From assembly GCF_020905335.1 (NCBI RefSeq), contig NZ_JAJJMN010000001.1, forward strand, positions 3,782,001 to 3,846,000: a DNA stretch of 64,000 nt. Reading direction: 5' to 3'. A program made the translations under genes and the position numbers. Source of the DNA: Flavobacterium lipolyticum. Its GTDB lineage: Bacteria > Bacteroidota > Bacteroidia > Flavobacteriales > Flavobacteriaceae. The notes under the pieces are model-generated. The model was not told where the DNA came from. It ran no database searches and worked only from the letters and a program-made list of their open reading frames with translations. How positions within the stretch are numbered: the stretch's first letter is position 1; every line of letters begins with the position of its first letter. Positions 1 to 64,000 of this stretch are shown here, piece by piece.

Positions 1-615
1 TCCTTTAAGTCCTAATCTTGTTGAAACGATTCCTTCATTTGCAACACCGTTTCCTTTTAAATTAGGATCTTGTGCATAAGTAATTACTAATCCATCAAAA
101 TCCTGTACATATTGTAAAGCAATTTTTAGAAGATTAGCGTTGTCGATACTTTTGTTGTAGTCTCCAAAAGCAACGGCTCCGGCATTTTTCATATCGTAAA
201 GCTCTGCCATATCTTTTCCTTCGCTGGCTTTAGTTAAAGCTCCAATTGGCAAAAGTTCAGTAGCAAAACCGTTTGCCTTATTTTTTACAAAATTTACCTG
301 TGATTGGTTGTCAATAATAGGGAAGGAGTTGGGTTGAAGAGCAACGGCTGTAAAACCACTTTTTGCGGCAACATTCAATCCGTTGGTGATTGTTTCTCTG
401 TCTTCGTAGCCCGGCTCTCCAAAAGAAACGCTACTGTCAAACCAACCTTGAGAAAGATGTAAATGATCAAATTTTACCTCTTTTGCATTATCAATTTCAG
501 GAAGTGAAGTTCCTATTTTTTCAATTAAACCATCTGCAATTAAAAGATCAACGGTCTGGTTGTGAAACGGACTCTCTGAATCGATTATTTTGGCGCTTCT
601 GATGATTATTTTCAT
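1..615 (-). CDS. Dihydroorotase-like amidohydrolase, 3' end beyond the window
   Basis: The first 205 codons, read leftward from ATG at 613-615, match the dihydroorotase/amidohydrolase superfamily: an N-terminal beta segment (MKIIIRSAKIID), then a GEPGYEDRET block around residues 66-75 and a QPNSFP block matching the family's MPNT region. Dihydroorotases close the pyrimidine ring in UMP synthesis and need a D-x-H-x-H metal motif just before the EPG block. Here that site reads D60-S-S-V-S64, so both His are Ser. This suggests a non-catalytic paralogue, like the inactive PyrC' subunits that hold aspartate transcarbamoylase together, or another role. The C-terminal half is not in the window. It follows the BatA-domain gene on the same strand, with a hairpin repeat between them. 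Confidence 0.8.
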   Translation of the reverse strand, partial: MKIIIRSAKIIDSESPFHNQTVDLLIADGLIEKIGTSLPEIDNAKEVKFDHLHLSQGWFDSSVSFGEPGYEDRETITNGLNVAAKSGFTAVALQPNSFPIIDNQSQVNFVKNKANGFATELLPIGALTKASEGKDMAELYDMKNAGAVAFGDYNKSIDNANLLKIALQYVQDFDGLVITYAQDPNLKGNGVANEGIVSTRLGLKG

Positions 616-655
616 ATGTAGAGAAATTTATTTATTATTTTTCAGATTCTCGTTT

Positions 656-742
656 GTCATTCCGACGTAAGGAGAAATCGCATTTCAATATTCCGTGCAG
701 TGCGTTCTCAGCGAGTGTGATTTCTTCTTACGTCGAAATGAC
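656..742. repeat. Imperfect palindromic repeat (27-nt arms)
   Basis: Arms at 656-682 and 716-742 are inverted copies matching at 24 of 27 positions. They contain the core CGACGTAAG and AGAAATC and are separated by 33 nt. The element fills the space between the BatA-domain gene and the dihydroorotase-like gene and would form a strong hairpin in that transcript. I recall similar elements scattered through Flavobacterium genomes, but no second copy is seen in this window. Confidence 0.8.
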
Positions 743-760
743 ATACAAGCTAAAAAAAAA

Positions 761-2689
761 CTACTTTACAAATTTTATTATTGCTATTTCTAATGCTAAA
801 AATAACAGTGCAAAGATAACAAACCATTTCCAAATTTGGCTGTCTGTTCGTTCCGTTTGTAAGGTGTTAAAAATGGTTGAAATAGTGTCCGCTGTTTTAA
901 AATCAGAAACCACATTGGTGTTTACCTGACTCAGGTCACTTTCGCTTCTTTTGTAATTGAAACTTAGGTTTTCGATCCATTCTTTTCGGTCAAAAACACT
1001 ATAATTTCCTGCCGTTTCAGGGAAATCATTAAAGGTGAGTTTAACTTTGTTATTTAGTATTTGCTGAATGGGAATAAAGGAATCATCATTTCCTTTTACT
1101 TCCAAAATGGCGTCTTTTGTTAATAATACATCTACAAAATAAGGCTGATTACTGCCTATAATCAAAGCGTTAACCCCGGTTTTTTGATTGTTCTGCCCCA
1201 TTTTATAAAATAAAGGGACAATCAAAGGAGATTGCTGAAAGTTTGAATTTGTGGCATTAATAGGTGCCGTAAAGACAGTAATTCCCGAAACCGGATTTTG
1301 AATGGCTGTTACAAATACGCTTTGGTCCTCGTAGGATAAAACGGCTGGGTATGGACTTGAAATACCAAAAGAACTGTTTGTTTTTGGATATTGAAAGTTC
1401 GTGATTTTGTTCTCAAACACACCGGAGAATAGTGGATGATCAAAATTGATTTTGGTGATTAACTTCGCTTTGTTTTCAAGAGTGGTAAACTGAATTTTTC
1501 CAAAATTACCCAAGAAAGAATTCAAATTAGAAAGGGATGTTTTTTCGGAAGGGATCACTACTAAATTACCACCTTTAGCGACAAATGCTTTTAAGGTAGT
1601 TTGTAATGCCTGAGGAACTTCTGTCAGTTCGTTTAGAATAATGGTGTTTTGTTTGTCTAAACTGTTGTAATCCAGGTTGCCGATCGAATAGTTGTTGTAG
1701 TTGAATTCTGCCGATGTATAAATTCGGGATAAGAAATTACTTTTTTCGGGTTCACCAATACTGATGATGTTTGTTTTCTTTGTTTTCAGGATACTGAAAA
1801 AAAGCTTGTTGTCGTACGTCAATCCATTGTCTTCAATAACAACATGACCATGAAAAGCTTCTTTTGGAATGGTAAAGTCTATTTTCTTTTTCTTTGCATC
1901 AAAATGGATAATGGTTTTGGCAATCAGTTTATTTTGATTGTACAAGGCCATTGAAACGGGTTTGAAATCTTCGCCGTAAGCAGACAGATTAACGCTTATC
2001 TCATAGAAATTCTCCAGAGTCTGATTGATAAAAACACTGTCAATGGCAATATTGTTTTTCTGTTCCGCTTCCGGAATAATAAAATAAGGTTTCTCTTCGG
2101 TGTCAAGGTTTTTTATGTCCTTTTCGGCAAGACCTACCGCATCGGTAATAATGACAATATCTTTTTTATGAGCTGATTTGTGCGCTTTGATCTTTGCTAT
2201 TATCGATGGAAGTTCAAAAGGTGTAGCGCTGTATTTTAGGTTTTGTAGTGCACTTTTGGATGATTTAATGTCGGTATTCCAATAGTTTTCAGTGTTAGTC
2301 AACAGCGAAAAAGAGGAAGTTTCAGGCGTGTTTTCGAGAAGTTCCTGCACAGCACGTTTTAGCAGTTCTCCTTTTTTTCCTTTTGCCTGCATGCTAAACG
2401 AATTATCGAGAACGATATACATTTCATTGGCAGCATTTTTACTGTCTTTAGCCTCAAAAAAAGGCTGGGCAAAAGCCAGAATAATACAAGTCAACAACAG
2501 TAAGCGGGTGGCTAATAACAATCGTTTTTTGATTTTCGAACTCTTTCGGGTCTGAACAGAGATCTCTTTCAGGAAGCGAACATTAGTAAAAAAAGAGGTT
2601 TTAAAACGTCGTAATTGAAATAAGTGAACCAGAATTGGAACAATTAACAAGAACAGAAAGTATAGAATTTCGGGATGTTTAAAATGCAT
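761..2689 (-). CDS. BatA-domain / vWA-like membrane protein
   Basis: A 642-residue inner-membrane protein with the BatA N-terminal layout: a membrane segment at about residues 8-26, a basic loop, a second segment at about 57-78, then a von Willebrand A-like domain with an intact D95-N-S-F-S99 metal-site motif (DxSxS). A long periplasmic region follows, and a last membrane helix lies at about 620-640. Bat proteins were named for aerotolerance in Bacteroides. Their role is probably envelope-related and is not settled. This protein is not in a full bat cluster with a MoxR ATPase here, so it is probably the stand-alone BatA/vWA type. The gene is codirectional with the dihydroorotase-like gene downstream. 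A possible -7 element (TATTTTTG on the minus strand) lies at 2740-2747. Confidence 0.85.
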   Translation of the reverse strand: MHFKHPEILYFLFLLIVPILVHLFQLRRFKTSFFTNVRFLKEISVQTRKSSKIKKRLLLATRLLLLTCIILAFAQPFFEAKDSKNAANEMYIVLDNSFSMQAKGKKGELLKRAVQELLENTPETSSFSLLTNTENYWNTDIKSSKSALQNLKYSATPFELPSIIAKIKAHKSAHKKDIVIITDAVGLAEKDIKNLDTEEKPYFIIPEAEQKNNIAIDSVFINQTLENFYEISVNLSAYGEDFKPVSMALYNQNKLIAKTIIHFDAKKKKIDFTIPKEAFHGHVVIEDNGLTYDNKLFFSILKTKKTNIISIGEPEKSNFLSRIYTSAEFNYNNYSIGNLDYNSLDKQNTIILNELTEVPQALQTTLKAFVAKGGNLVVIPSEKTSLSNLNSFLGNFGKIQFTTLENKAKLITKINFDHPLFSGVFENKITNFQYPKTNSSFGISSPYPAVLSYEDQSVFVTAIQNPVSGITVFTAPINATNSNFQQSPLIVPLFYKMGQNNQKTGVNALIIGSNQPYFVDVLLTKDAILEVKGNDDSFIPIQQILNNKVKLTFNDFPETAGNYSVFDRKEWIENLSFNYKRSESDLSQVNTNVVSDFKTADTISTIFNTLQTERTDSQIWKWFVIFALLFLALEIAIIKFVK

Positions 2690-2958
2690 TCGGGCTTCGA
2701 TTTACTTCACTACGTTTTATTTTTCGCGAAGACACTGGTCAAAAATACAAATTTTTACTCAAACCTTATCAGTTATAAAGCAGATTATGAGTAAACGCCG
2801 TTGGCTATTTTTTTTGATGAATTTAGATCCTTTTTTGTTGAAGAAACGATTTGCATCGTTTGAAAAATGTAACTTTTGGGATCCCATTTGTAACAAAAAA
2901 ATAGGATTAGAGAAGATATTATTCGCTATTTTAGCGTATCTAAAACAATTCAAGGATT

Positions 2959-4071
2959 ATGAAAAGATTATACATACTGCTTTTTTCTGCTTTGTCCTGC
3001 GCAGGTTTACAGGCTCAGAACAAATTTAATTTACTGGTAGGAACTTACACGAATACCTGTCAGAGTAACGGAATTTATGTTTATGATTTTAATGCCGATT
3101 CCGGTGATTTCAAATTGAAAAGTTCCTCAGAAAATGTAGTAAGCCCAAGTTATTTGTCGGTTTCAGCAGACAATAAGTTTGTGTATGCCGTAAATGAAAA
3201 CGGGACTCACAGTGCTGTTAGTGCTTTTGGTTATGACGCAGGATCTGGAAAATTAACTTTTCTAAATAAAAATGATGCGTTGGGTGCCGATCCTTGTCAT
3301 TTGATTAATGATGATAAAAATGTGCTTGTCGCGAATTATTCAGGAGGAAATATTGCCGTTTTTAAGAAGAATGCCGATGGAAGTATTTCTGAAGCACAGC
3401 AGTTAGTTCAGCATGCAGGAAAAGGAATTAATGCAGCGCGTCAGGAGAAAGCACACGTACATATGGTGGCCTTTTCACCTGATAAAAAATTTGTTTTGTC
3501 TAATGACTTAGGTCTGGATAAAGTTTTTGTGTATAAATACAATCCGAATTCTAAAAACGAAATCTTAACGCTAAAAGGGTCTGCAGATGTAAAACCGGGG
3601 AGCGGACCAAGGCATTTGACTTTTAGTAAAGACGGTAAATTTGTGTATCTGGTTCAGGAATTAGACGGTACACTGACGACTTTTAGTTTTGACCCAAACG
3701 GAAGTCTGAAAGTTATTGGAGAGACCAGTATTTTGCCAAAAGGATTTACAGGAGGAACCGGAGCGGCAGCCATCAAAATTTCACCTGACGGAGCATTTTT
3801 GTATGTTTCAGATCGTGTCGATGCGAATGCTGTTTCCGTTTATAAGATTCAGAAAAATGGTGGGATTGAATTGGTGGAGCAGGTGAGTACTCTGGGAAAA
3901 GGCCCAAGAGATTTTGCGATTGATCCCACGGGTAATTTTCTTTTAGTAGGACATCAATATACGAATGATATTATTATTTTTAAAAGAGATAAAACAACTG
4001 GAAAATTAACCGATACAGGCAAGAGAATCGGGTTGTGCTCTCCGGTGGGGTTGGTTTTTACGAGGATATAG
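2959..4071 (+). CDS. Secreted lactonase family beta-propeller (6-phosphogluconolactonase-like)
   Basis: A 370-residue protein with an N-terminal signal peptide ending around GLQAQ (residues 1-20), followed by repeated blades typical of the seven-bladed Lactonase family (PF10282). Recurrent motifs are VGTYT near the start, DPCHL, ANYSGG, HVHMVAFSPD, GPRHL, YVSDR and GPRDFAIDP. Cytosolic relatives hydrolyse 6-phosphogluconolactone. Exported Bacteroidota members may act on other lactones or be binding propellers, so the substrate is uncertain. The length is normal for the family. It is a single gene that converges on the helicase gene; a repeat-rich hairpin region lies between them. Confidence 0.85.
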   Translation: MKRLYILLFSALSCAGLQAQNKFNLLVGTYTNTCQSNGIYVYDFNADSGDFKLKSSSENVVSPSYLSVSADNKFVYAVNENGTHSAVSAFGYDAGSGKLTFLNKNDALGADPCHLINDDKNVLVANYSGGNIAVFKKNADGSISEAQQLVQHAGKGINAARQEKAHVHMVAFSPDKKFVLSNDLGLDKVFVYKYNPNSKNEILTLKGSADVKPGSGPRHLTFSKDGKFVYLVQELDGTLTTFSFDPNGSLKVIGETSILPKGFTGGTGAAAIKISPDGAFLYVSDRVDANAVSVYKIQKNGGIELVEQVSTLGKGPRDFAIDPTGNFLLVGHQYTNDIIIFKRDKTTGKLTDTGKRIGLCSPVGLVFTRI

Positions 4072-4077
4072 TTTATT

Positions 4078-4235
4078 GAGGTGCTAAGGTTCTGAGGTTC
4101 TAAGGAGCTAAGACTATGAGTTTCGAACAATAAAAAAGCTCAAAATAGAGAACTAAGTTATTCTTAATTCAATATTTTAAGCTTTTTGTTTAATCCTTAG
4201 TATCTTAGAACCTCAGAACCTTAGTGCCTTAGTAT
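4078..4235. repeat. Facing repeats of the AAGGTTCTGAGG family, likely hairpin terminator
   Basis: A forward block at 4078-4113 (GGTGCTAAGGTTCTGAGG and variants) and an inverted block at 4195-4235 (CTTAGAACCTCAGAACC and variants) face each other between convergent genes. Inside them a smaller inverted pair, AAAAAGCT / AAGCTTTTTG, lies at about 4131-4188. Together they could fold into a long hairpin ending both transcripts. Confidence 0.7.
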
Positions 4236-5594
4236 CTATTTATCCTTATCCTTCCTTTTCTTATCTCTCGTTTTCAGCATGTTTCGATTGACAGATCCGT
4301 GGGTTTTCTTTTTGGTTTTCGACGGACCTCCAAGATTGACTTTTTTGTTCTTTTTCGATTTTTCGTGAAACGCACCGTCACCCTCAAGTTTTGGTTTTTT
4401 CATTAAAAACTTAATAGGCTGCTTGTCTTTTTCAGGTTCGATTAATTTGGTTGAAATTTCAACTTCTTCAGGGAAATGGGCAATTTCCAGTTCCTGATTC
4501 ATTAATACTTCAACTTCAATTTTGAATTCTTCTTCACGTGGCGTGATAAAACTAATGGCAGTTCCTGTAGCATCTGCACGTCCTGTACGACCAATTCTGT
4601 GCATGTACAGTTCAGGGAATTCAGGAAGTTCAAAGTTAATAACGTGGGAGATGTTCGAAATGTCTAAACCTCTGGCCATAATATCGGTGGTGATTAATCC
4701 GCGAAGATTACCTTCCTGAAATTCTGCCATAGTACTCAAACGGTAATTTTGAGATTTATTAGAGTGTATTACTCCAAACTGATCTTCAAAATCCTCTTCG
4801 ATTCGGGTATGAAGCATATCCGAAATCTTTTTATTGTTCACAAAAACCAAAACACGTTCCATGCTTTCATTGGTTTCCAGTAAATGTTTTAGCAAATTTA
4901 CTTTGGTATTGAAATTCGGAACATTATAAGTAATCTGTGTAATTTTTTCCAAAGGTGTTCCCGAAGCGGCAAGTGTTACCTCTTCCGGAAAGTCAAAAAA
5001 GTCATTCAGTACAGCATCAACTTCATCGGTCATGGTTGCTGAGAATAGAATGTTTTGACGTTTGGTTTTCATCATCGCCAAAAGAGCAGTCAATTGCGTA
5101 CGGAAACCTAAATTTAGCATTTCATCAAACTCATCAATAACTAATTTCTGAGTTTCATCAAAACGTACTACGGCATCCAATGCTAAATCCATTGTTCTAC
5201 CAGGTGTTCCAACTAAAATGTCTACACCTTCATACACTGCTTTTTTCTGTGTATTGATGTTTACTCCACCAAAAATCCCCAGTGTTTTAACCGACATGTA
5301 TTTGGTTAATTTCTCTACTTCTTCTACTACCTGAACGACTAATTCACGGGTTGGAACCAGAATTACAATTTTAGGCGTATTGGTATTGGTGAATTTGTAT
5401 AATTTTAGAAGGGGTAATAAGTAAGCAAATGTTTTACCGGTACCGGTTTGTGCAATTCCCATCATGTCACGGCCAGACATAATCACTGAAAAAGATTTTT
5501 CCTGAATTGGGGTAGGAGTAACAAAACCTAGTTCGTCGATGGCTTTTTGTACTGATTTTGGGAGATTGAATTTTTCGAAAGTGCTCATTTGCAT
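4236..5594 (-). CDS. DEAD-box RNA helicase
   Basis: A 452-residue ATP-dependent RNA helicase with all core motifs: a Q-motif region (residues 10-31), AQTGTGKT (48-55), PTREL, TPGR, motif II, SAT, ARGLDI and HRIGRTGR. Such enzymes remodel RNA in ribosome assembly, translation or decay. Motif II reads DEFD rather than DEAD, an uncommon substitution at its third position. The C-terminal tail of roughly 60 residues is very Lys-rich (KKNKKVNLGG, KTKKKTHG), as in helicases that bind rRNA non-specifically. Two ATGs are possible, at 5594 and 5588; MSTFEKF at 5588 resembles relatives. A TATATTTG promoter element lies 12 nt upstream of the outer ATG. Confidence 0.9.
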   Translation of the reverse strand: MQMSTFEKFNLPKSVQKAIDELGFVTPTPIQEKSFSVIMSGRDMMGIAQTGTGKTFAYLLPLLKLYKFTNTNTPKIVILVPTRELVVQVVEEVEKLTKYMSVKTLGIFGGVNINTQKKAVYEGVDILVGTPGRTMDLALDAVVRFDETQKLVIDEFDEMLNLGFRTQLTALLAMMKTKRQNILFSATMTDEVDAVLNDFFDFPEEVTLAASGTPLEKITQITYNVPNFNTKVNLLKHLLETNESMERVLVFVNNKKISDMLHTRIEEDFEDQFGVIHSNKSQNYRLSTMAEFQEGNLRGLITTDIMARGLDISNISHVINFELPEFPELYMHRIGRTGRADATGTAISFITPREEEFKIEVEVLMNQELEIAHFPEEVEISTKLIEPEKDKQPIKFLMKKPKLEGDGAFHEKSKKNKKVNLGGPSKTKKKTHGSVNRNMLKTRDKKRKDKDK

Positions 5595-5605
5595 TAAATT
5601 TTGTG

Positions 5606-5613
5606 CAAATATA
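5606..5613 (-). promoter_or_regulatory. Candidate -7 promoter element for the DEAD-box helicase
   Basis: The minus strand reads TATATTTG, fitting the Bacteroidota TAnnTTTG element, a few bases upstream of the start codon. No good TTG -33 element is visible at the usual distance. If used, the mRNA leader would be only a few bases long. Confidence 0.4.
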
Positions 5614-5697
5614 GCTATAAATAGCTGAAAATCGTTGTTTCTTAGAAATTACGACAGTTTGTGGGCTTCGAATTTCTTAAAAATGCAGTTTAAAAAA

Positions 5698-6066
5698 CTA
5701 TAAAAATCGTTTTATTCGCAGTAAAAGTTCATTTGGATTAAAGGGTTTAGCAATAAAATCGTCTACACCCAATTGAAAAGCTTCTTCAACAGTGTTTTCT
5801 TCTTCTCCCAGTGAAGAAAGTGCAATAACACGGATATCATTGTAATTTTGCTTGATTTCATTGATAATTTCCAGACCGGATTTAAGAGGTACGGTAATCG
5901 TGGTAATCACCAAATCCGGCATAATAACAGGAAGCCGCTCCATGGCATTGATACCATCTTTTGCGATACTTACTTTGAAGCCTTCTTTTTTTAGAATGAA
6001 TTTTAAAATCTCAACAGTCATATCATCATTATCGATGATCATAATTTTTTTATTGGTAGTATCCAT
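5698..6066 (-). CDS. Stand-alone receiver-domain protein lacking the phospho-acceptor Asp
   Basis: A 122-residue single CheY-like receiver domain. The acidic pocket (D12, D14, D15), the Ser pair at 84-85 and the conserved Lys (K107 in AKPF) are present. At the position of the phosphorylated Asp (normally PDLVLLDxxMP) the sequence reads P50-DLVIT-T56-ITVP, so Thr replaces Asp. It probably cannot be phosphorylated in the usual way and may act as a constitutive or ligand-gated interaction domain. It has no output domain. It is the last gene of the HEAT/GT2/YaiO/DUF4838 operon, starting 8 nt after DUF4838, so it may control that machinery by protein contact. Confidence 0.9.
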   Translation of the reverse strand: MDTTNKKIMIIDNDDMTVEILKFILKKEGFKVSIAKDGINAMERLPVIMPDLVITTITVPLKSGLEIINEIKQNYNDIRVIALSSLGEEENTVEEAFQLGVDDFIAKPFNPNELLLRIKRFL

Positions 6067-6074
6067 TTCGACTA

Positions 6075-8288
6075 TTATTTTTTATACAACTCTATTTCGT
6101 CCAGCATTATCATTGCTTTTTTGTTTTTTCGCTTTCTCCAGACGGGCAATTCCTTCTGGTTTTCTACTACGATTTTGATCTTGGTAAAACTACTGAATCT
6201 CTGATTTTCGACTTCCCATGATTGTGTTGTAATTTCGTAGTCTTCTGTTAAATTGTTGCAAATTTGCTCTTTAATAAGTTCCCATTTCTGATTCTTAAAA
6301 CCATAGATTTTTATTTTTTTTGGTGTAAAAATCCAATGTCTCTGATCGTTTAGGAAATTTAATTTTAAGAGGTTGAAATCAAGATTTTTGGTTTCGATTT
6401 CAATTTCCGGATTCGCATCATACCATCCAATCCAGTTGATATTAAAGTTTTTGTACCCTATGTTTCCATCAACCAAACCATAACTTCCTTTGCCTTTAAA
6501 CTCATCAGATGGAGGTATTATAAAGGTAACTTTCAGGTCCTCGCCTAAATGAGTAGTGGTGTTTTTGCCAATTTCAATCCATTCTTTATAATAATTATCA
6601 GGAGAAATTCCGTCTTCGCTCAATTCATAAACTCCAAACTGATTGCAGGATTTTGAGAATTTTAGAACTCTTTCAGTTAAACCCGGTTTTACTTCTTTTT
6701 TGCCTTGGTTATTTACAACAAACATTCCGTGCTGGTTTTTTCCATAAAATTTGGCCTGCTCAAAATAAACAAATTCTAAAGCCAGTCGTAATTTATGAAC
6801 GCGTGAGCTTAAAATGGAATCATTTTCGACGGTATTATTGGCCTGTTCCAGAAAATGATCGTAGTGATCCATAGCTTCAGGCGTCAAGAACGTATTTCGC
6901 GCCTGTACAGGACCAGAATAAATATCTAAATAAGCTTTACTTTTGCTTTGATTGGCTTCTATGAGGTCAAGATATTTTGCGACATAGGGCGCTGCTTTTC
7001 CATAAAAACCTCTGAGGAAATCAGCAGTAACAGCTTTAATGTCAATATCAGTATTCCACATTAATTTTGCCAGGAGATATTGTCGCAATTCCGAAAGATC
7101 TCCCGGAACATCAGCATATCCCTGTACAAATAATCCCTTTACTTTGTTTTTTTGAAAGAGTTTATAGTTGTTTTGAAAAGATTCAAAATTAGGAAAAGGG
7201 GACATGAAATTAGAGAATTGAACGGTGTAGTCCCATAAAAATAGCTGTGGTGAAGTTGTGCTCCAGTTCTCAAGGTTTTTGATAAATGATGGATTGTTCT
7301 GATTGGTAATGGGTTTGCCGCGATCCAGTTCAATAGGGCATAAGATCGTATAAATGTTTGGAGCTATTTTCAGATTTACAGGAGGTTTGAAGGTATGAAG
7401 ATAGGCTAGGGTTGTAATTTTGGTTTTAGGAAAGTGAGCGGCGATTTTATTTAGAAAGTAATAAAACGAACCTTGCGGACCACCATATTTAGTGTTCATG
7501 GCTTTGCATTGCGTACATTCACAATACACGACGTCATCATTCTGGCTGACAGAATAGAATTGCGCATGGGGTGTTTTTGCGATAATTTCAGTCATTTTTT
7601 CCTCTACCAGATTCACAACAGTGTCATTGGTCATGCACAAAGATTCTGTATTTCGTTCTCCTTCGTACAAAGCAAAAAGTTGAGGATTAGTTTTAAAATA
7701 TTCTTTTGGCGGAACAAGCATGCTAAAAGAATGTCCCCAAAGACCAAAATCGTCAATGTGCCAGTCGAGTTTGTGCCAGTCCCTGAAATCTTCGTCATAA
7801 CAATCAGGGAAAAACAAAGCTCTGTAATCAAAAGAGGGCTGATAGATTTTACTTGTGTTTTTTGCAAAAGTAAACTGAGTTACTTTTGGAATATAAGTTT
7901 CTGTTGCGGTAAATTTCCTAAATTCCCAGATTTCGAGTAAAGTATAAACGGCATAGCGCAGGTATTTCTGATTTGGAGCCGTTATATAAATTGATTTTGA
8001 ATCGCTTTTGACATTGAATTCATTTGCTTTGAGTTTTTTATCATTGGAAATTTCCAGTATGATTTCGGAAGCATCACTCTCTTTTTGACTTTTTGTAGTA
8101 ATTTCAAATGGTTTCGACACGGATTTCTCCAGATATAATTTTAGTATTCCTGCCGCAGCCTGAGTACTTTCAGCGGTAGCAATAATTTTGGTTTTATCGG
8201 ATATTGTAATTTCAGATTGTGCCATCATCTTAAAACTAAGCAGGGTGAGAATAAATATTTGCAAATATTGAAGACGCTTTTTTTTCAT
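6075..8288 (-). CDS. DUF4838 domain protein, glycoside-hydrolase-like, exported
   Basis: A 737-residue exported protein with signal peptide MKKKRLQYLQIF...MMAQS. An N-terminal alpha/beta domain (about 25-150) resembles the N-domains of GH20/GH67/GH84 enzymes. A DUF4838 TIM-barrel-like region follows (about 160-470), with DYRALFFPDCYDEDF, SVSQNDD, a YCECTQCK cysteine cluster, and WDYTVQF. The C-terminal part (about 590-737) looks like a beta-sandwich. DUF4838 is grouped with alpha-glucuronidase-like hydrolases, but its substrate is unknown. In this operon it sits where PgaB-type glycan-modifying hydrolases sit in exopolysaccharide systems, which is an inference. It begins 5 nt after the YaiO gene and ends 8 nt before the receiver gene. 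Confidence 0.8.
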   Translation of the reverse strand: MKKKRLQYLQIFILTLLSFKMMAQSEITISDKTKIIATAESTQAAAGILKLYLEKSVSKPFEITTKSQKESDASEIILEISNDKKLKANEFNVKSDSKSIYITAPNQKYLRYAVYTLLEIWEFRKFTATETYIPKVTQFTFAKNTSKIYQPSFDYRALFFPDCYDEDFRDWHKLDWHIDDFGLWGHSFSMLVPPKEYFKTNPQLFALYEGERNTESLCMTNDTVVNLVEEKMTEIIAKTPHAQFYSVSQNDDVVYCECTQCKAMNTKYGGPQGSFYYFLNKIAAHFPKTKITTLAYLHTFKPPVNLKIAPNIYTILCPIELDRGKPITNQNNPSFIKNLENWSTTSPQLFLWDYTVQFSNFMSPFPNFESFQNNYKLFQKNKVKGLFVQGYADVPGDLSELRQYLLAKLMWNTDIDIKAVTADFLRGFYGKAAPYVAKYLDLIEANQSKSKAYLDIYSGPVQARNTFLTPEAMDHYDHFLEQANNTVENDSILSSRVHKLRLALEFVYFEQAKFYGKNQHGMFVVNNQGKKEVKPGLTERVLKFSKSCNQFGVYELSEDGISPDNYYKEWIEIGKNTTTHLGEDLKVTFIIPPSDEFKGKGSYGLVDGNIGYKNFNINWIGWYDANPEIEIETKNLDFNLLKLNFLNDQRHWIFTPKKIKIYGFKNQKWELIKEQICNNLTEDYEITTQSWEVENQRFSSFTKIKIVVENQKELPVWRKRKNKKAMIMLDEIELYKK

Positions 8289-8293
8289 ACGAT

Positions 8294-9559
8294 TTAAAAT
8301 TTATATTGCAGTAAAAAAGCAAAATCAAGTTCGTTTTGAAACTTTTTAGGGGTGTATTCCTGTTGGTTGTTGGTGATTAATATTCCAAAAATATAATGGG
8401 TTCTGATTAATTTATAAAAGCCGGCACTCAGTCTGTACGAACTTAAAGAAGCTCTGTTTTCATATTCCGCTGCTCTGGTCTGATCGTCCGGTGAAGTTCC
8501 ATAACCTGCAATTAGGGTAAGATAATCAAACTTAGTTCCGTAATAGTAGCGGGAGGTAAGGGTAAAGGACGGTGCGTCTTTTTGAATGTAAGATCTTAAA
8601 TTGACCCAGTATGCCCCGAAGTATTTTCCTAATCCTACATTTAAAGTTTTTAAATTACTGTTGTCCTGCATTTCGATGTAGCGGAAGCCTAAATCTGCCT
8701 CCCAGCCTTTGGCGAAATTGTAGAAATAGCAATACCCTAATCTCCATTCAGGAAAAGCGATGTCACTGCTGTAGGCGACATCAATGTAGGAATAGTTGTT
8801 CTTCTTTCCCGAGAGGTAAGATTCGACTTCAAATTGAAGTCCGCTGGCCATGACCTGACTGGAAGATCGTCTTTCAGCATGGCTAACTCTTCCAATTAAA
8901 CTTCCCCAGGTACGTTGATGCGTATAATCGGCACTTGCCAGATGCCACGGGCCAACACCGTCGCGATCAATTGTGGTGAAGTTGTAATAAACACCCCCCC
9001 GATCCATATTAGTTCTGGAGTACAAGGCAAAAAGACGCTGTTCGATGTCGGCATCATTGGGGTATTTTGTTCTTATCGATTTGAGATTTTTTTCCTCATT
9101 TTTAGTGTCATTCTGCAGAGAATAAATTGCAATTCTTTTTAGCCTGAAGGTTTTGTTGTCGGGAAACTGGTCAATTGCTTTATTGGTTAAGACCAGAGCT
9201 TCATCGTAATTTTTCGCCTCTAAATCGATATTGATCAGATAGAGATAGGCATCCTCATAGGCCGGGTTTTTATCAATGACATAGTTATAGTAAAATCGGG
9301 CACTGTCTTTTGCTTTTGTCAGGTCATAATTTCGCCCCAATACCAAATAGAAATCCAGGTAGTCCGGAGCCAGTTTTTTTCCTAACTGAGCTCTCTGAAT
9401 ATTTGCTTTGTAGTCCGGACGGGCATTTCTCATGTCCTGAAGCACAACAGTCAAAAGGCTGTCAGTGTCTATTTTTCTTTGACCTTTTGTAGTTTGGCAA
9501 GTCAATAGAAATAAACAAAAAAGCAGTCTTATTAGAGCTATAGTTCTGTTATGTTTCAT
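8294..9559 (-). CDS. TPR plus YaiO-type outer-membrane beta-barrel protein
   Basis: I place the start at ATG 9557-9559 (MKHNRTIALIRLL...), because a signal peptide then follows directly. An ATG at 9589 is possible but would overlap the preceding gene. Residues of about 25-190 form tetratricopeptide repeats (AYLYLINIDLEAKNYDEAL and similar helices). The rest is a series of amphipathic strands ending in a terminal Phe (FAFLLQYKF), as in outer-membrane barrels of the YaiO family. The TPR-plus-barrel design is that of exopolysaccharide porins such as PgaA and BcsC. E. coli yaiO is likewise close to a glycosyltransferase gene (yaiP). It lies 7 nt after the GT2 gene. Confidence 0.85.
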   Translation of the reverse strand: MKHNRTIALIRLLFCLFLLTCQTTKGQRKIDTDSLLTVVLQDMRNARPDYKANIQRAQLGKKLAPDYLDFYLVLGRNYDLTKAKDSARFYYNYVIDKNPAYEDAYLYLINIDLEAKNYDEALVLTNKAIDQFPDNKTFRLKRIAIYSLQNDTKNEEKNLKSIRTKYPNDADIEQRLFALYSRTNMDRGGVYYNFTTIDRDGVGPWHLASADYTHQRTWGSLIGRVSHAERRSSSQVMASGLQFEVESYLSGKKNNYSYIDVAYSSDIAFPEWRLGYCYFYNFAKGWEADLGFRYIEMQDNSNLKTLNVGLGKYFGAYWVNLRSYIQKDAPSFTLTSRYYYGTKFDYLTLIAGYGTSPDDQTRAAEYENRASLSSYRLSAGFYKLIRTHYIFGILITNNQQEYTPKKFQNELDFAFLLQYKF

Positions 9560-9566
9560 GATCAGC

Positions 9567-11003
9567 TTATTTTTTAGTTGGACTTTCATATCCTTTACGG
9601 ACCATTACGCCCCAGTTTTGTTCTTTTCTTCGAAAGAAGAACCAATAGCCTTTCAGTGAGGCGTAAATCGTTATCGGATGGTACACAAAAGGCTCAAGTG
9701 CAGCCATCCCGATAAGAACCATTAATTCTTTATAATTGGCATAACTTTTATATAGTATTTCATCTATCAATATGGATATTATGGTTATGGAGAGATAGAA
9801 TAGATAGACTAATAAGCTTATAATCAGTAAATACTGGTAGTCGATCATTCCAAATATAAAACTGAAAATTAGAGTCAGAATACCAATAAATTCTATAATA
9901 GGAACTAAAAACTCAAAACTGAAAAAGAAAGGTAATACCAGAAAGGCTGTTCGTCCGTATTTTGGATTTAAAAACATTTTTCGATGTAAATACAAGGTTT
10001 GAACCAGTCCACGAGCCCATCGAATACGTTGTCTTAAGAATATTTTTCGCGTACTGGGAACTTCTGTCCAACAGAGTGATTCGGGAATGTATTTGATTAA
10101 GTATTTTTCTTTAGTATCGTGCATGTATTTTCGCATGCGCGTCACCAGTTCCATATCTTCACCTAAGGACTGATGCCAGTATCCACCCGCTTTAATCACA
10201 ATGTCTTTATCAAACATACCGAGACCTCCGGAAACCAAAAGCAGACCGTTTAGCTGACTCCATGCCATTCTTCCAAATAAAAAAGAGCGTACGTATTCTA
10301 ATTCCTGAAAACGCGGATACCATTCTTTAGGATAATGAACTTTAAACAAAAAGCCTTCCTTGATATCGCAGGAGTTTGAAATCCTGATTCCGGCTCCACA
10401 AGCAATGACACGAGTTTCATTTTCCATAAAGGGTTTGGCCAGTTTCAAAATAGTATCTCTTTTTAAAATACAATCTACATCAGTGCATAAAAAAAGGGGA
10501 TATTGCGACGAGTTTATCCCGGCATTTGCGGCATCAGCTTTGCTTTTTCCGTTTATTTTGTCGACAATCAGTAATTTCGAATAAACAGGATTCTTTGATT
10601 TATAATGCCCCCGAACGGGCTGCGTAGCTATTTTCTCCTGATAATAAAAGTCAATTTTAACCAGATCAAATTCGACAATTAGTTTTTCCAGTGTATCGTC
10701 AGAACTTCCATCATTGACAATAATGATTTCGTATTTCGGATAGGTAAGAGAGAGTAGGGATTTAACATTGTAAACGATATTTACCCCCTCATTAAAAGCG
10801 GGAGCCACAATGGAAACGCCCAGTATATGGTTCGAACGAATTAAAACCTCTTCTTCCAGGTATTTTTGATATTTTAAATGTTTTACGATCGCCCAGTAAG
10901 AAAGGACAGACAGGAAGATGTAGAACAGAATATACCCGATTGAAAAATGGATCACAAAGAGATTGTAACAGTGAATAATATAATGTAGAAAATCAGTTAT
11001 CAT
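9567..11003 (-). CDS. Processive family-2 glycosyltransferase (PgaC/hyaluronan-synthase-like)
   Basis: A 478-residue inner-membrane GT2 enzyme. A membrane segment lies at about residues 16-40. The catalytic domain has PAFNEG, NDGSSDD, the DxD-type site CTDVDC, the acceptor motif GEDMELV and the RQRIRWARG motif (QxxRW) that marks processive synthases. At least three membrane helices follow (LPFFFSFEFLVPIIEFIGIL and onward). These features predict polymerisation of a nucleotide-sugar into a glycan with export across the inner membrane. The sugar cannot be deduced. Its start overlaps the stop of the HEAT-repeat gene by 4 nt (ATGA), indicating translational coupling. Confidence 0.9.
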   Translation of the reverse strand: MITDFLHYIIHCYNLFVIHFSIGYILFYIFLSVLSYWAIVKHLKYQKYLEEEVLIRSNHILGVSIVAPAFNEGVNIVYNVKSLLSLTYPKYEIIIVNDGSSDDTLEKLIVEFDLVKIDFYYQEKIATQPVRGHYKSKNPVYSKLLIVDKINGKSKADAANAGINSSQYPLFLCTDVDCILKRDTILKLAKPFMENETRVIACGAGIRISNSCDIKEGFLFKVHYPKEWYPRFQELEYVRSFLFGRMAWSQLNGLLLVSGGLGMFDKDIVIKAGGYWHQSLGEDMELVTRMRKYMHDTKEKYLIKYIPESLCWTEVPSTRKIFLRQRIRWARGLVQTLYLHRKMFLNPKYGRTAFLVLPFFFSFEFLVPIIEFIGILTLIFSFIFGMIDYQYLLIISLLVYLFYLSITIISILIDEILYKSYANYKELMVLIGMAALEPFVYHPITIYASLKGYWFFFRRKEQNWGVMVRKGYESPTKK

Positions 11004-12061
11004 AGTTGTAATTCTCTAATGTGATTAATCATTTTTTGCGTATCGGAATCCTGTCTTCCCAATACATCTATACATACAGAATCGAGACCATTTAAAGCAG
11101 CTACCATTTTTAATTTAAGATCTTTGATTTCTTCTCTCGGAATTTGATGGTTTAAAAATGAGATTGTTTTTTCTGAGCCTACAATGGCAAGGGCATTCAG
11201 AATTTCCAATTGAAGTTCGATACTCTCCTGCTTAAATTGCAGTAATAAATCCTCTTCTGCCTCATACAGGTACAAGTCGCGAATGGCAATAATCACATCG
11301 GTTCTAAGGTTTTTATTTTCGTGTTTGAGCAATTTGATAATATCCTGTGATCTGTTTCTGTAATTGTAAAAAACCATAGTCATTACGGCTAATTTCAGAG
11401 TAGTAGGATTATCAGATTCTATCCAAAGTTCGATATCAGGTGGAATTGGTATGTTTTGCGAATGCAATACATCCATTATTTTTATGGTGGTACTGATGGA
11501 TACTTTTACCGGAATTTTATTAACGGCCTGCCAGTCTCCTTTGGTTAAAATCAGGTAAGCAATATTGGCGTTTGACCGGATAATTTTATTGGGATGAAAC
11601 AAATATTTTTTGATTAGAGCAATTCCGGGTTTATATCCCAAGGCTTGAAAATGATAAATGCCATCACATTTTTTATATTTTCTAAAATCCCGAAGTAAAC
11701 TTGCTGAATAATGGTTTAAACCCAGTTGTTTGTATATAATAAGAATGTTTTTGGCGGTTTTACCTTTTAAATTGCTTTTCATCCGAATCATATCGTCGAT
11801 AAGCATTTCTTTACACCAGGTTTTATGGATGGGAATTTCAGATCTGAATTTGGCAATTTTGTATTTCAGAATGCTTTCCTCCGGTTTTGAGAGTGTGATT
11901 TCTGTAAGGAAAATTTCGGACTTTCGTACAATGTGATGCCGGTAAGGAAGAGTGTATTGATAATGAATTCTTTTGAGTATTAATGCAAGTGCTAAAGCTA
12001 AACTTGTAAATACAAATAATGGGATGGCGTAGTGTTTTATATAACCTATAAAATGCTCCAT
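11000..12061 (-). CDS. Membrane-anchored HEAT-repeat protein
   Basis: A 353-residue protein with one N-terminal membrane helix (about 12-29, YAIPLFVFTSLALALALIL) and then mostly paired helices. The C-terminal half shows HEAT-like repeats (IIKLLKHENKNLRTDVIIAIRDL and ELQLEILNALAIVGSEKTISFL). HEAT solenoids are protein-binding scaffolds. As first gene of the operon and coupled to the glycosyltransferase, it is likely an accessory subunit of that synthase, taking the place of the small PgaD/Alg44-type partners. This is inference; no catalytic motif is visible. The gap to the upstream TIGR02757 gene is 71 nt, so the operon promoter may lie there or further upstream. Confidence 0.75.
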   Translation of the reverse strand: MEHFIGYIKHYAIPLFVFTSLALALALILKRIHYQYTLPYRHHIVRKSEIFLTEITLSKPEESILKYKIAKFRSEIPIHKTWCKEMLIDDMIRMKSNLKGKTAKNILIIYKQLGLNHYSASLLRDFRKYKKCDGIYHFQALGYKPGIALIKKYLFHPNKIIRSNANIAYLILTKGDWQAVNKIPVKVSISTTIKIMDVLHSQNIPIPPDIELWIESDNPTTLKLAVMTMVFYNYRNRSQDIIKLLKHENKNLRTDVIIAIRDLYLYEAEEDLLLQFKQESIELQLEILNALAIVGSEKTISFLNHQIPREEIKDLKLKMVAALNGLDSVCIDVLGRQDSDTQKMINHIRELQL

Positions 12062-12132
12062 AAATATTGCTTTATAGAGTGAAATTACGAAAAAAAACGC
12101 AATAAAACTAATGAAAGGTCACTCCCTGGGGA

Positions 12133-12897
12133 TTAAAATCCCTCAAAAACACCCAATCCGAAAAGAGCAAAGTCATATTTTACCGGATCTTGAGGGTCCA
12201 TTTTTCGGAGTTTAAGATCGAGTTCTGTTAAGGCCTTTCCATCATTTTGTTTTCGGGTTAGGATCCCTAATTTACGGGCTACATTACCGGAATGTACATC
12301 GAGCGGACACGACAATAATGAAGGTGAAATGGTTTTCCAAATACCTAAGTCAACACCTTTGGTATCCTGGCGTACCATCCAGCGCAGGTACATGTTGATT
12401 CTTTTTGCTGCGGAATTGTTTAACGGATCCGAAATATGTTTTTGAGTTCGGGGCAAATGATCAATCTCAAAGAATATTTTTTTGAACTCACTGATGCTTT
12501 TCTGTAAGCCGTCTACTTCTTGATTTTTGGCAAAAACAGCTTCAAGACCTTTGTGATTTTTATAAATGTGCTGTAATCCTTTTATAAAGCCGCTAAAGTC
12601 TTTTCCGTTAAAAGTACGGTGTACAAAGTTTTCAAGACGCTCCAGATCTTCATCAGTATGTGACATCACAAAATCATAAGGAGTATTACCCATTAATTCC
12701 ATCATTTGATGTGAATTTTTGATAATCATCTTGCGATTTCCCCAGGCAATTGTGGCACTCAAAAAACCTGCAATCTCAATGTCTTCTTTCTGAGAAAACA
12801 AATGTGGAATTTGCACAGGATCACTTTCGATAAAATCGAGATTGTTGTATTGGGTGACTTTTTCGTCAAGAAATTCTTTGAGTTCTTTTTGTGTCAT
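12133..12897 (-). CDS. TIGR02757 (DUF2400) family protein
   Basis: A 254-residue protein matching the TIGR02757/DUF2400 family: a start like MTQKELKEFLDEKVTQYN, FIESDPVQIPHLF, an ATIAWGNR block, MYLRWMVRQDTKGVDLGIW, CPLDVHSGNVARKLG, and a C-terminal DPVKYDFALFGLG. The family looks related to helix-hairpin-helix DNA glycosylases, including the conserved DVH region, but no reaction is established. The length is typical. It is codirectional with the ABC ATPase gene upstream (38 nt between the genes) and with the glycan operon downstream. Confidence 0.9.
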   Translation of the reverse strand: MTQKELKEFLDEKVTQYNNLDFIESDPVQIPHLFSQKEDIEIAGFLSATIAWGNRKMIIKNSHQMMELMGNTPYDFVMSHTDEDLERLENFVHRTFNGKDFSGFIKGLQHIYKNHKGLEAVFAKNQEVDGLQKSISEFKKIFFEIDHLPRTQKHISDPLNNSAAKRINMYLRWMVRQDTKGVDLGIWKTISPSLLSCPLDVHSGNVARKLGILTRKQNDGKALTELDLKLRKMDPQDPVKYDFALFGLGVFEGF

Positions 12898-12935
12898 AAT
12901 GTAAAGGAAAGAGATAACCTAATTGTTGAAGGTTT

Positions 12936-13601
12936 TTAATTACTAATTAATCCATCAACCATTACTAACTTTCTATCCGCCATATTGGCTAATTCTTCAT
13001 TGTGAGTTACAATTACAAAAGTCTGTCCAAATTCATCACGAAGCTGAAAGAATAACTGGTGTAAATTTTCGGCAGAATGGGTGTCCAAATTCCCGGAAGG
13101 TTCATCTGCAAAAATAACGTCGGGTTTGTTGATTAGCGCCCTTGCTACAGCAACTCTTTGCTGTTCTCCTCCTGAAAGTTCATTGGGTTTGTGATGAATT
13201 CTATGGGAAAGCCCTAAGTAATCTAAAAGTTTTTTGGCCTCGCTTTCTACTTCAGTATTTTTTTTTCCGGCAATGAAAGCAGGAATACATACATTTTCTA
13301 ATGCTGTAAATTCAGGTAAAAGCTGATGAAACTGAAAAATAAATCCTAAATTCAGATTTCTGAATTTTGATAATGCTTTATCACTCAGCTCTAAAATATT
13401 CTGACCGTTTATGGTTAAGGAAGTTTCGGTTTCTAATCCTGAAGGCTTGTCAAGTGTTCCCAGAATTTGCAAAAGAGTTGTTTTTCCCGCACCGGACGCA
13501 CCCACAATCGAAACAATTTCACCTTTTTTAATGTGCAGATCGACTCCTTTTAAAACTTCTAATTTGTCGTAGAACTTATGTATGTTTTTTGCGTGGATCA
13601 T
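12936..13601 (-). CDS. lolD: ABC transporter ATPase, LolD-like
   Basis: The ATP-binding subunit of an ABC system of the LolD/MacB group. It has Walker A GASGAGKT, a Q-loop (FIFQFHQL), signature LSGGEQQR, Walker B with D-loop [12 protein letters not shown] and the H-loop His in VTHNEE. LolD powers release of lipoproteins from the inner membrane. The matching permease is not adjacent, as is usual in Flavobacteria. I start at ATG 13599-13601 ([11 protein letters not shown]), where family similarity begins; an upstream ATG at 13646 would add 15 unlike residues. The short product (221 residues) is normal for LolD. LolD versus another export ATPase is not fully certain. Confidence 0.85.
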
Positions 13602-13733
13602 TTTGAAACTGTTTCTACAAAGAAACAAAGATTCTTCCGATATCAAAATGGGTTGTAACAGAATTTTATGAAGAAAGCTATTTAAATGGGTATTGAAATT
13701 TTATGCTACATTTATGAGAAATTATTTAGCGAG

Positions 13734-14456
13734 ATGAAAACAAAAATTGGGATATTAGTTTTGATAATTATACTTCTGGGGCTATTTGTTGGTGTCAAAG
13801 TATATGCTGATGATCAATTTGTGGTGTATAAAGCCGATCTTAAAGAACAAGATTTAAGATTATATTGGAAGAATGATAAAGGAGGAAATTTTGGAAGCAT
13901 CGAGAACCTCAAACTTTGGTTGGAGAAAAACAAGGCAACGCTAAAATTTGCCATGAATGGCGGAATGTATAAAAGGGATAATTCGCCACAAGGTCTTTAT
14001 ATCGAAAAACAAGAGATTCTGGTTGCTTTAGATACCTTAAAAGCAGCGGGTAATTTCTACTTAAAACCAAATGGTGTTTTTTATCTGACAACAAAAAGAA
14101 TTGCCAGAATTTGTAAAACAGAAGATTTTCGCAATGATAATACAATAGAATATGCAACTCAATCCGGCCCAATGTTGGTTATTGACGGAAAAATTCATCC
14201 TGATTTTAATAAAGCTTCGAGTAATTTGAATATTCGAAATGGAGTAGGGATTTTACCAGATGGAAAAGTAATTTTTGTATTGTCGAAAAAGGAAATAAAT
14301 TTTTATGATTTTGCAAATTATTTCAAAAGCTTAGGTTGTAAAAATGCGTTGTATCTGGATGGATTTGTATCGCGTGCGTATGTGCCTTCAGAAAATTGGA
14401 TTCAGACCGACGGAAATTTTGGTGCGTTATTTGCAGTAACAGAAAAAAAAGAATAA
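13734..14456 (+). CDS. Phosphodiester glycosidase (NAGPA-domain) family protein
   Basis: A 240-residue exported or membrane-anchored protein with N-terminal helix MKTKIGILVLIIILLGLFVG and a phosphodiester glycosidase domain (PF09992). Visible motifs are FAMNGGMYKRDNSPQGLY, NGVFYL, ATQSGPMLVIDGKIHP, RNGVGILPDGKVIFVLS and ALYLDGFVSRAY. The family includes the human enzyme that uncovers mannose-6-phosphate and many bacterial periplasmic proteins of unknown substrate. ATG 13734 is chosen because the signal sequence starts there; an in-frame ATG at 13686 precedes it. It is divergent from the LolD gene. It appears to be alone in its transcript. Confidence 0.85.
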   Translation: MKTKIGILVLIIILLGLFVGVKVYADDQFVVYKADLKEQDLRLYWKNDKGGNFGSIENLKLWLEKNKATLKFAMNGGMYKRDNSPQGLYIEKQEILVALDTLKAAGNFYLKPNGVFYLTTKRIARICKTEDFRNDNTIEYATQSGPMLVIDGKIHPDFNKASSNLNIRNGVGILPDGKVIFVLSKKEINFYDFANYFKSLGCKNALYLDGFVSRAYVPSENWIQTDGNFGALFAVTEKKE

Positions 14457-14552
14457 TTAAAAGGTTTATTATATGGGAATTAAGAAACAAATTACCATTA
14501 GAAAATAAGTTTGTTTTAAAGAATTCTTTTTAAATTCGAATATCTAAATACA

Positions 14553-14846
14553 ATGAAAATGCAGGAAGCCAAAGTAATGAACGACGATAGAACAAAGAAA
14601 CTCCTTTTGGGTCTGGCATTGGATGCAATTGGAATGCTGACTTACAGTATACTAGGTTTTGCTGAGCCCGCCGATTTGATTTGGGCACCAATAGCAGCTT
14701 TTATAATGACCAAAATGTATCCGGGAAGAGTAGGGAAAGTAGCGAGTGTTTTAACTTTTATAGAAGAAATACTTCCGGGAACCGATATTATTCCATCCTT
14801 TACCATAACCTGGATTTATACTTACTTTTTTTCAAAAAGGGGGTAA
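14553..14846 (+). CDS. Small conserved membrane protein, function unknown
   Basis: A 97-residue protein with about three hydrophobic stretches (LLLGLALDAIGMLTYSILG, LIWAPIAAFIMTKM, and IIPSFTITWIYTYFF). The pattern PADLIWAPIAAFI and EEILPGTDIIPSFTITW looks conserved rather than random, but I cannot assign a family. An ATG at 14577 (MNDDRTKK) could be the true start. No partner gene is evident; it sits alone between the glycosidase-like gene and the convergent small membrane-protein gene. Confidence 0.7.
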   Translation: MKMQEAKVMNDDRTKKLLLGLALDAIGMLTYSILGFAEPADLIWAPIAAFIMTKMYPGRVGKVASVLTFIEEILPGTDIIPSFTITWIYTYFFSKRG

Positions 14847-14860
14847 AGAGTAATGCGAAT

Positions 14861-14973
14861 TAAGATTTTTGATTGCTGATTTCAGATAGTTACGACATTA
14901 TAAAATCGACTATTTCGTTATTTAACAACACGAGATCAAAAATCGTTAATCAGCAATCTTAAATCTTTTTTAA
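14861..14973. repeat. Inverted GATTGCTGATT repeat between convergent genes
   Basis: Arms at 14871-14881 (GATTGCTGATT) and 14948-14958 (AATCAGCAATC) are perfect inverted copies, extended by imperfect AAGATTTT/AAATCTTT flanks. They lie between two convergent genes and may terminate both. A related AATCTGCAATCT repeat is present near 60.5 kb. Confidence 0.6.
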
Positions 14974-14998
14974 TCGATTTTACCTCTTTTATGGTAAA

Positions 14999-15316
14999 TT
15001 AAGACTGAGGTTTTGAATCTTTGAACAAAAATCCCAGTCCCATATTTTTAAGCATTTTCTTTTCAAAATTCCAAAAGAAACGGAATTGTCCGAATATGGT
15101 ACCGATACCAACCAGTAAAACCTGATAGATCGGGAAAATAATTAACAGTCGTATTAGAGTAAACCAGCCTCCGAAATCCTCTTTGGTAATGCCTAGCAAG
15201 ACGCAAAAAGGTTTAGACAGCCATGCAGATGCCGATCCTGTGATGGCAAAAACAATTAGTATGATTATGGCTTGTACATTTGAGGTGATGCCCCAACGTT
15301 TTTTTAGTCTGTTCAT
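14999..15316 (-). CDS. DUF6787-like small membrane protein
   Basis: A 105-residue protein beginning MNRLKKRWGITSNVQ, with two or three membrane helices (AIIILIVFAITGSASAWLS and LIRLLIIFPIYQVLLVGIGTIFG) and then FGQFRFFWNFEKKML. I recall this pattern as the DUF6787 family of Bacteroidota; no function is known. The gene lies 33 nt downstream of the DUF6146 lipoprotein gene on the same strand and may share its transcript. Confidence 0.75.
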   Translation of the reverse strand: MNRLKKRWGITSNVQAIIILIVFAITGSASAWLSKPFCVLLGITKEDFGGWFTLIRLLIIFPIYQVLLVGIGTIFGQFRFFWNFEKKMLKNMGLGFLFKDSKPQS

Positions 15317-15349
15317 TCTTTATTTATAACGATTACAAATATAAGAACA

Positions 15350-15790
15350 TTATCTTATAGGAACATAGCCTCCGAGCTTTTGTTTGTAAGTATTTTGAAA
15401 ATAAATCATATAGTTATAAATAAGGTAATTTACTTCGTAACCATAATGAATCGTTGGCTGATAATCAATTCTCATTTCATATAAATTCGGACTGTAGCGC
15501 TGTGGCTGTAAAACACGATTGTTCCATTCGGTTACGTACAGATTGTTTTTGTTTTCGAGATAACTTAAAGAGTAATAATTTCGTGGAAGTGCTCTTGATG
15601 CCAGCCAGGTACTAAAGCCGTTATCGATAATGATCACTTCGTACTCTAAAGAATCGTTGGCAATTCGTACCGTATCGTTTACTGCGGCAGTAGACTTGCC
15701 GCCTGTATTTGTAGCAGCCGTATTTTTTGAAGCTGTCGAACAGGCTATTATGGTAAAGAGAAGGCCTAATATAAAGAGGGATTTTTTCAT
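15350..15790 (-). CDS. DUF6146-like lipoprotein
   Basis: A 146-residue predicted lipoprotein: signal peptide MKKSLFILGLLFTIIAC with the lipidated Cys at residue 17, a Ser/Thr/Ala-rich linker, then a compact domain with EYEVIIIDNGFSTWL, ALPRNYYSLSYLENKN, YVTEWNNR and an aromatic C-terminus (YNYMIYFQNTYKQKLGGYVP). It matches what I know of DUF6146, common in Flavobacteriia and of unknown role. It is likely cotranscribed with the small membrane protein that follows. Confidence 0.8.
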   Translation of the reverse strand: MKKSLFILGLLFTIIACSTASKNTAATNTGGKSTAAVNDTVRIANDSLEYEVIIIDNGFSTWLASRALPRNYYSLSYLENKNNLYVTEWNNRVLQPQRYSPNLYEMRIDYQPTIHYGYEVNYLIYNYMIYFQNTYKQKLGGYVPIR

Positions 15791-15859
15791 AAATTTTGTT
15801 TGAGACTTAAATTTACGAATAAATGAGGAGAGGTTTTAGGTATTTAACAGTTTGTATAG

Positions 15860-16160
15860 AAAGGTTCTGAGATGCTAAGGTTCTGAGATGCTAAGGTTTT
15901 TGGTTTTGATCAATAAAGAAAGGTTGTTTGTGAGGAAAGGTTCTGAAGTCCTAAGGTTCTGAGATGCTAAGATTTTTGGTTTTGATCAATAAAGAAAGGT
16001 TGTTTGTGAGGAAAGGTTCTGAGGTGCTAAGGTTCTGAGATGCTAAGATTTTTGGTTTTGATCAATAAAAAAAAGGCTGTTTGCATAGAAAGGTTCTGAG
16101 TTACTAAGGTTCTGAGACGCTAAGGTTTTTGATTTTCGTGAATAAAAAAAGCTGTTTGAG
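15860..16160. repeat. Four tandem units of a 76-77 bp repeat
   Basis: Units begin with AAAGGTTCTGA at 15860, 15936, 16012 and 16089, so the period is 76, 76 and 77 bp. Each unit carries two or more AGGTTCTGAGATGCTAAG modules and a TTTTTGGTTTTGATCAATAAA spacer; the fourth has diverged at its end. This fills most of the 483-bp gene-free stretch 15791-16273. An inverted AGGTTCTGAG block follows at 16228-16265. Confidence 0.9.
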
Positions 16161-16178
16161 TTCAACAAACAGCCTTTA
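16144..16178 (-). terminator. Rho-independent terminator after the DUF937 gene
   Basis: GCTGTTTG (16151-16158) pairs with CAAACAGC (16166-16173) around a 7-nt loop. Read on the minus strand, the stem is followed by a run of seven T, so it fits termination of the DUF937 transcript. Confidence 0.75.
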
Positions 16179-16227
16179 TATTTTTGGTAAAAGGTTTAAT
16201 ACTTAAATTTAAAGTTACCATGGGAAT

Positions 16228-16265
16228 AGCTTAGTGCCTCAGAACCTTAGCATCTTAGCACCTTA
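16228..16265. repeat. Inverted copy of the AGGTTCTGAG repeat family
   Basis: The plus strand reads AGCTTAGTGCCTCAGAACC and continues with the same theme, the reverse complement of the modules in the 76-bp array nearby. It immediately follows the DUF937 stop codon on the minus strand and faces the array, so a long hairpin enclosing the terminator is possible. Confidence 0.7.
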
Positions 16266-16273
16266 AAAAAAAA

Positions 16274-16831
16274 TCATTTTCCAAACAATTTCCCCAATAG
16301 CCCTCCTAATCCTCCACTTTTAGTAAGACTTACAGCATCGGCTACATCTACTTTTCCGTCATTGTTTTGGTCCAGACCGAATTGCATTCCGTATTTATTA
16401 ATAGTGTCCATAATACCGGAAGCTTGTCCGCTATTTCCTGAAATTGAGCTTATAATATCTGAAATATTAAAACTACTGTCGTTGGGATCTTTTGCTTTGT
16501 TGACTAAAGAATTCAAAACCTGCGGAATCATACCTGAAGCGACACCAGCTGAATCGGCGCTGCTTAATCCGAATTTTTCACCAAGACTCCCGCTTAATTG
16601 TTGTGTTATTTGCTGTACAACGGGATTAGAACTGTCCAGTTTAGAAGTTCCGTTAAATAAGCCAGCCAATTGTTCTGCACCTCCTTCTGAAGCAATTTTT
16701 TGCAATCCTGAAAATATTGAAGAGCTAGTTTCCTGTATAACCGCTTCATTATGCTCATTTGGGACAGCAGCGTTGTTTACCACTGCATCTCCTCCGTATT
16801 GTTGTACTAATTGTGTTAATTGTTCAAACAT
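16274..16831 (-). CDS. DUF937-type protein with C-terminal EF-hand-like loop
   Basis: A 185-residue Gln/Ser/Gly-rich, helical protein of the DUF937 type (MFEQLTQLVQQYGGDAVVNN, GLQKIASEGG, a long GEKFGLSSADSAGVASGMIPQ region). Near residue 155 it has DQNNDGKVDVADA, a full calcium-binding loop of the EF-hand/dockerin type (D-x-N-x-D-G-x-V-D-x-x-D). It ends in a Gly-rich tail (GGLGGLLGKLFGK). No signal peptide is seen. The function of the family is unknown; the loop suggests Ca2+ binding. It is a single gene with its own terminator. Confidence 0.8.
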   Translation of the reverse strand: MFEQLTQLVQQYGGDAVVNNAAVPNEHNEAVIQETSSSIFSGLQKIASEGGAEQLAGLFNGTSKLDSSNPVVQQITQQLSGSLGEKFGLSSADSAGVASGMIPQVLNSLVNKAKDPNDSSFNISDIISSISGNSGQASGIMDTINKYGMQFGLDQNNDGKVDVADAVSLTKSGGLGGLLGKLFGK

Positions 16832-16939
16832 GATTTAAAGAATTTAGGTTAGAATTTAAACTCAAATTTAATCAAAAAAAGAAAGGGATTTATTAAACGA
16901 TGTTAATAAATCCCTCCTAATTAATTTATTTTTAGTTTA

Positions 16940-17890
16940 TTAGCTCAGTATGGAAATGATTTGTGAAGCTAATTCTGTACCAATTCTGTCTTGTGCTTCT
17001 CCTGTGGCAGCCCCAATGTGAGGAGTCAATGAGATTTTAGTATGCATTAAAATAGCCATTTCCGGTTTTGGTTCGCTTTCAAAAACGTCTAATCCGGCAA
17101 ATGCAACTTTTTCTGAATCTAAAGCTTTCACTAAGGCTACTTCGTCGATAACACCACCACGAGCGCAGTTTACTATTCCAACACCATCTTTCATAATAGC
17201 CAGTTCTTTTTCGCCAATGATGTAACCGTCCTGAGCAGGAACGTGTAAGGTAATGAAATCAGCTTCTTTGAACAATGATTCTAAAGATTGAGAAACGATA
17301 GTTGTAGTGATCGACTGACCGTCAAAAAACTCCACTTTAACGTCAACAGAAGGAATAAAGCTATCAGCCGCGATTACTCTCATTCCTAAACCTAAAGCCA
17401 TTTTTGCAGTAGCCTGACCAATACGCCCAATACCAACAATACCTAGAGTTTTACCTCTTAGTTCAGTACCATTAGCGTATGCTTTTTTCAAACCGTCAAA
17501 GTTTGAATCCCCTTCAAGAGGCATATTTCTGTTTGAATCATGTAAAAAACGAACACCTGAAAATAAGTGACCAAATACCAATTCGGCAACAGATTCTGAT
17601 GAAGAAGCCGGAGTATTAATGACATGAATTCCTTTGCTTTTTGCGTAATCAACATCGATGTTGTCCATACCAACACCACCGCGACCAATAATTTTCAATC
17701 CCGGGCAGGCATCAATAATGTCTTTACGAACTTTAGTAGCGCTTCGTACTAAAACGACATCTACATTATTTTCGTTTACAAAATTAGCTACTTGTTCCTG
17801 AGCTACTTTTGTTGTAATAACTTCAAAACCACCTTTTTCTAAAGCAAGAATTCCACTTTTTGAAATTCCGTCGTTTGCTAATACTTTCAT
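16940..17890 (-). CDS. serA: D-3-phosphoglycerate dehydrogenase
   Basis: A 316-residue D-2-hydroxyacid dehydrogenase that fits the short form of SerA without an ACT domain. It oxidises 3-phosphoglycerate with NAD+ in the first step of serine synthesis. Visible features are VRSATKV and GRGGVGMDNID in the substrate domain, the Rossmann motif GIVGIGRIGQ, the catalytic Arg in NCARGGVID, Glu in FESEP and the His block LTPHIGAATGEAQ. It lies downstream of serC on the same strand, separated by 227 nt containing a palindromic repeat. This pairing supports the assignment over other hydroxyacid dehydrogenases. Lack of ACT means feedback inhibition by serine through that domain is unlikely. Confidence 0.93.
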   Translation of the reverse strand: MKVLANDGISKSGILALEKGGFEVITTKVAQEQVANFVNENNVDVVLVRSATKVRKDIIDACPGLKIIGRGGVGMDNIDVDYAKSKGIHVINTPASSSESVAELVFGHLFSGVRFLHDSNRNMPLEGDSNFDGLKKAYANGTELRGKTLGIVGIGRIGQATAKMALGLGMRVIAADSFIPSVDVKVEFFDGQSITTTIVSQSLESLFKEADFITLHVPAQDGYIIGEKELAIMKDGVGIVNCARGGVIDEVALVKALDSEKVAFAGLDVFESEPKPEMAILMHTKISLTPHIGAATGEAQDRIGTELASQIISILS

Positions 17891-17980
17891 CTTAGTTTAT
17901 GTGTTTATTTGTTTATTTGTTTAATCGTACAGATTAGAAGATAAACATAATATTATAATTTTTTCTTTTTTGTTTAGGAG

Positions 17981-18058
17981 CTAATCCCGCTATCCGTTAT
18001 GATCTTTTTTGTTTTTAAAGAAAAAACAAAAAAGGATCTCCATTTCTATCGGGGCTAG
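17981..18058. repeat. Imperfect palindromic element between serC and serA
   Basis: Outer arms CTAATCCCG (17981-17989) and CGGGGCTAG (18050-18058) and inner arms GATCTTTTTTG / AAAAAAGGATC form a long imperfect hairpin. Similar elements are, to my knowledge, common in Flavobacterium intergenic DNA. Being inside a likely operon, it may weaken or process the message between serC and serA. Confidence 0.65.
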
Positions 18059-18117
18059 GAATCCTGTGTTCAATTCACATTTTTGGTAAACTGCAAACTA
18101 AAAACTGCGACTGTAAA

Positions 18118-19188
18118 CTAAATTTTAGTTTCCAAAGCTTTCATGACATCTACTAAAACCTGAACGCTTTCGATAGACATCGCATTGTAGATTGAAGCTC
18201 TGTAACCACCCACTGAACGGTGACCTGGTAATCCTGAAATTCCGGCTTCTTTCCATAAAGCGTCAAAAGTAGCAGTGTGATCGGCATTGTTTAATAAGAA
18301 AGTAACGTTCATTTTAGAACGGTCTTCAACTGCTGCTGCTCCTTTAAACAATGGATTTCTGTCAATTTCGGCATAAAGTAATTCTGCTTTTGCATTGTTT
18401 AATTTTTCAACTGCAGCAATTCCTCCTTTTTCTTTAATCCATTGTAAAGTTAGTAACGAAACATACACAGCAAAAACAGGAGGAGTGTTGTACATACTCT
18501 CTGCTTTAATATGTTTAGCGTAATCTAACATACTTGGAATTGTTCTTCCGTTTTTCTCTAGTATTTCTTCTTTAATCACAACCAAAGTGGTTCCGGCAGG
18601 TCCCATGTTTTTTTGAGCGCCGGCGTAGATTAAGTCAAATTTAGAGAAATCCAATTCACGTGAAAAAATATCAGAACTCATGTCGCAAACCACAGGAACA
18701 TTTGTTGCCGGGAATTCTTTCATTTGAGTTCCAAAAATAGTGTTGTTGCTGGTACAGTGAAAGTAATCAGCATCAGTTGGTATTTCGTATCCTTTCGGAA
18801 TATGATTGTAATTAGCTTCTTTTGAAGAACCTACGATAACAGTTTCTCCAAAATATTTTGCTTCTTTTATAGCAGCAGTTGCCCAGGTTCCGGAATCCAG
18901 ATAAGCGGCTTTTCCGTTTTCTTTCATTAAGTTATAAGGGGCCATTAAGAAGGCTGTGCTTGCACCACCTTGTAAAAATAGAGCCTGATACCCTTTTCCC
19001 TGAAGTCCCAATAATTCTAAAGCAAGGGATCGAGCTTCCTCCATAACAGCAACGAAGTCTTTACTTCGGTGCGAAATTTCAAGAATAGATAATCCTGAAT
19101 CATTAAAATCTAAAATGGCTTTTGATGCTTTCTCAAAAACTTCCTGAGGTAAAATACTAGGTCCTGCGCTGTAGTTGTGTTTTTTCAT
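18118..19188 (-). CDS. serC: Phosphoserine aminotransferase
   Basis: A 356-residue PLP-dependent class V aminotransferase matching SerC, which converts 3-phosphohydroxypyruvate and glutamate to phosphoserine. Motifs are HNYSAGPSILP at the N-terminus, EISHRSK, FLQGGAST, CDMSSDIFSRE, the PLP Lys in YAGAQKNMGPAG, and GLPGHRSVGGYRASIYNA at the C-terminus. The length is standard. It is followed by serA on the same strand, so both early serine-pathway enzymes are encoded together. SerC may also serve vitamin B6 synthesis. Confidence 0.96.
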   Translation of the reverse strand: MKKHNYSAGPSILPQEVFEKASKAILDFNDSGLSILEISHRSKDFVAVMEEARSLALELLGLQGKGYQALFLQGGASTAFLMAPYNLMKENGKAAYLDSGTWATAAIKEAKYFGETVIVGSSKEANYNHIPKGYEIPTDADYFHCTSNNTIFGTQMKEFPATNVPVVCDMSSDIFSRELDFSKFDLIYAGAQKNMGPAGTTLVVIKEEILEKNGRTIPSMLDYAKHIKAESMYNTPPVFAVYVSLLTLQWIKEKGGIAAVEKLNNAKAELLYAEIDRNPLFKGAAAVEDRSKMNVTFLLNNADHTATFDALWKEAGISGLPGHRSVGGYRASIYNAMSIESVQVLVDVMKALETKI

Positions 19189-19281
19189 GGTTTTTGTTAA
19201 TAGTCGAAAAATTTAAAGACGCAAATTTCGGCAATAGGAGCTGAAAAAGCGATAAATAATTCGAAATAATTGAACATATTT

Positions 19282-20355
19282 TTAATTTGTTGTTAACAAA
19301 AACGTTATAGTATCTACATTATCTGCATAATCCCACAAACGTGGTTTTTGGGTTTGCCCAAAAGAAATACTGTTTTGAGTTAAATCATTGCTCACTATGC
19401 ACTGAATTTGTTCAGCATCAGCTTCTAAACGAGTTTGTAAGTCTTCGATGTTTTCATAAGATTCATAAAAGACACTCGAAATAGGAGAGGCGTAACTCGG
19501 ATCTTCTTTTAGAGTTAAAAAGCCATTGTCTAAAAGTTTAAAGTTACTCATCAAAAACACAGCTTTATTGTAGTCGTAATTGTTAGCGTATTTTTCGTAA
19601 TGAATAACATCCTGATATTTGAAAATAGCTTGGAAAAATGCATCAAAAGAATATCCTTTCGGAACAAAAAGTTTAGACACATTGCGGCATCCCAGTCCAA
19701 AATATCTGAAAATATCCTCGCCCAAAGCTTCTAGTTCTTCGTGAGTTTCTTTTCCGTTTAAAATTGCAACCGAATTTCTGTTTTTGCGAATGATCGACGG
19801 CTTATCTTTAAAGTAATATTCAAAATAACGTGCCGTATTGTTGCTTCCGGTTGCTATAACGATATCAAAATTTTCGAGTTTACCTTCTACGAAAGTGATC
19901 TTATCTTTTAGATTTTCATCGACAAAAATGAGGTATTTGGCTAAAAAAGGCAATAAATGCTGATCGTTTGAAGAAGTTTTTATTAAGGCCTTATTTCCAG
20001 TGATTAAAACCGATAAAAAGTCATGAAATCCAACTAACGGAATATTTCCGGCAAGGATTAAAGCAACTGTTTTTTCAGTTTTATCTGCTTTTTCGAATGC
20101 TGAACTGTAAGCCGAAAGCCATTTTTCAATGTTTTCTTCCGTTAAAGCTTCTGCCCATGAATGTATTGCAAAATGCACCTGTTCAGGAGTATACCATCCA
20201 TTGTGTGATTGAGAAAGAGCAATCAGTTTTATGAAATCATCAAAAAACAGGTCGTTACCTAAAACCGATTCATTTCGTACGTTTTCTGTTTCAGAGAACT
20301 GACTTAAAAATCGACCTAGTGCTATAAAAGACTGTTTTTTTTCGTTTTGTAACAT
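19282..20355 (-). CDS. LuxC-like acyl-CoA reductase
   Basis: A 357-residue protein of the aldehyde-dehydrogenase-like LuxC family, which reduces activated fatty acyl groups to aldehydes with NADPH. Visible motifs are LILAGNIPLVGFHDFLSVL, TSSNDQHLLPFL, VIATGSNNTARYFEYYF and GLGCRNVSKLFVP with the likely nucleophilic Cys. The start is taken at ATG 20353-20355 (MLQNEKKQSF), dropping an unlikely 27-residue extension. It is divergently transcribed from a ferredoxin gene about 150 nt away; I have seen this pairing in other Flavobacteria. Its physiological substrate is unknown, and there are no other lux genes here. Confidence 0.85.
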   Translation of the reverse strand: MLQNEKKQSFIALGRFLSQFSETENVRNESVLGNDLFFDDFIKLIALSQSHNGWYTPEQVHFAIHSWAEALTEENIEKWLSAYSSAFEKADKTEKTVALILAGNIPLVGFHDFLSVLITGNKALIKTSSNDQHLLPFLAKYLIFVDENLKDKITFVEGKLENFDIVIATGSNNTARYFEYYFKDKPSIIRKNRNSVAILNGKETHEELEALGEDIFRYFGLGCRNVSKLFVPKGYSFDAFFQAIFKYQDVIHYEKYANNYDYNKAVFLMSNFKLLDNGFLTLKEDPSYASPISSVFYESYENIEDLQTRLEADAEQIQCIVSNDLTQNSISFGQTQKPRLWDYADNVDTITFLLTTN

Positions 20356-20507
20356 AAGTAATTTGTTTATGAAAGGTTTTGATTGTAATTTTGCACAAAA
20401 ATAAGGATAAATAAGTCGAAAGTCAAAAGTCATCAAGTCAAAAGCGAGGGATGTCTTTTTTTTGACTTTGCAACTTTAAGACTTTTAACTCTAAGACTAA
20501 TAAAACA

Positions 20508-20858
20508 ATGGCAATAATTATAACTGACGAATGCATAAACTGTGGGGCTTGCGAACCGGAATGCCCAAATACAGCAATTTATGAAGGTGCTGATGATTGG
20601 AGATACAAAGATGGAACCAGTCTTTCCGGAAAAATAATTTTACCTGACGGAACTGAGGTTGATGCAGAAGATGCACAAACACCAATTTCTGATGAGGTGT
20701 ATTATATCGTTCCTGGAAAATGTACCGAGTGTAAAGGTTTTCACGATGAACCTCAATGTGCTGCCGTATGTCCAGTTGATTGTTGTGTGCCAGATGATAA
20801 TCACGTTGAAGACGAAGAAACCTTGTTGAACAGACAAGCGTTTTTACACGGTGAATAA
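20508..20858 (+). CDS. 2[4Fe-4S] ferredoxin
   Basis: A 116-residue soluble electron carrier with two cluster-binding motifs. The first is [13 protein letters not shown] (residues 10-22, CX2CX2CX3CP). The second is [18 protein letters not shown] with the longer CX2CX8CX3C spacing typical of Allochromatium-type ferredoxins. An acidic insert lies between them. It probably supplies low-potential electrons to an oxidoreductase; the divergent LuxC-like reductase is a possible but unproven partner. A strong terminator follows 28 nt after the stop codon, so the gene is monocistronic. Confidence 0.95.
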
Positions 20859-20885
20859 TGAAATAATGATGTATTAGATATAAAC

Positions 20886-20917
20886 AAAAAATCCTGAGTT
20901 AACGCTCAGGATTTTTT
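20886..20917 (+). terminator. Rho-independent terminator of the ferredoxin gene
   Basis: AAAAATCCTGAG and CTCAGGATTTTTT pair around the loop TTAACG and run into a T-rich stretch. The symmetric A/T flanks also allow function from the other strand. Confidence 0.9.
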
Positions 20918-21006
20918 GTTTTTGTTTAGTCAGATAAGAGCTTTTTTTGACTTGTCTGATTGCATAAAGTTCCCAACTGCTTAAACTGTTGGGGTAGTTG
21001 TTTTTA

Positions 21007-21142
21007 AACACATAGAAACATAGGTTTGATATACTCAAATAAGGCGTTTTACTTATTTTAGGCGAACAGAGGCGACTATGCGTAAGAAACGGGCTTCTTT
21101 TTAGATTCTTTTATGGCCTCAGAATCTATGTTTCTATGTGTT
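21007..21142. repeat. Inverted AACACATAGAAACATAG repeat
   Basis: The left arm is 21007-21023 and the right arm 21126-21142; they are exact inverted copies of 17 nt around about 100 nt. With the ferredoxin terminator this accounts for most of the gene-free stretch 20859-21168. It lies just past the 3' end of the TonB receptor gene and may end that transcript. Confidence 0.75.
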
Positions 21143-21168
21143 ACATGTTTTTTTAATGGGTTACTTAC

Positions 21169-23835
21169 TTAAAAATTAAACCCAAGTCTTGCATAGTAGT
21201 ATGCTCCGCTGAATCCCATCTGAACGGCATCCCAGTAACCACCTGCTTCAGTGTTGCCTGTCTCATCTTGTTTCGTTGGGTAAACATTGAATAAGTTGTT
21301 GCTTCCAACGCTTAATTTCAGGTTTTTAGTCAATTGATATCCAACAGTTAAGTCGGTGATTAGTCTTGGATTGTATACATCATTTTCATCAGTATAATCT
21401 ACTAAAACTACTTTGCTGAATCTGGTGAATGCAATACCGGCATCAAATTTATTTTTAGCATAGTTAAGGTTTAAACCAAATTTGTTATCCGGAGCTGATG
21501 ATAGTAGGAATGCTTTTTCACGTTTTCCAAAGAAAGTACCCTCGTCTAAAGTTCCGTTTTTTACATTATCAATTTTCATGTCGTTGATGTTTCCAACCAA
21601 AGTCGCACTAAACAAGGACTCTCCGAATTTTTTCTTCCAGGCCAAAACGATATCCAAACCGTGAGTACTGGTGTCTACACCATTCACGAAAAACTGAGCT
21701 TTATCGACACCAAGGTTTAAGGGTTTAGCATCAAAATATCCGGTAAGAACGATACGGTCTTTTACTTTGATGTAATAGCCATCAACTGTTGCGGTGAAAT
21801 CGCCAAAGGTAGCCGTGAAGCCCAAAGAGGCATTTACCGCTTTTTCTTCGTTTAGTTTCTGAATTCCAAAAGCCTTGGTAACCGGGCTGTTATTTGGAGC
21901 AAGTAGCACTTCGGTAGCTCCTCCTGCATTAAAATTTGTAAAACGCAGGTTGTAATAAATTTGTGCGAGTGAAGGAGCACGGAAGCCTGTGCTTACAGAT
22001 CCTCTGAAGTTAATATGCTGTCCGGCTTTTACTCTTGCAGCTAATTTTCCGTTTAAGGTACTTCCAAAATCACTATAGTTTTCAAAACGAACCGCACCGC
22101 TCAGTAAAAAAGACTCTGTGATGTCAAGCTCAGCATCAGTGTATAAAGATAAGTTCGTACGACTTTTGTCTACCGTATTTGAAGGGCTGTATCCTGGAAA
22201 ACCTTGTGAACCTCCCGGTCTTGAAATGGTTGGAGACGAAGTTGGATCTGTAGGGTCGTAATCCGGATTTGGAATAGTTGGCGCGCTTTGGGTTGTAGGG
22301 TTGGTTATAGGTCTTCCGTTAGTATCATAAGTCGCATAAGAACCTTCTTCTCCTGAGAAAATAGTAAATTTTTCCGTTCTGTACTCTGCTCCAAAAGCAA
22401 GGTTTAAACCGCTTAAGACCGAATCGTAGTTTTTAGAAAAATCAAAATTGGTTGTATTTTGAGTCAGACTGTGCCCTCCTGCATCAAATTCTGTTGGAGA
22501 TTTCCCTTCTAAGGAAGCATTTATAGTTCCTTTGATGTAGTAATGAAAAAGGTTTTTACCGTAAGTATTGCTTAAATCGATGTTCCATCCGCTGGCTGTT
22601 TTAGTTCTAAATCCTGCTGCCAGAGAATTGTCTATAATATTAGAAGTAATTCTGGGAGTGTAGCCACCCGGATAAACAGACTCGACAACTCTTTCTCCTC
22701 CGTTTCTGGTAAATGCATAGGCATCTGTATCTCTGTAATTTCGGCCTCCAAAAGCATAAAACTGCGTTTTCTCAGATACCGGAAGCGATAAATTTCCGAA
22801 TAAGTTAAAACCTTGAATAGAAGCATCTCCAAAACCTTTTCTGAAATCATAAGCAGGTCTTAGGGTTTTGTTTTTGTTGATGTATTCTGTTGTAAAATTG
22901 GCTGAACCTCCTTTGTCACCAATCGCAACACCATAGTTAGCGGCTACTTTTACAGATCCACCGTCAAACGATTGGTTTTTGCCATAAGTATTTCCGTTTC
23001 CGTTTTGGTCCAGTCTGAAGTTTTTGGTATTTGGAGTTCCATCCAGAAAATCACCTTTTGCATTGGTATTAAATGCTCCGTAAGTTACAGATCCCGTTAA
23101 TTCGTCGACATTGTCATTTAGTACAATATTAATAACTCCGGCAATGGCATCCGAACCGTATTGGGCAGCGGCGCCATCTCTAAGGATTTCAATTCTTTTG
23201 ATGGCAGTAGCAGGTATGGCATTTAAATCGGTTCCTGTATTTCCACGTCCGCGGGTACCAAATAAATTGATTAAGGATGACTGATGTCTTCTTTTTCCGT
23301 TAATCAAAACCAAAGTCTGATCCGGTCCCAGACCTCTCAGCGAAGCAGGGTCCACGTGATCGGCACCATCAGATCCGGATTGTTTGTTGGCATTAAACGA
23401 AGGAGCAACATATTGTAACAATTGATTGATCTCTATTTTACCGCTTTGTGTCGTGACATCTTTTACGCTAATAACGTCAATCGGAACGGCCGAATTCACC
23501 ACGGTTCTCTTAGTATTTCTTGATCCTACGATTACGACATCATTCAGGACCTGACCTCCGTTTTCGTCTAAAATAACGTCAGTTTTACTATTTGAAGAGG
23601 ATTTTTCTACATTGGTATAGCCAACGTAGCTAAAAATTAAGATGGCACCTTCTTTTACTTTTATAAGGTAACCTCCTTCAAAATTGGTAGATACGCCGTT
23701 TGTAGTTCCTTTTTCAAGGATATTAACTCCCGGAAGCGGATTACCTGATTTATCTCTCACAACTCCTGATACTTCTTTTTGGGCGAATAGAAATGCTGTG
23801 TTGAACAGTATTATTAATAATGCAATCTTTTTCAT
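21169..23835 (-). CDS. TonB-dependent outer-membrane receptor
   Basis: An outer-membrane transporter of 888 residues from ATG 23833-23835, where a clear signal peptide begins (MKKIALLIILFNTAFLFAQ). An upstream in-frame start would add 21 residues. Domains in order: a carboxypeptidase-D-like beta-sandwich (KEVSGVVRDKSGNPLPGVN, about 20-105), the plug with LRGLGPDQTLVLINGKRRH and EILRDGAAAQYGSDAIAGVINIVL, then a 22-strand barrel with a C-terminal YYARLGFNF. No SusD partner is adjacent, so it is not a standard polysaccharide-utilisation pair; metal-chelate or small-molecule uptake is possible. The convergent 3' end carries an inverted repeat. Confidence 0.92.
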   Translation of the reverse strand: MKKIALLIILFNTAFLFAQKEVSGVVRDKSGNPLPGVNILEKGTTNGVSTNFEGGYLIKVKEGAILIFSYVGYTNVEKSSSNSKTDVILDENGGQVLNDVVIVGSRNTKRTVVNSAVPIDVISVKDVTTQSGKIEINQLLQYVAPSFNANKQSGSDGADHVDPASLRGLGPDQTLVLINGKRRHQSSLINLFGTRGRGNTGTDLNAIPATAIKRIEILRDGAAAQYGSDAIAGVINIVLNDNVDELTGSVTYGAFNTNAKGDFLDGTPNTKNFRLDQNGNGNTYGKNQSFDGGSVKVAANYGVAIGDKGGSANFTTEYINKNKTLRPAYDFRKGFGDASIQGFNLFGNLSLPVSEKTQFYAFGGRNYRDTDAYAFTRNGGERVVESVYPGGYTPRITSNIIDNSLAAGFRTKTASGWNIDLSNTYGKNLFHYYIKGTINASLEGKSPTEFDAGGHSLTQNTTNFDFSKNYDSVLSGLNLAFGAEYRTEKFTIFSGEEGSYATYDTNGRPITNPTTQSAPTIPNPDYDPTDPTSSPTISRPGGSQGFPGYSPSNTVDKSRTNLSLYTDAELDITESFLLSGAVRFENYSDFGSTLNGKLAARVKAGQHINFRGSVSTGFRAPSLAQIYYNLRFTNFNAGGATEVLLAPNNSPVTKAFGIQKLNEEKAVNASLGFTATFGDFTATVDGYYIKVKDRIVLTGYFDAKPLNLGVDKAQFFVNGVDTSTHGLDIVLAWKKKFGESLFSATLVGNINDMKIDNVKNGTLDEGTFFGKREKAFLLSSAPDNKFGLNLNYAKNKFDAGIAFTRFSKVVLVDYTDENDVYNPRLITDLTVGYQLTKNLKLSVGSNNLFNVYPTKQDETGNTEAGGYWDAVQMGFSGAYYYARLGFNF

Positions 23836-24149
23836 GGTTAATTGAGTTTGGTTTATTGGTTTTTGTTCGTTTGTTATAAAAGTAATTATTTTTAACAAAA
23901 AATTAATAAGAAGTTTATTTTTTTTAATGAGGTAACCTTAAAAAACATTAATCGTCATTTTTACTTCAATTGCGAGCTATTAAATCTTATATTTGCAAAA
24001 TTTTAAAGCCAAAAAATACTATTTCGGCACAAGTACAAAAGGAATACGAAAATTATAACCTGTTAAAAACGACTTTGGTATACTGAAAAACCGGTATAAA
24101 AAAGACTCGAAAGAAAAAGGGTTACATAAAAAACAAATAGAATCAACAG
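23836..24149. other. Divergent intergenic region upstream of the TonB receptor and ychF
   Basis: This 314-bp AT-rich stretch holds the promoters of two divergent genes. The only element I can point to is the ychF-proximal TATATTTG described separately. No RNA gene, repeat or further ORF with support is visible. Confidence 0.5.
23970..23995 (+). promoter_or_regulatory. Candidate promoter for ychF
   Basis: TTG at 23970-23972 and TATATTTG at 23988-23995, 15 nt apart, resemble the Bacteroidota -33/-7 pair, although the gap is a little short. It would give a leader of about 150 nt. Confidence 0.4.
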
Positions 24150-25244
24150 ATGAAAGCAGGAATTGTAGGATTACCAAATGTTGGAAAATCAACATTATTT
24201 AATTGTTTGTCTAATGCAAAAGCGCAGAGTGCCAACTTTCCGTTTTGTACAATCGAACCCAATATTGGAGTTGTAAACGTTCCGGATCCAAGAATTAACA
24301 AACTGGAAGAATTAGTTAAACCAGAGCGTGTACAAATGGCAACTGTGGATATCGTTGATATCGCAGGTTTGGTAAAAGGTGCTAGTAAAGGAGAAGGTCT
24401 TGGAAACCAGTTTTTAGGAAACATTAGAGAGTGTAATGCTATTATTCACGTTTTACGCTGTTTTGATAACGATAACATCGTTCACGTTGATGGTAATGTA
24501 AACCCAATTCGTGATAAAGAAACGATTGATATTGAACTTCAGTTGAAAGATTTGGAAACAATCGAGAAACGTTTGGAGAAAGTAAAACGCGCCGCTAAAA
24601 CCGGAAACAAAGAAGCTCAGACGGAAGAAGCTTTGTTAAACCGTATCAGAGAAGCGTTATTGCAGGCAAAATCTGCCAGAACTATTATTCCTCAAAGCAA
24701 CGACGAAGAAGTTTTGATGGAAGGTTTTCAATTGATTACGGCTAAGCCGGTATTATACGTTTGTAATGTTGACGAAAGTTCAGCTGTAAACGGAAATAAA
24801 TATGTAGATCAGGTTCGTGAATTGGTAAAAGACGAAGAAGCTGAAGTTATCATTCTTTCAGTAGGAGCAGAAGCGGATATTACAGAATTAGAAAGCTACG
24901 AAGAGCGTCAGGTTTTCCTTGAAGATATGGGATTGACTGAGCCGGGAGCTTCTGTACTAATTCGTGCAGCATACAAATTATTAAAACAACAAACTTATTT
25001 TACAGCAGGTGTAAAAGAAGTTCGTGCCTGGACCATCAATATTGGAGCTACAGCACCACAAGCTGCCGGAGTTATTCATACTGATTTTGAAAAAGGATTC
25101 ATTCGTGCCGAGGTAATTTCATACGAAGATTACGTTCAGTACGGTTCTGAAGCAAAAGCAAAAGAAGCAGGTAAGTTCAAAGTTGAAGGAAAAGAATATA
25201 TCGTAAAAGATGGTGATGTAATGCATTTCCGTTTCAACGTTTAA
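24150..25244 (+). CDS. ychF: YchF/Obg-family P-loop ATPase
   Basis: A 364-residue universally conserved P-loop protein that prefers ATP over GTP and associates with ribosomes; it has been linked to oxidative stress control. The G1 motif is GLPNVGKST (residues 6-14) and G3 is DIAGLVKGASKGEGLG. The usual NKxD base-recognition motif is replaced by NVDE (in YVCNVDES), the YchF hallmark for ATP. A coiled-coil insert (about 125-165) and a C-terminal TGS domain (AWTINIGATAPQAAGVIHTDFEKGFIRAEVI) complete it. The length is standard. It is a single gene followed by a strong terminator. Confidence 0.97.
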   Translation: MKAGIVGLPNVGKSTLFNCLSNAKAQSANFPFCTIEPNIGVVNVPDPRINKLEELVKPERVQMATVDIVDIAGLVKGASKGEGLGNQFLGNIRECNAIIHVLRCFDNDNIVHVDGNVNPIRDKETIDIELQLKDLETIEKRLEKVKRAAKTGNKEAQTEEALLNRIREALLQAKSARTIIPQSNDEEVLMEGFQLITAKPVLYVCNVDESSAVNGNKYVDQVRELVKDEEAEVIILSVGAEADITELESYEERQVFLEDMGLTEPGASVLIRAAYKLLKQQTYFTAGVKEVRAWTINIGATAPQAAGVIHTDFEKGFIRAEVISYEDYVQYGSEAKAKEAGKFKVEGKEYIVKDGDVMHFRFNV

Positions 25245-25287
25245 TCTTTTTTAGAGAAGATAGAATAGAGAACAAAGAAGATAGACT

Positions 25288-25319
25288 AAAACTGCTGGAG
25301 CAATTCAGCAGTTTTTTTT
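25288..25319 (+). terminator. Rho-independent terminator of ychF
   Basis: AAAACTGCTG (25288-25297) pairs with CAGCAGTTTT (25306-25315), loop GAGCAATT, followed by a T run. Confidence 0.9.
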
Positions 25320-25385
25320 ATGCACAAAAGTTATTGTTAGTTGTATTTTGAGGTTGAAGAAAGCCATTGTCAGATTGTACGAAGT

Positions 25386-25487
25386 CGAAGCTTCGCATCG
25401 TTTTTTATTTCGAGTCTCGTTCCTCGAAATAAAAAAAAATGAACTTAAAAATCCGTTTAAATCCGCGCTTTCGCGTGCGCGAATCTG
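25386..25487. repeat. Hairpin and ATCCGTTTAAATCCGCG repeat fragment
   Basis: In the gene-free stretch 25245-25585, a hairpin with 14-nt arms TTTTTTATTTCGAG / CTCGAAATAAAAAA spans 25401-25436. It is preceded by the palindrome CGAAGCTTCG at 25386-25395. A block rich in ATCCG and CGCG (25451-25487) follows and resembles one at 54151-54210. No gene is supported here. Confidence 0.65.
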
Positions 25488-25585
25488 TATAGTCGGTTTG
25501 TAATTTGTAAGAAGCAAAAAAAATTGGCTCAAAAATTGGTTACAGAAAAATCAACCAATTATCAATCTAAAAATAACCAATCAAA

Positions 25586-26263
25586 ATGCTAAAAAAATCT
25601 TTCAAATTTCTGGGCTGGACACTTTTCGGAATCTTTGCTTTTCTTGCTTTATATGTGACAGCTGTATTATTGATCTCCAGAATTACAGTTAACTCCACTA
25701 TGGACAAAATTGACGAACAAAACGCAATCCCGATTTATATTCTTTCCAACGGAGTGCACACCGATATAGTGGTTCCGATCGTTAGTGAAGTCAAAGATTG
25801 GAGAAAGGAAATTCAGTTTGATCAGACAGAATCCAACGATACATTGGCAAAATTTGTAGCTTTTGGCTGGGGTGATAAAGGTTTTTATCTCGATACACCT
25901 GAATGGTCAGATTTAAAAGCCAGTACGGCTTTAAAAGCTATTTTTGGTGTAAGTTCGTCAGCCATGCATACCACATTTTTTAAGCAATTACGCGAAGGAG
26001 AAGATTGCAAACGTATTCTGGTTTCTAAAGAAAACTATCAAAAATTAGTAAACTATATTTCAGAGAGTTTTAATAATCCGGAGAATCCTGAATGGATTGA
26101 AGGCCATAGTTACGGGAAAAAGGATGCTTTTTATGAGGCTAAAGGAAGTTATAGTCTGTTTTATACGTGTAACACCTGGGCAAACTGCGCGTTAAAAGCG
26201 GCGAATCAAAAAGCGAGTTTATGGACGGTTTATGATAAAGGAATCTTTTGTCATTATAAGTAA
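25586..26263 (+). CDS. TIGR02117/DUF2459 family membrane-anchored protein
   Basis: A 225-residue protein with one N-terminal membrane helix (about 8-32, FLGWTLFGIFAFLALYVTAVLLIS) and a periplasmic domain matching TIGR02117/DUF2459: IYILSNGVHTDIVVPI, FGWGDKGFYLDTPEW, SAMHTTFF and a C-terminal CNTWANCALKAA. The conserved Cys, His and Asn pattern resembles papain-like/NlpC hydrolase folds, but no activity is known. The length is typical. It stands alone between the ychF terminator region and the FMN reductase gene. Confidence 0.88.
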   Translation: MLKKSFKFLGWTLFGIFAFLALYVTAVLLISRITVNSTMDKIDEQNAIPIYILSNGVHTDIVVPIVSEVKDWRKEIQFDQTESNDTLAKFVAFGWGDKGFYLDTPEWSDLKASTALKAIFGVSSSAMHTTFFKQLREGEDCKRILVSKENYQKLVNYISESFNNPENPEWIEGHSYGKKDAFYEAKGSYSLFYTCNTWANCALKAANQKASLWTVYDKGIFCHYK

Positions 26264-26427
26264 AAATTAAAGATGTATTTTAAGAAATAATCTTTTGACA
26301 AAAGGATTGATAAAATAAAAAGGTACTTTTATGTTTTGGGATAAAGCTTGTTTAGTCCTGAAGAGATAATAATGATTATATAAAAGCTATTTGAAAAAGC
26401 TGTTTTTGAAATTAAACCATAACAAAT

Positions 26428-26952
26428 ATGAAAATTGTAGCCTTTGGAGGGAGTAACAGTCAGCATTCGATAAACAAACAGCTGGCGACTTATGCGGCAA
26501 GTTTATTCGACAATGGAACAGTTGAGGTTTTAGATCTTAATGATTTTGCCATGCCCTTGTTCAGTGTCGATTTAGAAAAAGAAATTGGTCAGCATGAGCT
26601 GGCAAAAACATTTTTGCAAAAGATTGAAAATGCAGATCTTTTGGTAATTTCTTTGGCAGAAAACAACGGGAATTACTCTGCAGCTTTCAAGAATTTGTTT
26701 GATTGGAGTTCGAGGATCATGAAAGAAATTTTTCAGCAAAAACCAATGCTTTTAATGGCTACTTCGCCGGGAGCAAGAGGAGGAGCTTCGGTTTTGGAAA
26801 TCGCCAATAACGCTTTGCCAAGATACGGAGCACAAATTAAAGCTACTTTTTCATTGCCGGCATTTAATGCGAATTTTGACTTGGAGGAAAATAAAATCTC
26901 AAATGAAGAGTTAAATAGAGAATTAAAAGACATTATTAAGTCCAGTTTCTAA
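26428..26952 (+). CDS. NAD(P)H-dependent FMN reductase
   Basis: A 174-residue flavodoxin-fold protein of the NADPH-dependent FMN reductase family (PF03358). The FMN phosphate loop is GGSNSQHSINKQLA (residues 8-21). The conserved segments SLAENNGNYSAAFKNLFDW and MATSPGARGGASVLE follow. Such enzymes reduce FMN, quinones, azo compounds or chromate in the cytosol; the true substrate is not evident. The gene is followed 3 nt later by the transglutaminase-like gene, so the two are likely cotranscribed, although no functional link is obvious. Confidence 0.9.
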   Translation: MKIVAFGGSNSQHSINKQLATYAASLFDNGTVEVLDLNDFAMPLFSVDLEKEIGQHELAKTFLQKIENADLLVISLAENNGNYSAAFKNLFDWSSRIMKEIFQQKPMLLMATSPGARGGASVLEIANNALPRYGAQIKATFSLPAFNANFDLEENKISNEELNRELKDIIKSSF

Positions 26953-26955
26953 TTT

Positions 26956-27933
26956 ATGATCCCAAAAAAGATTGTCCTTGCTGTTTTCTTCCTGAGTTTC
27001 ATCTTTCTGCCTCGTGTCAACGCGCAAAAGTACAATACGATTGATAATACGGTGTTAAAGTATCCTGCTAATTTTACTTCAGTAGAAAGTCTGGCAGAAA
27101 GAATACAAAAAGATTTTACTTCCGATTATGATAAAGCGAGGGCTATTTACAGCTGGATTGCTTTAAACATAAAATACGATTACAAAGCCTATCTGAATCC
27201 GCCAAAACCGCTTCGATTTACCTATATTAATGAAGCGGACAAACAAGCGAAAATTGCAGTTTTAAAGGAAAAAACATGGCAGAACACTTTCGAATCCCGA
27301 AAAGCGGTTTGTGAAGGTTTTACACTTTTGTATCAGGAATTGGCCTCTTTAACGGGGTTGAAATGTGAGGTGATCCGAGGAGATTCTAAACGAGCGTTGA
27401 GTGATATCGGACGTGAAAATTCGTTTTCCAATCATTCCTGGAATATGGTTCAGGTGGATGGAAAATGGATTTTGGTTGATGTAACCTGGGGGCAGGGATA
27501 TTATGACAGTGGCAAAAAAGCGGCTGTTAGTCATTTTTCACCCGTTTATTTTGACACTGATCCCAAATACTTTTTTGCTAAGCATTTTCCGGATTCCGGA
27601 ACTTATCTGGGGAAAAAATTAAACAAAGAGGATTTTCTGAACGGACCATTACTTTTTGATGCTGCAATAGAAGGAGATCATGAGATTTTGGCACCGGCTT
27701 CAGGAATTATTAAGGCTAATGAAGGAGACAAAATCCGGTTTAAAATAAAGAATATTGCAAAGACAGATCTTTTTTATTATTTGAAGAATGGAAAACCTGT
27801 CAGAATTGAAGACTCTAAAGCAGTAAATGGAGCTTTAGAATTTGAAGTCATTTATGATAAAAAAATAGGCTCGTATATTACTTTTTTTCTTGTTCGTGAC
27901 GGTATAATGTCATTTAAGATACTTTCAAAGTAA
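26956..27933 (+). CDS. Exported transglutaminase-like protein
   Basis: A 325-residue exported protein with signal peptide MIPKKIVLAVFFLSFIFLPRVNA. A transglutaminase-like core follows (about 60-200): YDKARAIYSWIALNIKYD, the catalytic Cys in RKAVCEGFTLLY, His in NHSWNMVQVDGKW and Asp in LVDVTWGQGYYD. The triad is complete. The C-terminal part (about 225-325) looks like a beta-sandwich. Bacterial members are usually periplasmic proteases or amidase-like hydrolases rather than cross-linkers. It is probably in an operon with the FMN reductase just upstream. Confidence 0.9.
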   Translation: MIPKKIVLAVFFLSFIFLPRVNAQKYNTIDNTVLKYPANFTSVESLAERIQKDFTSDYDKARAIYSWIALNIKYDYKAYLNPPKPLRFTYINEADKQAKIAVLKEKTWQNTFESRKAVCEGFTLLYQELASLTGLKCEVIRGDSKRALSDIGRENSFSNHSWNMVQVDGKWILVDVTWGQGYYDSGKKAAVSHFSPVYFDTDPKYFFAKHFPDSGTYLGKKLNKEDFLNGPLLFDAAIEGDHEILAPASGIIKANEGDKIRFKIKNIAKTDLFYYLKNGKPVRIEDSKAVNGALEFEVIYDKKIGSYITFFLVRDGIMSFKILSK

Positions 27934-28028
27934 AACGAAGCATGATCTTTGCTTAAAGAGCTTCCTTCTTTGGTTAAATTGGCGTATCTTAGCCATTACA
28001 GTTATAAAATTAATTTAACTGCCGGATT

Positions 28029-29204
28029 ATGGAAACAACTTATTTGAAATCAATTTTAGACAATGATTTCTATAAATTTACAATGCAGCATGCTGTAATC
28101 AAACTTTTTCCAAAGGCTCAGGTTCGTTACGGCTTTATCAACAGAGGAAATCATTTTTTTCCGCCTGGATTTGGAGATTTACTTCGAAAATCGGTAGATG
28201 CAATGGGGGACCTGCGGTTGACAAAAGAAGAAAAACAATATTTGTGGCATCATTGTTCTTATCTGGATCCCACTTATTTTGATTTTTTGCAAGGCTATAC
28301 CTTTGACCCGTCCGAGGTTCAGATTACTCAGACAGGTTCTGAGTTAAAAGTAACCGTTCAGGGCTATTGGTATCGCACTATTTTATGGGAAGTACCCCTG
28401 ATGGGCTTGATTTCTGAGCTGTTTTATAAGACTGGTCAATCCATTCGACTGGATGATGAAGCTTTGAAAAGGATAACCAAAGACAAGATTGACAATTACA
28501 ATAAAATAGGAGTTTCGATTTTAGAGTTTGGAACCCGACGACGTCATTCTTATGATGTACATGCCTTGGTGAATGAGACACTTCGAAAATTTGGTTCGAA
28601 TAGTTTTATAGGAACTAGTAATGTTCATTTTGCAATGACTAACAATATGCGGCCGTTGGGTACTCATGCCCACGAATGGTTTATGTTTCATGCAGCCCAA
28701 TACGGTTTTAAAATGGCTAATATGATGGGTTTGGGACATTGGACGCAGGTATACGATGGTGACCTCGGAATTGCTCTGACGGATACCTATACTACAGCGG
28801 TATTTTTTGAGCAATTTGATAAAAAGTACTCGAAACTTTTTGACGGAGTACGTCACGATAGCGGAGATCCTATTGAATTTGCAGAAAAAGTAATTTCGCA
28901 TTATGCCCAAATGGGAATTGATCCGAAATCGAAAGTGATCGTTTTTTCGGATTCGTTGAATTACGAGAAGGTGAAAAGAATTGCAGATTTTTGTAAAGAT
29001 AAAATCAAAATGTCATTTGGTGTCGGAACGAATTTTACCAACGATGCCGGTTTGCCTTCGATGAATATGGTGATAAAACTGACAGAAGTAAAGTTGAATA
29101 ATGACCAGTGGCAAGGTGTTGTAAAACTTTCTGACGAAAAAAATAAAAATACCGGAACGCCTGAAATGATTGCTTTGGCAAAAGAAGTGCTGGGAATCAA
29201 ATAG
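28029..29204 (+). CDS. pncB: Nicotinate phosphoribosyltransferase
   Basis: A 391-residue enzyme that makes nicotinate mononucleotide from nicotinate and PRPP with ATP, in NAD salvage. Diagnostic features are LDNDFYKFTMQHAVIKLFP at the N-terminus, EFGTRRRHSYD, GTSNVHFA, GTHAHEWFM and the phosphorylatable His in GVRHDSGDP, followed by FSDSLNYEKV and the C-terminal GVGTNFTND. The length is as for E. coli PncB. An upstream TTGG...TATCTTAG pattern near 27973-27994 may be a weak promoter. Its role is cytosolic and housekeeping. Confidence 0.97.
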   Translation: METTYLKSILDNDFYKFTMQHAVIKLFPKAQVRYGFINRGNHFFPPGFGDLLRKSVDAMGDLRLTKEEKQYLWHHCSYLDPTYFDFLQGYTFDPSEVQITQTGSELKVTVQGYWYRTILWEVPLMGLISELFYKTGQSIRLDDEALKRITKDKIDNYNKIGVSILEFGTRRRHSYDVHALVNETLRKFGSNSFIGTSNVHFAMTNNMRPLGTHAHEWFMFHAAQYGFKMANMMGLGHWTQVYDGDLGIALTDTYTTAVFFEQFDKKYSKLFDGVRHDSGDPIEFAEKVISHYAQMGIDPKSKVIVFSDSLNYEKVKRIADFCKDKIKMSFGVGTNFTNDAGLPSMNMVIKLTEVKLNNDQWQGVVKLSDEKNKNTGTPEMIALAKEVLGIK

Positions 29205-29365
29205 TATTTTTTACCAAAAAGCTGATTTTTTATATTTTTGGTTTGCGGATTATTTTAAAATCAATGTAAATAGGGTTTAAAGCTGTTATTATTCGTAACA
29301 AAAAAAAAATACGCTTTCATTTTTTGACTATAAATGGTACATTAGCCAAAAATCCAATTCACTTT

Positions 29366-31237
29366 ATGCTAGAGCAAAATCAATATACCGAAGATAACAT
29401 TCGATCACTCGATTGGAAAGAACATATCCGTATGCGTCCCGGAATGTATATCGGGAAATTGGGAGACGGATCTTCGCCTGATGATGGTATTTATATTCTT
29501 CTAAAAGAGGTACTGGACAACTGTATTGATGAGTTTGTAATGGGCTCAGGGAAAACTATTGAAGTGACTATCAGAGATAAAACGGTTTCGGTTCGTGATT
29601 ACGGACGTGGAATTCCGTTAGGGAAAGTGGTGGATGTCGTTTCAAAAATGAATACGGGAGGAAAGTACGATTCAAAAGCTTTCCAGAAATCGGTTGGTTT
29701 GAATGGTGTCGGAACAAAAGCGGTAAATGCATTGTCGAACTATTTTCGTGTAGAATCGGTTCGTGACGATAAACAAAAAGGGGCTGAGTTTTCTGCGGGA
29801 AATCTGGTTCTTGAAGAAGATATAATTGAAACAACGAAGCGAAAAGGAACAAAAGTTACTTTTACGCCGGATGAATCGATTTTTAAAAATTATAAATTCC
29901 GTTTAGAATATGTAATCAAAATGGTCAAGAACTATTGTTATCTGAACAATGGTTTGACAATTATTTTCAATGGAGAAAAATATTATTCAGAGAACGGACT
30001 TCGTGATTTATTAGAAGAAACCATCAACGAAGAAGATTTAGAATACCCTATTATCCATTTAAAAGATCATGATATCGAAATTGCTTTAACGCACAGTAAA
30101 ACGCAATACAGCGAGGAATATCATTCTTTTGTTAACGGACAAAACACCACACAGGGAGGAACGCACTTAGCGGCCTATAGAGAAGCCATTGTTAAAACCA
30201 TTCGTGAATTTTACAATAAAAACTTTGAAGCTTCTGATGTTCGTAAGTCGATAGTGAGTGCGATTAGTATTAAAGTGATGGAACCGGTTTTTGAGTCTCA
30301 GACCAAAACCAAATTAGGTTCTACTGATATGGGTTCTGATGACGGAACACCTCCGGTTTCGGTTCGTACTTTTGTAAATGATTTTATCAAAAACAAATTA
30401 GACAGCTATCTACATAAAAATCCGCCAACGGCCGAAGCTTTATTGCGCAAAATTCTACAAGCGGAGAGAGAGCGTAAAGAATTATCAGGAATTCGTAAAC
30501 TAGCTACAGATCGTGCTAAAAAGGCGAATCTTCACAATAAAAAATTAAGAGATTGCCGTGCGCATCTTCCCGATACAAAGAATCCAAGAAATCTGGAAAG
30601 TACCCTTTTCATTACAGAGGGAGATTCGGCTTCCGGATCGATCACCAAATCGCGTGATGTGAATACACAGGCAGTTTTCAGTTTGCGCGGTAAGCCTTTG
30701 AATTCCTATGGAATGAGCAAGAAAATTGTGTACGAAAATGAGGAATTTAACTTATTGCAGGCAGCCCTGGATATTGAAGACGGACTGGAGAAATTGCGTT
30801 ACAACAATATCGTGATCGCAACCGATGCCGATGTCGACGGTATGCACATTCGTTTGCTGTTGATTACTTTTTTCCTTCAGTTTTTTCCGGAGTTAATCAA
30901 AGAAGGACATTTATATATTTTGCAGACACCGCTTTTCAGGGTTCGTAACAAAAAAGAAACGATCTATTGTTATTCTGAAGAAGAACGAAAAGATGCAATC
31001 GAAAAGCTTAAACCCAAACCGGAAATCACCCGATTTAAAGGTTTAGGAGAGATTTCTCCGGATGAGTTTAAAAATTTCATCGGAGACACCATTCGTCTTG
31101 ACCCAATTATGATGGATAAAAATACCTCAATCGAGCAATTATTATCTTTTTACATGGGTAAAAATACTCCGGACAGGCAAGAGTTTATTATCAAGAATTT
31201 GAAAGTGGAATTAGATGCAGTTGAAGAAGAAGTTTAA
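29366..31237 (+). CDS. parE: DNA topoisomerase IV subunit B
   Basis: The ATPase subunit of a type IIA topoisomerase (623 residues from ATG 29366; a longer TTG-initiated frame is less likely). The GHKL ATPase domain has [11 protein letters not shown] and DYGRGIP (residues ~60-95) and [14 protein letters not shown]. The Toprim domain has EGDSASG and [10 protein letters not shown]. The C-terminus has [17 protein letters not shown]. The short ParE-type length and the downstream parC-like gene support topoisomerase IV, which unlinks daughter chromosomes, rather than gyrase. Two unrelated genes lie between it and parC. Confidence 0.92.
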
Positions 31238-31257
31238 GATTTAAATAAAAGATACTA

Positions 31258-32361
31258 TTGTCAGACGGTCTTCAAAATAAAATCATTTTTCAGCAAGTTG
31301 CCGAGTTATTGCAAAATGCGCGACAACAGGTTTTGCGTACCGTAAATTCTACCATGACCATTACCTATTTTGAAATTGGAAGAATAATTGTTGAAGAAGA
31401 GCAGAATGGAAAAGACAGGGCCGAGTACGGAAAACAGCTTTTAAAAGGCCTTTCTCAACAATTGACAGAGGAATTTGGTAAGGGATTTTCTGTTGAAAGT
31501 TTGGATCGTATGCGGAAATTTTATCAAATTTATTCAATTTCGTCATCACCGATGACGAAATTGCAAAATAGAATTTCCCAGTCACTGACTGGGGAATTGA
31601 AAACAAAGAAATCACAGTCAGTTGCTGAGGAATTTCAATCTCAAAAAGCGCAGTCATTGGCTTCGTTTTTCAAATTAACTTGGACTCACTATATTTTCTT
31701 AATGCGAATTGAAGATGAACAAGAGCGACGTTTTTATGAAATTGAATCTGAAAAATACAATTGGAGTGTTCGTGAATTAAAACGGCAATATGATACAGCA
31801 CTTTATACGAGATTAGCTTTAAGCCGTGATAAAGAAGGAATATTAGAACTTTCAGAACAAGGTCAGATTATTGAAAAACCGAAAGATATTATTAAAGATC
31901 CTTATATATTGGAGTTTTTGGGATTGCCCGAATTAAATCAGTATTCTGAATCACAACTGGAAGAAGAAATTATCAATAAATTAGAGCATTTTTTACTGGA
32001 ATTGGGACATGGTTTTACTTTTGTTGCCAGACAAAACAGAATCACTTTTGACGATAAACATTTCAGAATTGATTTGGTTTTTTATAATCGAATATTAAGA
32101 TGTTTTGTCCTTATAGATTTAAAAATAGGAGAGCTTAAACATCAGGATTTAGGACAAATGCAAATGTATGTTAATTACTATGACAGAGAAATGCGTTTGG
32201 AAGACGAGAACAAAACTATTGGAATTGTACTTTGCCAGAATAAAAGCGAAGCTGTAGTAAAATATACCTTGCCCGAGAACAATGAGCAAATTTTTGCCAG
32301 TAAATACAAAACAGTATTACCAAGTGTAGAGGTTTTAAAGGAACTTCTTGAAAGTAAATAA
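31258..32361 (+). CDS. DUF1016 / PDDEXK nuclease (YhcG family)
   Basis: A 367-residue YhcG-family protein beginning at TTG 31258; no ATG is available in frame before residue 33 and an in-frame stop lies at 31246. The N-terminal DUF1016 domain (LLQNARQQVLRTVNSTMTITYFEIGRIIVEE) is helical. The C-terminal PDDEXK-type nuclease domain has FRIDLVFYNRILRCFVLIDLKIGELK with the expected Asp and Asp-x-Lys residues. Between them (about residues 93-140) lies a repetitive insert with SQSLTGEL, SQSVAEEF and AQSLASFF, encoded by palindromic DNA. YhcG proteins are suspected in DNA processing or defence. It begins 20 nt after parE, an unusual position. Confidence 0.9.
   Translation: MSDGLQNKIIFQQVAELLQNARQQVLRTVNSTMTITYFEIGRIIVEEEQNGKDRAEYGKQLLKGLSQQLTEEFGKGFSVESLDRMRKFYQIYSISSSPMTKLQNRISQSLTGELKTKKSQSVAEEFQSQKAQSLASFFKLTWTHYIFLMRIEDEQERRFYEIESEKYNWSVRELKRQYDTALYTRLALSRDKEGILELSEQGQIIEKPKDIIKDPYILEFLGLPELNQYSESQLEEEIINKLEHFLLELGHGFTFVARQNRITFDDKHFRIDLVFYNRILRCFVLIDLKIGELKHQDLGQMQMYVNYYDREMRLEDENKTIGIVLCQNKSEAVVKYTLPENNEQIFASKYKTVLPSVEVLKELLESK
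31535..31563. repeat. Perfect palindrome inside the yhcG-like gene
   Basis: Arms of 13 nt (CAATTTCGTCATC / GATGACGAAATTG) flank a 3-nt loop. A second shorter one with one bulge, TTCCCAGTC / GACTGGGGAA, follows at about 31576-31597. Both lie in the variable linker of the protein. Confidence 0.9.
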
Positions 32362-32370
32362 ATTTGACAA

Positions 32371-32982
32371 ATGAGGAAAGTATTTTTATTGATAGTTGTT
32401 TTCGTTTTAGTTTCGTGTCAGAATAAAAAAGCAAAGGTTTTGCAAGAAAACGAAGGAATTACAATGGTTAAATCAGAAAGTAAAATAATTAAGAAAAGAG
32501 ATTTTCCGATAAAGAACTTTTCAAAAATTGAGTTAGTTTCTTATTATAACAGAATTTATTGGGATACATTAAACTATAAAGGCAAATTTCCTTCCTCAAA
32601 AGTATTAGTTGACAATTACAGATTAACTTTTGACAGTACGATGATAGAGGAAAGAGTGATTTTGAATAAAAGTCAGGAGACGGAACTTTTAAATTTAATG
32701 GTTTGTGATACCTGTGTTCCCCAAGAGGTTTCGGCAGCTTGTTATAATCCAAGGCATATGATTTTATTCAGAGATAATAAAAATAGAATTATTGGTTATA
32801 ATGAGTTTTGTCTAAGTTGTGTTGGAGGCAGAACATCACCTAGCCTGGATAATTTTCAAAAATACTGTTATTCAGATATGGAAATATTGTTTAGGAAGTT
32901 TGGAATTAAACTTTTTGTAGACTATGATGATGAAAAGAAAGAATACAAGATTTTAGAAAAAAAAGGATATTTAAAATATTGA
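32371..32982 (+). CDS. Lipoprotein of unknown function
   Basis: A 203-residue predicted lipoprotein with signal peptide MRKVFLLIVVFVLVSC and the lipid-attachment Cys at residue 16. The mature part is Lys- and Tyr-rich with several Cys (CDTCVPQEVSAACYNPRHM and CLSCVGGRTSPSLDNFQKYC) that could form disulfides or bind metal. I do not recognise a family. It lies 9 nt after the yhcG-like gene and 37 nt before parC, so it may be cotranscribed with the topoisomerase genes, but nothing suggests a shared role. Confidence 0.75.
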   Translation: MRKVFLLIVVFVLVSCQNKKAKVLQENEGITMVKSESKIIKKRDFPIKNFSKIELVSYYNRIYWDTLNYKGKFPSSKVLVDNYRLTFDSTMIEERVILNKSQETELLNLMVCDTCVPQEVSAACYNPRHMILFRDNKNRIIGYNEFCLSCVGGRTSPSLDNFQKYCYSDMEILFRKFGIKLFVDYDDEKKEYKILEKKGYLKY

Positions 32983-33019
32983 TATTAAATAGAAGTACTG
33001 AAATAAATTCAGCATAAAA

Positions 33020-35737
33020 ATGAAAGACGAAGAAGACGATAACATCATTCCGGGCGACGACGAGAATAATTCAGAAGAAAACCTGGATAACATTCAGGAA
33101 GGAGATGACGATGAAATTATCGATGTAGATGCCAAACATTTTGAAGGAGCGCATTTTTACGAAAATCAGGAACAGGAAGGTGAAGACGTAATTACGAAAG
33201 TTACCGGAATGTACAAGGACTGGTTTTTGGACTATGCTTCGTACGTAATTCTGGAACGTGCAGTTCCTGCTATCGAGGACGGATTTAAACCCGTTCAGCG
33301 TCGTATTATGCACTCTTTAAAAGAGCTGGATGATGGTCGTTATAACAAAGTAGCCAATGTTGTTGGTCACACCATGCAGTATCACCCGCACGGGGATGCA
33401 AGTATTGGTGATGCTATGGTGCAAATTGGACAGAAAGATTTATTGATCGATTGTCAAGGAAACTGGGGTAATATTTTAACAGGTGACGGAGCAGCAGCTT
33501 CGCGTTATATTGAAGCACGTTTGTCTAAATTTGCTTTAGAGGTTTTGTATTCTCCAAAAATTACCGATTGGGGTGTTTCCTATGATGGTCGTCGTGCAGA
33601 ACCGAATAATCTTCCGGTAAAATTTCCGTTGCTTTTGGCACAGGGAGCAGAAGGGATTGCAGTAGGACTTTCGACAAAAGTTTTGCCTCACAATTTCAAC
33701 GAATTAATTGATGCTTCGATTAAAATTTTAAAAGGAAGAGCTTTTACGCTGTATCCTGATTTTATGACGCAGGGTATTGCTGACGTGTCTAATTATAACG
33801 ACGGACTTCGTGGCGGACGTGTGCGTGTGCGTGCTAAAATTGCTCAGCTGGACAAAAATACACTGGTGATTACGCAAATTCCGTTTTCGACCAATACCTC
33901 GAGTTTAATTGACAGTATTTTGAAAGCCAATGAAAAAGGTAAAATCAAAATCAAGAAAATTGAAGACAATACCGCGGCCGATGTAGAGATTTTAATTCAT
34001 CTTTTCCCGGGAGTTTCTCCGGATAAAACCATAGACGCGCTGTTTGCTTTTACAGCTTGTGAAACTTCTGTGGCACCTTTAGGCTGTGTGATTGAAGACA
34101 ATAAGCCTTTGTTTATCGGAGTTTCTGAGATGTTGAAAATATCGACGCACAGAACAGTTGATTTACTTCGTCAGGAGCTGGAAATTCAGTTAGAGGAATT
34201 AAAAAATAAATGGCATTTCTCGACTTTAGAAAAAATCTTCATTCGTGAAGAAATGTACATTGACTTCAAATTGTATTCGGATAGAGAATCACTTTATAAA
34301 TATTTATACGACCGTTTTGAGCCGTTCAAAAAATCATTCGTCAGAGAAATCAACGATGAAGATTTACAGCGATTGACTCAGATACCGATGATTCGTATTA
34401 CCCGTTTTGACTCTGATAAGGCCGATGATTTTATCGCGAAGTTAGAAGATGAAATGAAGGAGGTAGAGTACAATCTGGAAAATTTAACGGATTTTGCTAT
34501 TGCCTACTTCACTAAATTAAAAGAGAAATACGGAAAAGGGCGCGAGCGTCAGACTGAACTTCGTGTTTTTGATAATGTCGAAGCTACAAAAGTTGTTTTG
34601 CGTAACACAAAACTTTTTGTAAATAGAGAAGAAGGTTTCGTAGGAACCAGTTTAAAGAAAGACGAATACGTAGCCGATTGTTCGGATATCGATGATGTTA
34701 TTGTGTTCCTGCGTGATGGTACAATGATGATTTCAAAAGTTGATGCTAAAACATTTATAGGAAAAGATATTATACACGTCGCTGTTTTTGATAAGAGCGA
34801 TAAGCGTACGATTTACAACATGATGTATCGTGATGGTAAATCCGGACCTTCGTATATAAAACGTTTTAATGTTACCGGAGTTACACGTGATAAAGCGTAT
34901 GATCTGACTAACGGGACAAATGGTTCGCAGGTGGTTTATTTTTCGCATAATCCGAATGGAGAAGCAGAGGTGGTTACTATTTTACTGCGTCAAATAGGAA
35001 CCATTAAAAAACTGAAATTCGATATTGATTTTGCTAAACTGGCCATCAAAGGCCGTGGATCAAAAGGAAATTTGGTTACCAAATATCCAATCAAGAAAAT
35101 AGAATTAAAAGAAAAAGGAATTTCGACTTTACTGCCAAGAAAAGTCTGGTTTGATGATACCGTTAAACGTTTAAATGTTGATGCCAGAGGAGAATTGCTG
35201 GGAGAGTTTAAACCAAGCGATAAAATTCTGATCATAAGTCAGGCCGGTAAGTTGAAGGTAATTATTCCGGAATTATCGACTCATTTTGAGGAAGATATGA
35301 TTGTTTTGGAAAAATGGAAACCTAAAAAACCAATTTCGGCGATTTATTACGATGGAGAAAAAGAACGTTATTTCTTAAAACGTTTCCTTGTGGAAAATGA
35401 AGGTAAAGAAGAAAGTTTTATTACAGATCACCCGAACTCGCAATTAGAAATTGTATCAACAGATTACCGTCCGTTAGCCCAGTTGGTTTTTGCAAAAGTA
35501 AAAGGAGTTCAGAAAGAAGATTTACATATTGATGTTGAAGATTTTATTGCTGTAAAAGGTTTTAAAGCACTCGGAAATCAACTGACGAGTGATAAGCTAA
35601 AACAAGTAAATCTGTTAGAACCGCTGCCTTATGAAGAACCGGTTGAAGAAGTTCCGGAGCGGGTAATCGCAGACGATGATGACGCCGTTGAAACAGAATT
35701 AGATGATGATGGTCAGATAGGTCTGGTTCTTGAATAA
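33020..35737 (+). CDS. parC: DNA topoisomerase IV subunit A
   Basis: The DNA-cleaving subunit of a type IIA topoisomerase, 905 residues. The winged-helix region has VQRRIMHSLKELDDGRYNKVANVVGHTMQYHPHGD. The catalytic Tyr is Y163 in AASRYIEARLS. A coiled-coil region (about 440-520) and a C-terminal beta-pinwheel-like domain follow. Both ends carry acidic extensions (MKDEEDDNIIPGDDENNSEE and the DDDDAVETELDDDGQ tail). Partner of the ParE encoded upstream. A 15-bp-stem terminator lies directly after the stop codon. Gyrase A is the main alternative, but gene pairing favours ParC. Confidence 0.93.
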   Translation: MKDEEDDNIIPGDDENNSEENLDNIQEGDDDEIIDVDAKHFEGAHFYENQEQEGEDVITKVTGMYKDWFLDYASYVILERAVPAIEDGFKPVQRRIMHSLKELDDGRYNKVANVVGHTMQYHPHGDASIGDAMVQIGQKDLLIDCQGNWGNILTGDGAAASRYIEARLSKFALEVLYSPKITDWGVSYDGRRAEPNNLPVKFPLLLAQGAEGIAVGLSTKVLPHNFNELIDASIKILKGRAFTLYPDFMTQGIADVSNYNDGLRGGRVRVRAKIAQLDKNTLVITQIPFSTNTSSLIDSILKANEKGKIKIKKIEDNTAADVEILIHLFPGVSPDKTIDALFAFTACETSVAPLGCVIEDNKPLFIGVSEMLKISTHRTVDLLRQELEIQLEELKNKWHFSTLEKIFIREEMYIDFKLYSDRESLYKYLYDRFEPFKKSFVREINDEDLQRLTQIPMIRITRFDSDKADDFIAKLEDEMKEVEYNLENLTDFAIAYFTKLKEKYGKGRERQTELRVFDNVEATKVVLRNTKLFVNREEGFVGTSLKKDEYVADCSDIDDVIVFLRDGTMMISKVDAKTFIGKDIIHVAVFDKSDKRTIYNMMYRDGKSGPSYIKRFNVTGVTRDKAYDLTNGTNGSQVVYFSHNPNGEAEVVTILLRQIGTIKKLKFDIDFAKLAIKGRGSKGNLVTKYPIKKIELKEKGISTLLPRKVWFDDTVKRLNVDARGELLGEFKPSDKILIISQAGKLKVIIPELSTHFEEDMIVLEKWKPKKPISAIYYDGEKERYFLKRFLVENEGKEESFITDHPNSQLEIVSTDYRPLAQLVFAKVKGVQKEDLHIDVEDFIAVKGFKALGNQLTSDKLKQVNLLEPLPYEEPVEEVPERVIADDDDAVETELDDDGQIGLVLE

Positions 35738-35745
35738 TAGAAAGT

Positions 35746-35789
35746 AAGAAAGAGGAAGTTTCAAAATTTTGGAACTTCCTCTTTCTTTT
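35746..35789 (+). terminator. Terminator after parC
   Basis: Perfect 15-bp arms AAGAAAGAGGAAGTT (35746-35760) and AACTTCCTCTTTCTT (35773-35787) with a 12-nt loop and a T-rich 3' side. Confidence 0.85.
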
Positions 35790-35882
35790 GTGACAAAAGA
35801 CTGTAGTTTTCTAACTAATTCTCTTACCGTAAACATTTTGTTAAGAAGCGAACTTTTGGAACGAAATTGACAAAAAAAAACA

Positions 35883-36269
35883 TAGCTCTGAAAGAGCTGC
35901 AGCAATAGCCATGGTGCGTAGCACTATGAATGATGATGACAATTATGGGTTACGCCCTGAAAGGGCAAAAGCCTGATCGCAATGAAAAGCAACAGGCATA
36001 TTTTGTGTGAGATTTTATAAGAATGGGAGTGTTTTTTTTATAGGATTTTGTAAGGAGTAAAAAATGCTTTTGCCCTTTCAGGGCAATATACATTATTAAT
36101 TTAGTTCATAGCGCTCTCGGGCTTTCAGCCCTTTTTGACCCAACTTTCGAAACGAAATTGATGTAAACTGGCAGCTCTGAAAGAGCTTCAGCAATAGTAT
36201 AGTGCAAAGCACTATGAATAATAAAAAGGTGTTATTGTTTTAGCCCTGTAAGGGCGAAAGCTAAACGCC
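35883..36269. repeat. Three copies of the GCTCTGAAAGAGC / GCCCTGAAAGGGC element
   Basis: Copies at about 35883-35975 (forward), 36065-36136 (inverted) and 36172-36269 (forward) each combine small palindromes: GCTCTGAAAGAGC, a TAGTGC..GCACTATG hairpin and GCCCTGAAAGGGC. They fill the gene-free stretch 35790-36285 between parC and the convergent terC gene. Two further copies lie at 44897-45155. Confidence 0.85.
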
Positions 36270-36285
36270 AAAGAGAGAAACTCAT

Positions 36286-37065
36286 TTAATTTGACGAATG
36301 TTTTTTTCGGATTCGCATATTGATAAATTCCACAGCAAGCGAAAACGAAATGGCGAAGTACAAATAACCTTTTGGTACCGCTCCAATATGTTCGCCAGCA
36401 AGTGCAGCATTCGATAGGTGCATGCTTTCCGTAATCAGCATAAAACCGATGAGAATCAAGAACGAAAGTCCTAATATTTGAATGGACGGATTCTTGTTGA
36501 CAAAATTTCCAACAGGAACAGCAAACAACATCATAACCAGTACCGAAATGACTACTGCTGTAATCATGATTGTTAAAGCACCATGAACACCATTTGTCAT
36601 ACCGACAGCCGTTAAGATCGAGTCGACAGAAAAAATCAAATCGATCAGCAGGATTTGCATAATGACATTCGAAAATGATTTTTTGGCAACAGTTTTAAGT
36701 GTTTTTTCCTCCTCTGCAGGATGGTCCACTTTTTCGCTGATTTCTTTAGTACTCTTATAAATCAGGAACAAACCGCCCAGAAACAAAATGACCGCCTGCC
36801 CCGTAAAATCTCCTTCGAACCAGCCCCAGTGAATGCTGAAAAGAGTTGCTTTCATGGCAATCAGATACGAAATTCCCATCAACAGGGCGATACGCATAAA
36901 CATGGCCAAAAACAAACCAATTCGGGTGGCTCTCTTTCGATCTTCTTCAGGCAATTTCCCCGTGACGATGGATATAAAAATAATATTGTCAATCCCCAGG
37001 ACAATTTCCAGAAAAGTCAATGTCAGTAAGGCAATCCAGGCATCGGGGTTTAGAAAAACTTCCAT
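36286..37065 (-). CDS. TerC family integral membrane protein
   Basis: A 259-residue inner-membrane protein with about seven helices and the TerC/Alx family signatures: TFLEIVLGIDNIIFISI near the N-terminus and LIDLIFSVDSILTAVGM in the middle, each with a membrane-embedded Asp. TerC relatives export metal ions such as manganese or support membrane protein metallation, and were first found with tellurite resistance genes. No other ter genes are present. The length is slightly short of E. coli Alx and typical of the YkoY/YceF-type TerC. It is followed by repeats and preceded by a small lipoprotein gene. Confidence 0.92.
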   Translation of the reverse strand: MEVFLNPDAWIALLTLTFLEIVLGIDNIIFISIVTGKLPEEDRKRATRIGLFLAMFMRIALLMGISYLIAMKATLFSIHWGWFEGDFTGQAVILFLGGLFLIYKSTKEISEKVDHPAEEEKTLKTVAKKSFSNVIMQILLIDLIFSVDSILTAVGMTNGVHGALTIMITAVVISVLVMMLFAVPVGNFVNKNPSIQILGLSFLILIGFMLITESMHLSNAALAGEHIGAVPKGYLYFAISFSLAVEFINMRIRKKHSSN

Positions 37066-37099
37066 ACTAAAGGTGTTTTATAACATTTAAATAGATTAT

Positions 37100-37471
37100 T
37101 TACTCAACTCTTACCACTGTACCACGTTGTTTTTGGTCAGAACCCACCATTCCAAATTCAAAAGTATAAGAATCTTTAGAAGTGGTTAGAATTTTCATGC
37201 TGATAGCTTTTTCTTCAGCCATATTTTTAGGATGTTTTTTTTGTAAAATGTATTCACAATCACTTACCCATCTGATGGTTGAAGTGTCTGTTTTACCTTC
37301 AAAAGTTTCGATTTCGATGTTGTCTTTACGTTCAAAAACAGTGGTTTTTTTGATACCATTTACTTCAAATTCAAATTTGAATTTTCCATTTTTAAAATCT
37401 TTGCAGTTGTGTTCTGCGTTGTAACAGGAGAATAATGTCAGTAGCGGTAAAAGGAATAAACTTTTTTTCAT
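37100..37471 (-). CDS. Small lipoprotein of unknown function
   Basis: A 123-residue predicted lipoprotein with signal MKKSLFLLPLLTLFSC and Cys at residue 16. The mature domain reads CKDFKNGKFKFEFEVNGIKKTTVFERKD..., then IRWVSDCEYILQKKHPKN and TFEFGMVGSDQKQRGTVVRVE, suggesting a small lipocalin-like beta fold. Two Cys (in NCKDF and SDCEY) may pair. Similar flavobacterial proteins are, as I recall, sometimes mislabelled topoisomerase IV; nothing in the sequence supports that. The gene lies 34 nt upstream of terC on the same strand. Confidence 0.75.
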   Translation of the reverse strand: MKKSLFLLPLLTLFSCYNAEHNCKDFKNGKFKFEFEVNGIKKTTVFERKDNIEIETFEGKTDTSTIRWVSDCEYILQKKHPKNMAEEKAISMKILTTSKDSYTFEFGMVGSDQKQRGTVVRVE

Positions 37472-37520
37472 TTTAAGTTTTAATTGTTTTGTGAGTAATA
37501 ATTGAGAGGGGGGGGGCTTC

Positions 37521-37826
37521 GACTTCGCTCAGCCTGACGACTTTGCTCAGTCTTACGACTTTGCTCAGTCTGACGACTTTGTTGAGTCTTACGACTTTGC
37601 TCAGTCTGACGACTTTGCTCAGTCTGACAACTTTGCTCAGTCTGACGACTTTGCTCAGTCTGACGACTTCGCTCAGCCTGACGACTTTGTTGAGTCTTAC
37701 GACTTTGCTCAGTCTTACGACTTTGCTCAGTCTGACAACTTCGCTCATTGTGACGACTTCGCTCAGCTTGATGACCTTGCTAAGCCTGACGGCCTCGCTT
37801 AGTCTTACGACTTCGCTCTGTCTGAC
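37521..37826. repeat. 18-bp tandem repeat, 17 units
   Basis: Exactly 17 units of GACTTTGCTCAGTCTGAC and close variants, starting at 37521 and ending at 37826, with changes mostly at fixed positions (TTY, GAC/TAC, CAG/GAG). The period is a multiple of three, so both strands stay open (for example a repeated SKVVRL peptide), but no start context or homology supports a gene. The array and flanks fill the gene-free stretch 37472-37890. A run of G precedes it at 37508-37516. Confidence 0.95.
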
Positions 37827-37890
37827 ATTAGGGGTCTGGATTTTAGATTTCGGAATGTAAATCTGAGATCGTCAATCAAAAATCAAAAGT

Positions 37891-38463
37891 CTAAGATCGT
37901 TTCAATTCATCATCTGTAAAGTTCTTGATTTCTTTTTCTTTGGCAAACTTTTCGGCGTTGTAATTTCCGGATTTATTTTTAGGAATGGATAAACTGTCCC
38001 AGTCACCCTTTTTTAATTGTTTGGCATAAAAAACAATCTGTCCGATATGATAAGGATAATGTGCCAGCTGTCTGTTGATTGCCTCAATAACGGTATGACC
38101 TTCGTTTCGGATGTAAATGATGTCTGAAAGTTGTTCCGGGTTTAAGCTGTTTAAGGCATTCAGTAAACAATCCCAGCCTTTGTCCCAGATCAGCAGAACT
38201 TCTTCTTTAGATTTTAGATCATTTTCAAATTCCGAATCGCGATTGCGCCACTCTTTTTCGCCATCAGACGTTAAAAAATCGGTCCAACGTGAGAGCATAT
38301 TGCCTGAAACGTGTTTTACAATCGTAGCAATACTGTTGGTATCTTCATTAAGGGTGACAAAAAGCTGTTCGGGTTCTAATTGTGCAATGGCTTTTTCTCC
38401 CAGCATTTTATAGTACAAAAACTGTTTTTTAACGCTTTCTAAATAGGAATCAGTTGCTTTCAT
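37891..38463 (-). CDS. DUF1572 family (DinB-like) protein
   Basis: A 190-residue four-helix-bundle protein of the DinB/DUF1572 type. The His residues expected to bind a metal appear as SIATIVKHVSGNMLSRW (about residue 50) and a C-terminal cluster NRQLAHYPYHIGQIVFYAKQL (about 133-153). DinB-like folds include thiol transferases and damage-inducible proteins; DUF1572 members have no known reaction. The length is standard. It is a monocistronic gene beside the 18-bp array. Confidence 0.88.
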   Translation of the reverse strand: MKATDSYLESVKKQFLYYKMLGEKAIAQLEPEQLFVTLNEDTNSIATIVKHVSGNMLSRWTDFLTSDGEKEWRNRDSEFENDLKSKEEVLLIWDKGWDCLLNALNSLNPEQLSDIIYIRNEGHTVIEAINRQLAHYPYHIGQIVFYAKQLKKGDWDSLSIPKNKSGNYNAEKFAKEKEIKNFTDDELKRS

Positions 38464-38526
38464 AGTGATACATTTGGTTTAGCGGAAATAAGTTTTTATT
38501 TTTTGTCACGAATTCGTGGCAAAAAA

Positions 38527-39099
38527 CTATACAATTTTAATATCGTATTTGTCTAATAGCCCTACAATACCCTGAGTTGAAAATTGTGCTTTTCGCATAG
38601 GGTTAAATTCAGGATCAATTTTATAATTGTAGGCAGTTCTAAAGTCGACGCCTGCCAGTTGTGTATCGTTAAAAATAGCTCCCTCGAGATTGCAATTGTC
38701 AAATAAAGCACTGGTTAGATTGCATCCTATAAAAGAAATCTCACGCAAAGAGCAGTTGATAAATTTAGTTTTAGGCATTTTCTTGTTCGAAAAAACAGCA
38801 TAATCTAATGTGCTTTCTTCAAAATAAACCTGGAATAGAAAATCATCACATTCGTTAAAAGCAATTCCAAGAAGCTTGCAATTTTTGAATGTAGCATTTT
38901 TCAGACTGGTACCGGACAAACTTGTCATCGACAAATTGCAATCGATAAACTCACAGTCTAAAAAGGTGTTGTAAGCAAAATTGCTATTCGAAAAATCACA
39001 ATTCTTAAAAACACAATCTTCAAACTCCCGATTGTTTATTTTCTTGTCAATATAAGTAACTTTTTCGAAGGTTTTTTGAATGTGAATTAGACTTTCCAT
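38527..39099 (-). CDS. Pentapeptide-repeat protein in a toxin-antitoxin operon
   Basis: A 190-residue protein made almost entirely of five-residue repeats with a central Phe or Leu (for example FEDCVFKNCDFSNSNF, LSGTSLKNATFKNC, SALFDNCNLEGAIF), expected to form a right-handed quadrilateral beta-helix. The C-terminus (FSTQGIVGLLDKYDIKI) recalls the helical tail of Qnr proteins. Qnr, MfpA and AlbG members of this fold mimic DNA and protect gyrase. Its ATG lies inside the end of the upstream ParE-type toxin gene (13-nt overlap). This suggests translational coupling and a role linked to the toxin, which is inference. Confidence 0.85.
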   Translation of the reverse strand: MESLIHIQKTFEKVTYIDKKINNREFEDCVFKNCDFSNSNFAYNTFLDCEFIDCNLSMTSLSGTSLKNATFKNCKLLGIAFNECDDFLFQVYFEESTLDYAVFSNKKMPKTKFINCSLREISFIGCNLTSALFDNCNLEGAIFNDTQLAGVDFRTAYNYKIDPEFNPMRKAQFSTQGIVGLLDKYDIKIV

Positions 39100-39401
39100 G
39101 AGTGTTTTTTGGATTTTCGTGCATTGTGACGCACCCTAAGGATATAAATGATTTCCTCTGTTATTTGATAGGAAACCGAATAATTGTAAACCGTATAAAC
39201 TCTAAAACTACCATCATTATTGGTTTTTTGAGTGTCGTGTTTATAAATTTCGGGTTGAGTTTTAAGAATTTCGGTACTGTCAAAAATAGTATTGACAACT
39301 TTATCAGCGATTGCAATTGATTTGCTTTCAAAGAAAATGTAAAAATGAATGTCTTCTAATTGATTCAAAGCATTGCTGGACCAAATTATTTTCTTCCCCA
39401 T
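39087..39401 (-). CDS. RelE/ParE-type toxin
   Basis: A 104-residue toxin of the ParE/RelE superfamily: WSSNALNQLEDIHFYIFFESKSIAIADKVVNTIFDSTEIL, then a beta-sheet with FRVYTVYNYSVSYQITEEIIYILRVRHNARK. The N-terminal helical hairpin and the ILRVRHNAR strand are typical of ParE, which poisons DNA gyrase, while RelE cuts mRNA; sequence alone favours ParE. It overlaps the antitoxin gene by 16 nt and the pentapeptide-repeat gene by 13 nt, so all three are one translational unit. Confidence 0.88.
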   Translation of the reverse strand: MGKKIIWSSNALNQLEDIHFYIFFESKSIAIADKVVNTIFDSTEILKTQPEIYKHDTQKTNNDGSFRVYTVYNYSVSYQITEEIIYILRVRHNARKSKKHSWKV

Positions 39402-39616
39402 TTTTTTGCAATCTCTTTAGCCTGATCTTCCGTATAAAAGTTGCCTTTTTTGATGTTTTCCAGGGCGTCTTCAATGTCTAAATTATAGGCTTTGTCTGAA
39501 TCAAGGGTACTGTTGTTTACAGACTGTAAAAGATGTTTTAGCTTCTCGACAAATGAAGGGTCTTTTACTTTATCAATTTCCTGATGAATCCACTTTAGTT
39601 CTGCTTGAATATCCAT
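39386..39616 (-). CDS. Antitoxin partner of the ParE-type toxin
   Basis: A 76-residue acidic, helical protein (MDIQAELKWIHQEIDKVKDPSFVEKLKHLLQ ... ALENIKKGNFYTEDQAKEIAKKWGRK). The size, position directly upstream of and overlapping the toxin by 16 nt, and a C-terminal part suited to wrapping the toxin mark it as the antitoxin. The sequence resembles antitoxins that Bacteroidota pair with ParE-type toxins. No clear DNA-binding domain is visible, so autoregulation may be weak or indirect. Confidence 0.8.
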   Translation of the reverse strand: MDIQAELKWIHQEIDKVKDPSFVEKLKHLLQSVNNSTLDSDKAYNLDIEDALENIKKGNFYTEDQAKEIAKKWGRK

Positions 39617-39643
39617 AATAAAGAATTTGAGTAAAGATACAAA

Positions 39644-39865
39644 TTAGTCATTAAATAAACCTTTCATAATGATTTTCAATCCGTAAAAAATCAAAAACAT
39701 AGCGCTTAAACAAGCCACAATTCCAATTCCCAAAACCAGATAATGCCAGTTGGTATGCTGATTCATAAAAGCGTTATAAATGAGCGATGGCCCAATAAAC
39801 AATAAAGGCAATGAACCCGATAAATATTTAATTCCTTTTCCTAATAATTCTTTATTTGTTGCCAT
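39644..39865 (-). CDS. DUF6095-like small membrane protein
   Basis: A 73-residue protein with two membrane helices (LLFIGPSLIYNAFM and YLVLGIGIVACLSAMFLIFYGLKII) and a short N-terminal cytosolic part (MATNKELLGKGIKYLSGSLP). This matches my memory of DUF6095, a family of unknown function often near murQ in Flavobacteria; here murQ lies upstream on the same strand, 209 nt away across a repeat-rich spacer. It is followed at 28 nt by the antitoxin gene. Confidence 0.75.
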   Translation of the reverse strand: MATNKELLGKGIKYLSGSLPLLFIGPSLIYNAFMNQHTNWHYLVLGIGIVACLSAMFLIFYGLKIIMKGLFND

Positions 39866-39873
39866 TTTTTTGT

Positions 39874-39984
39874 TTTCAGGTTTTGAGAGTTTCAGGTTTT
39901 AATGTTTCAAGTTTCAGGTTTCAAGTTTCAGGTTTCAGGTTTCAGGTTTCAGGTTGCAAGTTTCAGGTTGCAAGTTTCAGGTTC
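39874..39984. repeat. Low-complexity TTTCAGG / TTTCAAG tandem repeat
   Basis: About a dozen short units of GTTTCAGG, GTTTCAAG and GGTTGCAA follow each other between murQ and the DUF6095 gene. The inverted form (CCTGAAAC, CTTGAAAC) is at 60401-60458. A TCATTTTACATCTCACATC stretch follows at about 40022-40040. Confidence 0.85.
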
Positions 39985-40074
39985 GGAACCTATTGAAGTT
40001 TGCGGTTAGATAGGTATAATCTCATTTTACATCTCACATCTTACCAAAAACATTTTACCAAAAAACATCACACA

Positions 40075-40887
40075 TTAAAGATTATAATTGTCCACAGCAT
40101 TTCGTACGCTGCCGTATTTTTTTAATAATTCACTGGCTTGTTCGTAGGAAACTGGAATTTCTCCCATTATCATTTTTACACCGCGATCTACCAATTTGAT
40201 ATTACTCAATTGCATATCGACCATTTTATTGCCTTTTACTTTTCCAAGCTGAATCATTGCAGCAGTCGAAATCATATTCAGCACTAATTTTTGAGCTGTT
40301 CCGGCTTTCATTCGGGAGCTTCCGGTGATAAATTCCGGACCTACAACCACTTCAACCGGAAATTGAGCAGTAAGCGCCAAAGGACTTCCTGCATTGTTAG
40401 TAATACAGCCCGTAAGAATATTATTTTGATTACAGCTTTCTAAACCGCCAATCACATAAGGTGTAGTTCCTGAAGCCGCGATACCAATTACTACATCGTT
40501 TTGATCAATATGATTCGCCTGCAAATCAATCCAGGCTTGGGTTGCATTGTCTTCGGCATTTTCTACGGCACGACGAATGGCAGTATCACCACCGGCAATA
40601 ATTCCGTTTACTAAATCAAAAGGAACACCAAAAGTTGGAGGACATTCTGAAGCATCAACAACACCTAAGCGTCCGGATGTTCCCGCACCAATATAAAATA
40701 ATCGACCGCCTAATTTTAATTTAGAAACTACCTGTGCTACTAAAGTTTCAATTTGCGGAATCGCTTTTTCGACTGCATCAGGAACAGTTTTGTCTTCCTG
40801 ATTGATGTTAACCAGAAGTTCATGAACCGACATTTTTTCTAAATGTTCGTATTTTGAGGACTGTTCTGTTGTTTTTGTAAAGGTCAT
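40075..40887 (-). CDS. murQ: N-acetylmuramic acid 6-phosphate etherase
   Basis: A 270-residue SIS-domain enzyme that removes the lactyl ether from MurNAc-6-phosphate to give GlcNAc-6-phosphate in cell-wall recycling. Diagnostic stretches are IGAGTSGRLGVVDASECPPTFGVP (sugar-phosphate site with the catalytic Glu region), IAGGDTAIRRAVENAEDN and GPEFITGSSRMKAGTAQKLVLNMIST. It is slightly shorter than E. coli MurQ, lacking the C-terminal extension, as in other Bacteroidota. No MurNAc transporter or kinase is adjacent. Confidence 0.96.
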   Translation of the reverse strand: MTFTKTTEQSSKYEHLEKMSVHELLVNINQEDKTVPDAVEKAIPQIETLVAQVVSKLKLGGRLFYIGAGTSGRLGVVDASECPPTFGVPFDLVNGIIAGGDTAIRRAVENAEDNATQAWIDLQANHIDQNDVVIGIAASGTTPYVIGGLESCNQNNILTGCITNNAGSPLALTAQFPVEVVVGPEFITGSSRMKAGTAQKLVLNMISTAAMIQLGKVKGNKMVDMQLSNIKLVDRGVKMIMGEIPVSYEQASELLKKYGSVRNAVDNYNL

Positions 40888-41041
40888 TTTTTCGTGTTAA
40901 TTGAACTGGGTCAAAATTAATCTTTTTTCTTGCAATCCCGAAATTTGGAGCGTAAAGTCATGAAGATTTAGAATAATTTTTTGTTGTAATTTCTGATGAA
41001 ATGATTGCTCTGTTGGACCTTTATTAAAACAACTAAAACAT

Positions 41042-41049
41042 TATATTTG
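41042..41049 (+). promoter_or_regulatory. Candidate -7 element for the AraC-type regulator
   Basis: TATATTTG, 21 nt upstream of the start codon. A TTG at 41013-41015 is 26 nt away, longer than usual. Confidence 0.4.
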
Positions 41050-41070
41050 TTAAATAATTAAAAATTTGGA

Positions 41071-42216
41071 ATGGATATAATTAGCTTTTTAACGAGTATC
41101 GCAAAAATATCAGTCTTTGTTTCTTTTTTACTGGCCTTCTTTTTACTCACAGTGCAAACAAAGAATAAATTGACAAACCGACTGTTTGCTTTCTATTTAA
41201 TATTTTTTGCCCTTGATAACAGCGGTATTTTTATTGATGATCAGTTTATAAAAGCCCATTTTAATTTAGAATTTTTCAGATGGACGGCTTGTTCTCTGGT
41301 TTTGCCTTTTTTCTATCTGTACGTTTTGTCCGTTTGTTTCACGGATTTTAGATTGAGATCGAAACATTTACTACACGCAATTCCATTTGTACTCCTGAAC
41401 GTCTTTTATATGTTCAGGCTTTACTTTTTAACAAACGCCGAAAAAATGGTGTTTTACAACCAGCGTGATCAGTCGTCGGAGATGTTCTTTTTGTTTCTCG
41501 CTTTGGCCTTGCAAATTGTATTTTACAGCATTGGAGTAGCTTTGGTCTTAAAAAAATACAAAGCAATATATGAGGAAAATTATACCAATCCCAGAAGTTC
41601 TGTTTTTAAATGGCTGCTTCAGATAGCGGCTATATTCTTTGTTTTGTATTATTTATGTATCATTAAGAATGCTTTAAGATATGTGAATTATGATTCGTTA
41701 TGGATTTGGTCTAATGTAATATTGCAGTTTATGGTTTTGGTAATAACCTGCTGGTTTGTATTAAAAGCCCTGAATCATCCGGATCTTTTTCGTGGTATCG
41801 ATTCTAAACTGCAATTGGCCAAAGATATTCTTCCTAAACAGAATAATAATGTCGGAGAAAAGGAGCATCAAAACGAAGTGATTTCAGATCAAATTGCGAC
41901 ATTGAAGCTTTACATGACCGAAAAAGAACCTTTTCTGGACCCGTCATTAACCATTCAGGAACTTTCGAATCAAATCAATATTCCGGTTCGGGATTTATCG
42001 GTTTTAATCAATCATCATATCGATCAGCATTTTTTTGATTTTGTAAATGAATATCGCATTCAAAAAGCAATGAATTTACTGAAAGATCAGTCCAAAAGTC
42101 AGCTTACAGTTTTGGAAATTTTGTATGAAGTAGGTTTTAATTCAAAATCTTCTTTTAATACGTCTTTTAAAAAATATACAAATCTAACCCCTACAGCTTA
42201 TCGGAACGCCTCATAA
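41071..42216 (+). CDS. Membrane-bound AraC-family transcriptional regulator
   Basis: A 381-residue regulator with an N-terminal membrane domain of about seven helices (residues 1-235, starting ISFLTSIAKISVFVSFLLAFF) and a C-terminal AraC/XylS DNA-binding domain (about 285-381: LTIQELSNQINIPVRDLSVLINHH, ILYEVGFNSKSSFNTSFKKYTNLTPTAYR). Such proteins sense an envelope or small-molecule signal and act on nearby promoters from the membrane. The gene directly precedes the outer-membrane receptor gene, separated by a terminator, so that gene is the obvious candidate target. Confidence 0.9.
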   Translation: MDIISFLTSIAKISVFVSFLLAFFLLTVQTKNKLTNRLFAFYLIFFALDNSGIFIDDQFIKAHFNLEFFRWTACSLVLPFFYLYVLSVCFTDFRLRSKHLLHAIPFVLLNVFYMFRLYFLTNAEKMVFYNQRDQSSEMFFLFLALALQIVFYSIGVALVLKKYKAIYEENYTNPRSSVFKWLLQIAAIFFVLYYLCIIKNALRYVNYDSLWIWSNVILQFMVLVITCWFVLKALNHPDLFRGIDSKLQLAKDILPKQNNNVGEKEHQNEVISDQIATLKLYMTEKEPFLDPSLTIQELSNQINIPVRDLSVLINHHIDQHFFDFVNEYRIQKAMNLLKDQSKSQLTVLEILYEVGFNSKSSFNTSFKKYTNLTPTAYRNAS

Positions 42217-42249
42217 TAAAGGCTTTGCATAAAGTACTACTTCGTGACG

Positions 42250-42298
42250 AAAAAAGTCGAACTCATTTCTGTTGAGAAAATGAGTTCGACTTTTTTTT
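42250..42298 (+). terminator. Terminator after the AraC-type regulator
   Basis: AAAAAAGTCGAACTCATTT (about 42250-42269) pairs with AAATGAGTTCGACTTTTTT (to 42298) around an 8-10 nt loop and ends in a T run. Confidence 0.9.
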
Positions 42299-42370
42299 GT
42301 CGGTCGAATTCCGAAAATTTCTGCAACAACTTTGCTTCATAATTAATCGAACAAGTTAAAACCAGAAATC

Positions 42371-44758
42371 ATGAAAAAAGTTTACCTCCTTATTATTTTA
42401 GTATTACCGGTGTTAGGTTTAGCACAAACAACTGCAAAATTAAAAGGGAAAATAGCCAGTGAAACTACTGCATTAGAATGGGCAGATGTTTCCGTATTCA
42501 ATTCAGAAGGAAAAATTATTGAAGGAACAACCAGTAAGCCGGACGGTTCTTTTGAACTTAATTTAAAAGAAGGCTTTTATAAAATAGGAATAAGTCTGCT
42601 GGGATTTGTTGATTACGAAAAGCAGATCGCGATTAAAAAAGATACCGATTTAGAAACCATAGTTTTGAAAGAGAATACTACTCAGCTGGGAGAAGTAGTA
42701 ATTAAAACTAAAAAGAATACCATCGAGCAAAAAACAGATCGTTTGGTGTACAATCTCGAAAATAATGTCACAAATGTTGGTGGTGATGCTTTAAGCGCGA
42801 TCAATACGGCACCTGGTGTTGTGGTTCAAAAAGAGACGATCAGTATATTAGGCAAAGGGACTTCTCGCGTGATGATTGACGGACGTATCGTTGAGTTAAC
42901 CGGAGAAGAACTAAACAACTATTTAAAATCGATATCGGCAGCAGATATTAAGAACATTGAAATTATCAGTACACCTCCCGCAAAATACGAAGCCGAAGGA
43001 ACAGGAGGACTTATTAATATTGTATTGAAAAAAGGTACCCGAAATTCCTGGAAGAACAGTTCCACAGCAACTTATGATCAGAATAAATACGGGGCTTTGA
43101 CTTTAAGAGATAATTTCTTTTACAACAAAAATAAGTTTAGGTTTTCTGCCAGTATTAATGGAAAGAAAGGACATAAATATGCGGATGAGTTTCTGGATAT
43201 GTATTTTCCTGACGGACTTTCTGAGATGATTATCAATACAAAATTTACCGATGAGAGTTTGTCCGGAAAATTAGCTTTGGATTATGATTTTTCAGATCGC
43301 ATAACCATAGGTTTTCAGGTTTTAAAAGACAGAAGTAATCCGGATTTTAAGTCGGATATCAGAATTAATAATTACAATACTAAAAATGAACTGGACAATT
43401 ATATCCTGAACAATAGTTTTGTGGATAAGCAGTCCGGCAACCAGACTTATCACGGGCATTTGATTGCAAAATTGGATTCTTTAGGCAGAAAATTGTCTTT
43501 TGATGTGGATTATTTTAATTACAATTCAAAATTCGACCGAAATGCGATCGCCTACAATTACAGACCGGATCATTCATTTGCAGGGATTAATCAGTCGGCA
43601 AGAAATATTTCCGATCAGGATATTGATAACTGGAGTTTTAAGGCAGATATGGAACATCCGCTTACAGCATTCAATTTGTCATATGGTACAAAAATGAGTT
43701 TTACAAACAGTAAGAGTTATGTACTTTACTACAATACGATTACAGAAACACCGGAATTGGATCCCAATCAGTCCAACCGATTCAGGTATACGGAGAACAA
43801 TCAGGCAGTGTACGTTAACGGAGATAAAAAACTCAGTGAGAAATGGAATCTTCAATTGGGATTGCGACTTGAAAATACTCAAACGAGTGGTTTTTCAGAA
43901 ACCTTAAACGAGGAAACAAAAAATAATTATTTGAGATTATTTCCTACAGTTTATGTTTCATACAAAGAAAATGACAGTAACAATTTTAGTTTTAATTATG
44001 GAAAAAGAATCAGCCGACCTCAGTTTGATTTGCTGAATCCATTTCGTAATTACATTAACAGCAACAGTTATTCTGAAGGAAATCCGTTTTTGAAACCTTC
44101 TTTTAGTGATAATTTTGAATTGACTCATTCGTATAAAGGAGTTTTGCGAACCAATGTTTTCTTTAACGTGATCAATGACGGTTATGGTGTGATTTTTACC
44201 TCAATTCCCGAAACCAATACGCAAATTGTAACTCGAGAGAATTATTTCAGAGATCTAAAGTATGGGGTTGGAGAAAGTTATTCGGCTGCCTTAGCTTCCT
44301 GGTGGCAGAGTGAAAATACCTTGTACTTTTTAGGATCAAAAACGAAGTTTATTGCAGCTATTAATGCCACACCGTCAAATAGTCTGGAAATCAATTTTTC
44401 GACGAACAATACCTTTTCATTAGGTAAAAATTCTAAACTTCAAATTGATTTTAATTACAATACACCTTCTCGAAGTGGTTTGTACAAAACGGGGTATATG
44501 TCGAGTTTTGATGTTGGTTTTAAACAGGAGGTGCTGAATAAATCCTTGCAGATTGCTTTTCTGGCCAATGATATTTTTAATACTTCTTATTTAAAAGATT
44601 TGGTTTCGGTTGTAAATGGTGTAAAGCAGGTATACAGTCAGAACTTCTCCAACCGATTTTTACGTTTGTCTGTTGTTTATAATTTTGGGAACAAAAAAAT
44701 AAACGTGAAACAGCGTGATTTTGGAAATCAGGAGGAGAAAAACAGAACGGGGAATTAG
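42371..44758 (+). CDS. TonB-receptor-like outer-membrane beta-barrel protein
   Basis: A 795-residue outer-membrane protein: signal peptide MKKVYLLIILVLPVLGLAQ, carboxypeptidase-D-like domain (about 22-105, KLKGKIASETTALEWADVSVF), a plug domain (AINTAPGVVVQKETISILGKGTSRVMIDGR and EIISTPPAKYEAEGTGGLINIVLKKG), then an OMP_b-brl_3-type barrel. The C-terminal tail (after LSVVYNFGNKK) is a short basic stretch. This family differs from SusC-type receptors and its ligand is unknown. Located after a membrane AraC-type regulator, it is likely regulated by it. Confidence 0.9.
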   Translation: MKKVYLLIILVLPVLGLAQTTAKLKGKIASETTALEWADVSVFNSEGKIIEGTTSKPDGSFELNLKEGFYKIGISLLGFVDYEKQIAIKKDTDLETIVLKENTTQLGEVVIKTKKNTIEQKTDRLVYNLENNVTNVGGDALSAINTAPGVVVQKETISILGKGTSRVMIDGRIVELTGEELNNYLKSISAADIKNIEIISTPPAKYEAEGTGGLINIVLKKGTRNSWKNSSTATYDQNKYGALTLRDNFFYNKNKFRFSASINGKKGHKYADEFLDMYFPDGLSEMIINTKFTDESLSGKLALDYDFSDRITIGFQVLKDRSNPDFKSDIRINNYNTKNELDNYILNNSFVDKQSGNQTYHGHLIAKLDSLGRKLSFDVDYFNYNSKFDRNAIAYNYRPDHSFAGINQSARNISDQDIDNWSFKADMEHPLTAFNLSYGTKMSFTNSKSYVLYYNTITETPELDPNQSNRFRYTENNQAVYVNGDKKLSEKWNLQLGLRLENTQTSGFSETLNEETKNNYLRLFPTVYVSYKENDSNNFSFNYGKRISRPQFDLLNPFRNYINSNSYSEGNPFLKPSFSDNFELTHSYKGVLRTNVFFNVINDGYGVIFTSIPETNTQIVTRENYFRDLKYGVGESYSAALASWWQSENTLYFLGSKTKFIAAINATPSNSLEINFSTNNTFSLGKNSKLQIDFNYNTPSRSGLYKTGYMSSFDVGFKQEVLNKSLQIAFLANDIFNTSYLKDLVSVVNGVKQVYSQNFSNRFLRLSVVYNFGNKKINVKQRDFGNQEEKNRTGN

Positions 44759-44765
44759 GTTTTAG

Positions 44766-45155
44766 AATGTGAGATGTGAAATGTAAAAAGTGAGATGTGA
44801 GAAGCAGAGGCGAAAGTTTTGTTTTCTAAAGGTTTATTTGTAAAAAGATATAGCAGGTTTGGTTTTATGGGTGTAAATATCCGCCCGAAACATTTTGCTC
44901 TGAAAGAGCTTTAACCACAGCATAGTGCGGAGCACTATGAAAGATAATGATTATTGATTAAGCCCTGAAAGGGCGTAAGCCTAATGTTAAAGAAGAATAT
45001 TAATTTTAATTTGTAAGGGGTTTAGCGACTATGTTATTCGTTATTTGAATTTATAAGATTTTTAATTTGCTTTTGCCCTTTCAGGGCGATACTCACGATC
45101 ACTTTTTTTATAGTGCGTTGCACTATGCTTGTGCTTTAGGGCTTTCAGCCTTCTT
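44766..45155. repeat. GTGAGATGTGA repeat and an inverted pair of GCCCTGAAAGGGC elements
   Basis: In the gene-free stretch 44759-45290, short ATGTGAGATGTGAAATG-type units lie at about 44766-44804. Then a GCTCTGAAAGAGC...GCACTATG...GCCCTGAAAGGGC element in forward orientation occupies 44897-44984, and an inverted one 45069-45155. The two face each other and could form a large hairpin between convergent genes. No gene is supported. Confidence 0.85.
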
Positions 45156-45290
45156 TCGAATGTCTCGTGGACTTATATTGGGTATGAGTAAGGGTAGATA
45201 TTTTTTTTGTAAGTTTTGCACTAAGTGTATTTGGAATATTTGAAATGCCACTTCTGTACATAAAAAAATCTATGTTTCCAGGTGTAAAAA

Positions 45291-45959
45291 CTATAAAATA
45301 AAAGCAAGAAGAATCCCTAAAACAATCATAGAGACTTTGGCAACATTGAATTTATGTCCTTCGCTGCTTTCGAAAATAATGGTTGAGGAAATGTGAAACA
45401 GAATTCCGATAACGATGGCTGTAATTTCAGTGTAATATTTGCTTAGAACGGGTAAATATTCAGAGGCAACGGTACCCAATGGTGTCATAACTGCGAAGGC
45501 AAGCATGAAAGCAAAAATGGCTTTTTTATTCAGCTCTGCATTGATAAAAAAGGTGGTCAGAATTACGGCAATTGGTAAATGATGAATTGCAATTCCAAGA
45601 GCCAGACCATGATGATGGCTTACCGGAAAACCTTCCAGAAAAGCATGAATACACAAGCTGGTAAAGAGCAGCCACGGAATCTGTGACATCTTGGCGTGCC
45701 CATGAACGTGACCGTGTTCGGCTCCCTTAGAGAAAAACTCCAGTATAATCTGGAATAAAATTCCAAGCATGATGAAGATACCAATATTGTGCTTATGTGT
45801 TTCATAAACTTCAGGTAACAGGTGCATTACGGTTAAGGACAATAAAAATGAACCGCTAAACGCAAGCAGCAGCTTTAGATTGGTTTTGCTCTTTGGTTTT
45901 AAAAACAAAGCCACCATATAACCTAAAAGTACAGAGAATAAGGGGAGTAGATAATTCAT
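45291..45959 (-). CDS. ZIP family metal transporter
   Basis: A 222-residue inner-membrane protein with about eight helices. ZIP signatures are the His-rich loop HGHVHGHAK between helices 3 and 4, HAFLEGFPVSHHHGLALGIAIHHLPIAVILTTF in helices 4-5 (metal-binding His and Glu), and the helix 7-8 region. ZIP proteins import zinc, iron or other divalent cations. No metalloregulator gene is adjacent, so the specific ion is not known. It is shorter than eukaryotic ZIPs, as expected for the bacterial group. Confidence 0.92.
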   Translation of the reverse strand: MNYLLPLFSVLLGYMVALFLKPKSKTNLKLLLAFSGSFLLSLTVMHLLPEVYETHKHNIGIFIMLGILFQIILEFFSKGAEHGHVHGHAKMSQIPWLLFTSLCIHAFLEGFPVSHHHGLALGIAIHHLPIAVILTTFFINAELNKKAIFAFMLAFAVMTPLGTVASEYLPVLSKYYTEITAIVIGILFHISSTIIFESSEGHKFNVAKVSMIVLGILLAFIL

Positions 45960-45981
45960 TTTTTATGGTTTAACCGTTGAT

Positions 45982-46030
45982 TTGTTTAACCGTTTAATTG
46001 TTTTTGTTTAGCGATTAAACGGTTAAACAA
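45982..46030 (-). terminator. Hairpin with 17-bp perfect arms after the methyltransferase gene
   Basis: TTGTTTAACCGTTTAAT (45982-45998) and its inverted copy (46014-46030) flank a 15-nt loop. Located 18 nt past the stop codon of the minus-strand methyltransferase gene, it may act as a terminator or as one of the recurring palindromic repeats. Confidence 0.65.
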
Positions 46031-46047
46031 TTAAACGATTGCCCATT

Positions 46048-46812
46048 TTATTTAAAAATCATGATTAATCGTTCACTTTCGGTTTTGTGGAATTTTTTGA
46101 GTTTATAATCTCCAAAAATATCCAACAGGAAAATTCCGGCTTCTGCCATTAGTTCTTCAAAATCTTTTAAAGTTAAGGCTTTTACTTTTTCTGTGAAATG
46201 GTAATTTTGTCCCTGATCCTCAAAATCTATTTCTTTAAAAATATGTCCGTCCTCCACATACCTTTTGATTTTGAAATCAATTCCGTCCACACTTTTTACT
46301 TCTTCAGGTACCAAAGTTTCGATAACCTGAGTAACGTTCATAAAGTCGATTACCGCAAAACCGTATTCAGATAAACTTTCTTTAATGGCTTTAAGGGTGG
46401 TTAAATTATCGTCGTCACTTTCAAAATACCCAAAACTGGTAAATAGATTAAAGATTGCATCAAACTTTTCTTCAAAAGGTTCACGCATATCGTGCACTTT
46501 AAAATGCAGTGTTTCGTTACTGTTTTTTGTAGCTTCTGCAATACTGTTTTCAGACAAATCGGCACCTAAAACATTAAAGCCTAGTTGGTTTAAATAAATA
46601 GAGTGACGCCCTTTTCCGCAAGCCAGGTCTAGTACTTTCGCTTTTTCAGGCAAATTCAGATAATGGGTTAGATTGTCCATGAAAATCTGAGCTTCGCGAT
46701 AATTTCGGTCTTTATAAAGAATATGGTAATAGGGAGTATCAAACCATGAAGTAAACCAATTTTCGGTATTACGTTCCTGATTTGGTGAGGATGAGTTTGC
46801 TGCTTCAGACAT
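46048..46812 (-). CDS. Class I SAM-dependent methyltransferase
   Basis: A 254-residue methyltransferase with the SAM-binding motif I LDLACGKGRHSIYLNQLGF (about 60-78), the acidic residue ADLS after strand 2, and FDAIFNLFTSFGYF as motif IV. An N-terminal WFDTPYYHILYKDRNYREA stretch is common in a group of small Bacteroidota methyltransferases. The target (small molecule or other) is not evident. It is divergent from the THUMP methyltransferase gene, separated by 168 nt. Confidence 0.88.
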   Translation of the reverse strand: MSEAANSSSPNQERNTENWFTSWFDTPYYHILYKDRNYREAQIFMDNLTHYLNLPEKAKVLDLACGKGRHSIYLNQLGFNVLGADLSENSIAEATKNSNETLHFKVHDMREPFEEKFDAIFNLFTSFGYFESDDDNLTTLKAIKESLSEYGFAVIDFMNVTQVIETLVPEEVKSVDGIDFKIKRYVEDGHIFKEIDFEDQGQNYHFTEKVKALTLKDFEELMAEAGIFLLDIFGDYKLKKFHKTESERLIMIFK

Positions 46813-46853
46813 TTATTCTATTTCAATTAATTCAAAGTCCGGCAAATTTAGTG

Positions 46854-46861
46854 TATTTTTG
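46854..46861 (+). promoter_or_regulatory. Candidate -7 element upstream of the THUMP methyltransferase
   Basis: TATTTTTG fits TAnnTTTG, about 120 nt upstream of the start codon. No good -33 TTG is visible. Confidence 0.3.
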
Positions 46862-46980
46862 CCGAAAAATAACTATTTCGCAACGATACCTCTATGAATC
46901 CTTGCGGAAATGCAGCAGGTGTACGGATATGCAGATGCAGAGGTCAACAGCAGTACATTTGAAATAATTCAAAAATAAAG

Positions 46981-48138
46981 ATGGAAGAAAATTTTAGAAT
47001 GATAGCCAAATGTTTTTTTGGTTTTGAAGAAATATTAGAGAATGAATTGCGTACTCTTGGTGCTCAGGATGTCGAAAAAGGAGTGCGAATGGTAAGCTTT
47101 AAAGGAGATAAAGGGTTCATGTATAAAGCTAATTTATCGCTTCGTACTGCACTTAAAGTTCTAAAACCTATTTATTCGTTCAGAGCAAATAATGAACAGG
47201 CACTGTACAAAGGAATTTCGGGAGTAAACTGGTCTAAATTATTAAATGCCAATCAGACTTTTGTAATTGATGCGACTGTACACTCCACTTATTTCAACCA
47301 CTCTGAATTTGTTTCTCAAAAATGTAAAGATGCTATCGTGGATCAGTTTAGAGAAAGAACAGGACAGCGTCCGAGTATCGATAAAGCTTTTCCGGATTTA
47401 CGAATTAATGTTCATATCGATAAAGACCAGGTTTCTGTTGCGTTGGATACTTCAGGGAATTCACTGCATCAGCGTGGTTACCGAACTGCAACGAATATTG
47501 CGCCAATTAACGAAGTTTTGGCTGCGGGAGTATTACTGTTATCAGGATGGGAAGGACAGAGTCATTTTGTAGATCCAATGTGTGGTTCCGGAACTTTTCT
47601 GGCAGAGGCAGCTATGATCGCCTGCAATATTCCGGCGAATATTAATCGTAAAGAGTTTGCATTCGAAAAATGGAAAGATTGGGATAACGATCTTTTTGAT
47701 CAGATTGTAAACAGCTTGATGAAAAAAACAAAAGAATTTCATTACACTATAAAAGGGTTTGATAAAGCGCCAAGTGCTGTAAATAAAGCCAAAGACAACA
47801 TCCGAAACGCCAACTTGGAAGATTATGTTACCGTAAGTGAGGATAACTTTTTTGATAGTGAAAAAGCGGTAGAAGGAAAGTTACATATGGTCTTCAATCC
47901 ACCTTACGATGAGCGTCTGGATATCCATATGGAAGAATTCTACAAAAATATCGGAGATACTCTAAAGAAAAGCTACCCGGGTACAAACGCCTGGTTTATT
48001 ACGGCCAATCTTGAAGCTCTGAAATTCGTAGGTTTAAAACCATCCCGAAAAATTAAACTTTTCAACGGAAGTCTTGAAGCACGTTTGGTAAAATACGAGA
48101 TGTACGAGGGAAGTAAGAGAACGAAATTTCAGGTCTAA
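46981..48138 (+). CDS. THUMP-domain 23S rRNA methyltransferase (RlmL-like)
   Basis: A 385-residue RNA methyltransferase: N-terminal ferredoxin-like and THUMP domain (about 1-160, IAKCFFGFEEILENELRTLG), then a Rossmann-type domain with VDPMCGSGTFLAEAAMIA (motif I) and the N6-adenine/N2-guanine-type catalytic NPPYDERL (about residue 305). This matches the N-terminal part of E. coli RlmL, which makes m2G2445 in 23S rRNA, and the YpsC group. The RlmK part is absent, as usual outside gamma-proteobacteria. It is followed by facing repeats. Confidence 0.92.
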   Translation: MEENFRMIAKCFFGFEEILENELRTLGAQDVEKGVRMVSFKGDKGFMYKANLSLRTALKVLKPIYSFRANNEQALYKGISGVNWSKLLNANQTFVIDATVHSTYFNHSEFVSQKCKDAIVDQFRERTGQRPSIDKAFPDLRINVHIDKDQVSVALDTSGNSLHQRGYRTATNIAPINEVLAAGVLLLSGWEGQSHFVDPMCGSGTFLAEAAMIACNIPANINRKEFAFEKWKDWDNDLFDQIVNSLMKKTKEFHYTIKGFDKAPSAVNKAKDNIRNANLEDYVTVSEDNFFDSEKAVEGKLHMVFNPPYDERLDIHMEEFYKNIGDTLKKSYPGTNAWFITANLEALKFVGLKPSRKIKLFNGSLEARLVKYEMYEGSKRTKFQV

Positions 48139-48350
48139 GGTTCTAAGGCACTAAGAGATTTGGTTTGAGAAATTTATTTTGTACTATTTTTTATTTCAAT
48201 ATTGAAGTACTAAAATAAATCTTAGAACCTCAGAGTCTTAGCGTCTTAGCACCTCAAAAAACAATAATAATTTAAGGTTTAAAAAAAAGGACAAAGGAAT
48301 CTACGAAGTATAATCTTAGAATCTTAGTTCCTCAGAACCTTAGCAACTTA
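48131..48350. repeat. Facing AGGTTCTGAG-family repeats
   Basis: A forward block at 48131-48157 (GGTTCTAAGGCACTAAG) is followed by inverted blocks at 48221-48256 and 48314-48350 (CTTAGAACCTCAGAGTC, CTCAGAACCTTAGC). This fills the 219 nt between the THUMP methyltransferase and the next small gene. Confidence 0.75.
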
Positions 48351-48357
48351 AAGAAAA

Positions 48358-48594
48358 ATGACAAAACTACAAGTAAGAGCTTTTTTATACCAATTAGGAT
48401 GTTTCGCGATTCTATTTATTTTAGGGAGATTTTTAGTAGCTTCTTATACCGGATTAACGGGATTTTGGATTCCGATGACCGCTTTTATTGTCGCTACATT
48501 AATTTCGCCTAAATTTCAGTCCGTAAAGACTAAAGATGGAGAAAAGCTTTTCATGAAATGGATTTTTATAAAAGGAATTAGAGAAATTGGATAA
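48358..48594 (+). CDS. Small membrane protein, function unknown
   Basis: A 78-residue protein with two likely membrane helices (AFLYQLGCFAILFILGRFLV and IPMTAFIVATLISPKFQ) and a short C-terminal loop. The gene has a plausible ATG, and a racemase gene starts 14 nt after it, so the two may be cotranscribed. I recognise no family. It could be a conserved flavobacterial protein, as the compositional pattern is that of a real membrane protein. Confidence 0.7.
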   Translation: MTKLQVRAFLYQLGCFAILFILGRFLVASYTGLTGFWIPMTAFIVATLISPKFQSVKTKDGEKLFMKWIFIKGIREIG

Positions 48595-48608
48595 TTAATG
48601 GATTGTAT

Positions 48609-49301
48609 ATGAGGATAATTGGACTTATAGGCGGAATTAGCTGGGTTTCTACAGCAGATTATTACAAACTTATAAATGAGGGGATTAATAATGAGCTGGG
48701 AGGGCTTAATTTCTCAGAGTGTCTGATTTATTCTTTCAATTATGCCGACATTAAAAAGAATAACGATGCCAATGATTGGGAGGCGACTTTTAATTTGCTT
48801 TTAAAAGGGTGTCAGTTTCTTAAGCAGGGCGGGGCAGAAGCTATTGTGTTGTGTGCGAATACCATGCATTTGATTGCTGACCGACTTGAAAAAGCGATTG
48901 ATTTGCCAATTATTCACATTGCGACTGAAACGGCATTGGCGATTCAGAAGAAAGAAGTGAAAAAAGTAGGTTTGATGGGAACGAAGTTTACCATGGAACT
49001 TGATTTTTTTAAAGATAAATTAGCCGAAAAAGGAATCGAGACTATCATTCCTAAAAATGATGCCGACCGCGATTTTATGCACACCACAATCTTTGAAGAA
49101 TTAGGAAAAGGTTTGGTGACTGAGGCCACTAAAAAGCGCTATCTGGAAATTGCCAATCAATTGATAAAAGAAGGCGCTGAAGGGATTGTTTTAGGCTGTA
49201 CCGAGATTCCCTTGGTGATAAAACCAGAAGATGTTTCTGTCCCGGTTTTTGATACTACTTTAATTCATTCTACTGCTGCTATTGAATTTCAATTGTCATA
49301 A
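48609..49301 (+). CDS. Aspartate/glutamate racemase family protein
   Basis: A 230-residue racemase-fold protein. The start is ATG 48609 (MRIIGLIGGISWVSTADYY), not the TTG six bases upstream. The two catalytic Cys are present in VLCANTMH (about residue 82) and VLGCTEIPL (about residue 196), as in cofactor-independent Asp/Glu racemases of the YgeA type. It may produce a D-amino acid or act on a related compound; the substrate is not evident. The length is standard. A perfect hairpin follows the stop codon. Confidence 0.9.
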   Translation: MRIIGLIGGISWVSTADYYKLINEGINNELGGLNFSECLIYSFNYADIKKNNDANDWEATFNLLLKGCQFLKQGGAEAIVLCANTMHLIADRLEKAIDLPIIHIATETALAIQKKEVKKVGLMGTKFTMELDFFKDKLAEKGIETIIPKNDADRDFMHTTIFEELGKGLVTEATKKRYLEIANQLIKEGAEGIVLGCTEIPLVIKPEDVSVPVFDTTLIHSTAAIEFQLS

Positions 49302-49321
49302 AAAGGTAGAAAAAACAGTTT

Positions 49322-49378
49322 TTAAAAAAGATAAATTCCAAATAGTATTATAGATTATTTGGAATTTATCTTTTTTAA
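49322..49378 (+). terminator. Long perfect hairpin after the racemase gene
   Basis: Arms of 23 nt at 49322-49344 and 49356-49378, containing AAATTCCAAATA / TATTTGGAATTT and poly-A/poly-T ends, around an 11-nt loop. It terminates the racemase transcript and borders the 24-bp array. Confidence 0.9.
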
Positions 49379-49409
49379 TTCCCGTAGTATCAGTTTGGAC
49401 GAAGCCAAA

Positions 49410-49889
49410 GCTGTTTGTCTGAGCGGAGTCGAAGGAGCCAGTCTTAGCAAAGTTGAAGCTGTCTATCTTGACAGAGTCGAAGCTGTCTGTCTGAGCGGAA
49501 TCGGAGCTGTCTGTCTGAGCAGAGTCGAAGCTGTCTGTTTGGGCGGAATCGGAGCTGTCTGTCTGAGCGGAGTCGAAGGAGCCAGTCTTAGCAAAGTTGA
49601 AGCTGTCTGTCTTGATCGAGTCGAAGCTGTCTGTCTGATCGGAATCGGAGCTGTCTGTCTGAGCGGAGTCGAAGCAGCCAGTCTTAGCAGAGTCGGAGCT
49701 GTCTGTCTGAGCGGAGTCGGAGCTGTCTGTCTGAGCGGAGTCGAAGCAGCCAGTCTTAGCAAAGTTGAAGCTGTCTGTCTGAGCGGAGTCGAAGCTGTTT
49801 GTCTGAGTGGAGACGAAGCTGTCTGTCTGAGCGGAATCAGAGCTGTCGGTCTGAGCGGAGTCGAAGCTGTCTGTCTGAGCGGAGTCGAA
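49410..49889. repeat. 24-bp tandem repeat, 20 units
   Basis: Exactly 20 units of 24 bp (typical unit begins GCTGTCTGTCTGAGCGGAGT) from 49410 to 49889. Variant units GGAGCCAGTCTTAGCAAAGT recur at positions 2 and 8, with GCAGCC forms at 12 and 15. Units 1-4 match 7-10, so a six-unit block seems duplicated. Both strands stay open in several frames because the period is divisible by three, but no coding gene is supported. It fills the gene-free stretch 49302-49972. Confidence 0.95.
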
Positions 49890-49911
49890 GACAGATTTTA
49901 GCTTTAAAAAC

Positions 49912-49948
49912 AAATTCCAAACAGTACCTATTGCACGGTTTGGAATTT
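49912..49948 (-). terminator. Hairpin after the DUF6048 gene
   Basis: AAATTCCAAAC (49912-49922) pairs with GTTTGGAATTT (49938-49948) around a 15-nt loop, beyond the 3' end of the minus-strand DUF6048 gene. The arms resemble those of the hairpin on the other side of the array. Confidence 0.65.
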
Positions 49949-49972
49949 GGAATTTTTAAAATTTGGAATTTA

Positions 49973-50788
49973 TTACTTTCTAATAGTTTCCTTTTTTATG
50001 GTTTCAGGAATGATTGTCTTCTTCTTATAAAGTGGAATGAAGTAAGAAACGGTATAGTTAAACCCGATTCCGAAGCTACCATCATACGTTCTGTTAAAGC
50101 CTGGAATATAAAGGTTGTCAAATCCGGAAGGTTTTTTATTAGAAGCCAGCAGTTTAAGCTGAACGCCAAAACCAACAAACACATTGTTAAAAACCTTTGC
50201 TTTTACACCCATTGCCACTTCAAGCCAACCTGCAGTAAGACCATTGTATTTCTGACCGGAAACAATTGCCGGCTGTTCTCCCCAGTATGGATTTGGGTTG
50301 TAAATTTTATAGGTATTCAATTGCTGACTAAAAGTACTGAAACCACCTCGAAGTCCAATGGTGATTAAATTTTCCATATCCAGCCAGTTTTGGTACAAAT
50401 TGTAATCAAAACCTCCTTTGATGTAAGTTCCGGTTGTTGTTGAATTTAATCGGTCATCGTCGGTAGTTTTGTCTTCAAAACCAAGTTCGGCAGCCAGATA
50501 GTATTTTTTGGTCAGACGAAAATCCCCGGTAACTTCAATACCTTTATAATTCTTGTCATATAATCCACGGGTTAATTTGTACAAATCTACCCCCACACGA
50601 AGTCCGTAACGATCCGTTTTGATGCTATCCTGTTTAGTTTCCTTAACAGCTGGTTTAGCAGTTTGGGCTTTCGGTTTTGTTTTTACGATCTCTTTGGGTG
50701 CAGCTGTATCCGATGTTTCCTGAGCCTGACCTAAGAACATTGAAAACAGTAAGCAAAAACTATAAAAATATTTTAATATGTGTTTCAT
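49973..50788 (-). CDS. DUF6048-like outer-membrane protein
   Basis: A 271-residue exported protein: signal peptide MKHILKYFYSFCLLFSMFLGQA (start ATG 50786-50788; a TTG at 50800 is less likely), a Lys/Thr/Pro-rich linker (EIVKTKPKAQTAKPAVKETK), then alternating beta strands (GLRVGVDLYKLT, YYLAAELGFEDKTT, ITIGLRGGFSTFS) as in an outer-membrane barrel. I recall this as DUF6048. It overlaps the DUF6452 gene by 29 nt, and the pair follows rlmD, an order conserved in Flavobacteria. The function is unknown. Confidence 0.8.
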   Translation of the reverse strand: MKHILKYFYSFCLLFSMFLGQAQETSDTAAPKEIVKTKPKAQTAKPAVKETKQDSIKTDRYGLRVGVDLYKLTRGLYDKNYKGIEVTGDFRLTKKYYLAAELGFEDKTTDDDRLNSTTTGTYIKGGFDYNLYQNWLDMENLITIGLRGGFSTFSQQLNTYKIYNPNPYWGEQPAIVSGQKYNGLTAGWLEVAMGVKAKVFNNVFVGFGVQLKLLASNKKPSGFDNLYIPGFNRTYDGSFGIGFNYTVSYFIPLYKKKTIIPETIKKETIRK

Positions 50789-51305
50789 TTTCAGATTCAA
50801 TGTGTTTTATGTCTGTAAAAATTTGTTTTATCCAGAACCCATCGCCAGCCGGGTCGATTAGGTCGTTGGGTTTTAGCGGATCAAGATCAAAAACGGTCTT
50901 AAATCCACAGGCTCTTGATACATATACATTCTCACGAGTATAGTAAAATGTTATCCGATCGCTGTTTCTGGTAGCAGGATTAGTGCTCTGAGAGTTATAA
51001 ACAAAATCATATGTGGTGGTATTTCGGTCTATTCTCAAAGGTATCGAGATTGTATTCGAATTGGTTACATATCTTAAAGGATTATCTTCGTCTGTTATGC
51101 TTTTGTTGAAAACAATTCCCTTACTTTCTCCCTCTCCGGTTACTTTTAGATTTATTACGTTTTCTTTTACAGTAGGTTCGGCATCTTTATAAAAGGTAAT
51201 TACCAGACGCGGGGTAGTAGGTGTACTGGCATCACAAATGTCATCTTTTTCACAGCTGGACAAACCAAAAGTAAAGATTAGTAAAAGAGAGATTATTTTT
51301 TTCAT
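50760..51305 (-). CDS. DUF6452-like lipoprotein
   Basis: A 181-residue lipoprotein with signal MKKIISLLLIFTFGLSSC and Cys at residue 18. The mature protein has CDASTPTTPRLVITFYK, SIPLRIDRNTTTYDFVY, ITFYYTRENVYVSRACGFKTVFDL and ends with SENETHIKIFL. It matches DUF6452 as I know it. Possible disulfide partners are the two Cys (in CDASTP and RACGF). It starts 12 nt after rlmD on the same strand and its end overlaps the DUF6048 gene, so the three form one operon. Confidence 0.82.
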   Translation of the reverse strand: MKKIISLLLIFTFGLSSCEKDDICDASTPTTPRLVITFYKDAEPTVKENVINLKVTGEGESKGIVFNKSITDEDNPLRYVTNSNTISIPLRIDRNTTTYDFVYNSQSTNPATRNSDRITFYYTRENVYVSRACGFKTVFDLDPLKPNDLIDPAGDGFWIKQIFTDIKHIESENETHIKIFL

Positions 51306-51317
51306 TTAGATATTTTG

Positions 51318-52730
51318 TTATCGAAGTTCTAAAAGCACAACATTTTCGACATGGTGTGTTTGTGGAAACATATCAACAGGTCTGACACGGGTTACTTTGT
51401 ATTTTTCGTCCATTAAAGCCAAATCACGTGCCTGAGTTGCTGAATTACAGCTCACATAAACGACTTTTTTAGGAGCAATCTTCAAAATTTGATCAACAAC
51501 CGCAGTATGCATACCATCTCTTGGCGGATCGGTAATAATAACATCCGGTTTTCCGTGCTGAGCGATAAAGGCTTCGTTGAAAACAACTTTCATGTCACCA
51601 ACAAAAAACTCACAATTGGTAATATTATTGCGCTCTGCATTTGCTTTAGCATCTAAAATAGCCTCAGGAACACTTTCTACACCAATTACTTTTTTCGCCT
51701 TTTTTGAGACAAATTGTGCAATAGTTCCCGTTCCGGTATACAAGTCATAAACTGTTTCGTTTCCTGTAAGCCCTGCAAAATCACGTGTTATTTTGTACAA
51801 CTCGTAGGCTTGATCTGAATTAGTCTGGTAGAAAGATTTAGCGTTGATGCTAAATTTCAAACCTTCCATTTCTTCCAGTATATAGTCTCTTCCTTTGTAT
51901 AGTTTAATATCCTGATCGTAAATAGTATCGTTTTGCTTGGCATTTATCACGTATTGTAACGAGGTAATCTGCGGGAACTTTTCGTAAAGGTGATCCAAAA
52001 TCAGTTCGCGGTTTTTTTGATCATCCTCAAAAAACTGGATCAAAACCATAATCTCACCGGTAGATACTGTACGAATCATTACCGTTCTCAACAAACCGGA
52101 ATGCTCTCTTGGATTGAAGAAAGCCATGTTATGTTCGTTAGCAAAAGCTCTAATCTCATTTCTGATGGCATTTGAAGGATCTTCCTGTAAATGACATTTT
52201 TGAATGTCCAGAATTTTGTCCCACATTTTCGGAATATGGAATCCTAAAGCATTTCGGTTTCCTAAATCCTCCGTACTTCCAATTTCTTTCTCGGTTAACC
52301 AACGGCTGTTAGAAAATGAAAATTCCATTTTGTTTCTGTAGAAAAATTGTTTTTCAGAACCCAAAATGGTTTCAAATTCGGGAAGCTCTACTTTTCCGAT
52401 ACGCTGTAAGTGATTTTTTACTTCATTTTGTTTGTAATACAGCTGTTGGCTGTATTTCATATTTTGCCATTTGCATCCTCCACAAACACCAAAATGATCG
52501 CAGATTGGCTCAATACGATGCTCTGATAATTCGTGAAATTTTACGGCTTTGCCTTCATAATAGGCTTTTCTTTTCTTAAAGGTCTGTACGTCTACTACAT
52601 CGCCAGGAACGACATTCGGAATAAAGATTACTTTTCCGTCAGGAGCCTTTGCTACTGATACTCCTTTTGCTCCTGCATCAAGAACCTGAATTTGATGAAA
52701 GACAATTTTGTCTGTATTTTTTCTTCCCAT
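51318..52730 (-). CDS. rlmD: 23S rRNA (uracil-5-)-methyltransferase RlmD
   Basis: A 470-residue RlmD/RumA-type enzyme that methylates a uridine of 23S rRNA with SAM. It has an N-terminal TRAM domain (about 5-65), a 4Fe-4S site CDHFGVCGGCKWQ (three Cys) with the fourth in KCHLQED, the motif DLYTGTGTIAQFV, the DPPRDG catalytic loop and the nucleophilic Cys in VVYVSCNSATQARDL. The length is normal. It is the first gene of a three-gene minus-strand operon with DUF6452 and DUF6048. Confidence 0.95.
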   Translation of the reverse strand: MGRKNTDKIVFHQIQVLDAGAKGVSVAKAPDGKVIFIPNVVPGDVVDVQTFKKRKAYYEGKAVKFHELSEHRIEPICDHFGVCGGCKWQNMKYSQQLYYKQNEVKNHLQRIGKVELPEFETILGSEKQFFYRNKMEFSFSNSRWLTEKEIGSTEDLGNRNALGFHIPKMWDKILDIQKCHLQEDPSNAIRNEIRAFANEHNMAFFNPREHSGLLRTVMIRTVSTGEIMVLIQFFEDDQKNRELILDHLYEKFPQITSLQYVINAKQNDTIYDQDIKLYKGRDYILEEMEGLKFSINAKSFYQTNSDQAYELYKITRDFAGLTGNETVYDLYTGTGTIAQFVSKKAKKVIGVESVPEAILDAKANAERNNITNCEFFVGDMKVVFNEAFIAQHGKPDVIITDPPRDGMHTAVVDQILKIAPKKVVYVSCNSATQARDLALMDEKYKVTRVRPVDMFPQTHHVENVVLLELR

Positions 52731-52825
52731 AGCGCAAAAATAAGGGTTTGTAAACTTTTATAAATTTAATTTTTAAAATATTTTATCAAATTGCCTAATT
52801 TAGTGGTTTAATCAAGTTTAAAAGT

Positions 52826-52833
52826 TAACTTTG
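52826..52833 (+). promoter_or_regulatory. Candidate -7 element for the histidine kinase
   Basis: TAACTTTG fits TAnnTTTG, 60 nt upstream of ATG 52893. No TTG lies at a good distance. Confidence 0.35.
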
Positions 52834-52892
52834 TTTATAACAAGCGCCCTGAATACTGCCTTTTTTATAACCTATTAGTATTGTTGTCCTTT

Positions 52893-53942
52893 ATGAAGTT
52901 GTATCATAATCTGTCTCAAATTGGCTTTTTAAAGAAAAGCTATGCTTTCAAATTTTTGTTTGTTGCTTTTATAGGTATTCATATCCCTCTAATAGGAATT
53001 TTATTTTTTGTGCTGTATTATAATCACAGTGTTTCGGCGACTTCAATTTTGATTTTTTCTTTGGTTATGACATTATTGGCGACATTAGTGACGCTTTTAG
53101 TTTTAAATCACTTAATAAAACCCATTTCAATAGCCTCAAAAGCCTTAGACGATTACAGACACAATAGGAAATTATCTATTTTGCCTACAGAATATAGTGA
53201 TGAGGCAGGTTTACTCTTGTGTAATATTCAGGAATCGATCTATGAATCAGAAAGTTTTATCAATGAAAAACAGGATCTGATTTATATGCTTTCGCACGAT
53301 TTGAAAAATTTCGCAGGAAATCCTCAGGGACTGGCGCGACTCATTATAAGTGAAAAACCATCAGAATCAGTTCGACAATTGGCAGAATTGATTTGCGAAT
53401 CTACCAATCTGCAGTTTCGATATATTGAAAACTTCATCAAATTATTACAAGAACAAGATCGGGTAGTGAAAGGAAATTTGGAGATCAGTATGATAACCTT
53501 CCCTAATATTTTACCTTTCATCAATGAACAGGTTGAACAGCGCCTGATTGATAAGAATATTAAATTAAGTCTGAATTTAGAGCTTGTTGAAGCAAAACTA
53601 AGAATTGACGAAGGTTTACTGGTTCAGGTTTTAGTGAATTTGATTAGCAATGCCGTTAAATTCTCTTATTTTGATAGTGAGGTTAAAGTGAGAATTTATA
53701 CCGAAGAGTCAAAATTCATCGTAACAGTTACGGACAATGGAATTGGTTTTGATAAAAATCAGATTGACGAGCTCTTTAAAAAATTCACAAAAATGAGTAG
53801 ATTGGGTACCGCTAATGAATCTTCAACCGGAATTGGATTGTATCTCTGTAAAAAAATAATTGAGAAGAATAAAGGCAAATTAACAGCAACTAGTGAGGGC
53901 AGAAATAAAGGTGCTGAATTTAGAATTGAGTTTGAATTGTAG
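52893..53942 (+). CDS. Sensor histidine kinase
   Basis: A 349-residue membrane sensor kinase beginning at ATG 52893 (a TTG at 52881 is an alternative). Two membrane helices (FLFVAFIGIHIPLIGILFFVL and ILIFSLVMTLLATLVTLLVL) with almost no periplasmic loop suggest sensing in or near the membrane. A HAMP-like segment precedes the phosphoacceptor His in YMLSHDLKNFAGNP. The ATPase domain has NLISNAVKFS (N box), DNGIGF (G1) and GIGLYLCKK (G2). No response regulator gene is adjacent, so it is an orphan kinase. Confidence 0.92.
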   Translation: MKLYHNLSQIGFLKKSYAFKFLFVAFIGIHIPLIGILFFVLYYNHSVSATSILIFSLVMTLLATLVTLLVLNHLIKPISIASKALDDYRHNRKLSILPTEYSDEAGLLLCNIQESIYESESFINEKQDLIYMLSHDLKNFAGNPQGLARLIISEKPSESVRQLAELICESTNLQFRYIENFIKLLQEQDRVVKGNLEISMITFPNILPFINEQVEQRLIDKNIKLSLNLELVEAKLRIDEGLLVQVLVNLISNAVKFSYFDSEVKVRIYTEESKFIVTVTDNGIGFDKNQIDELFKKFTKMSRLGTANESSTGIGLYLCKKIIEKNKGKLTATSEGRNKGAEFRIEFEL

Positions 53943-54299
53943 TTTGTTGTTTTTGGTTTGTTGTTTATTGTTTATTGTTTATTGTTTATTGTTTATTGTT
54001 TATTGTTGAGGCTCTATGATGCTGATTGATATTCTCTTGAATATAACGCTCCTCCGGAGCTGTTTTCTTACAAGGAGAAATTGTCTGTAGTTATTTCGCT
54101 CCTTCGGTGCTCAATTTTAAAAGCTTTTTCACAAGATTTAAAGAAAATAAATCAGCGTCAATCAGCGTTTTCGCTTTAGCGAATCCGTCTAATCCGCGTT
54201 TCAATTTGCGATATTCTTATGCCCAATTTATAATTTATGGCTCTGAACGAATTCTGTTTTCGATTAAAAGTATTTCAATTCAGAACCATAAAGTTGTTT
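53943..54299. other. Gene-free stretch with heptamer and ATCCG repeats
   Basis: This 357-bp stretch has six TTGTTTA heptamers (53961-54002). It also has two related GCTCCTCCGGAGC / GCTCCTTCGGTGC segments (about 54050-54112) and a block rich in ATCAGCGT, TTTCGC and ATCCG (54151-54210) that resembles 25451-25487. Nothing there supports a gene. Confidence 0.7.
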
Positions 54300-55187
54300 T
54301 TAGTCAAATAAATCAGAAGACAAATAACGATCGCCACGATCACAAATCACGGCAACAATAACTCCTGATTCCAGTTGCTCAGCAATTTTTAAGGCAACAG
54401 CTACAGATCCTCCGCTGCTCATTCCGGCAAAGACACCTTCTTCAAGAGCAAGCCTTTTAGTCATTTGCCTGGCTTCTTCTTCGCTTACATCGATAACAGT
54501 ATCTACTTTCGAGGCGTCAAAAATTTTTGGCAAATATTCCTGCGGCCATTTTCTAATTCCCGGAATTTGAGATCCATCACTAGGTTGGGCTCCAATGATT
54601 TGAATGTTAGTGTTTTTCTCTTTTAAATAGGTTGAAGTCCCAATGATAGTTCCCGTAGTTCCCATTGCTGATACAAAATGGGTTACCGTTCCTTCCGTGT
54701 CGTTCCAGATTTCCGGACCTGTGGTTTTGTAATGTGCTTTCCAGTTGTCATCGTTTGCAAACTGATTTAGCATCAAATAACCGCCCTGAGCGACCTTTTT
54801 GTCGGCATAGTCCCTCGAGCCAATAATTCCTTCACTAGCGGGCGTTAAAATGACTGTGGCGCCATAAGCACGCATCGTTTGAGTTCGCTCTTTTGTGGAA
54901 TCTTCAGGTAAAACCAATTCGATTTCGATTTGAAACAATTGTGCAATCATTGCCAGAGCAATTCCCGTATTTCCGCTGGTAGCTTCAATGAGTTTATCGC
55001 CTTTTTTAATATCACCTCTTTCAATAGCCGAAGCAATCATATTGTATGCCGCTCTGTCTTTTACACTTCCTCCTGGGTTATTACCTTCAAGTTTCAGTAA
55101 AAGCTTTACGTTTTTATTTTTAACCAAATTGACGGTTTCCATCAATGGAGTGTTTCCAATTAGGTTAAGCAATTTCTGTGGACCCAT
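54300..55187 (-). CDS. cysM: Cysteine synthase B
   Basis: A 295-residue PLP enzyme that makes cysteine from O-acetylserine and sulfide (or thiosulfate). It carries IGNTPLMETVNLV, the PLP Lys in NPGGSVKDRAAYNM (about residue 41), the phosphate loop EATSGNTGIALA, and the GTTGTIIG site. The shorter loop and GIRKWPQEYLP region favour CysM over CysK. It starts 1 nt after the end of the serine acetyltransferase gene, so substrate maker and user are coupled in one operon. Confidence 0.94.
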   Translation of the reverse strand: MGPQKLLNLIGNTPLMETVNLVKNKNVKLLLKLEGNNPGGSVKDRAAYNMIASAIERGDIKKGDKLIEATSGNTGIALAMIAQLFQIEIELVLPEDSTKERTQTMRAYGATVILTPASEGIIGSRDYADKKVAQGGYLMLNQFANDDNWKAHYKTTGPEIWNDTEGTVTHFVSAMGTTGTIIGTSTYLKEKNTNIQIIGAQPSDGSQIPGIRKWPQEYLPKIFDASKVDTVIDVSEEEARQMTKRLALEEGVFAGMSSGGSVAVALKIAEQLESGVIVAVICDRGDRYLSSDLFD

Positions 55188-55188
55188 T

Positions 55189-55980
55189 TTATTTTTTTTC
55201 TTTTATTTTAACTTCAGTTGTAGTGGTGTTTAAAACGATTGAATCTTCAGGGATAGATTTGGTGATCCATGCATTTCCGCCTACAATGCTGTTTTTTCCA
55301 ATAATGGTTTCGCCTCCCAAAATAGTAGCATTGGCATAAATGCAAACGTTTGCTTCTACAGTCGGGTGTCTTTTGGCGTTTTTCATTTCTTTACTAACGC
55401 TCAGAGCTCCTAAAGTAACACCCTGATAAATTTTTACATGTTTTTTAATTACAGTAGTTTCTCCAATTACAATTCCCGTAGCGTGATCGATAAAAAAAGG
55501 AGAAGCAATCTCAGCTCCGGCATGAATGTCGGTTCCTGTAATTCGATGTGCGTACTCGCTCATCAATCTTGAGAAAAGTAATAGATCCAGACGATACAAT
55601 TCGTGACTTAGTCGGTAAATGGCGATCGCGTAAAATCCGGGATATCCCAAATAAACTTCATCGATGCTGTTTGATGCCGGGTCATTTTCAAGGATGTATT
55701 CGGCGTCCTGATTTAGTTTTTCCAGAACTCCGGGCAATTTTTCCAAAAAACGATCCCACATTGCATCACACGAATTTTCAGATTTTTTACAGGCCAAAAC
55801 AGCAATTTCTTTGAAACGAATCTCCAGTTCTTGGATACTTTCGTCTAAAGCTGCATTGGAATCAAAAAGAGTGTAAAAAAGCTTCTCGGTAAAATCTTCT
55901 GTTTTGGTTTTGATGCCGTAATTTATGCTTGAATGACTTTTTAAAGCTTTTATATTTTGTATGATGGAATCTTTTGTCAA
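55189..55980 (-). CDS. cysE: Serine O-acetyltransferase (EpsC-like CysE)
   Basis: A 263-residue enzyme that forms O-acetylserine from serine and acetyl-CoA. The N-terminal part is helical, with DPASNSIDEVYLGYPGFYAIAIYRLSHELY. A left-handed beta-helix hexapeptide domain follows, with TGTDIHAGAEIASPFFIDHATGIVIGETTVIKKHVKIYQGVTLGALS including the catalytic His. The start codon appears to be TTG at 55978-55980: no in-frame ATG precedes the conserved region. It is the first gene of the cysE-cysM operon. Confidence 0.93.
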   Translation of the reverse strand: MTKDSIIQNIKALKSHSSINYGIKTKTEDFTEKLFYTLFDSNAALDESIQELEIRFKEIAVLACKKSENSCDAMWDRFLEKLPGVLEKLNQDAEYILENDPASNSIDEVYLGYPGFYAIAIYRLSHELYRLDLLLFSRLMSEYAHRITGTDIHAGAEIASPFFIDHATGIVIGETTVIKKHVKIYQGVTLGALSVSKEMKNAKRHPTVEANVCIYANATILGGETIIGKNSIVGGNAWITKSIPEDSIVLNTTTTEVKIKEKK

Positions 55981-56172
55981 AATGGTAAAATTGAATGAAT
56001 ACTTAGAAACGCTAAAAGTAAGGTGTTTTTTGTAAATAAAGGCATGAATTCTACAAAGAAATTTTCTTTTGAAAGTGGTATTTGTGATAAATAAAAGAAA
56101 TATAAACGGCTGTTTTTTTTATGTAATTCTTAAGCTGTTAAATGTGTAAATTAGCAGTTAAAAATTGTGAAA

Positions 56173-56874
56173 ATGAAAAACAACTCCACTTTTAAAAGCG
56201 CTATTTCTGATGTTTCTTTTCCTGAAAGCGATAAAATTTATGGAAAATCGATACATGACCCTATTTTAGGATTGATTATTAAAGATCATCCCTCTTTTAG
56301 CGATGAGGATTGTATTGCCGTGAAAGAATTGAATGAATACCGTCAGAGGTATATTTCGAACTATTTATCAACTGAAATTGGAGTGCTTTCGGATCTTGAA
56401 CAAAGTGTTCTATCTGCGTTAAAAGAAGATAAGTCGATTGTTAGTATTGCTGAAGATGAGCCGGAAACCAGAAATTTAGGCCAAAAAGTCGCAGATCAGG
56501 TGGCGGATTTTGGCGGAAGCTGGACGTTTATTATTTCTTTTTTGATTTTTATTGTAGTTTGGATTGGAGCGAATGTTTTTATTTTGGTCAACAAAGGTTT
56601 TGATCCGTATCCGTTTATTTTACTCAATTTGATTTTGTCCTGTATAGCTGCGTTACAGGCACCGGTAATCATGATGAGTCAGAATCGTCAGGAAGAGAAG
56701 GACAGAAATCGAGCCAAAAAAGATTATATGATCAATCTTAAATCGGAGTTGGAGATCAGAATGATTCATGATAAAATCGATCATTTGATCATGCATCAAC
56801 AACAGGAGTTGATCGAAATTCAAAAAGTTCAAATCGAAATGATGAACGATATTTTGGATAAGATCAAGAAATGA
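56173..56874 (+). CDS. DUF1003 membrane protein
   Basis: A 233-residue protein of the DUF1003 family with two membrane helices (WTFIISFLIFIVVWIGANVFI and PFILLNLILSCIAALQAPVIMM), the conserved VADFGGSW before the first and the SQNRQEEKDRNRAKKDYMINLKSELEIRMIHDKIDHL coiled coil after the second. The N-terminal region is cytosolic. Function is unknown. ATG 56173 is preferred to a GTG at 56167. It is a single gene. Confidence 0.9.
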   Translation: MKNNSTFKSAISDVSFPESDKIYGKSIHDPILGLIIKDHPSFSDEDCIAVKELNEYRQRYISNYLSTEIGVLSDLEQSVLSALKEDKSIVSIAEDEPETRNLGQKVADQVADFGGSWTFIISFLIFIVVWIGANVFILVNKGFDPYPFILLNLILSCIAALQAPVIMMSQNRQEEKDRNRAKKDYMINLKSELEIRMIHDKIDHLIMHQQQELIEIQKVQIEMMNDILDKIKK

Positions 56875-57259
56875 TTCTTACAAAAGTAATGAGGTTAAAA
56901 AGGATTTGAAAGACTGAAAAAAGGTTTTATAGTTGAAAGTGTTTAGGGTAATTGAATTTTATTTTTTTGATGCAGAGAGGAAAAAATTTTATAGAAAAAA
57001 GGAGAGGCTTTCAGATTAGATTGTGTTTAGAATTGTATTAAAAATCTAATACTAAAAAAGTAAGAATGGAATAGAAAGGGAGGCTTTTGATTTCTAGTGC
57101 AAAAGAAGCAAGATTTAATATACGACAATAACACTGTTTTTTTTAAATTAGGAAAATTCTTTTTTCTAAAATCAAACCAGAATTAGTAAGGACAGTTGGA
57201 CAGGGGTAGTGTTGCTATTTTAAAGTTTCCTATTTTTGAACTTTCAATACTTATAAAAA
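56875..57259. other. AT-rich gene-free stretch with a promoter near its end
   Basis: This 385-bp stretch is A/T- and AAAAG-rich. I see no gene, tRNA or repeat; the only recognisable element is the TTG/TATTTTTG promoter-like pair near 57212-57238. Confidence 0.5.
57212..57238 (+). promoter_or_regulatory. Candidate promoter for the small membrane protein and Smr genes
   Basis: TTG at 57212-57214 and TATTTTTG at 57231-57238 are 16 nt apart, near the Bacteroidota -33/-7 spacing, and 22 nt before the start codon. Confidence 0.45.
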
Positions 57260-57445
57260 ATGAAAGCGTTTAAAATTTTAATAATGATTCTTGCCATTTC
57301 GGTTGCGTTATACGAGCAGGTTTCAGCGGAAAAAAACATCTATATTATGGTAATTGCCATTGCGGTTTTCATGTATGGAATGATGCAGTTGAGTGCAAAA
57401 ACACCTAGTAAAAACCAAGATAAAGAAGAGCAGGATGTTGACTAA
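57260..57445 (+). CDS. Small membrane protein upstream of the Smr gene
   Basis: A 61-residue protein with two hydrophobic helices (FKILIMILAISVALYEQVSA and IYIMVIAIAVFMYGMMQ) and a charged C-terminus (SKNQDKEEQDVD). Its stop codon overlaps the start of the Smr gene by 11 nt, so it is likely to be translated in the same operon. I recognise no family. Confidence 0.7.
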   Translation: MKAFKILIMILAISVALYEQVSAEKNIYIMVIAIAVFMYGMMQLSAKTPSKNQDKEEQDVD

Positions 57446-57986
57446 AGGAGATAAGGTTTCGGTCTTAGACGAAGCGATAAACGGAACAGTAGTTTCGGTG
57501 AAAAACAAGGAAGTTTTAATTGAAACCGAGGACGGTTTTATGATGACATTTTTTGTCAATGAACTACTTAAAGTACAAGATTCCAGTAATTTAATGAATT
57601 CTATCAAAAGAATTGATTTAGATGAGATTTCAAAAGAGAAAACAGAGCCAAAACCGCGAAGTTTTGTGAAAGAAAAGAAAGATAAACGTGAAATTTCGGC
57701 TCCTGAGTTTGATTTGCATATCGAAAAACTGGTTCCCAATAAACGCGGAATGTCTAATTATGATATTTTGACTTTACAGACCGAAACAGCCAAAAGGCAT
57801 ATTGAATTTGCGATCAGAAATCGTATTCCTAAAATTGTTTTTATTCATGGCGTTGGTGAAGGAATTCTAAAAGCGGAACTTGATTTTTTATTGGGTCGTT
57901 ACGACGGAATAGATTTTCAGGATGCTAATTATCAAAAATATGGCTTAGGTGCAACCGAAGTTTATTTTAGACAAAATCAGAAATAA
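57435..57986 (+). CDS. Smr-domain protein
   Basis: A 183-residue protein with an N-terminal beta domain (MLTKGDKVSVLDEAINGTVVSVKNKEVLIE, a DUF2027-like SH3 barrel) and a C-terminal Smr domain (FDLHIEKLVPNKR, HIEFAIRNRIPKIVFIHGVGEGILKAEL, with the HGxG motif). Smr domains can nick branched DNA or cut RNA. The start is ATG 57435, overlapping the upstream small gene by 11 nt. It is often labelled MutS-related, but no MutS ATPase part exists. Confidence 0.88.
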   Translation: MLTKGDKVSVLDEAINGTVVSVKNKEVLIETEDGFMMTFFVNELLKVQDSSNLMNSIKRIDLDEISKEKTEPKPRSFVKEKKDKREISAPEFDLHIEKLVPNKRGMSNYDILTLQTETAKRHIEFAIRNRIPKIVFIHGVGEGILKAELDFLLGRYDGIDFQDANYQKYGLGATEVYFRQNQK

Positions 57987-58024
57987 GATCTTATTTCTGT
58001 CGTAAAATATTGGGTTTAGGACAT

Positions 58025-58090
58025 AAAAAAAACGTCCGTTTTTCTTTCTGAATTTCTAATGAAATCAGTTTAGAAAAACGGACGTTTTTT
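58025..58090 (+). terminator. Terminator after the Smr gene
   Basis: AAAAAACGTCCGTTTTTCT and its inverted copy AGAAAAACGGACGTTTTTT form a strong stem around about 25 nt, ending in a T run. It also sits at the 3' end of the convergent lipoprotein gene. Confidence 0.85.
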
Positions 58091-58132
58091 GTAGGAATGT
58101 AAACAGGTGTGAACTTGTTTTGAAATTACCTT

Positions 58133-59113
58133 TTATGGTGTAGCCGATACCTCAAGAATTCCGTAATTGTAAATAGTTGGTAATTTAAAACTACTGTTGG
58201 TTCTTGTGAGTTTTACCCCTTTAAGAACGATCTTGTGGAAATAAGTACTTCCAACAAGAGTTGTACTGACTTCGATAATTCCACTTACATTTTGTACGCC
58301 ATTATCTGCAGTCCATATTTCGTTTACAGTTGGAGTAGTCGGTAAAGGCGTAGCGCAAAAATAATCCTGAGTTAGAGAAGTACCATTGTAAGTGCGCAAT
58401 AAAACTTTATTGGTTGAAGAACCAATTAAGCCTGTTTTAGGCTGGTTGGAAGGCGTAACAACATTTTCAAGCAGTTTAGGATCGATGCTGTCAATTGTTA
58501 AAGCGCTTGAAGGTGTGAAATTAAATAATTGCTTTGAGGTTGGACATTGTCTGACAACTGTTTGGAAAACAGTATTCGGAGCATTGTATGTGGTTTTAAA
58601 AAGGCCAAATGAATATTCGGCCTCTACTTGTGGGCCTGCAGGTTTTAGAAAAGTAATATTCTGGAAAAAGATATTGTGATTGTAACCTGTAATGGTAGAG
58701 CTTCCATCAGTGTTATCGGTTACAGCTGCTGTAATAACATCTACAATTTTTCCGGCAGTGGCCTGCCATTCCTCAGTTACAGCCGGTGTTGTTGGAGGGA
58801 TTGCGCCACAAATATTGTTAACTCCTATAAGACCGTTATAGGCTCTGTATACTACCCGGATATCGGTATTGTTGATGTCAAAAGTTTTAGGTTTTCCAGG
58901 TTCCGTTGCATCATTAGTAAGGCTGTTAGGAGGTAATTGAATTAAAAGTGACTCTTGTTTTTTAAGTTTGTATATAATATTATTGGTTGTTGTGTTACAG
59001 GTTGCGGCTGTAATGGAAGGGTCACTAAAATCAATTGTATCTACTACTAAATCCCCATCGTCGCAGCCATTTAATAAAAGCGCTAAGAAGAGAAGGCTTG
59101 CATATTTTTTCAT
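58133..59113 (-). CDS. Lipoprotein with an internally duplicated domain
   Basis: A 326-residue predicted lipoprotein, start ATG 59111-59113: signal MKKYASLLFLALLLNGC with Cys at residue 17, then an Asp-rich stretch. Two related halves are visible: VVYRAYNGL...CGAIPPTTPAVTEEWQATAG and VLLRTYNGT...CATPLPTTPTVNEIWTADNG, about 145 residues apart, each followed by a beta-rich stretch. I recognise no family. The duplication suggests a two-domain binding protein on the cell surface or in the periplasm. It is divergent from the cysteine desulfurase gene. Confidence 0.8.
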   Translation of the reverse strand: MKKYASLLFLALLLNGCDDGDLVVDTIDFSDPSITAATCNTTTNNIIYKLKKQESLLIQLPPNSLTNDATEPGKPKTFDINNTDIRVVYRAYNGLIGVNNICGAIPPTTPAVTEEWQATAGKIVDVITAAVTDNTDGSSTITGYNHNIFFQNITFLKPAGPQVEAEYSFGLFKTTYNAPNTVFQTVVRQCPTSKQLFNFTPSSALTIDSIDPKLLENVVTPSNQPKTGLIGSSTNKVLLRTYNGTSLTQDYFCATPLPTTPTVNEIWTADNGVQNVSGIIEVSTTLVGSTYFHKIVLKGVKLTRTNSSFKLPTIYNYGILEVSATP

Positions 59114-59131
59114 CGTAATTTTATTTGAGGT

Positions 59132-59139
59132 CAAAAATA
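59132..59139 (-). promoter_or_regulatory. Candidate -7 element for the duplicated lipoprotein
   Basis: The minus strand reads TATTTTTG, about 19 nt upstream of the start codon. A TTTG lies 13 nt further upstream, closer than normal. Confidence 0.35.
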
Positions 59140-59168
59140 GTGAAAAATTTGGCAAATGATATTCTAGA

Positions 59169-59195
59169 TTTGACAATTGATATTTCATAACTTTG
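59169..59195 (+). promoter_or_regulatory. Candidate promoter of the cysteine desulfurase, possibly leaderless
   Basis: TTTG at 59169-59172 and TAACTTTG at 59188-59195, 15 nt apart. The ATG at 59201 lies only 5 nt after the -7 element, about where transcription would begin. Confidence 0.45.
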
Positions 59196-59200
59196 TATTA

Positions 59201-60325
59201 ATGAAAAAAGTATACCTCGATAACGCCTCTACAACTGCTATGCGCCCTGAAGTGATTCAGGAAATGATGAAAGTAATGACTGAAGATTTTGGAAATCCCT
59301 CTTCTACACACAGTTTCGGAAGAAACGGAAAGACCATTTTAGAGCTTTCCAGAAAAAGTATTGCGAAATATTTAAATTGTACGGCACAGGAGATTATTTT
59401 CACCTCAGGAGGAACTGAGGCTGATAATTGGATTCTTCGTTCGGCGGTGGAAGATCTTAAAGCAGAACGCATTATTACAACCAGAATCGAGCATCATGCC
59501 GTATTGCATACCGCATTGGTTTTAGAATCTGAATATAACGTTCAGGTGGATTACGTAAATGTAAATCCTGATGGAGGTATAGATTTAACTCATTTATCCA
59601 ATTTATTAGCCGAAGACAAAAAGACAATTGTCAGTTTGATGCATGTAAACAACGAAACTGGAGCCATTTTGGATCTGGAAAGAGTTGGTGTAATTTGTAA
59701 GCAGTATAATGCTTTGTTTCATTCGGATACTGTTCAGTCTGTTGGAAAAACGGAGATCGATCTGCAAAAAATCCCTGTTGATTTTATTGTAGCAAGTGCG
59801 CATAAATTTCACGGTCCAAAAGGAGTTGGGTTTGCATTTGTTCGAAAAAATTCAGGAGTACAGCCTTTGATTTTTGGAGGAGAGCAGGAAAAAGGCTTGC
59901 GTGCCGGTACAGAAGCTGTGCATCAGATTGCCGGAATGGCAAAAGCATTGTCTCTTTCGTATGAGAATTTAGATGCTGAAAGAAGTTATATTTTCGGCTT
60001 GAAAACCTATCTTATGGAGCAATTTGAAGCTCATTTTCCGGGTTTCAGAATCAATGGAAAGAAGGATGATTTTTACAACATCATCAATGTTATTCTGCCT
60101 TTCTCAGCAGATAAAACTTCGATGCTTTTGTTTAGTTTAGATATGAAAGGAATTGCTGTTTCCAGAGGCAGTGCCTGTCAGTCAGGGAGTGTGAAACCGT
60201 CACATGTTTTGAAAGAAATGCTTTCGGAGACTGATTTAAAATTACCAAATCTCCGAATTTCATTTAGTCATTTCAATACCAAGGAAGATATTGACTGGTT
60301 GATTGAGAGTTTAAAAGGTCTTTAG
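59201..60325 (+). CDS. Cysteine desulfurase (NifS/IscS-like)
   Basis: A 374-residue class V aminotransferase-fold enzyme taking sulfur from cysteine for Fe-S cluster and thio-cofactor synthesis. Features are YLDNASTTAMRPEV at the N-terminus, FTSGGTEADNW, the PLP Lys in VASAHKFHGPKGVGF (about residue 200), and the persulfide Cys in SRGSACQSGS with the long loop of the NifS/IscS class. The start is ATG 59201 (MKKVYLDN), because the upstream in-frame codons overlap the -7 element. No isc partners are adjacent, suggesting a stand-alone desulfurase. Confidence 0.93.
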   Translation: MKKVYLDNASTTAMRPEVIQEMMKVMTEDFGNPSSTHSFGRNGKTILELSRKSIAKYLNCTAQEIIFTSGGTEADNWILRSAVEDLKAERIITTRIEHHAVLHTALVLESEYNVQVDYVNVNPDGGIDLTHLSNLLAEDKKTIVSLMHVNNETGAILDLERVGVICKQYNALFHSDTVQSVGKTEIDLQKIPVDFIVASAHKFHGPKGVGFAFVRKNSGVQPLIFGGEQEKGLRAGTEAVHQIAGMAKALSLSYENLDAERSYIFGLKTYLMEQFEAHFPGFRINGKKDDFYNIINVILPFSADKTSMLLFSLDMKGIAVSRGSACQSGSVKPSHVLKEMLSETDLKLPNLRISFSHFNTKEDIDWLIESLKGL

Positions 60326-60330
60326 TGGGA

Positions 60331-60531
60331 CTAAGGTTCTGAGGTGTACAGGAGCAAAGGTCTGTAGGGACAAGTAAAATGTACATTGTGAGTGATGTAA
60401 CCCGAAACCCGAAACCTGAAACCTGAAACTTGAAACCTGAAACTTGAAACCTGAAACTATTTAAAGTTGTTAAATGCAGATTTTAAGCAATCTAAAATCT
60501 GCAATCTAAAATCTGCAATCTAAAATCTACA
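60331..60531. repeat. Cluster of three short repeat families
   Basis: Between convergent genes lie a CTAAGGTTCTGAGG module (60331-60345), seven or more GAAACCTGAAAC / GAAACTTG units (60401-60458), and ATCTGCAATCTAAA units (60488-60531). Palindromic arms GCAGATTTTA / TAAAATCTGC lie at 60476-60485 and 60493-60502. Confidence 0.8.
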
Positions 60532-60532
60532 A

Positions 60533-61093
60533 TTACTTACGAATCACTTTTACCTGTGAATCATTAGTGAGTTTTATGATTGTTGAAGGTTTTCCGGCAA
60601 TCCTGTCGTGATACAGATTTACTACATAGTCAACGCCTTTCACAATTTCCGGATTGATGTCTTTGAAGCCAATAGGGGTCGGCTGTCCCGAAATATTAGC
60701 TGAAGTCGAAACCAGTGGTTTTTTCATTCGTTCCAATAATTTAAAACAGAACGGTTCTTTTACCAGACGAACAGCAAGCGAATTGTCGGCAGCTATGATA
60801 TTTGGAGCGACATTACGTGGTTCATCCAGAATTAAAGTGGTTGGTTTTTTAGATAAATCTAAAATTTGCCAGGCTACTTCAGGGATGTTTTTAAATACAT
60901 TGTACATCATTTTTTCGCCATTCATCAATACAATCATACTTTGTGTTTCAGCACGTTGTTTGAGTTTGTATATTTTGGCAACAGCCTCAGGATTTGTTGC
61001 GTCACAGCCAATTCCCCACACGGTATCAGTAGGGTAGAGTATGATTCCTCCTTCTTTTATGACTTCGTACGCTTTGATTATTTCTTCGTTCAT
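60533..61093 (-). CDS. tsaC: L-threonylcarbamoyladenylate synthase (TsaC/Sua5/YrdC family)
   Basis: A 186-residue YrdC-domain enzyme that makes threonylcarbamoyl-AMP for the t6A modification of tRNA. Key residues are in the pattern GGIILYPTDTVWGIGCDATN (ATP and bicarbonate site), KLKQRAETQSMIVLM and PLVSTSANISGQPTP. ATG 61091-61093 is chosen; a TTG at 61105 overlaps the upstream stop codon. The start lies 1 nt after the stop of the DUF4422 gene, so both are cotranscribed, an unusual pairing for a tRNA modification gene. Confidence 0.94.
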   Translation of the reverse strand: MNEEIIKAYEVIKEGGIILYPTDTVWGIGCDATNPEAVAKIYKLKQRAETQSMIVLMNGEKMMYNVFKNIPEVAWQILDLSKKPTTLILDEPRNVAPNIIAADNSLAVRLVKEPFCFKLLERMKKPLVSTSANISGQPTPIGFKDINPEIVKGVDYVVNLYHDRIAGKPSTIIKLTNDSQVKVIRK

Positions 61094-61094
61094 A

Positions 61095-61859
61095 TTACAA
61101 GTCAATTATTTTGTATGATGGAATTCCTTTAATTTTAAACTTATGATGATACATATAAAGATTGATTAGTCTTTCTGAAATAAAACCGAAAATTCGGGCC
61201 TGATAAGCATCTTCCGGGATTGTAACTCTGGATTCAAGTTCAAATAAAATGGAGAAAAGCCAGGCGTAATAGTTGTCGAATTTCTCTTTTGAACTGACCA
61301 TCATATTTCCCATGTGAAAAAGGGTTCCTTCGTCCAAAAATTGGGTAATACTGTCTTTGTATTCCGGATATTTTTCCAAAATGATCTGTTTGGTTAAGTC
61401 CCAATCCTCTTTTCGGTGATCCTCACAGTAATTTTGGGTTAGAGATCCTTTTTTGAACTTGTACGGGCGGCATAGAATTACGTCATATTCTGAAAGAATA
61501 GAAGCTATTTTTTTTTCCAGTTTTTCAGAAGATACGTTGTATAGTTTAGTATTCTTGAAATCTTCGTTTTTGATCTTTTTCTGTGCAGAAGGTTTTAAGT
61601 TGTACCAGTCGTTGTAAAAGTTAAGGTATCTTCTGTAATGACAAATACCTACGTAATCAGCTTCTTTTTCGTTTTTCCAAATCCAATAAGCAGCAGTCAA
61701 TTCACAATAGTTGCTGTTTTTGTTTCCGATATTGTCCTGTGTATTGTCTCTTAAAATGGTATTGGTTATAGATTCGTTTGTTCCCACCTGAATCGGAACC
61801 AGAATATCATTGGATAATACAGGGTTTTCTTTATGAGTTACGATAAAAATCTTAATCAT
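61095..61859 (-). CDS. DUF4422 glycosyltransferase
   Basis: A 254-residue protein matching DUF4422, a family of capsule and O-antigen glycosyltransferases. Visible stretches are IFIVTHKENPVLSNDILVPIQVG, NYCELTAAYWIWKNEKEADYVGICHYRRYLNF, and DEGTLFHMGNMMVSSKEKFDNYYAW. The HYRRY motif is a hallmark of this family. It overlaps the upstream glf gene by 8 nt. Since Glf makes UDP-galactofuranose, this enzyme is a plausible user of it; no specificity can be read directly. Confidence 0.9.
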   Translation of the reverse strand: MIKIFIVTHKENPVLSNDILVPIQVGTNESITNTILRDNTQDNIGNKNSNYCELTAAYWIWKNEKEADYVGICHYRRYLNFYNDWYNLKPSAQKKIKNEDFKNTKLYNVSSEKLEKKIASILSEYDVILCRPYKFKKGSLTQNYCEDHRKEDWDLTKQIILEKYPEYKDSITQFLDEGTLFHMGNMMVSSKEKFDNYYAWLFSILFELESRVTIPEDAYQARIFGFISERLINLYMYHHKFKIKGIPSYKIIDL

Positions 61860-62964
61860 TATTCAGTTCTGTTTTAGATCTTTTTAAAGCTATGGCGATT
61901 ATCTGATGCATGTCGTAATATCTGTATTCTGATAATCTTCCTCCAAATATTACATTCTTTTCCTCTAAAGACAGTTTTTTGTACTCTTCAAACAAGGCTT
62001 GATTTTTGGCATCGTTTATCGGATAAAATGCTTCATTAGAAGGATTCCATTCGCATGGATACTCTTTTGTAATAACAGTTTTGCTTTGTTTGCCAAATTC
62101 AAAATGTTTGTGCTCAATTATTCTGGTAAAAGGATAGCTGGCATCGTTGTAATTAACGACAGCATTTCCTTGAAAATTGTCAGTATCAAGAACTTCGTTT
62201 TCAAATTGTAGAGATCTGTATTCCAGGACGCCTAATTTGTAATCGAAATATTCATCAATCTTTCCGGAGTACACAATTTTATCGGCAAGTTCGTCAAATT
62301 TGGCTCGGTCTGAAAAGTAATTGGTATTGGTTACCACTTCAATTCCGTCTAATAGTTTGTCAATTAGTTTATTGTAACCGCCAATAGGGATTCCCTGATA
62401 AGTGTCGTTAAAATAGTTGTTGTCAAATGTGAATCTAACGGGAAGTCTTTTTATGATAAAAGCGGGTAATTCAGTGGCTTTTCTTCCCCACTGTTTTTCA
62501 GTATATTCTTTTATAAAATAATCGTAGATGTCTTTACCGACAAGGCTTAGTGCCTGTTCTTCCAGGTTTTTAGGATCTTTTACTCCATAAGCAGCTACTT
62601 GTTCCTCTATTTTTGCTTTGGCTTCCTGAGGTGTTTTAGTTCCCCAAAGCTGGTAGAAAGTATTCATGTTAAAAGGTAAATTGTACATCTTACCTTTAGA
62701 GAGTGACATCGGAGAATTGGTAAAGTTGTTGAATTCAACAAATTGATTCACATAATCCCATATCGCTTTATCGTTGGTATGAAAAATATGTGCACCATAT
62801 TTATGAACATTAATTCCTTCGATATTTTCGCAATATACATTTCCTCCTATATGGTCCCTTTTGTCAATTACCAGGCATTTTTTTCCTGCTTTTTTTGCTT
62901 CATGAGCGAACACGCTACCATAGAGACCTGATCCAATTATTAAATAGTCATATTGCTTTTTCAT
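61852..62964 (-). CDS. glf: UDP-galactopyranose mutase
   Basis: A 370-residue FAD enzyme that interconverts UDP-galactopyranose and UDP-galactofuranose. The N-terminal FAD motif is IIGSGLYGSVFAHEAKKAGK, followed by CLVIDKRDHIGGNVYCENIEGINVHKYGAHIFHTND with the substrate-binding His region. YTEKQWGRKATELPAFIIKRLPVR and the C-terminal FGGRLSEYRYYDMHQ are also typical. The length is standard. Coupled to the DUF4422 gene downstream (8-nt overlap), it points to galactofuranose in a surface glycan. Confidence 0.96.
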   Translation of the reverse strand: MKKQYDYLIIGSGLYGSVFAHEAKKAGKKCLVIDKRDHIGGNVYCENIEGINVHKYGAHIFHTNDKAIWDYVNQFVEFNNFTNSPMSLSKGKMYNLPFNMNTFYQLWGTKTPQEAKAKIEEQVAAYGVKDPKNLEEQALSLVGKDIYDYFIKEYTEKQWGRKATELPAFIIKRLPVRFTFDNNYFNDTYQGIPIGGYNKLIDKLLDGIEVVTNTNYFSDRAKFDELADKIVYSGKIDEYFDYKLGVLEYRSLQFENEVLDTDNFQGNAVVNYNDASYPFTRIIEHKHFEFGKQSKTVITKEYPCEWNPSNEAFYPINDAKNQALFEEYKKLSLEEKNVIFGGRLSEYRYYDMHQIIAIALKRSKTELNND

Positions 62965-63016
62965 GATGCAAAAGTAGAGATTAATTAGTAAATTGCAACA
63001 AATTACAAAAGTAAAA

Positions 63017-63895
63017 ATGGCAGGAAAAATACAAGTAGGATATCTGGTTTCGTATGATTATGAGTTGTTAAAAACATCACTTCCAACAGTGTATAAAGAT
63101 GCAGATGCGGTTTTTGTCGCCATTGATAAAAATAGAAATACCTGGAATGGCGGAAGCTTTACCATCGATGATTCTTTTTTTGATTGGATTAAGGATTTTG
63201 ACGTTGATAAGAAGGTAGTGATTTATGAAGATGATTTTTATGTTCCAACTTTAACTACAATGGAATGTGAAGTCAGAGAGCGAAAAATGCTCGCTGAAAA
63301 AATGGGAATTGGGAATTGGATTGTTCAGGTAGATTGCGACGAGTATTTTGTTGACTTTAAAAAGTTCGTTTCAGATTTAAGACGATACGATTCCTATCTA
63401 ATTAATCCCGAAAAACATCCTATACAGATATGTGCTTTCTGGGTTATGCTTTATAAATATACAGATCAGGGTATTTTATATGTAGATAAACCGCTGAAAG
63501 CAATTTTTGCGACAAACTATCCTAATTATAAAAGCGGACGCAGAATCAAAGAGCGTCAGATTTATACCAATAATATTGTCTTGCATGAATCCTTGTCAAG
63601 AACAGAAGCCGATTTGCGTTTTAAGCTTGACAATTGGGGGCATAATGTTGATGTAGATAAGGGATTTTTGGATAAATGGCTTGTTGTGAATGAAAACAAT
63701 TATAAAGAGTACAAAGATTTTTACTATTTACAGCCTAAAAGATGGAAGAAATTAGGATTCTTCTCGACTAAAAGTATCCCTCAGATAAAAGAGATTATTG
63801 AGAAAGAAAAAAGACTGAATGTGCCTAAGTTCAATCTCTATTTTAAAAATTTCGGACAGTGGCTGAAATATTCATTGAAGAAAAAAAAGGCATAA
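63017..63895 (+). CDS. Putative glycosyltransferase (DxD-containing)
   Basis: A 292-residue protein from ATG 63017 (MAGKIQVGYLVSYDYELLKTSLPTVY). It looks like a GT2-type fold: an N-terminal strand-helix pattern with ADAVFVAIDKNRNTW, and a metal-site-like IVQVDCDEYFVDF (DxD) near residue 110. The C-terminal half has HESLSRTEADLRFKLDNWGHN, consistent with an inverting sugar transferase of a surface-glycan locus. No signal peptide or membrane helix is seen. It is divergent from glf by 52 nt. The specificity is unknown and the family assignment is tentative. Confidence 0.7.
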   Translation: MAGKIQVGYLVSYDYELLKTSLPTVYKDADAVFVAIDKNRNTWNGGSFTIDDSFFDWIKDFDVDKKVVIYEDDFYVPTLTTMECEVRERKMLAEKMGIGNWIVQVDCDEYFVDFKKFVSDLRRYDSYLINPEKHPIQICAFWVMLYKYTDQGILYVDKPLKAIFATNYPNYKSGRRIKERQIYTNNIVLHESLSRTEADLRFKLDNWGHNVDVDKGFLDKWLVVNENNYKEYKDFYYLQPKRWKKLGFFSTKSIPQIKEIIEKEKRLNVPKFNLYFKNFGQWLKYSLKKKKA

Positions 63896-64000
63896 GGTAA
63901 TTTTTAGTTCGTTTTTGCTCTCATATTTGATTTTTCTTAATTATTAAGGTTATTTTTGCTTCCTTCCATTTACCTCTTAGAATTGCAGACTATTGAACTG

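Follow-up and report, generated by a model that had tools for sequence, protein, structure and literature searches.

A five-gene operon of Bacteroidota resembling a synthase-dependent exopolysaccharide system

The window analyzed here is a 64,000-nucleotide stretch of the Flavobacterium lipolyticum genome (contig NZ_JAJJMN010000001.1). Five ORFs lie between its positions 5698 and 12061 on the minus strand, in the order HEAT, GT2, TPR-YaiO, DUF4838 and receiver, with the following features:

11000..12061, minus strand: HEAT-repeat protein, first operon gene (353 aa; one N-terminal TM helix plus solenoid)
11975..12031, minus strand: HEAT residues 11-29, a predicted TM segment (Kyte-Doolittle scan; followed by basic residues)
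9567..11003, minus strand: processive-type GT2 membrane glycosyltransferase (478 aa; several Pfam GT2 models match)
10473..10481, minus strand: GT2 DVD motif, residues 175-177 (invariant in 17 aligned proteins)
10155..10163, minus strand: GT2 GED motif, residues 281-283 (invariant in 17 aligned proteins)
10017..10031, minus strand: GT2 QRIRW motif, residues 325-329 (Q, both R residues and W invariant across the 17-protein alignment)
8294..9559, minus strand: TPR plus YaiO outer-membrane barrel protein (421 aa; N-terminal signal-like segment; ORF start possibly 9589)
9017..9466, minus strand: TPR scaffold, about residues 32-181 (AlphaFold2 model, mean pLDDT 92; TPR matches)
8300..9007, minus strand: 14-strand beta-barrel, residues 185-420 (strands counted in the AlphaFold2 model)
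6075..8288, minus strand: glycoside-hydrolase-like DUF4838 protein (737 aa with a signal-like N-terminus; sole PF16126 match in the genome)
7536..7538, minus strand: Asp251 of DUF4838, candidate catalytic residue with a putative role (invariant in 45 rows)
5698..6066, minus strand: stand-alone CheY-like receiver (122 aa; Response_reg 1.6e-23)
5899..5901, minus strand: receiver Thr56, occupying the phospho-acceptor site (73 of the 80 compared receivers have Asp here)

HEAT and GT2 overlap by 4 nt (11000-11003, spacing -4). The spacing is +7 nt from GT2 to YaiO with the YaiO ATG at 9559, +5 nt from YaiO to DUF4838 and +8 nt from DUF4838 to the receiver; an alternative, earlier YaiO ATG at 9589 would give a 23 nt overlap with GT2. 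The ORF coordinates and Pfam domains thus agree with the original prediction of five genes on one strand, spaced by -4 to +8 nt. A terminator-like structure 3' of the receiver gene received no support (z -1.0), and the terminator scan gave a count no higher than in shuffled sequence. Promoter-like sites numbered 34 against 21.2 expected, with a sigma-70 pattern that is ill-suited to Bacteroidota. A search of a defence-gene library gave weak receiver matches only. The five-gene operon is real and not a product of chance, since the same arrangement recurs across the phylum.

The GT2 has predicted membrane segments at both ends and possesses all the elements that define a processive membrane GT2 (DxD, (G/T)ED, QxxRW and TM segments); the QxxRW motif, on which the processive assignment had been based, was located as QRIRW. 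The YaiO protein matched Pfam YaiO (7.5e-43) together with TPR_19, and it scored above the cut-offs of both PF19413 (146.9 bits versus 23.9) and TIGR04390 (95.9 versus 32). In its AlphaFold2 model, a predicted periplasmic TPR scaffold is joined to an outer-membrane barrel, consistent with the Pfam matches and with the TPR-plus-YaiO barrel described originally. The size of this barrel had been singled out for a check; with 14 strands, the modeled barrel is large enough to be a plausible exporter. The first solved match of the model in Foldseek was the cellulose exporter BcsC, with PelBC eleventh, and OmpG, CymA and FadL-type barrels were also matched. In VIA-align, porin-like barrels led and BcsC was not among the 50 matches listed. 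PgaA was not among the matches listed in the YaiO fold searches, which excludes nothing.

The HEAT protein combines one predicted TM segment with a HEAT_2 match (2.5e-4) that falls below the gathering score in the window protein and above it in four scanned relatives, in line with its earlier description as a HEAT-repeat membrane protein. Its solenoid would be cytoplasmic. No HEAT-GT2 or HEAT-receiver gene fusions were flagged among the examined loci. Loci L114-L121 have eight long HEAT ORFs (481-931 aa), none of which extends into GT2; in the four of these ORFs that were scanned, the remainder gave HEAT or weak matches only.

The DUF4838 protein scored 307.1 bits (1.9e-91), above the Pfam cut-off of 26.6, and also matched Glyco_hydro_20b (5.4e-6). 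It comprises a GH20b-like N domain, an (alpha/beta)8-like middle domain and a C-terminal beta domain; Asp251 follows putative barrel strand 4 in the model, which resembles GH20, GH84 and GH115 hydrolases in fold searches. GH115 alpha-glucuronidases gave TM-scores of 0.41-0.46, as compared with 0.30 for BT0459, and the profile match to BT0459 covers the N- and C-terminal domains but not the barrel; the sugar of the polymer is therefore not fixed. The predicted fold fits a PgaB-like role, and the absence of PgaB from the matches listed in the DUF4838 fold searches excludes nothing. At some relatives' loci, an LtaS-like sulfatase-fold enzyme takes the place of DUF4838, in some cases fused to GT2; this enzyme is reminiscent of BcsG. 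The LtaS profile was built from six loci that it labels, all six proteins having been checked with Pfam.

To describe the neighborhood of the operon, we used the best 80 of 540 relatives and excluded L075, where no ORF reached the GT2 threshold. In the resulting 79 named Bacteroidota loci, HEAT adjoins GT2 in 78 and YaiO is found at a distance of up to 6 kb in 72; a receiver is nearby in 63 (stand-alone and on the same strand in 60) and DUF4838 is present in 46. Some of the seven loci without YaiO within 6 kb are on short contigs. Only near receivers were counted, because the receiver profile cannot separate the operon receiver from other CheY-like proteins. L047 and L055, which come from the same genomes as L022 and L023, are inside the 79 and outside the tree; for the tree, alignment columns with fewer than half of the rows occupied were removed, and the length cut was possibly not applied to every fused GT2 row. 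The 111-locus set is not made up of independent loci throughout (L118 seems to be the same genome as L051), and 16 phylum loci were hand-picked from 45 strong HEAT matches, with long or weak ones favored. The gap in L019 and L020, about 250 bp long, contained no convincing YaiO remnant. Like the loci that lack YaiO within 6 kb, two genomes count against the export reading: in G003 and G010, the latter with two copies, YaiO does not neighbor GT2, and one copy lies elsewhere in either genome.

Among 296 sampled phylum genomes, YaiO (better than 1e-30 and reaching the barrel) was present in 38 of the 40 that bear HEAT (E<=1e-12) versus 14 of the 256 others; because no more than six candidates were scored in most of the genomes, absences are provisional. 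The operon families thus occur widely together across Bacteroidota, as the original prediction had proposed to check. We found no description of the operon in the literature searched, which mostly leaves out subscription journals and bioRxiv preprints; within that scope, the view that the combination had not been characterized holds. The gene set is conserved in many Bacteroidota and apparently unstudied.

Most of what is known about synthase-dependent polysaccharides comes from Proteobacteria, where c-di-GMP acts as the switch; such control is frequent in known systems but not universal. A genome-wide search found neither GGDEF nor PilZ in the window genome. GGDEF was found in 157 of the 296 phylum genomes and in none of the other 139; it occurs in five of the 40 HEAT carriers, all five being among the eight carriers outside the window's class, so that distant carriers may use c-di-GMP. 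PilZ gave one sub-threshold match in the 296 genomes, and its absence from the 40 carriers is therefore not specific to them. Phosphorelay control of the system is suggested by the receivers, some of which have hybrid kinases nearby. Given its presence in 63 of the 79 loci from the best 80 of 540 relatives, the receiver is closer to the core than an add-on. HEAT had been put in PgaD's place by itself; HEAT together with the receiver corresponds better to the control part. The gene order would be consistent with a contact between HEAT and the receiver. Since the receivers of the window's clade lack the phospho-aspartate, their control is probably phosphorylation-independent or locked.

We compared the operon with known systems. 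It resembles Pga (PgaABCD, poly-beta-1,6-GlcNAc, E. coli) in its PgaC-nearest GT2, predicted TPR-barrel exporter and exported protein of predicted glycoside-hydrolase type. By contrast, its 14-strand barrel belongs to a 421-aa protein as opposed to the 807 aa of PgaA, DUF4838 replaces PgaB, and HEAT plus receiver replace PgaD plus c-di-GMP. The proposed Pga plan with replaced parts is retained for the synthase, the TPR-barrel and the hydrolase-like protein, while the receiver is nearer the core and DUF4838, in spite of a fold that suits PgaB's place, is an interchangeable accessory. The Bcs cellulose system (BcsABCZ, BcsG) likewise has the TPR-barrel fold and a hydrolase in its cluster, but the window GT2 is only distantly BcsA-like (20.8 bits) and has no Pfam match to a PilZ domain, and the operon has no BcsB-type gene. 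GT2, TPR-barrel and periplasmic protein also make up E. coli NfrA/NfrB/YbcH, whose polymer is still uncharacterised according to PMC8669469. NfrB, however, has a c-di-GMP-binding MshEN domain, for which the window GT2 gave no Pfam match at E<=0.1, and sequence similarity is weak (E 0.003 for YaiO with NfrA, 0.47 for GT2 with NfrB). E. coli yaiO-yaiX-yaiP-yaiS shares the YaiO family name and a nearby GT2, but includes acyltransferase and deacetylase accessories. The parallel drawn earlier with yaiO and yaiP proved weak: an IS2-broken yaiX separates the two genes, and the 257-aa E. coli YaiO gave no blastp alignment to the window YaiO at E<=10.

Could the operon be a divergent Pga system whose product is ordinary PNAG and whose accessory parts are non-homologous? 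Among NCBIfam models the GT2 scores best with PgaC_IcaA, among four E. coli synthases compared it is nearest to PgaC, and a polymer of beta-GlcNAc would fit with a GH20/GH84-like hydrolase. We nevertheless regard this as unlikely: the model score is 111.5 bits, far under the cut-off of 422.3, identity to PgaC is 25% over 305 residues, the operon shows no PgaB or PgaD family match and no meaningful alignment to either E. coli protein, and the genome lacks GGDEF and PilZ.

Very unlikely, in our view, is a GT2 whose product is a short oligosaccharide or a glycosylated lipid or surface protein, with YaiO as a barrel for structure or uptake and DUF4838 scavenging environmental glycans. The NodC model does match the GT2 weakly (40.6 bits). 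In PMC9870897, a Polaribacter DUF4838 protein labelled endo-beta-N-acetylglucosaminidase (GH163) is among the CAZymes enriched with algal exometabolites, and according to PMC10154615, a B. thetaiotaomicron GH163 cleaves host N-glycans. Yet the QxxRW motif and the membrane segments at both GT2 ends speak against it, and the Pfam scan found no importer gene in the operon. Unlike the GH163, GH20, GH84 and GH115 enzymes, the window DUF4838, whose hydrolase activity is predicted, is encoded beside a synthase and a barrel protein, and 46 of the 79 loci drawn from the best 80 of 540 relatives have DUF4838 in one operon with the synthase. The least probable of these readings is a periplasmic glucan of the OPG/MDO type, in which GT2 and an LtaS/OpgB-like decorating enzyme produce a polymer that stays in the periplasm. 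In its favor, the LtaS-like enzymes of relatives, some GT2-fused, match models of phosphoglycerol transferase I and of the OpgB type below the cut-offs. Against this, 72 of the 79 loci drawn from the best 80 of 540 relatives pair GT2 with a YaiO protein, BcsC is matched by the YaiO model, the Pfam scan found no LtaS-like gene in the window operon, and no Opg model matched the GT2 in the NCBIfam scan.

We conclude that the operon is probably an uncharacterised synthase-dependent exopolysaccharide system of Bacteroidota, as indicated by the gene set, motifs, conservation and co-occurrence at the sequence level and by the predicted barrel and hydrolase folds. In such a system, GT2 would polymerise a sugar nucleotide, most likely into a beta-linked, N-acetylhexosamine-containing chain, and pass the chain across the inner membrane. 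With its TPR part, the YaiO protein would then guide the chain over the periplasm to the 14-strand barrel as the exit, and the exported DUF4838 enzyme may trim, release or edit it, like PgaB or BcsZ in their own systems. The HEAT solenoid, anchored on the cytoplasmic side beside the synthase, would be the control subunit on which the CheY-like receiver docks, with a phosphorelay in the role of c-di-GMP. More tentatively, the operon may represent a phylum-wide synthase class in which a phosphorelay receiver gates the synthase directly via a membrane-anchored HEAT solenoid without PilZ-type c-di-GMP control, with exchangeable DUF4838 or LtaS-like editors, a fixed chromosomal site in Flavobacterium and a phosphate-independent pseudo-receiver in the window's clade.

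These results offer a candidate function for DUF4838, YaiO and HEAT proteins, which sources name by domain or as hypothetical. The candidate module is testable, and its HEAT marker occurs in 40 of the 296 sampled phylum genomes. For genomes without GGDEF (139 of 296, the window genome also lacking PilZ), it is a candidate route of polymer control.

ORF analysis of the window placed five tightly packed genes on the minus strand at 12061–5698, separated by -4, +7, +5 and +8 nt, in this order:

HEAT-repeat membrane protein, 353 aa, minus strand, first gene transcribed
GT2 synthase, 478 aa, minus strand, second gene
TPR-YaiO barrel protein, 421 aa counted from the ATG at 9559, minus strand, third gene
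DUF4838 hydrolase-like protein, 737 aa, minus strand, fourth gene
Stand-alone receiver, 122 aa, minus strand, fifth gene

All five labels were backed by Pfam matches, that of HEAT being sub-threshold in the window protein and above the cut-off in four scanned relatives. Pfam also identified the flanking genes, DUF2400 upstream and a DEAD-box helicase downstream. The genome measures 5.77 Mb, and the closest named GT2 (98%) among the best 80 of 540 relatives is that of Flavobacterium tructae. Close to the operon, on the other strand, is a gene for NAGPA (phosphodiester glycosidase, PF09992; 13686–14456, plus).

We examined how widely this arrangement is conserved. A search with the HEAT protein matched 15 of 40 genomes (its own and relatives), from which 16 matching loci were retrieved; GT2 adjoined HEAT in every one. 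From the 540 relatives found in a GT2 profile scan of named genomes, the best 80 loci were kept, 79 of them with a usable GT2 ORF. In this set, HEAT directly adjoined GT2 on the same strand in 78/79 loci, YaiO lay within 6 kb in 72 (same strand in 66, opposite in 6) and was not found within that distance in 7, a receiver was present in 63 (stand-alone and on the same strand in 60), DUF4838 in 46 and an LtaS-like domain in 9. The hosts include Flavobacterium, Polaribacter, Psychroflexus, Belliella, Litoribacter, Pedobacter, Mucilaginibacter, Chitinophaga and Olivibacter. Two loci filed as Rhizobium and Beijerinckiaceae (L061 and L071) hold a Bacteroidota-type operon and are probably misbinned metagenome contigs. 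In an even phylum sample of 296 genomes, 40 had a strong HEAT match (hereafter carriers), 52 a YaiO barrel and 38 both (Fisher p 9.5e-34), with YaiO within 8 kb of 37 of the 45 HEAT matches. At 16 hand-picked loci from this sample, GT2 always adjoined HEAT, and YaiO (within 6 kb) and a stand-alone receiver were each present in 14. The genes are thus found together across relatives, and the original prediction of a Pga-like exopolysaccharide operon therefore withstands the objection that they might rarely co-occur. The operon is real and widespread.

HEAT and GT2 form the core of the module, YaiO and the receiver are nearly core, and the enzyme slot varies between loci. DUF4838 is carried by the window's clade, Polaribacter loci and many Chitinophaga loci; in other relatives a sulfatase-fold enzyme (PF00884; LtaS/OpgB-like) takes its place, as a separate gene preceding YaiO (L025, L026, L027, L029) or as a domain fused to the C-end of GT2 in one 1145-aa protein (L030:10972-14409, L032:6437-9874). 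Judged from its domains, this fusion would combine a synthase with a possible decorating enzyme of the phosphoglycerol or phosphoethanolamine type in a single protein. Both enzymes are nearby in L042, L045 and L106. On a quick GT2 tree, with E. coli PgaC as a very long outgroup branch and two-GT2 loci counted twice, enzyme states cluster, yet more than a few switches are required (the four states take 22 changes, versus a shuffled mean of 44.5). At 25 Flavobacterium loci (24 genomes; L022 and L047 share one), the operon stretch also has genes closely related to the DUF2400 and DEAD-helicase genes of the window, and variously contains DUF4838 alone, an LtaS-like domain alone, the two together or none of them. 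The Flavobacterium operon is therefore a fixed chromosomal site with exchangeable contents.

Further genes accompany some loci. A 384–393-aa protein is encoded between the LtaS-like gene and YaiO (L106:13477-14631, L111:9534-10700, also L095 and L109); an NCBIfam search with the L111 copy gave no match, nor did a Pfam scan of similarly sized proteins in L119 and L121. A lipoprotein-like gene (~160–190 aa) follows DUF4838 in Polaribacter and non-Polaribacter loci (for example L100:16437-16979, L101:16624-17193), the L100 protein matching the OS_HP2 family below the NCBIfam cut-off. In Chitinophaga and relatives (L066–L093), two tandem GT2 genes, perhaps for a mixed polymer, lie between HEAT and a long TPR-YaiO protein, mostly of about 900–1000 aa. 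Two GT2 ORFs occur in 22 of the 79 named loci (best 80 of 540 relatives), including L054, which looks like a split gene.

Besides the opposite-strand YaiO genes and the loci with none within 6 kb, it counts against the predicted system that YaiO can also be found apart from the operon. Genomes G003 and G010, the latter with two tandem HEAT-GT2 sets, have no YaiO with the operon and one full copy elsewhere. In these two Flavobacterium-type genomes the displaced YaiO is divergent from the gene for phosphoglucosamine mutase (L130:6426-7715, L131:2101-3351), an enzyme of the UDP-GlcNAc pathway. Retention of a relocated YaiO supports a need for it, two related cases proving little. In 14 phylum-sample genomes YaiO was present and HEAT gave no strong match, so that YaiO may have uses outside this operon as well, unless the HEAT partner was missed there.

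We then considered control by c-di-GMP. Searches of this genome found neither GGDEF nor PilZ, while detecting both families in control genomes. PilZ is practically absent from the same 296 phylum genomes (one match, below the cut-off) in which 157 have GGDEF, and its absence from all 40 carriers is therefore not specific. GGDEF occurs in 5/40 carriers, a difference that follows taxonomy, because it is found in 0/32 carriers within the window's class versus 5/8 outside. For this genome and the carriers of its class, the result that holds is that the switch cannot be c-di-GMP produced by GGDEF proteins.

Receivers, not PilZ or GGDEF, sit beside HEAT-GT2. A same-strand receiver-bearing ORF of more than 400 aa lies within 6 kb in 15/111 loci; all 11 scanned contain HisKA, HATPase and receiver domains, and eight also Hpt (L030, L031, L032, L033, L114, L117, L120, L123), which L115 encodes separately. 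Most loci have no nearby kinase. These hybrid-kinase ORFs, many with Hpt, point to a recurring layout, a predicted phosphorelay ending in a single-domain receiver beside the HEAT-GT2 pair. The phospho-acceptor is Asp in 73 of 80 receivers (L018–L113, some loci giving two) and Thr or Asn in the other seven, which belong to the window and to near relatives of it (L034, L035, L036, L038, L053, L054). The window receiver also has Asn at one position of the acidic pocket, a residue shared there by five more of the 80. In the window's clade, aspartyl phosphorylation at the acceptor site is impossible.

In a published study, GT2 gene MED152_03905 and DUF4838 gene MED152_03915 of P. dokdonensis MED152 rose 8.8-fold and 18.5-fold, respectively, in co-culture with the alga Micromonas, and were classed as enriched CAZymes outside PULs (PMC9870897). 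By locus tag, the two genes fit the Polaribacter layout HEAT-GT2-YaiO-DUF4838 (L097, L100, L101, L108, L112); another reading of the induction is an induced surface polymer. We found no description of the operon in the literature searched. The operon is best read as a putative synthase-dependent exopolysaccharide system in which HEAT and the receiver would exert control: the overall plan of synthase, TPR-barrel and hydrolase is already known, which is not so for the control parts (HEAT and receiver) and the enzyme set.
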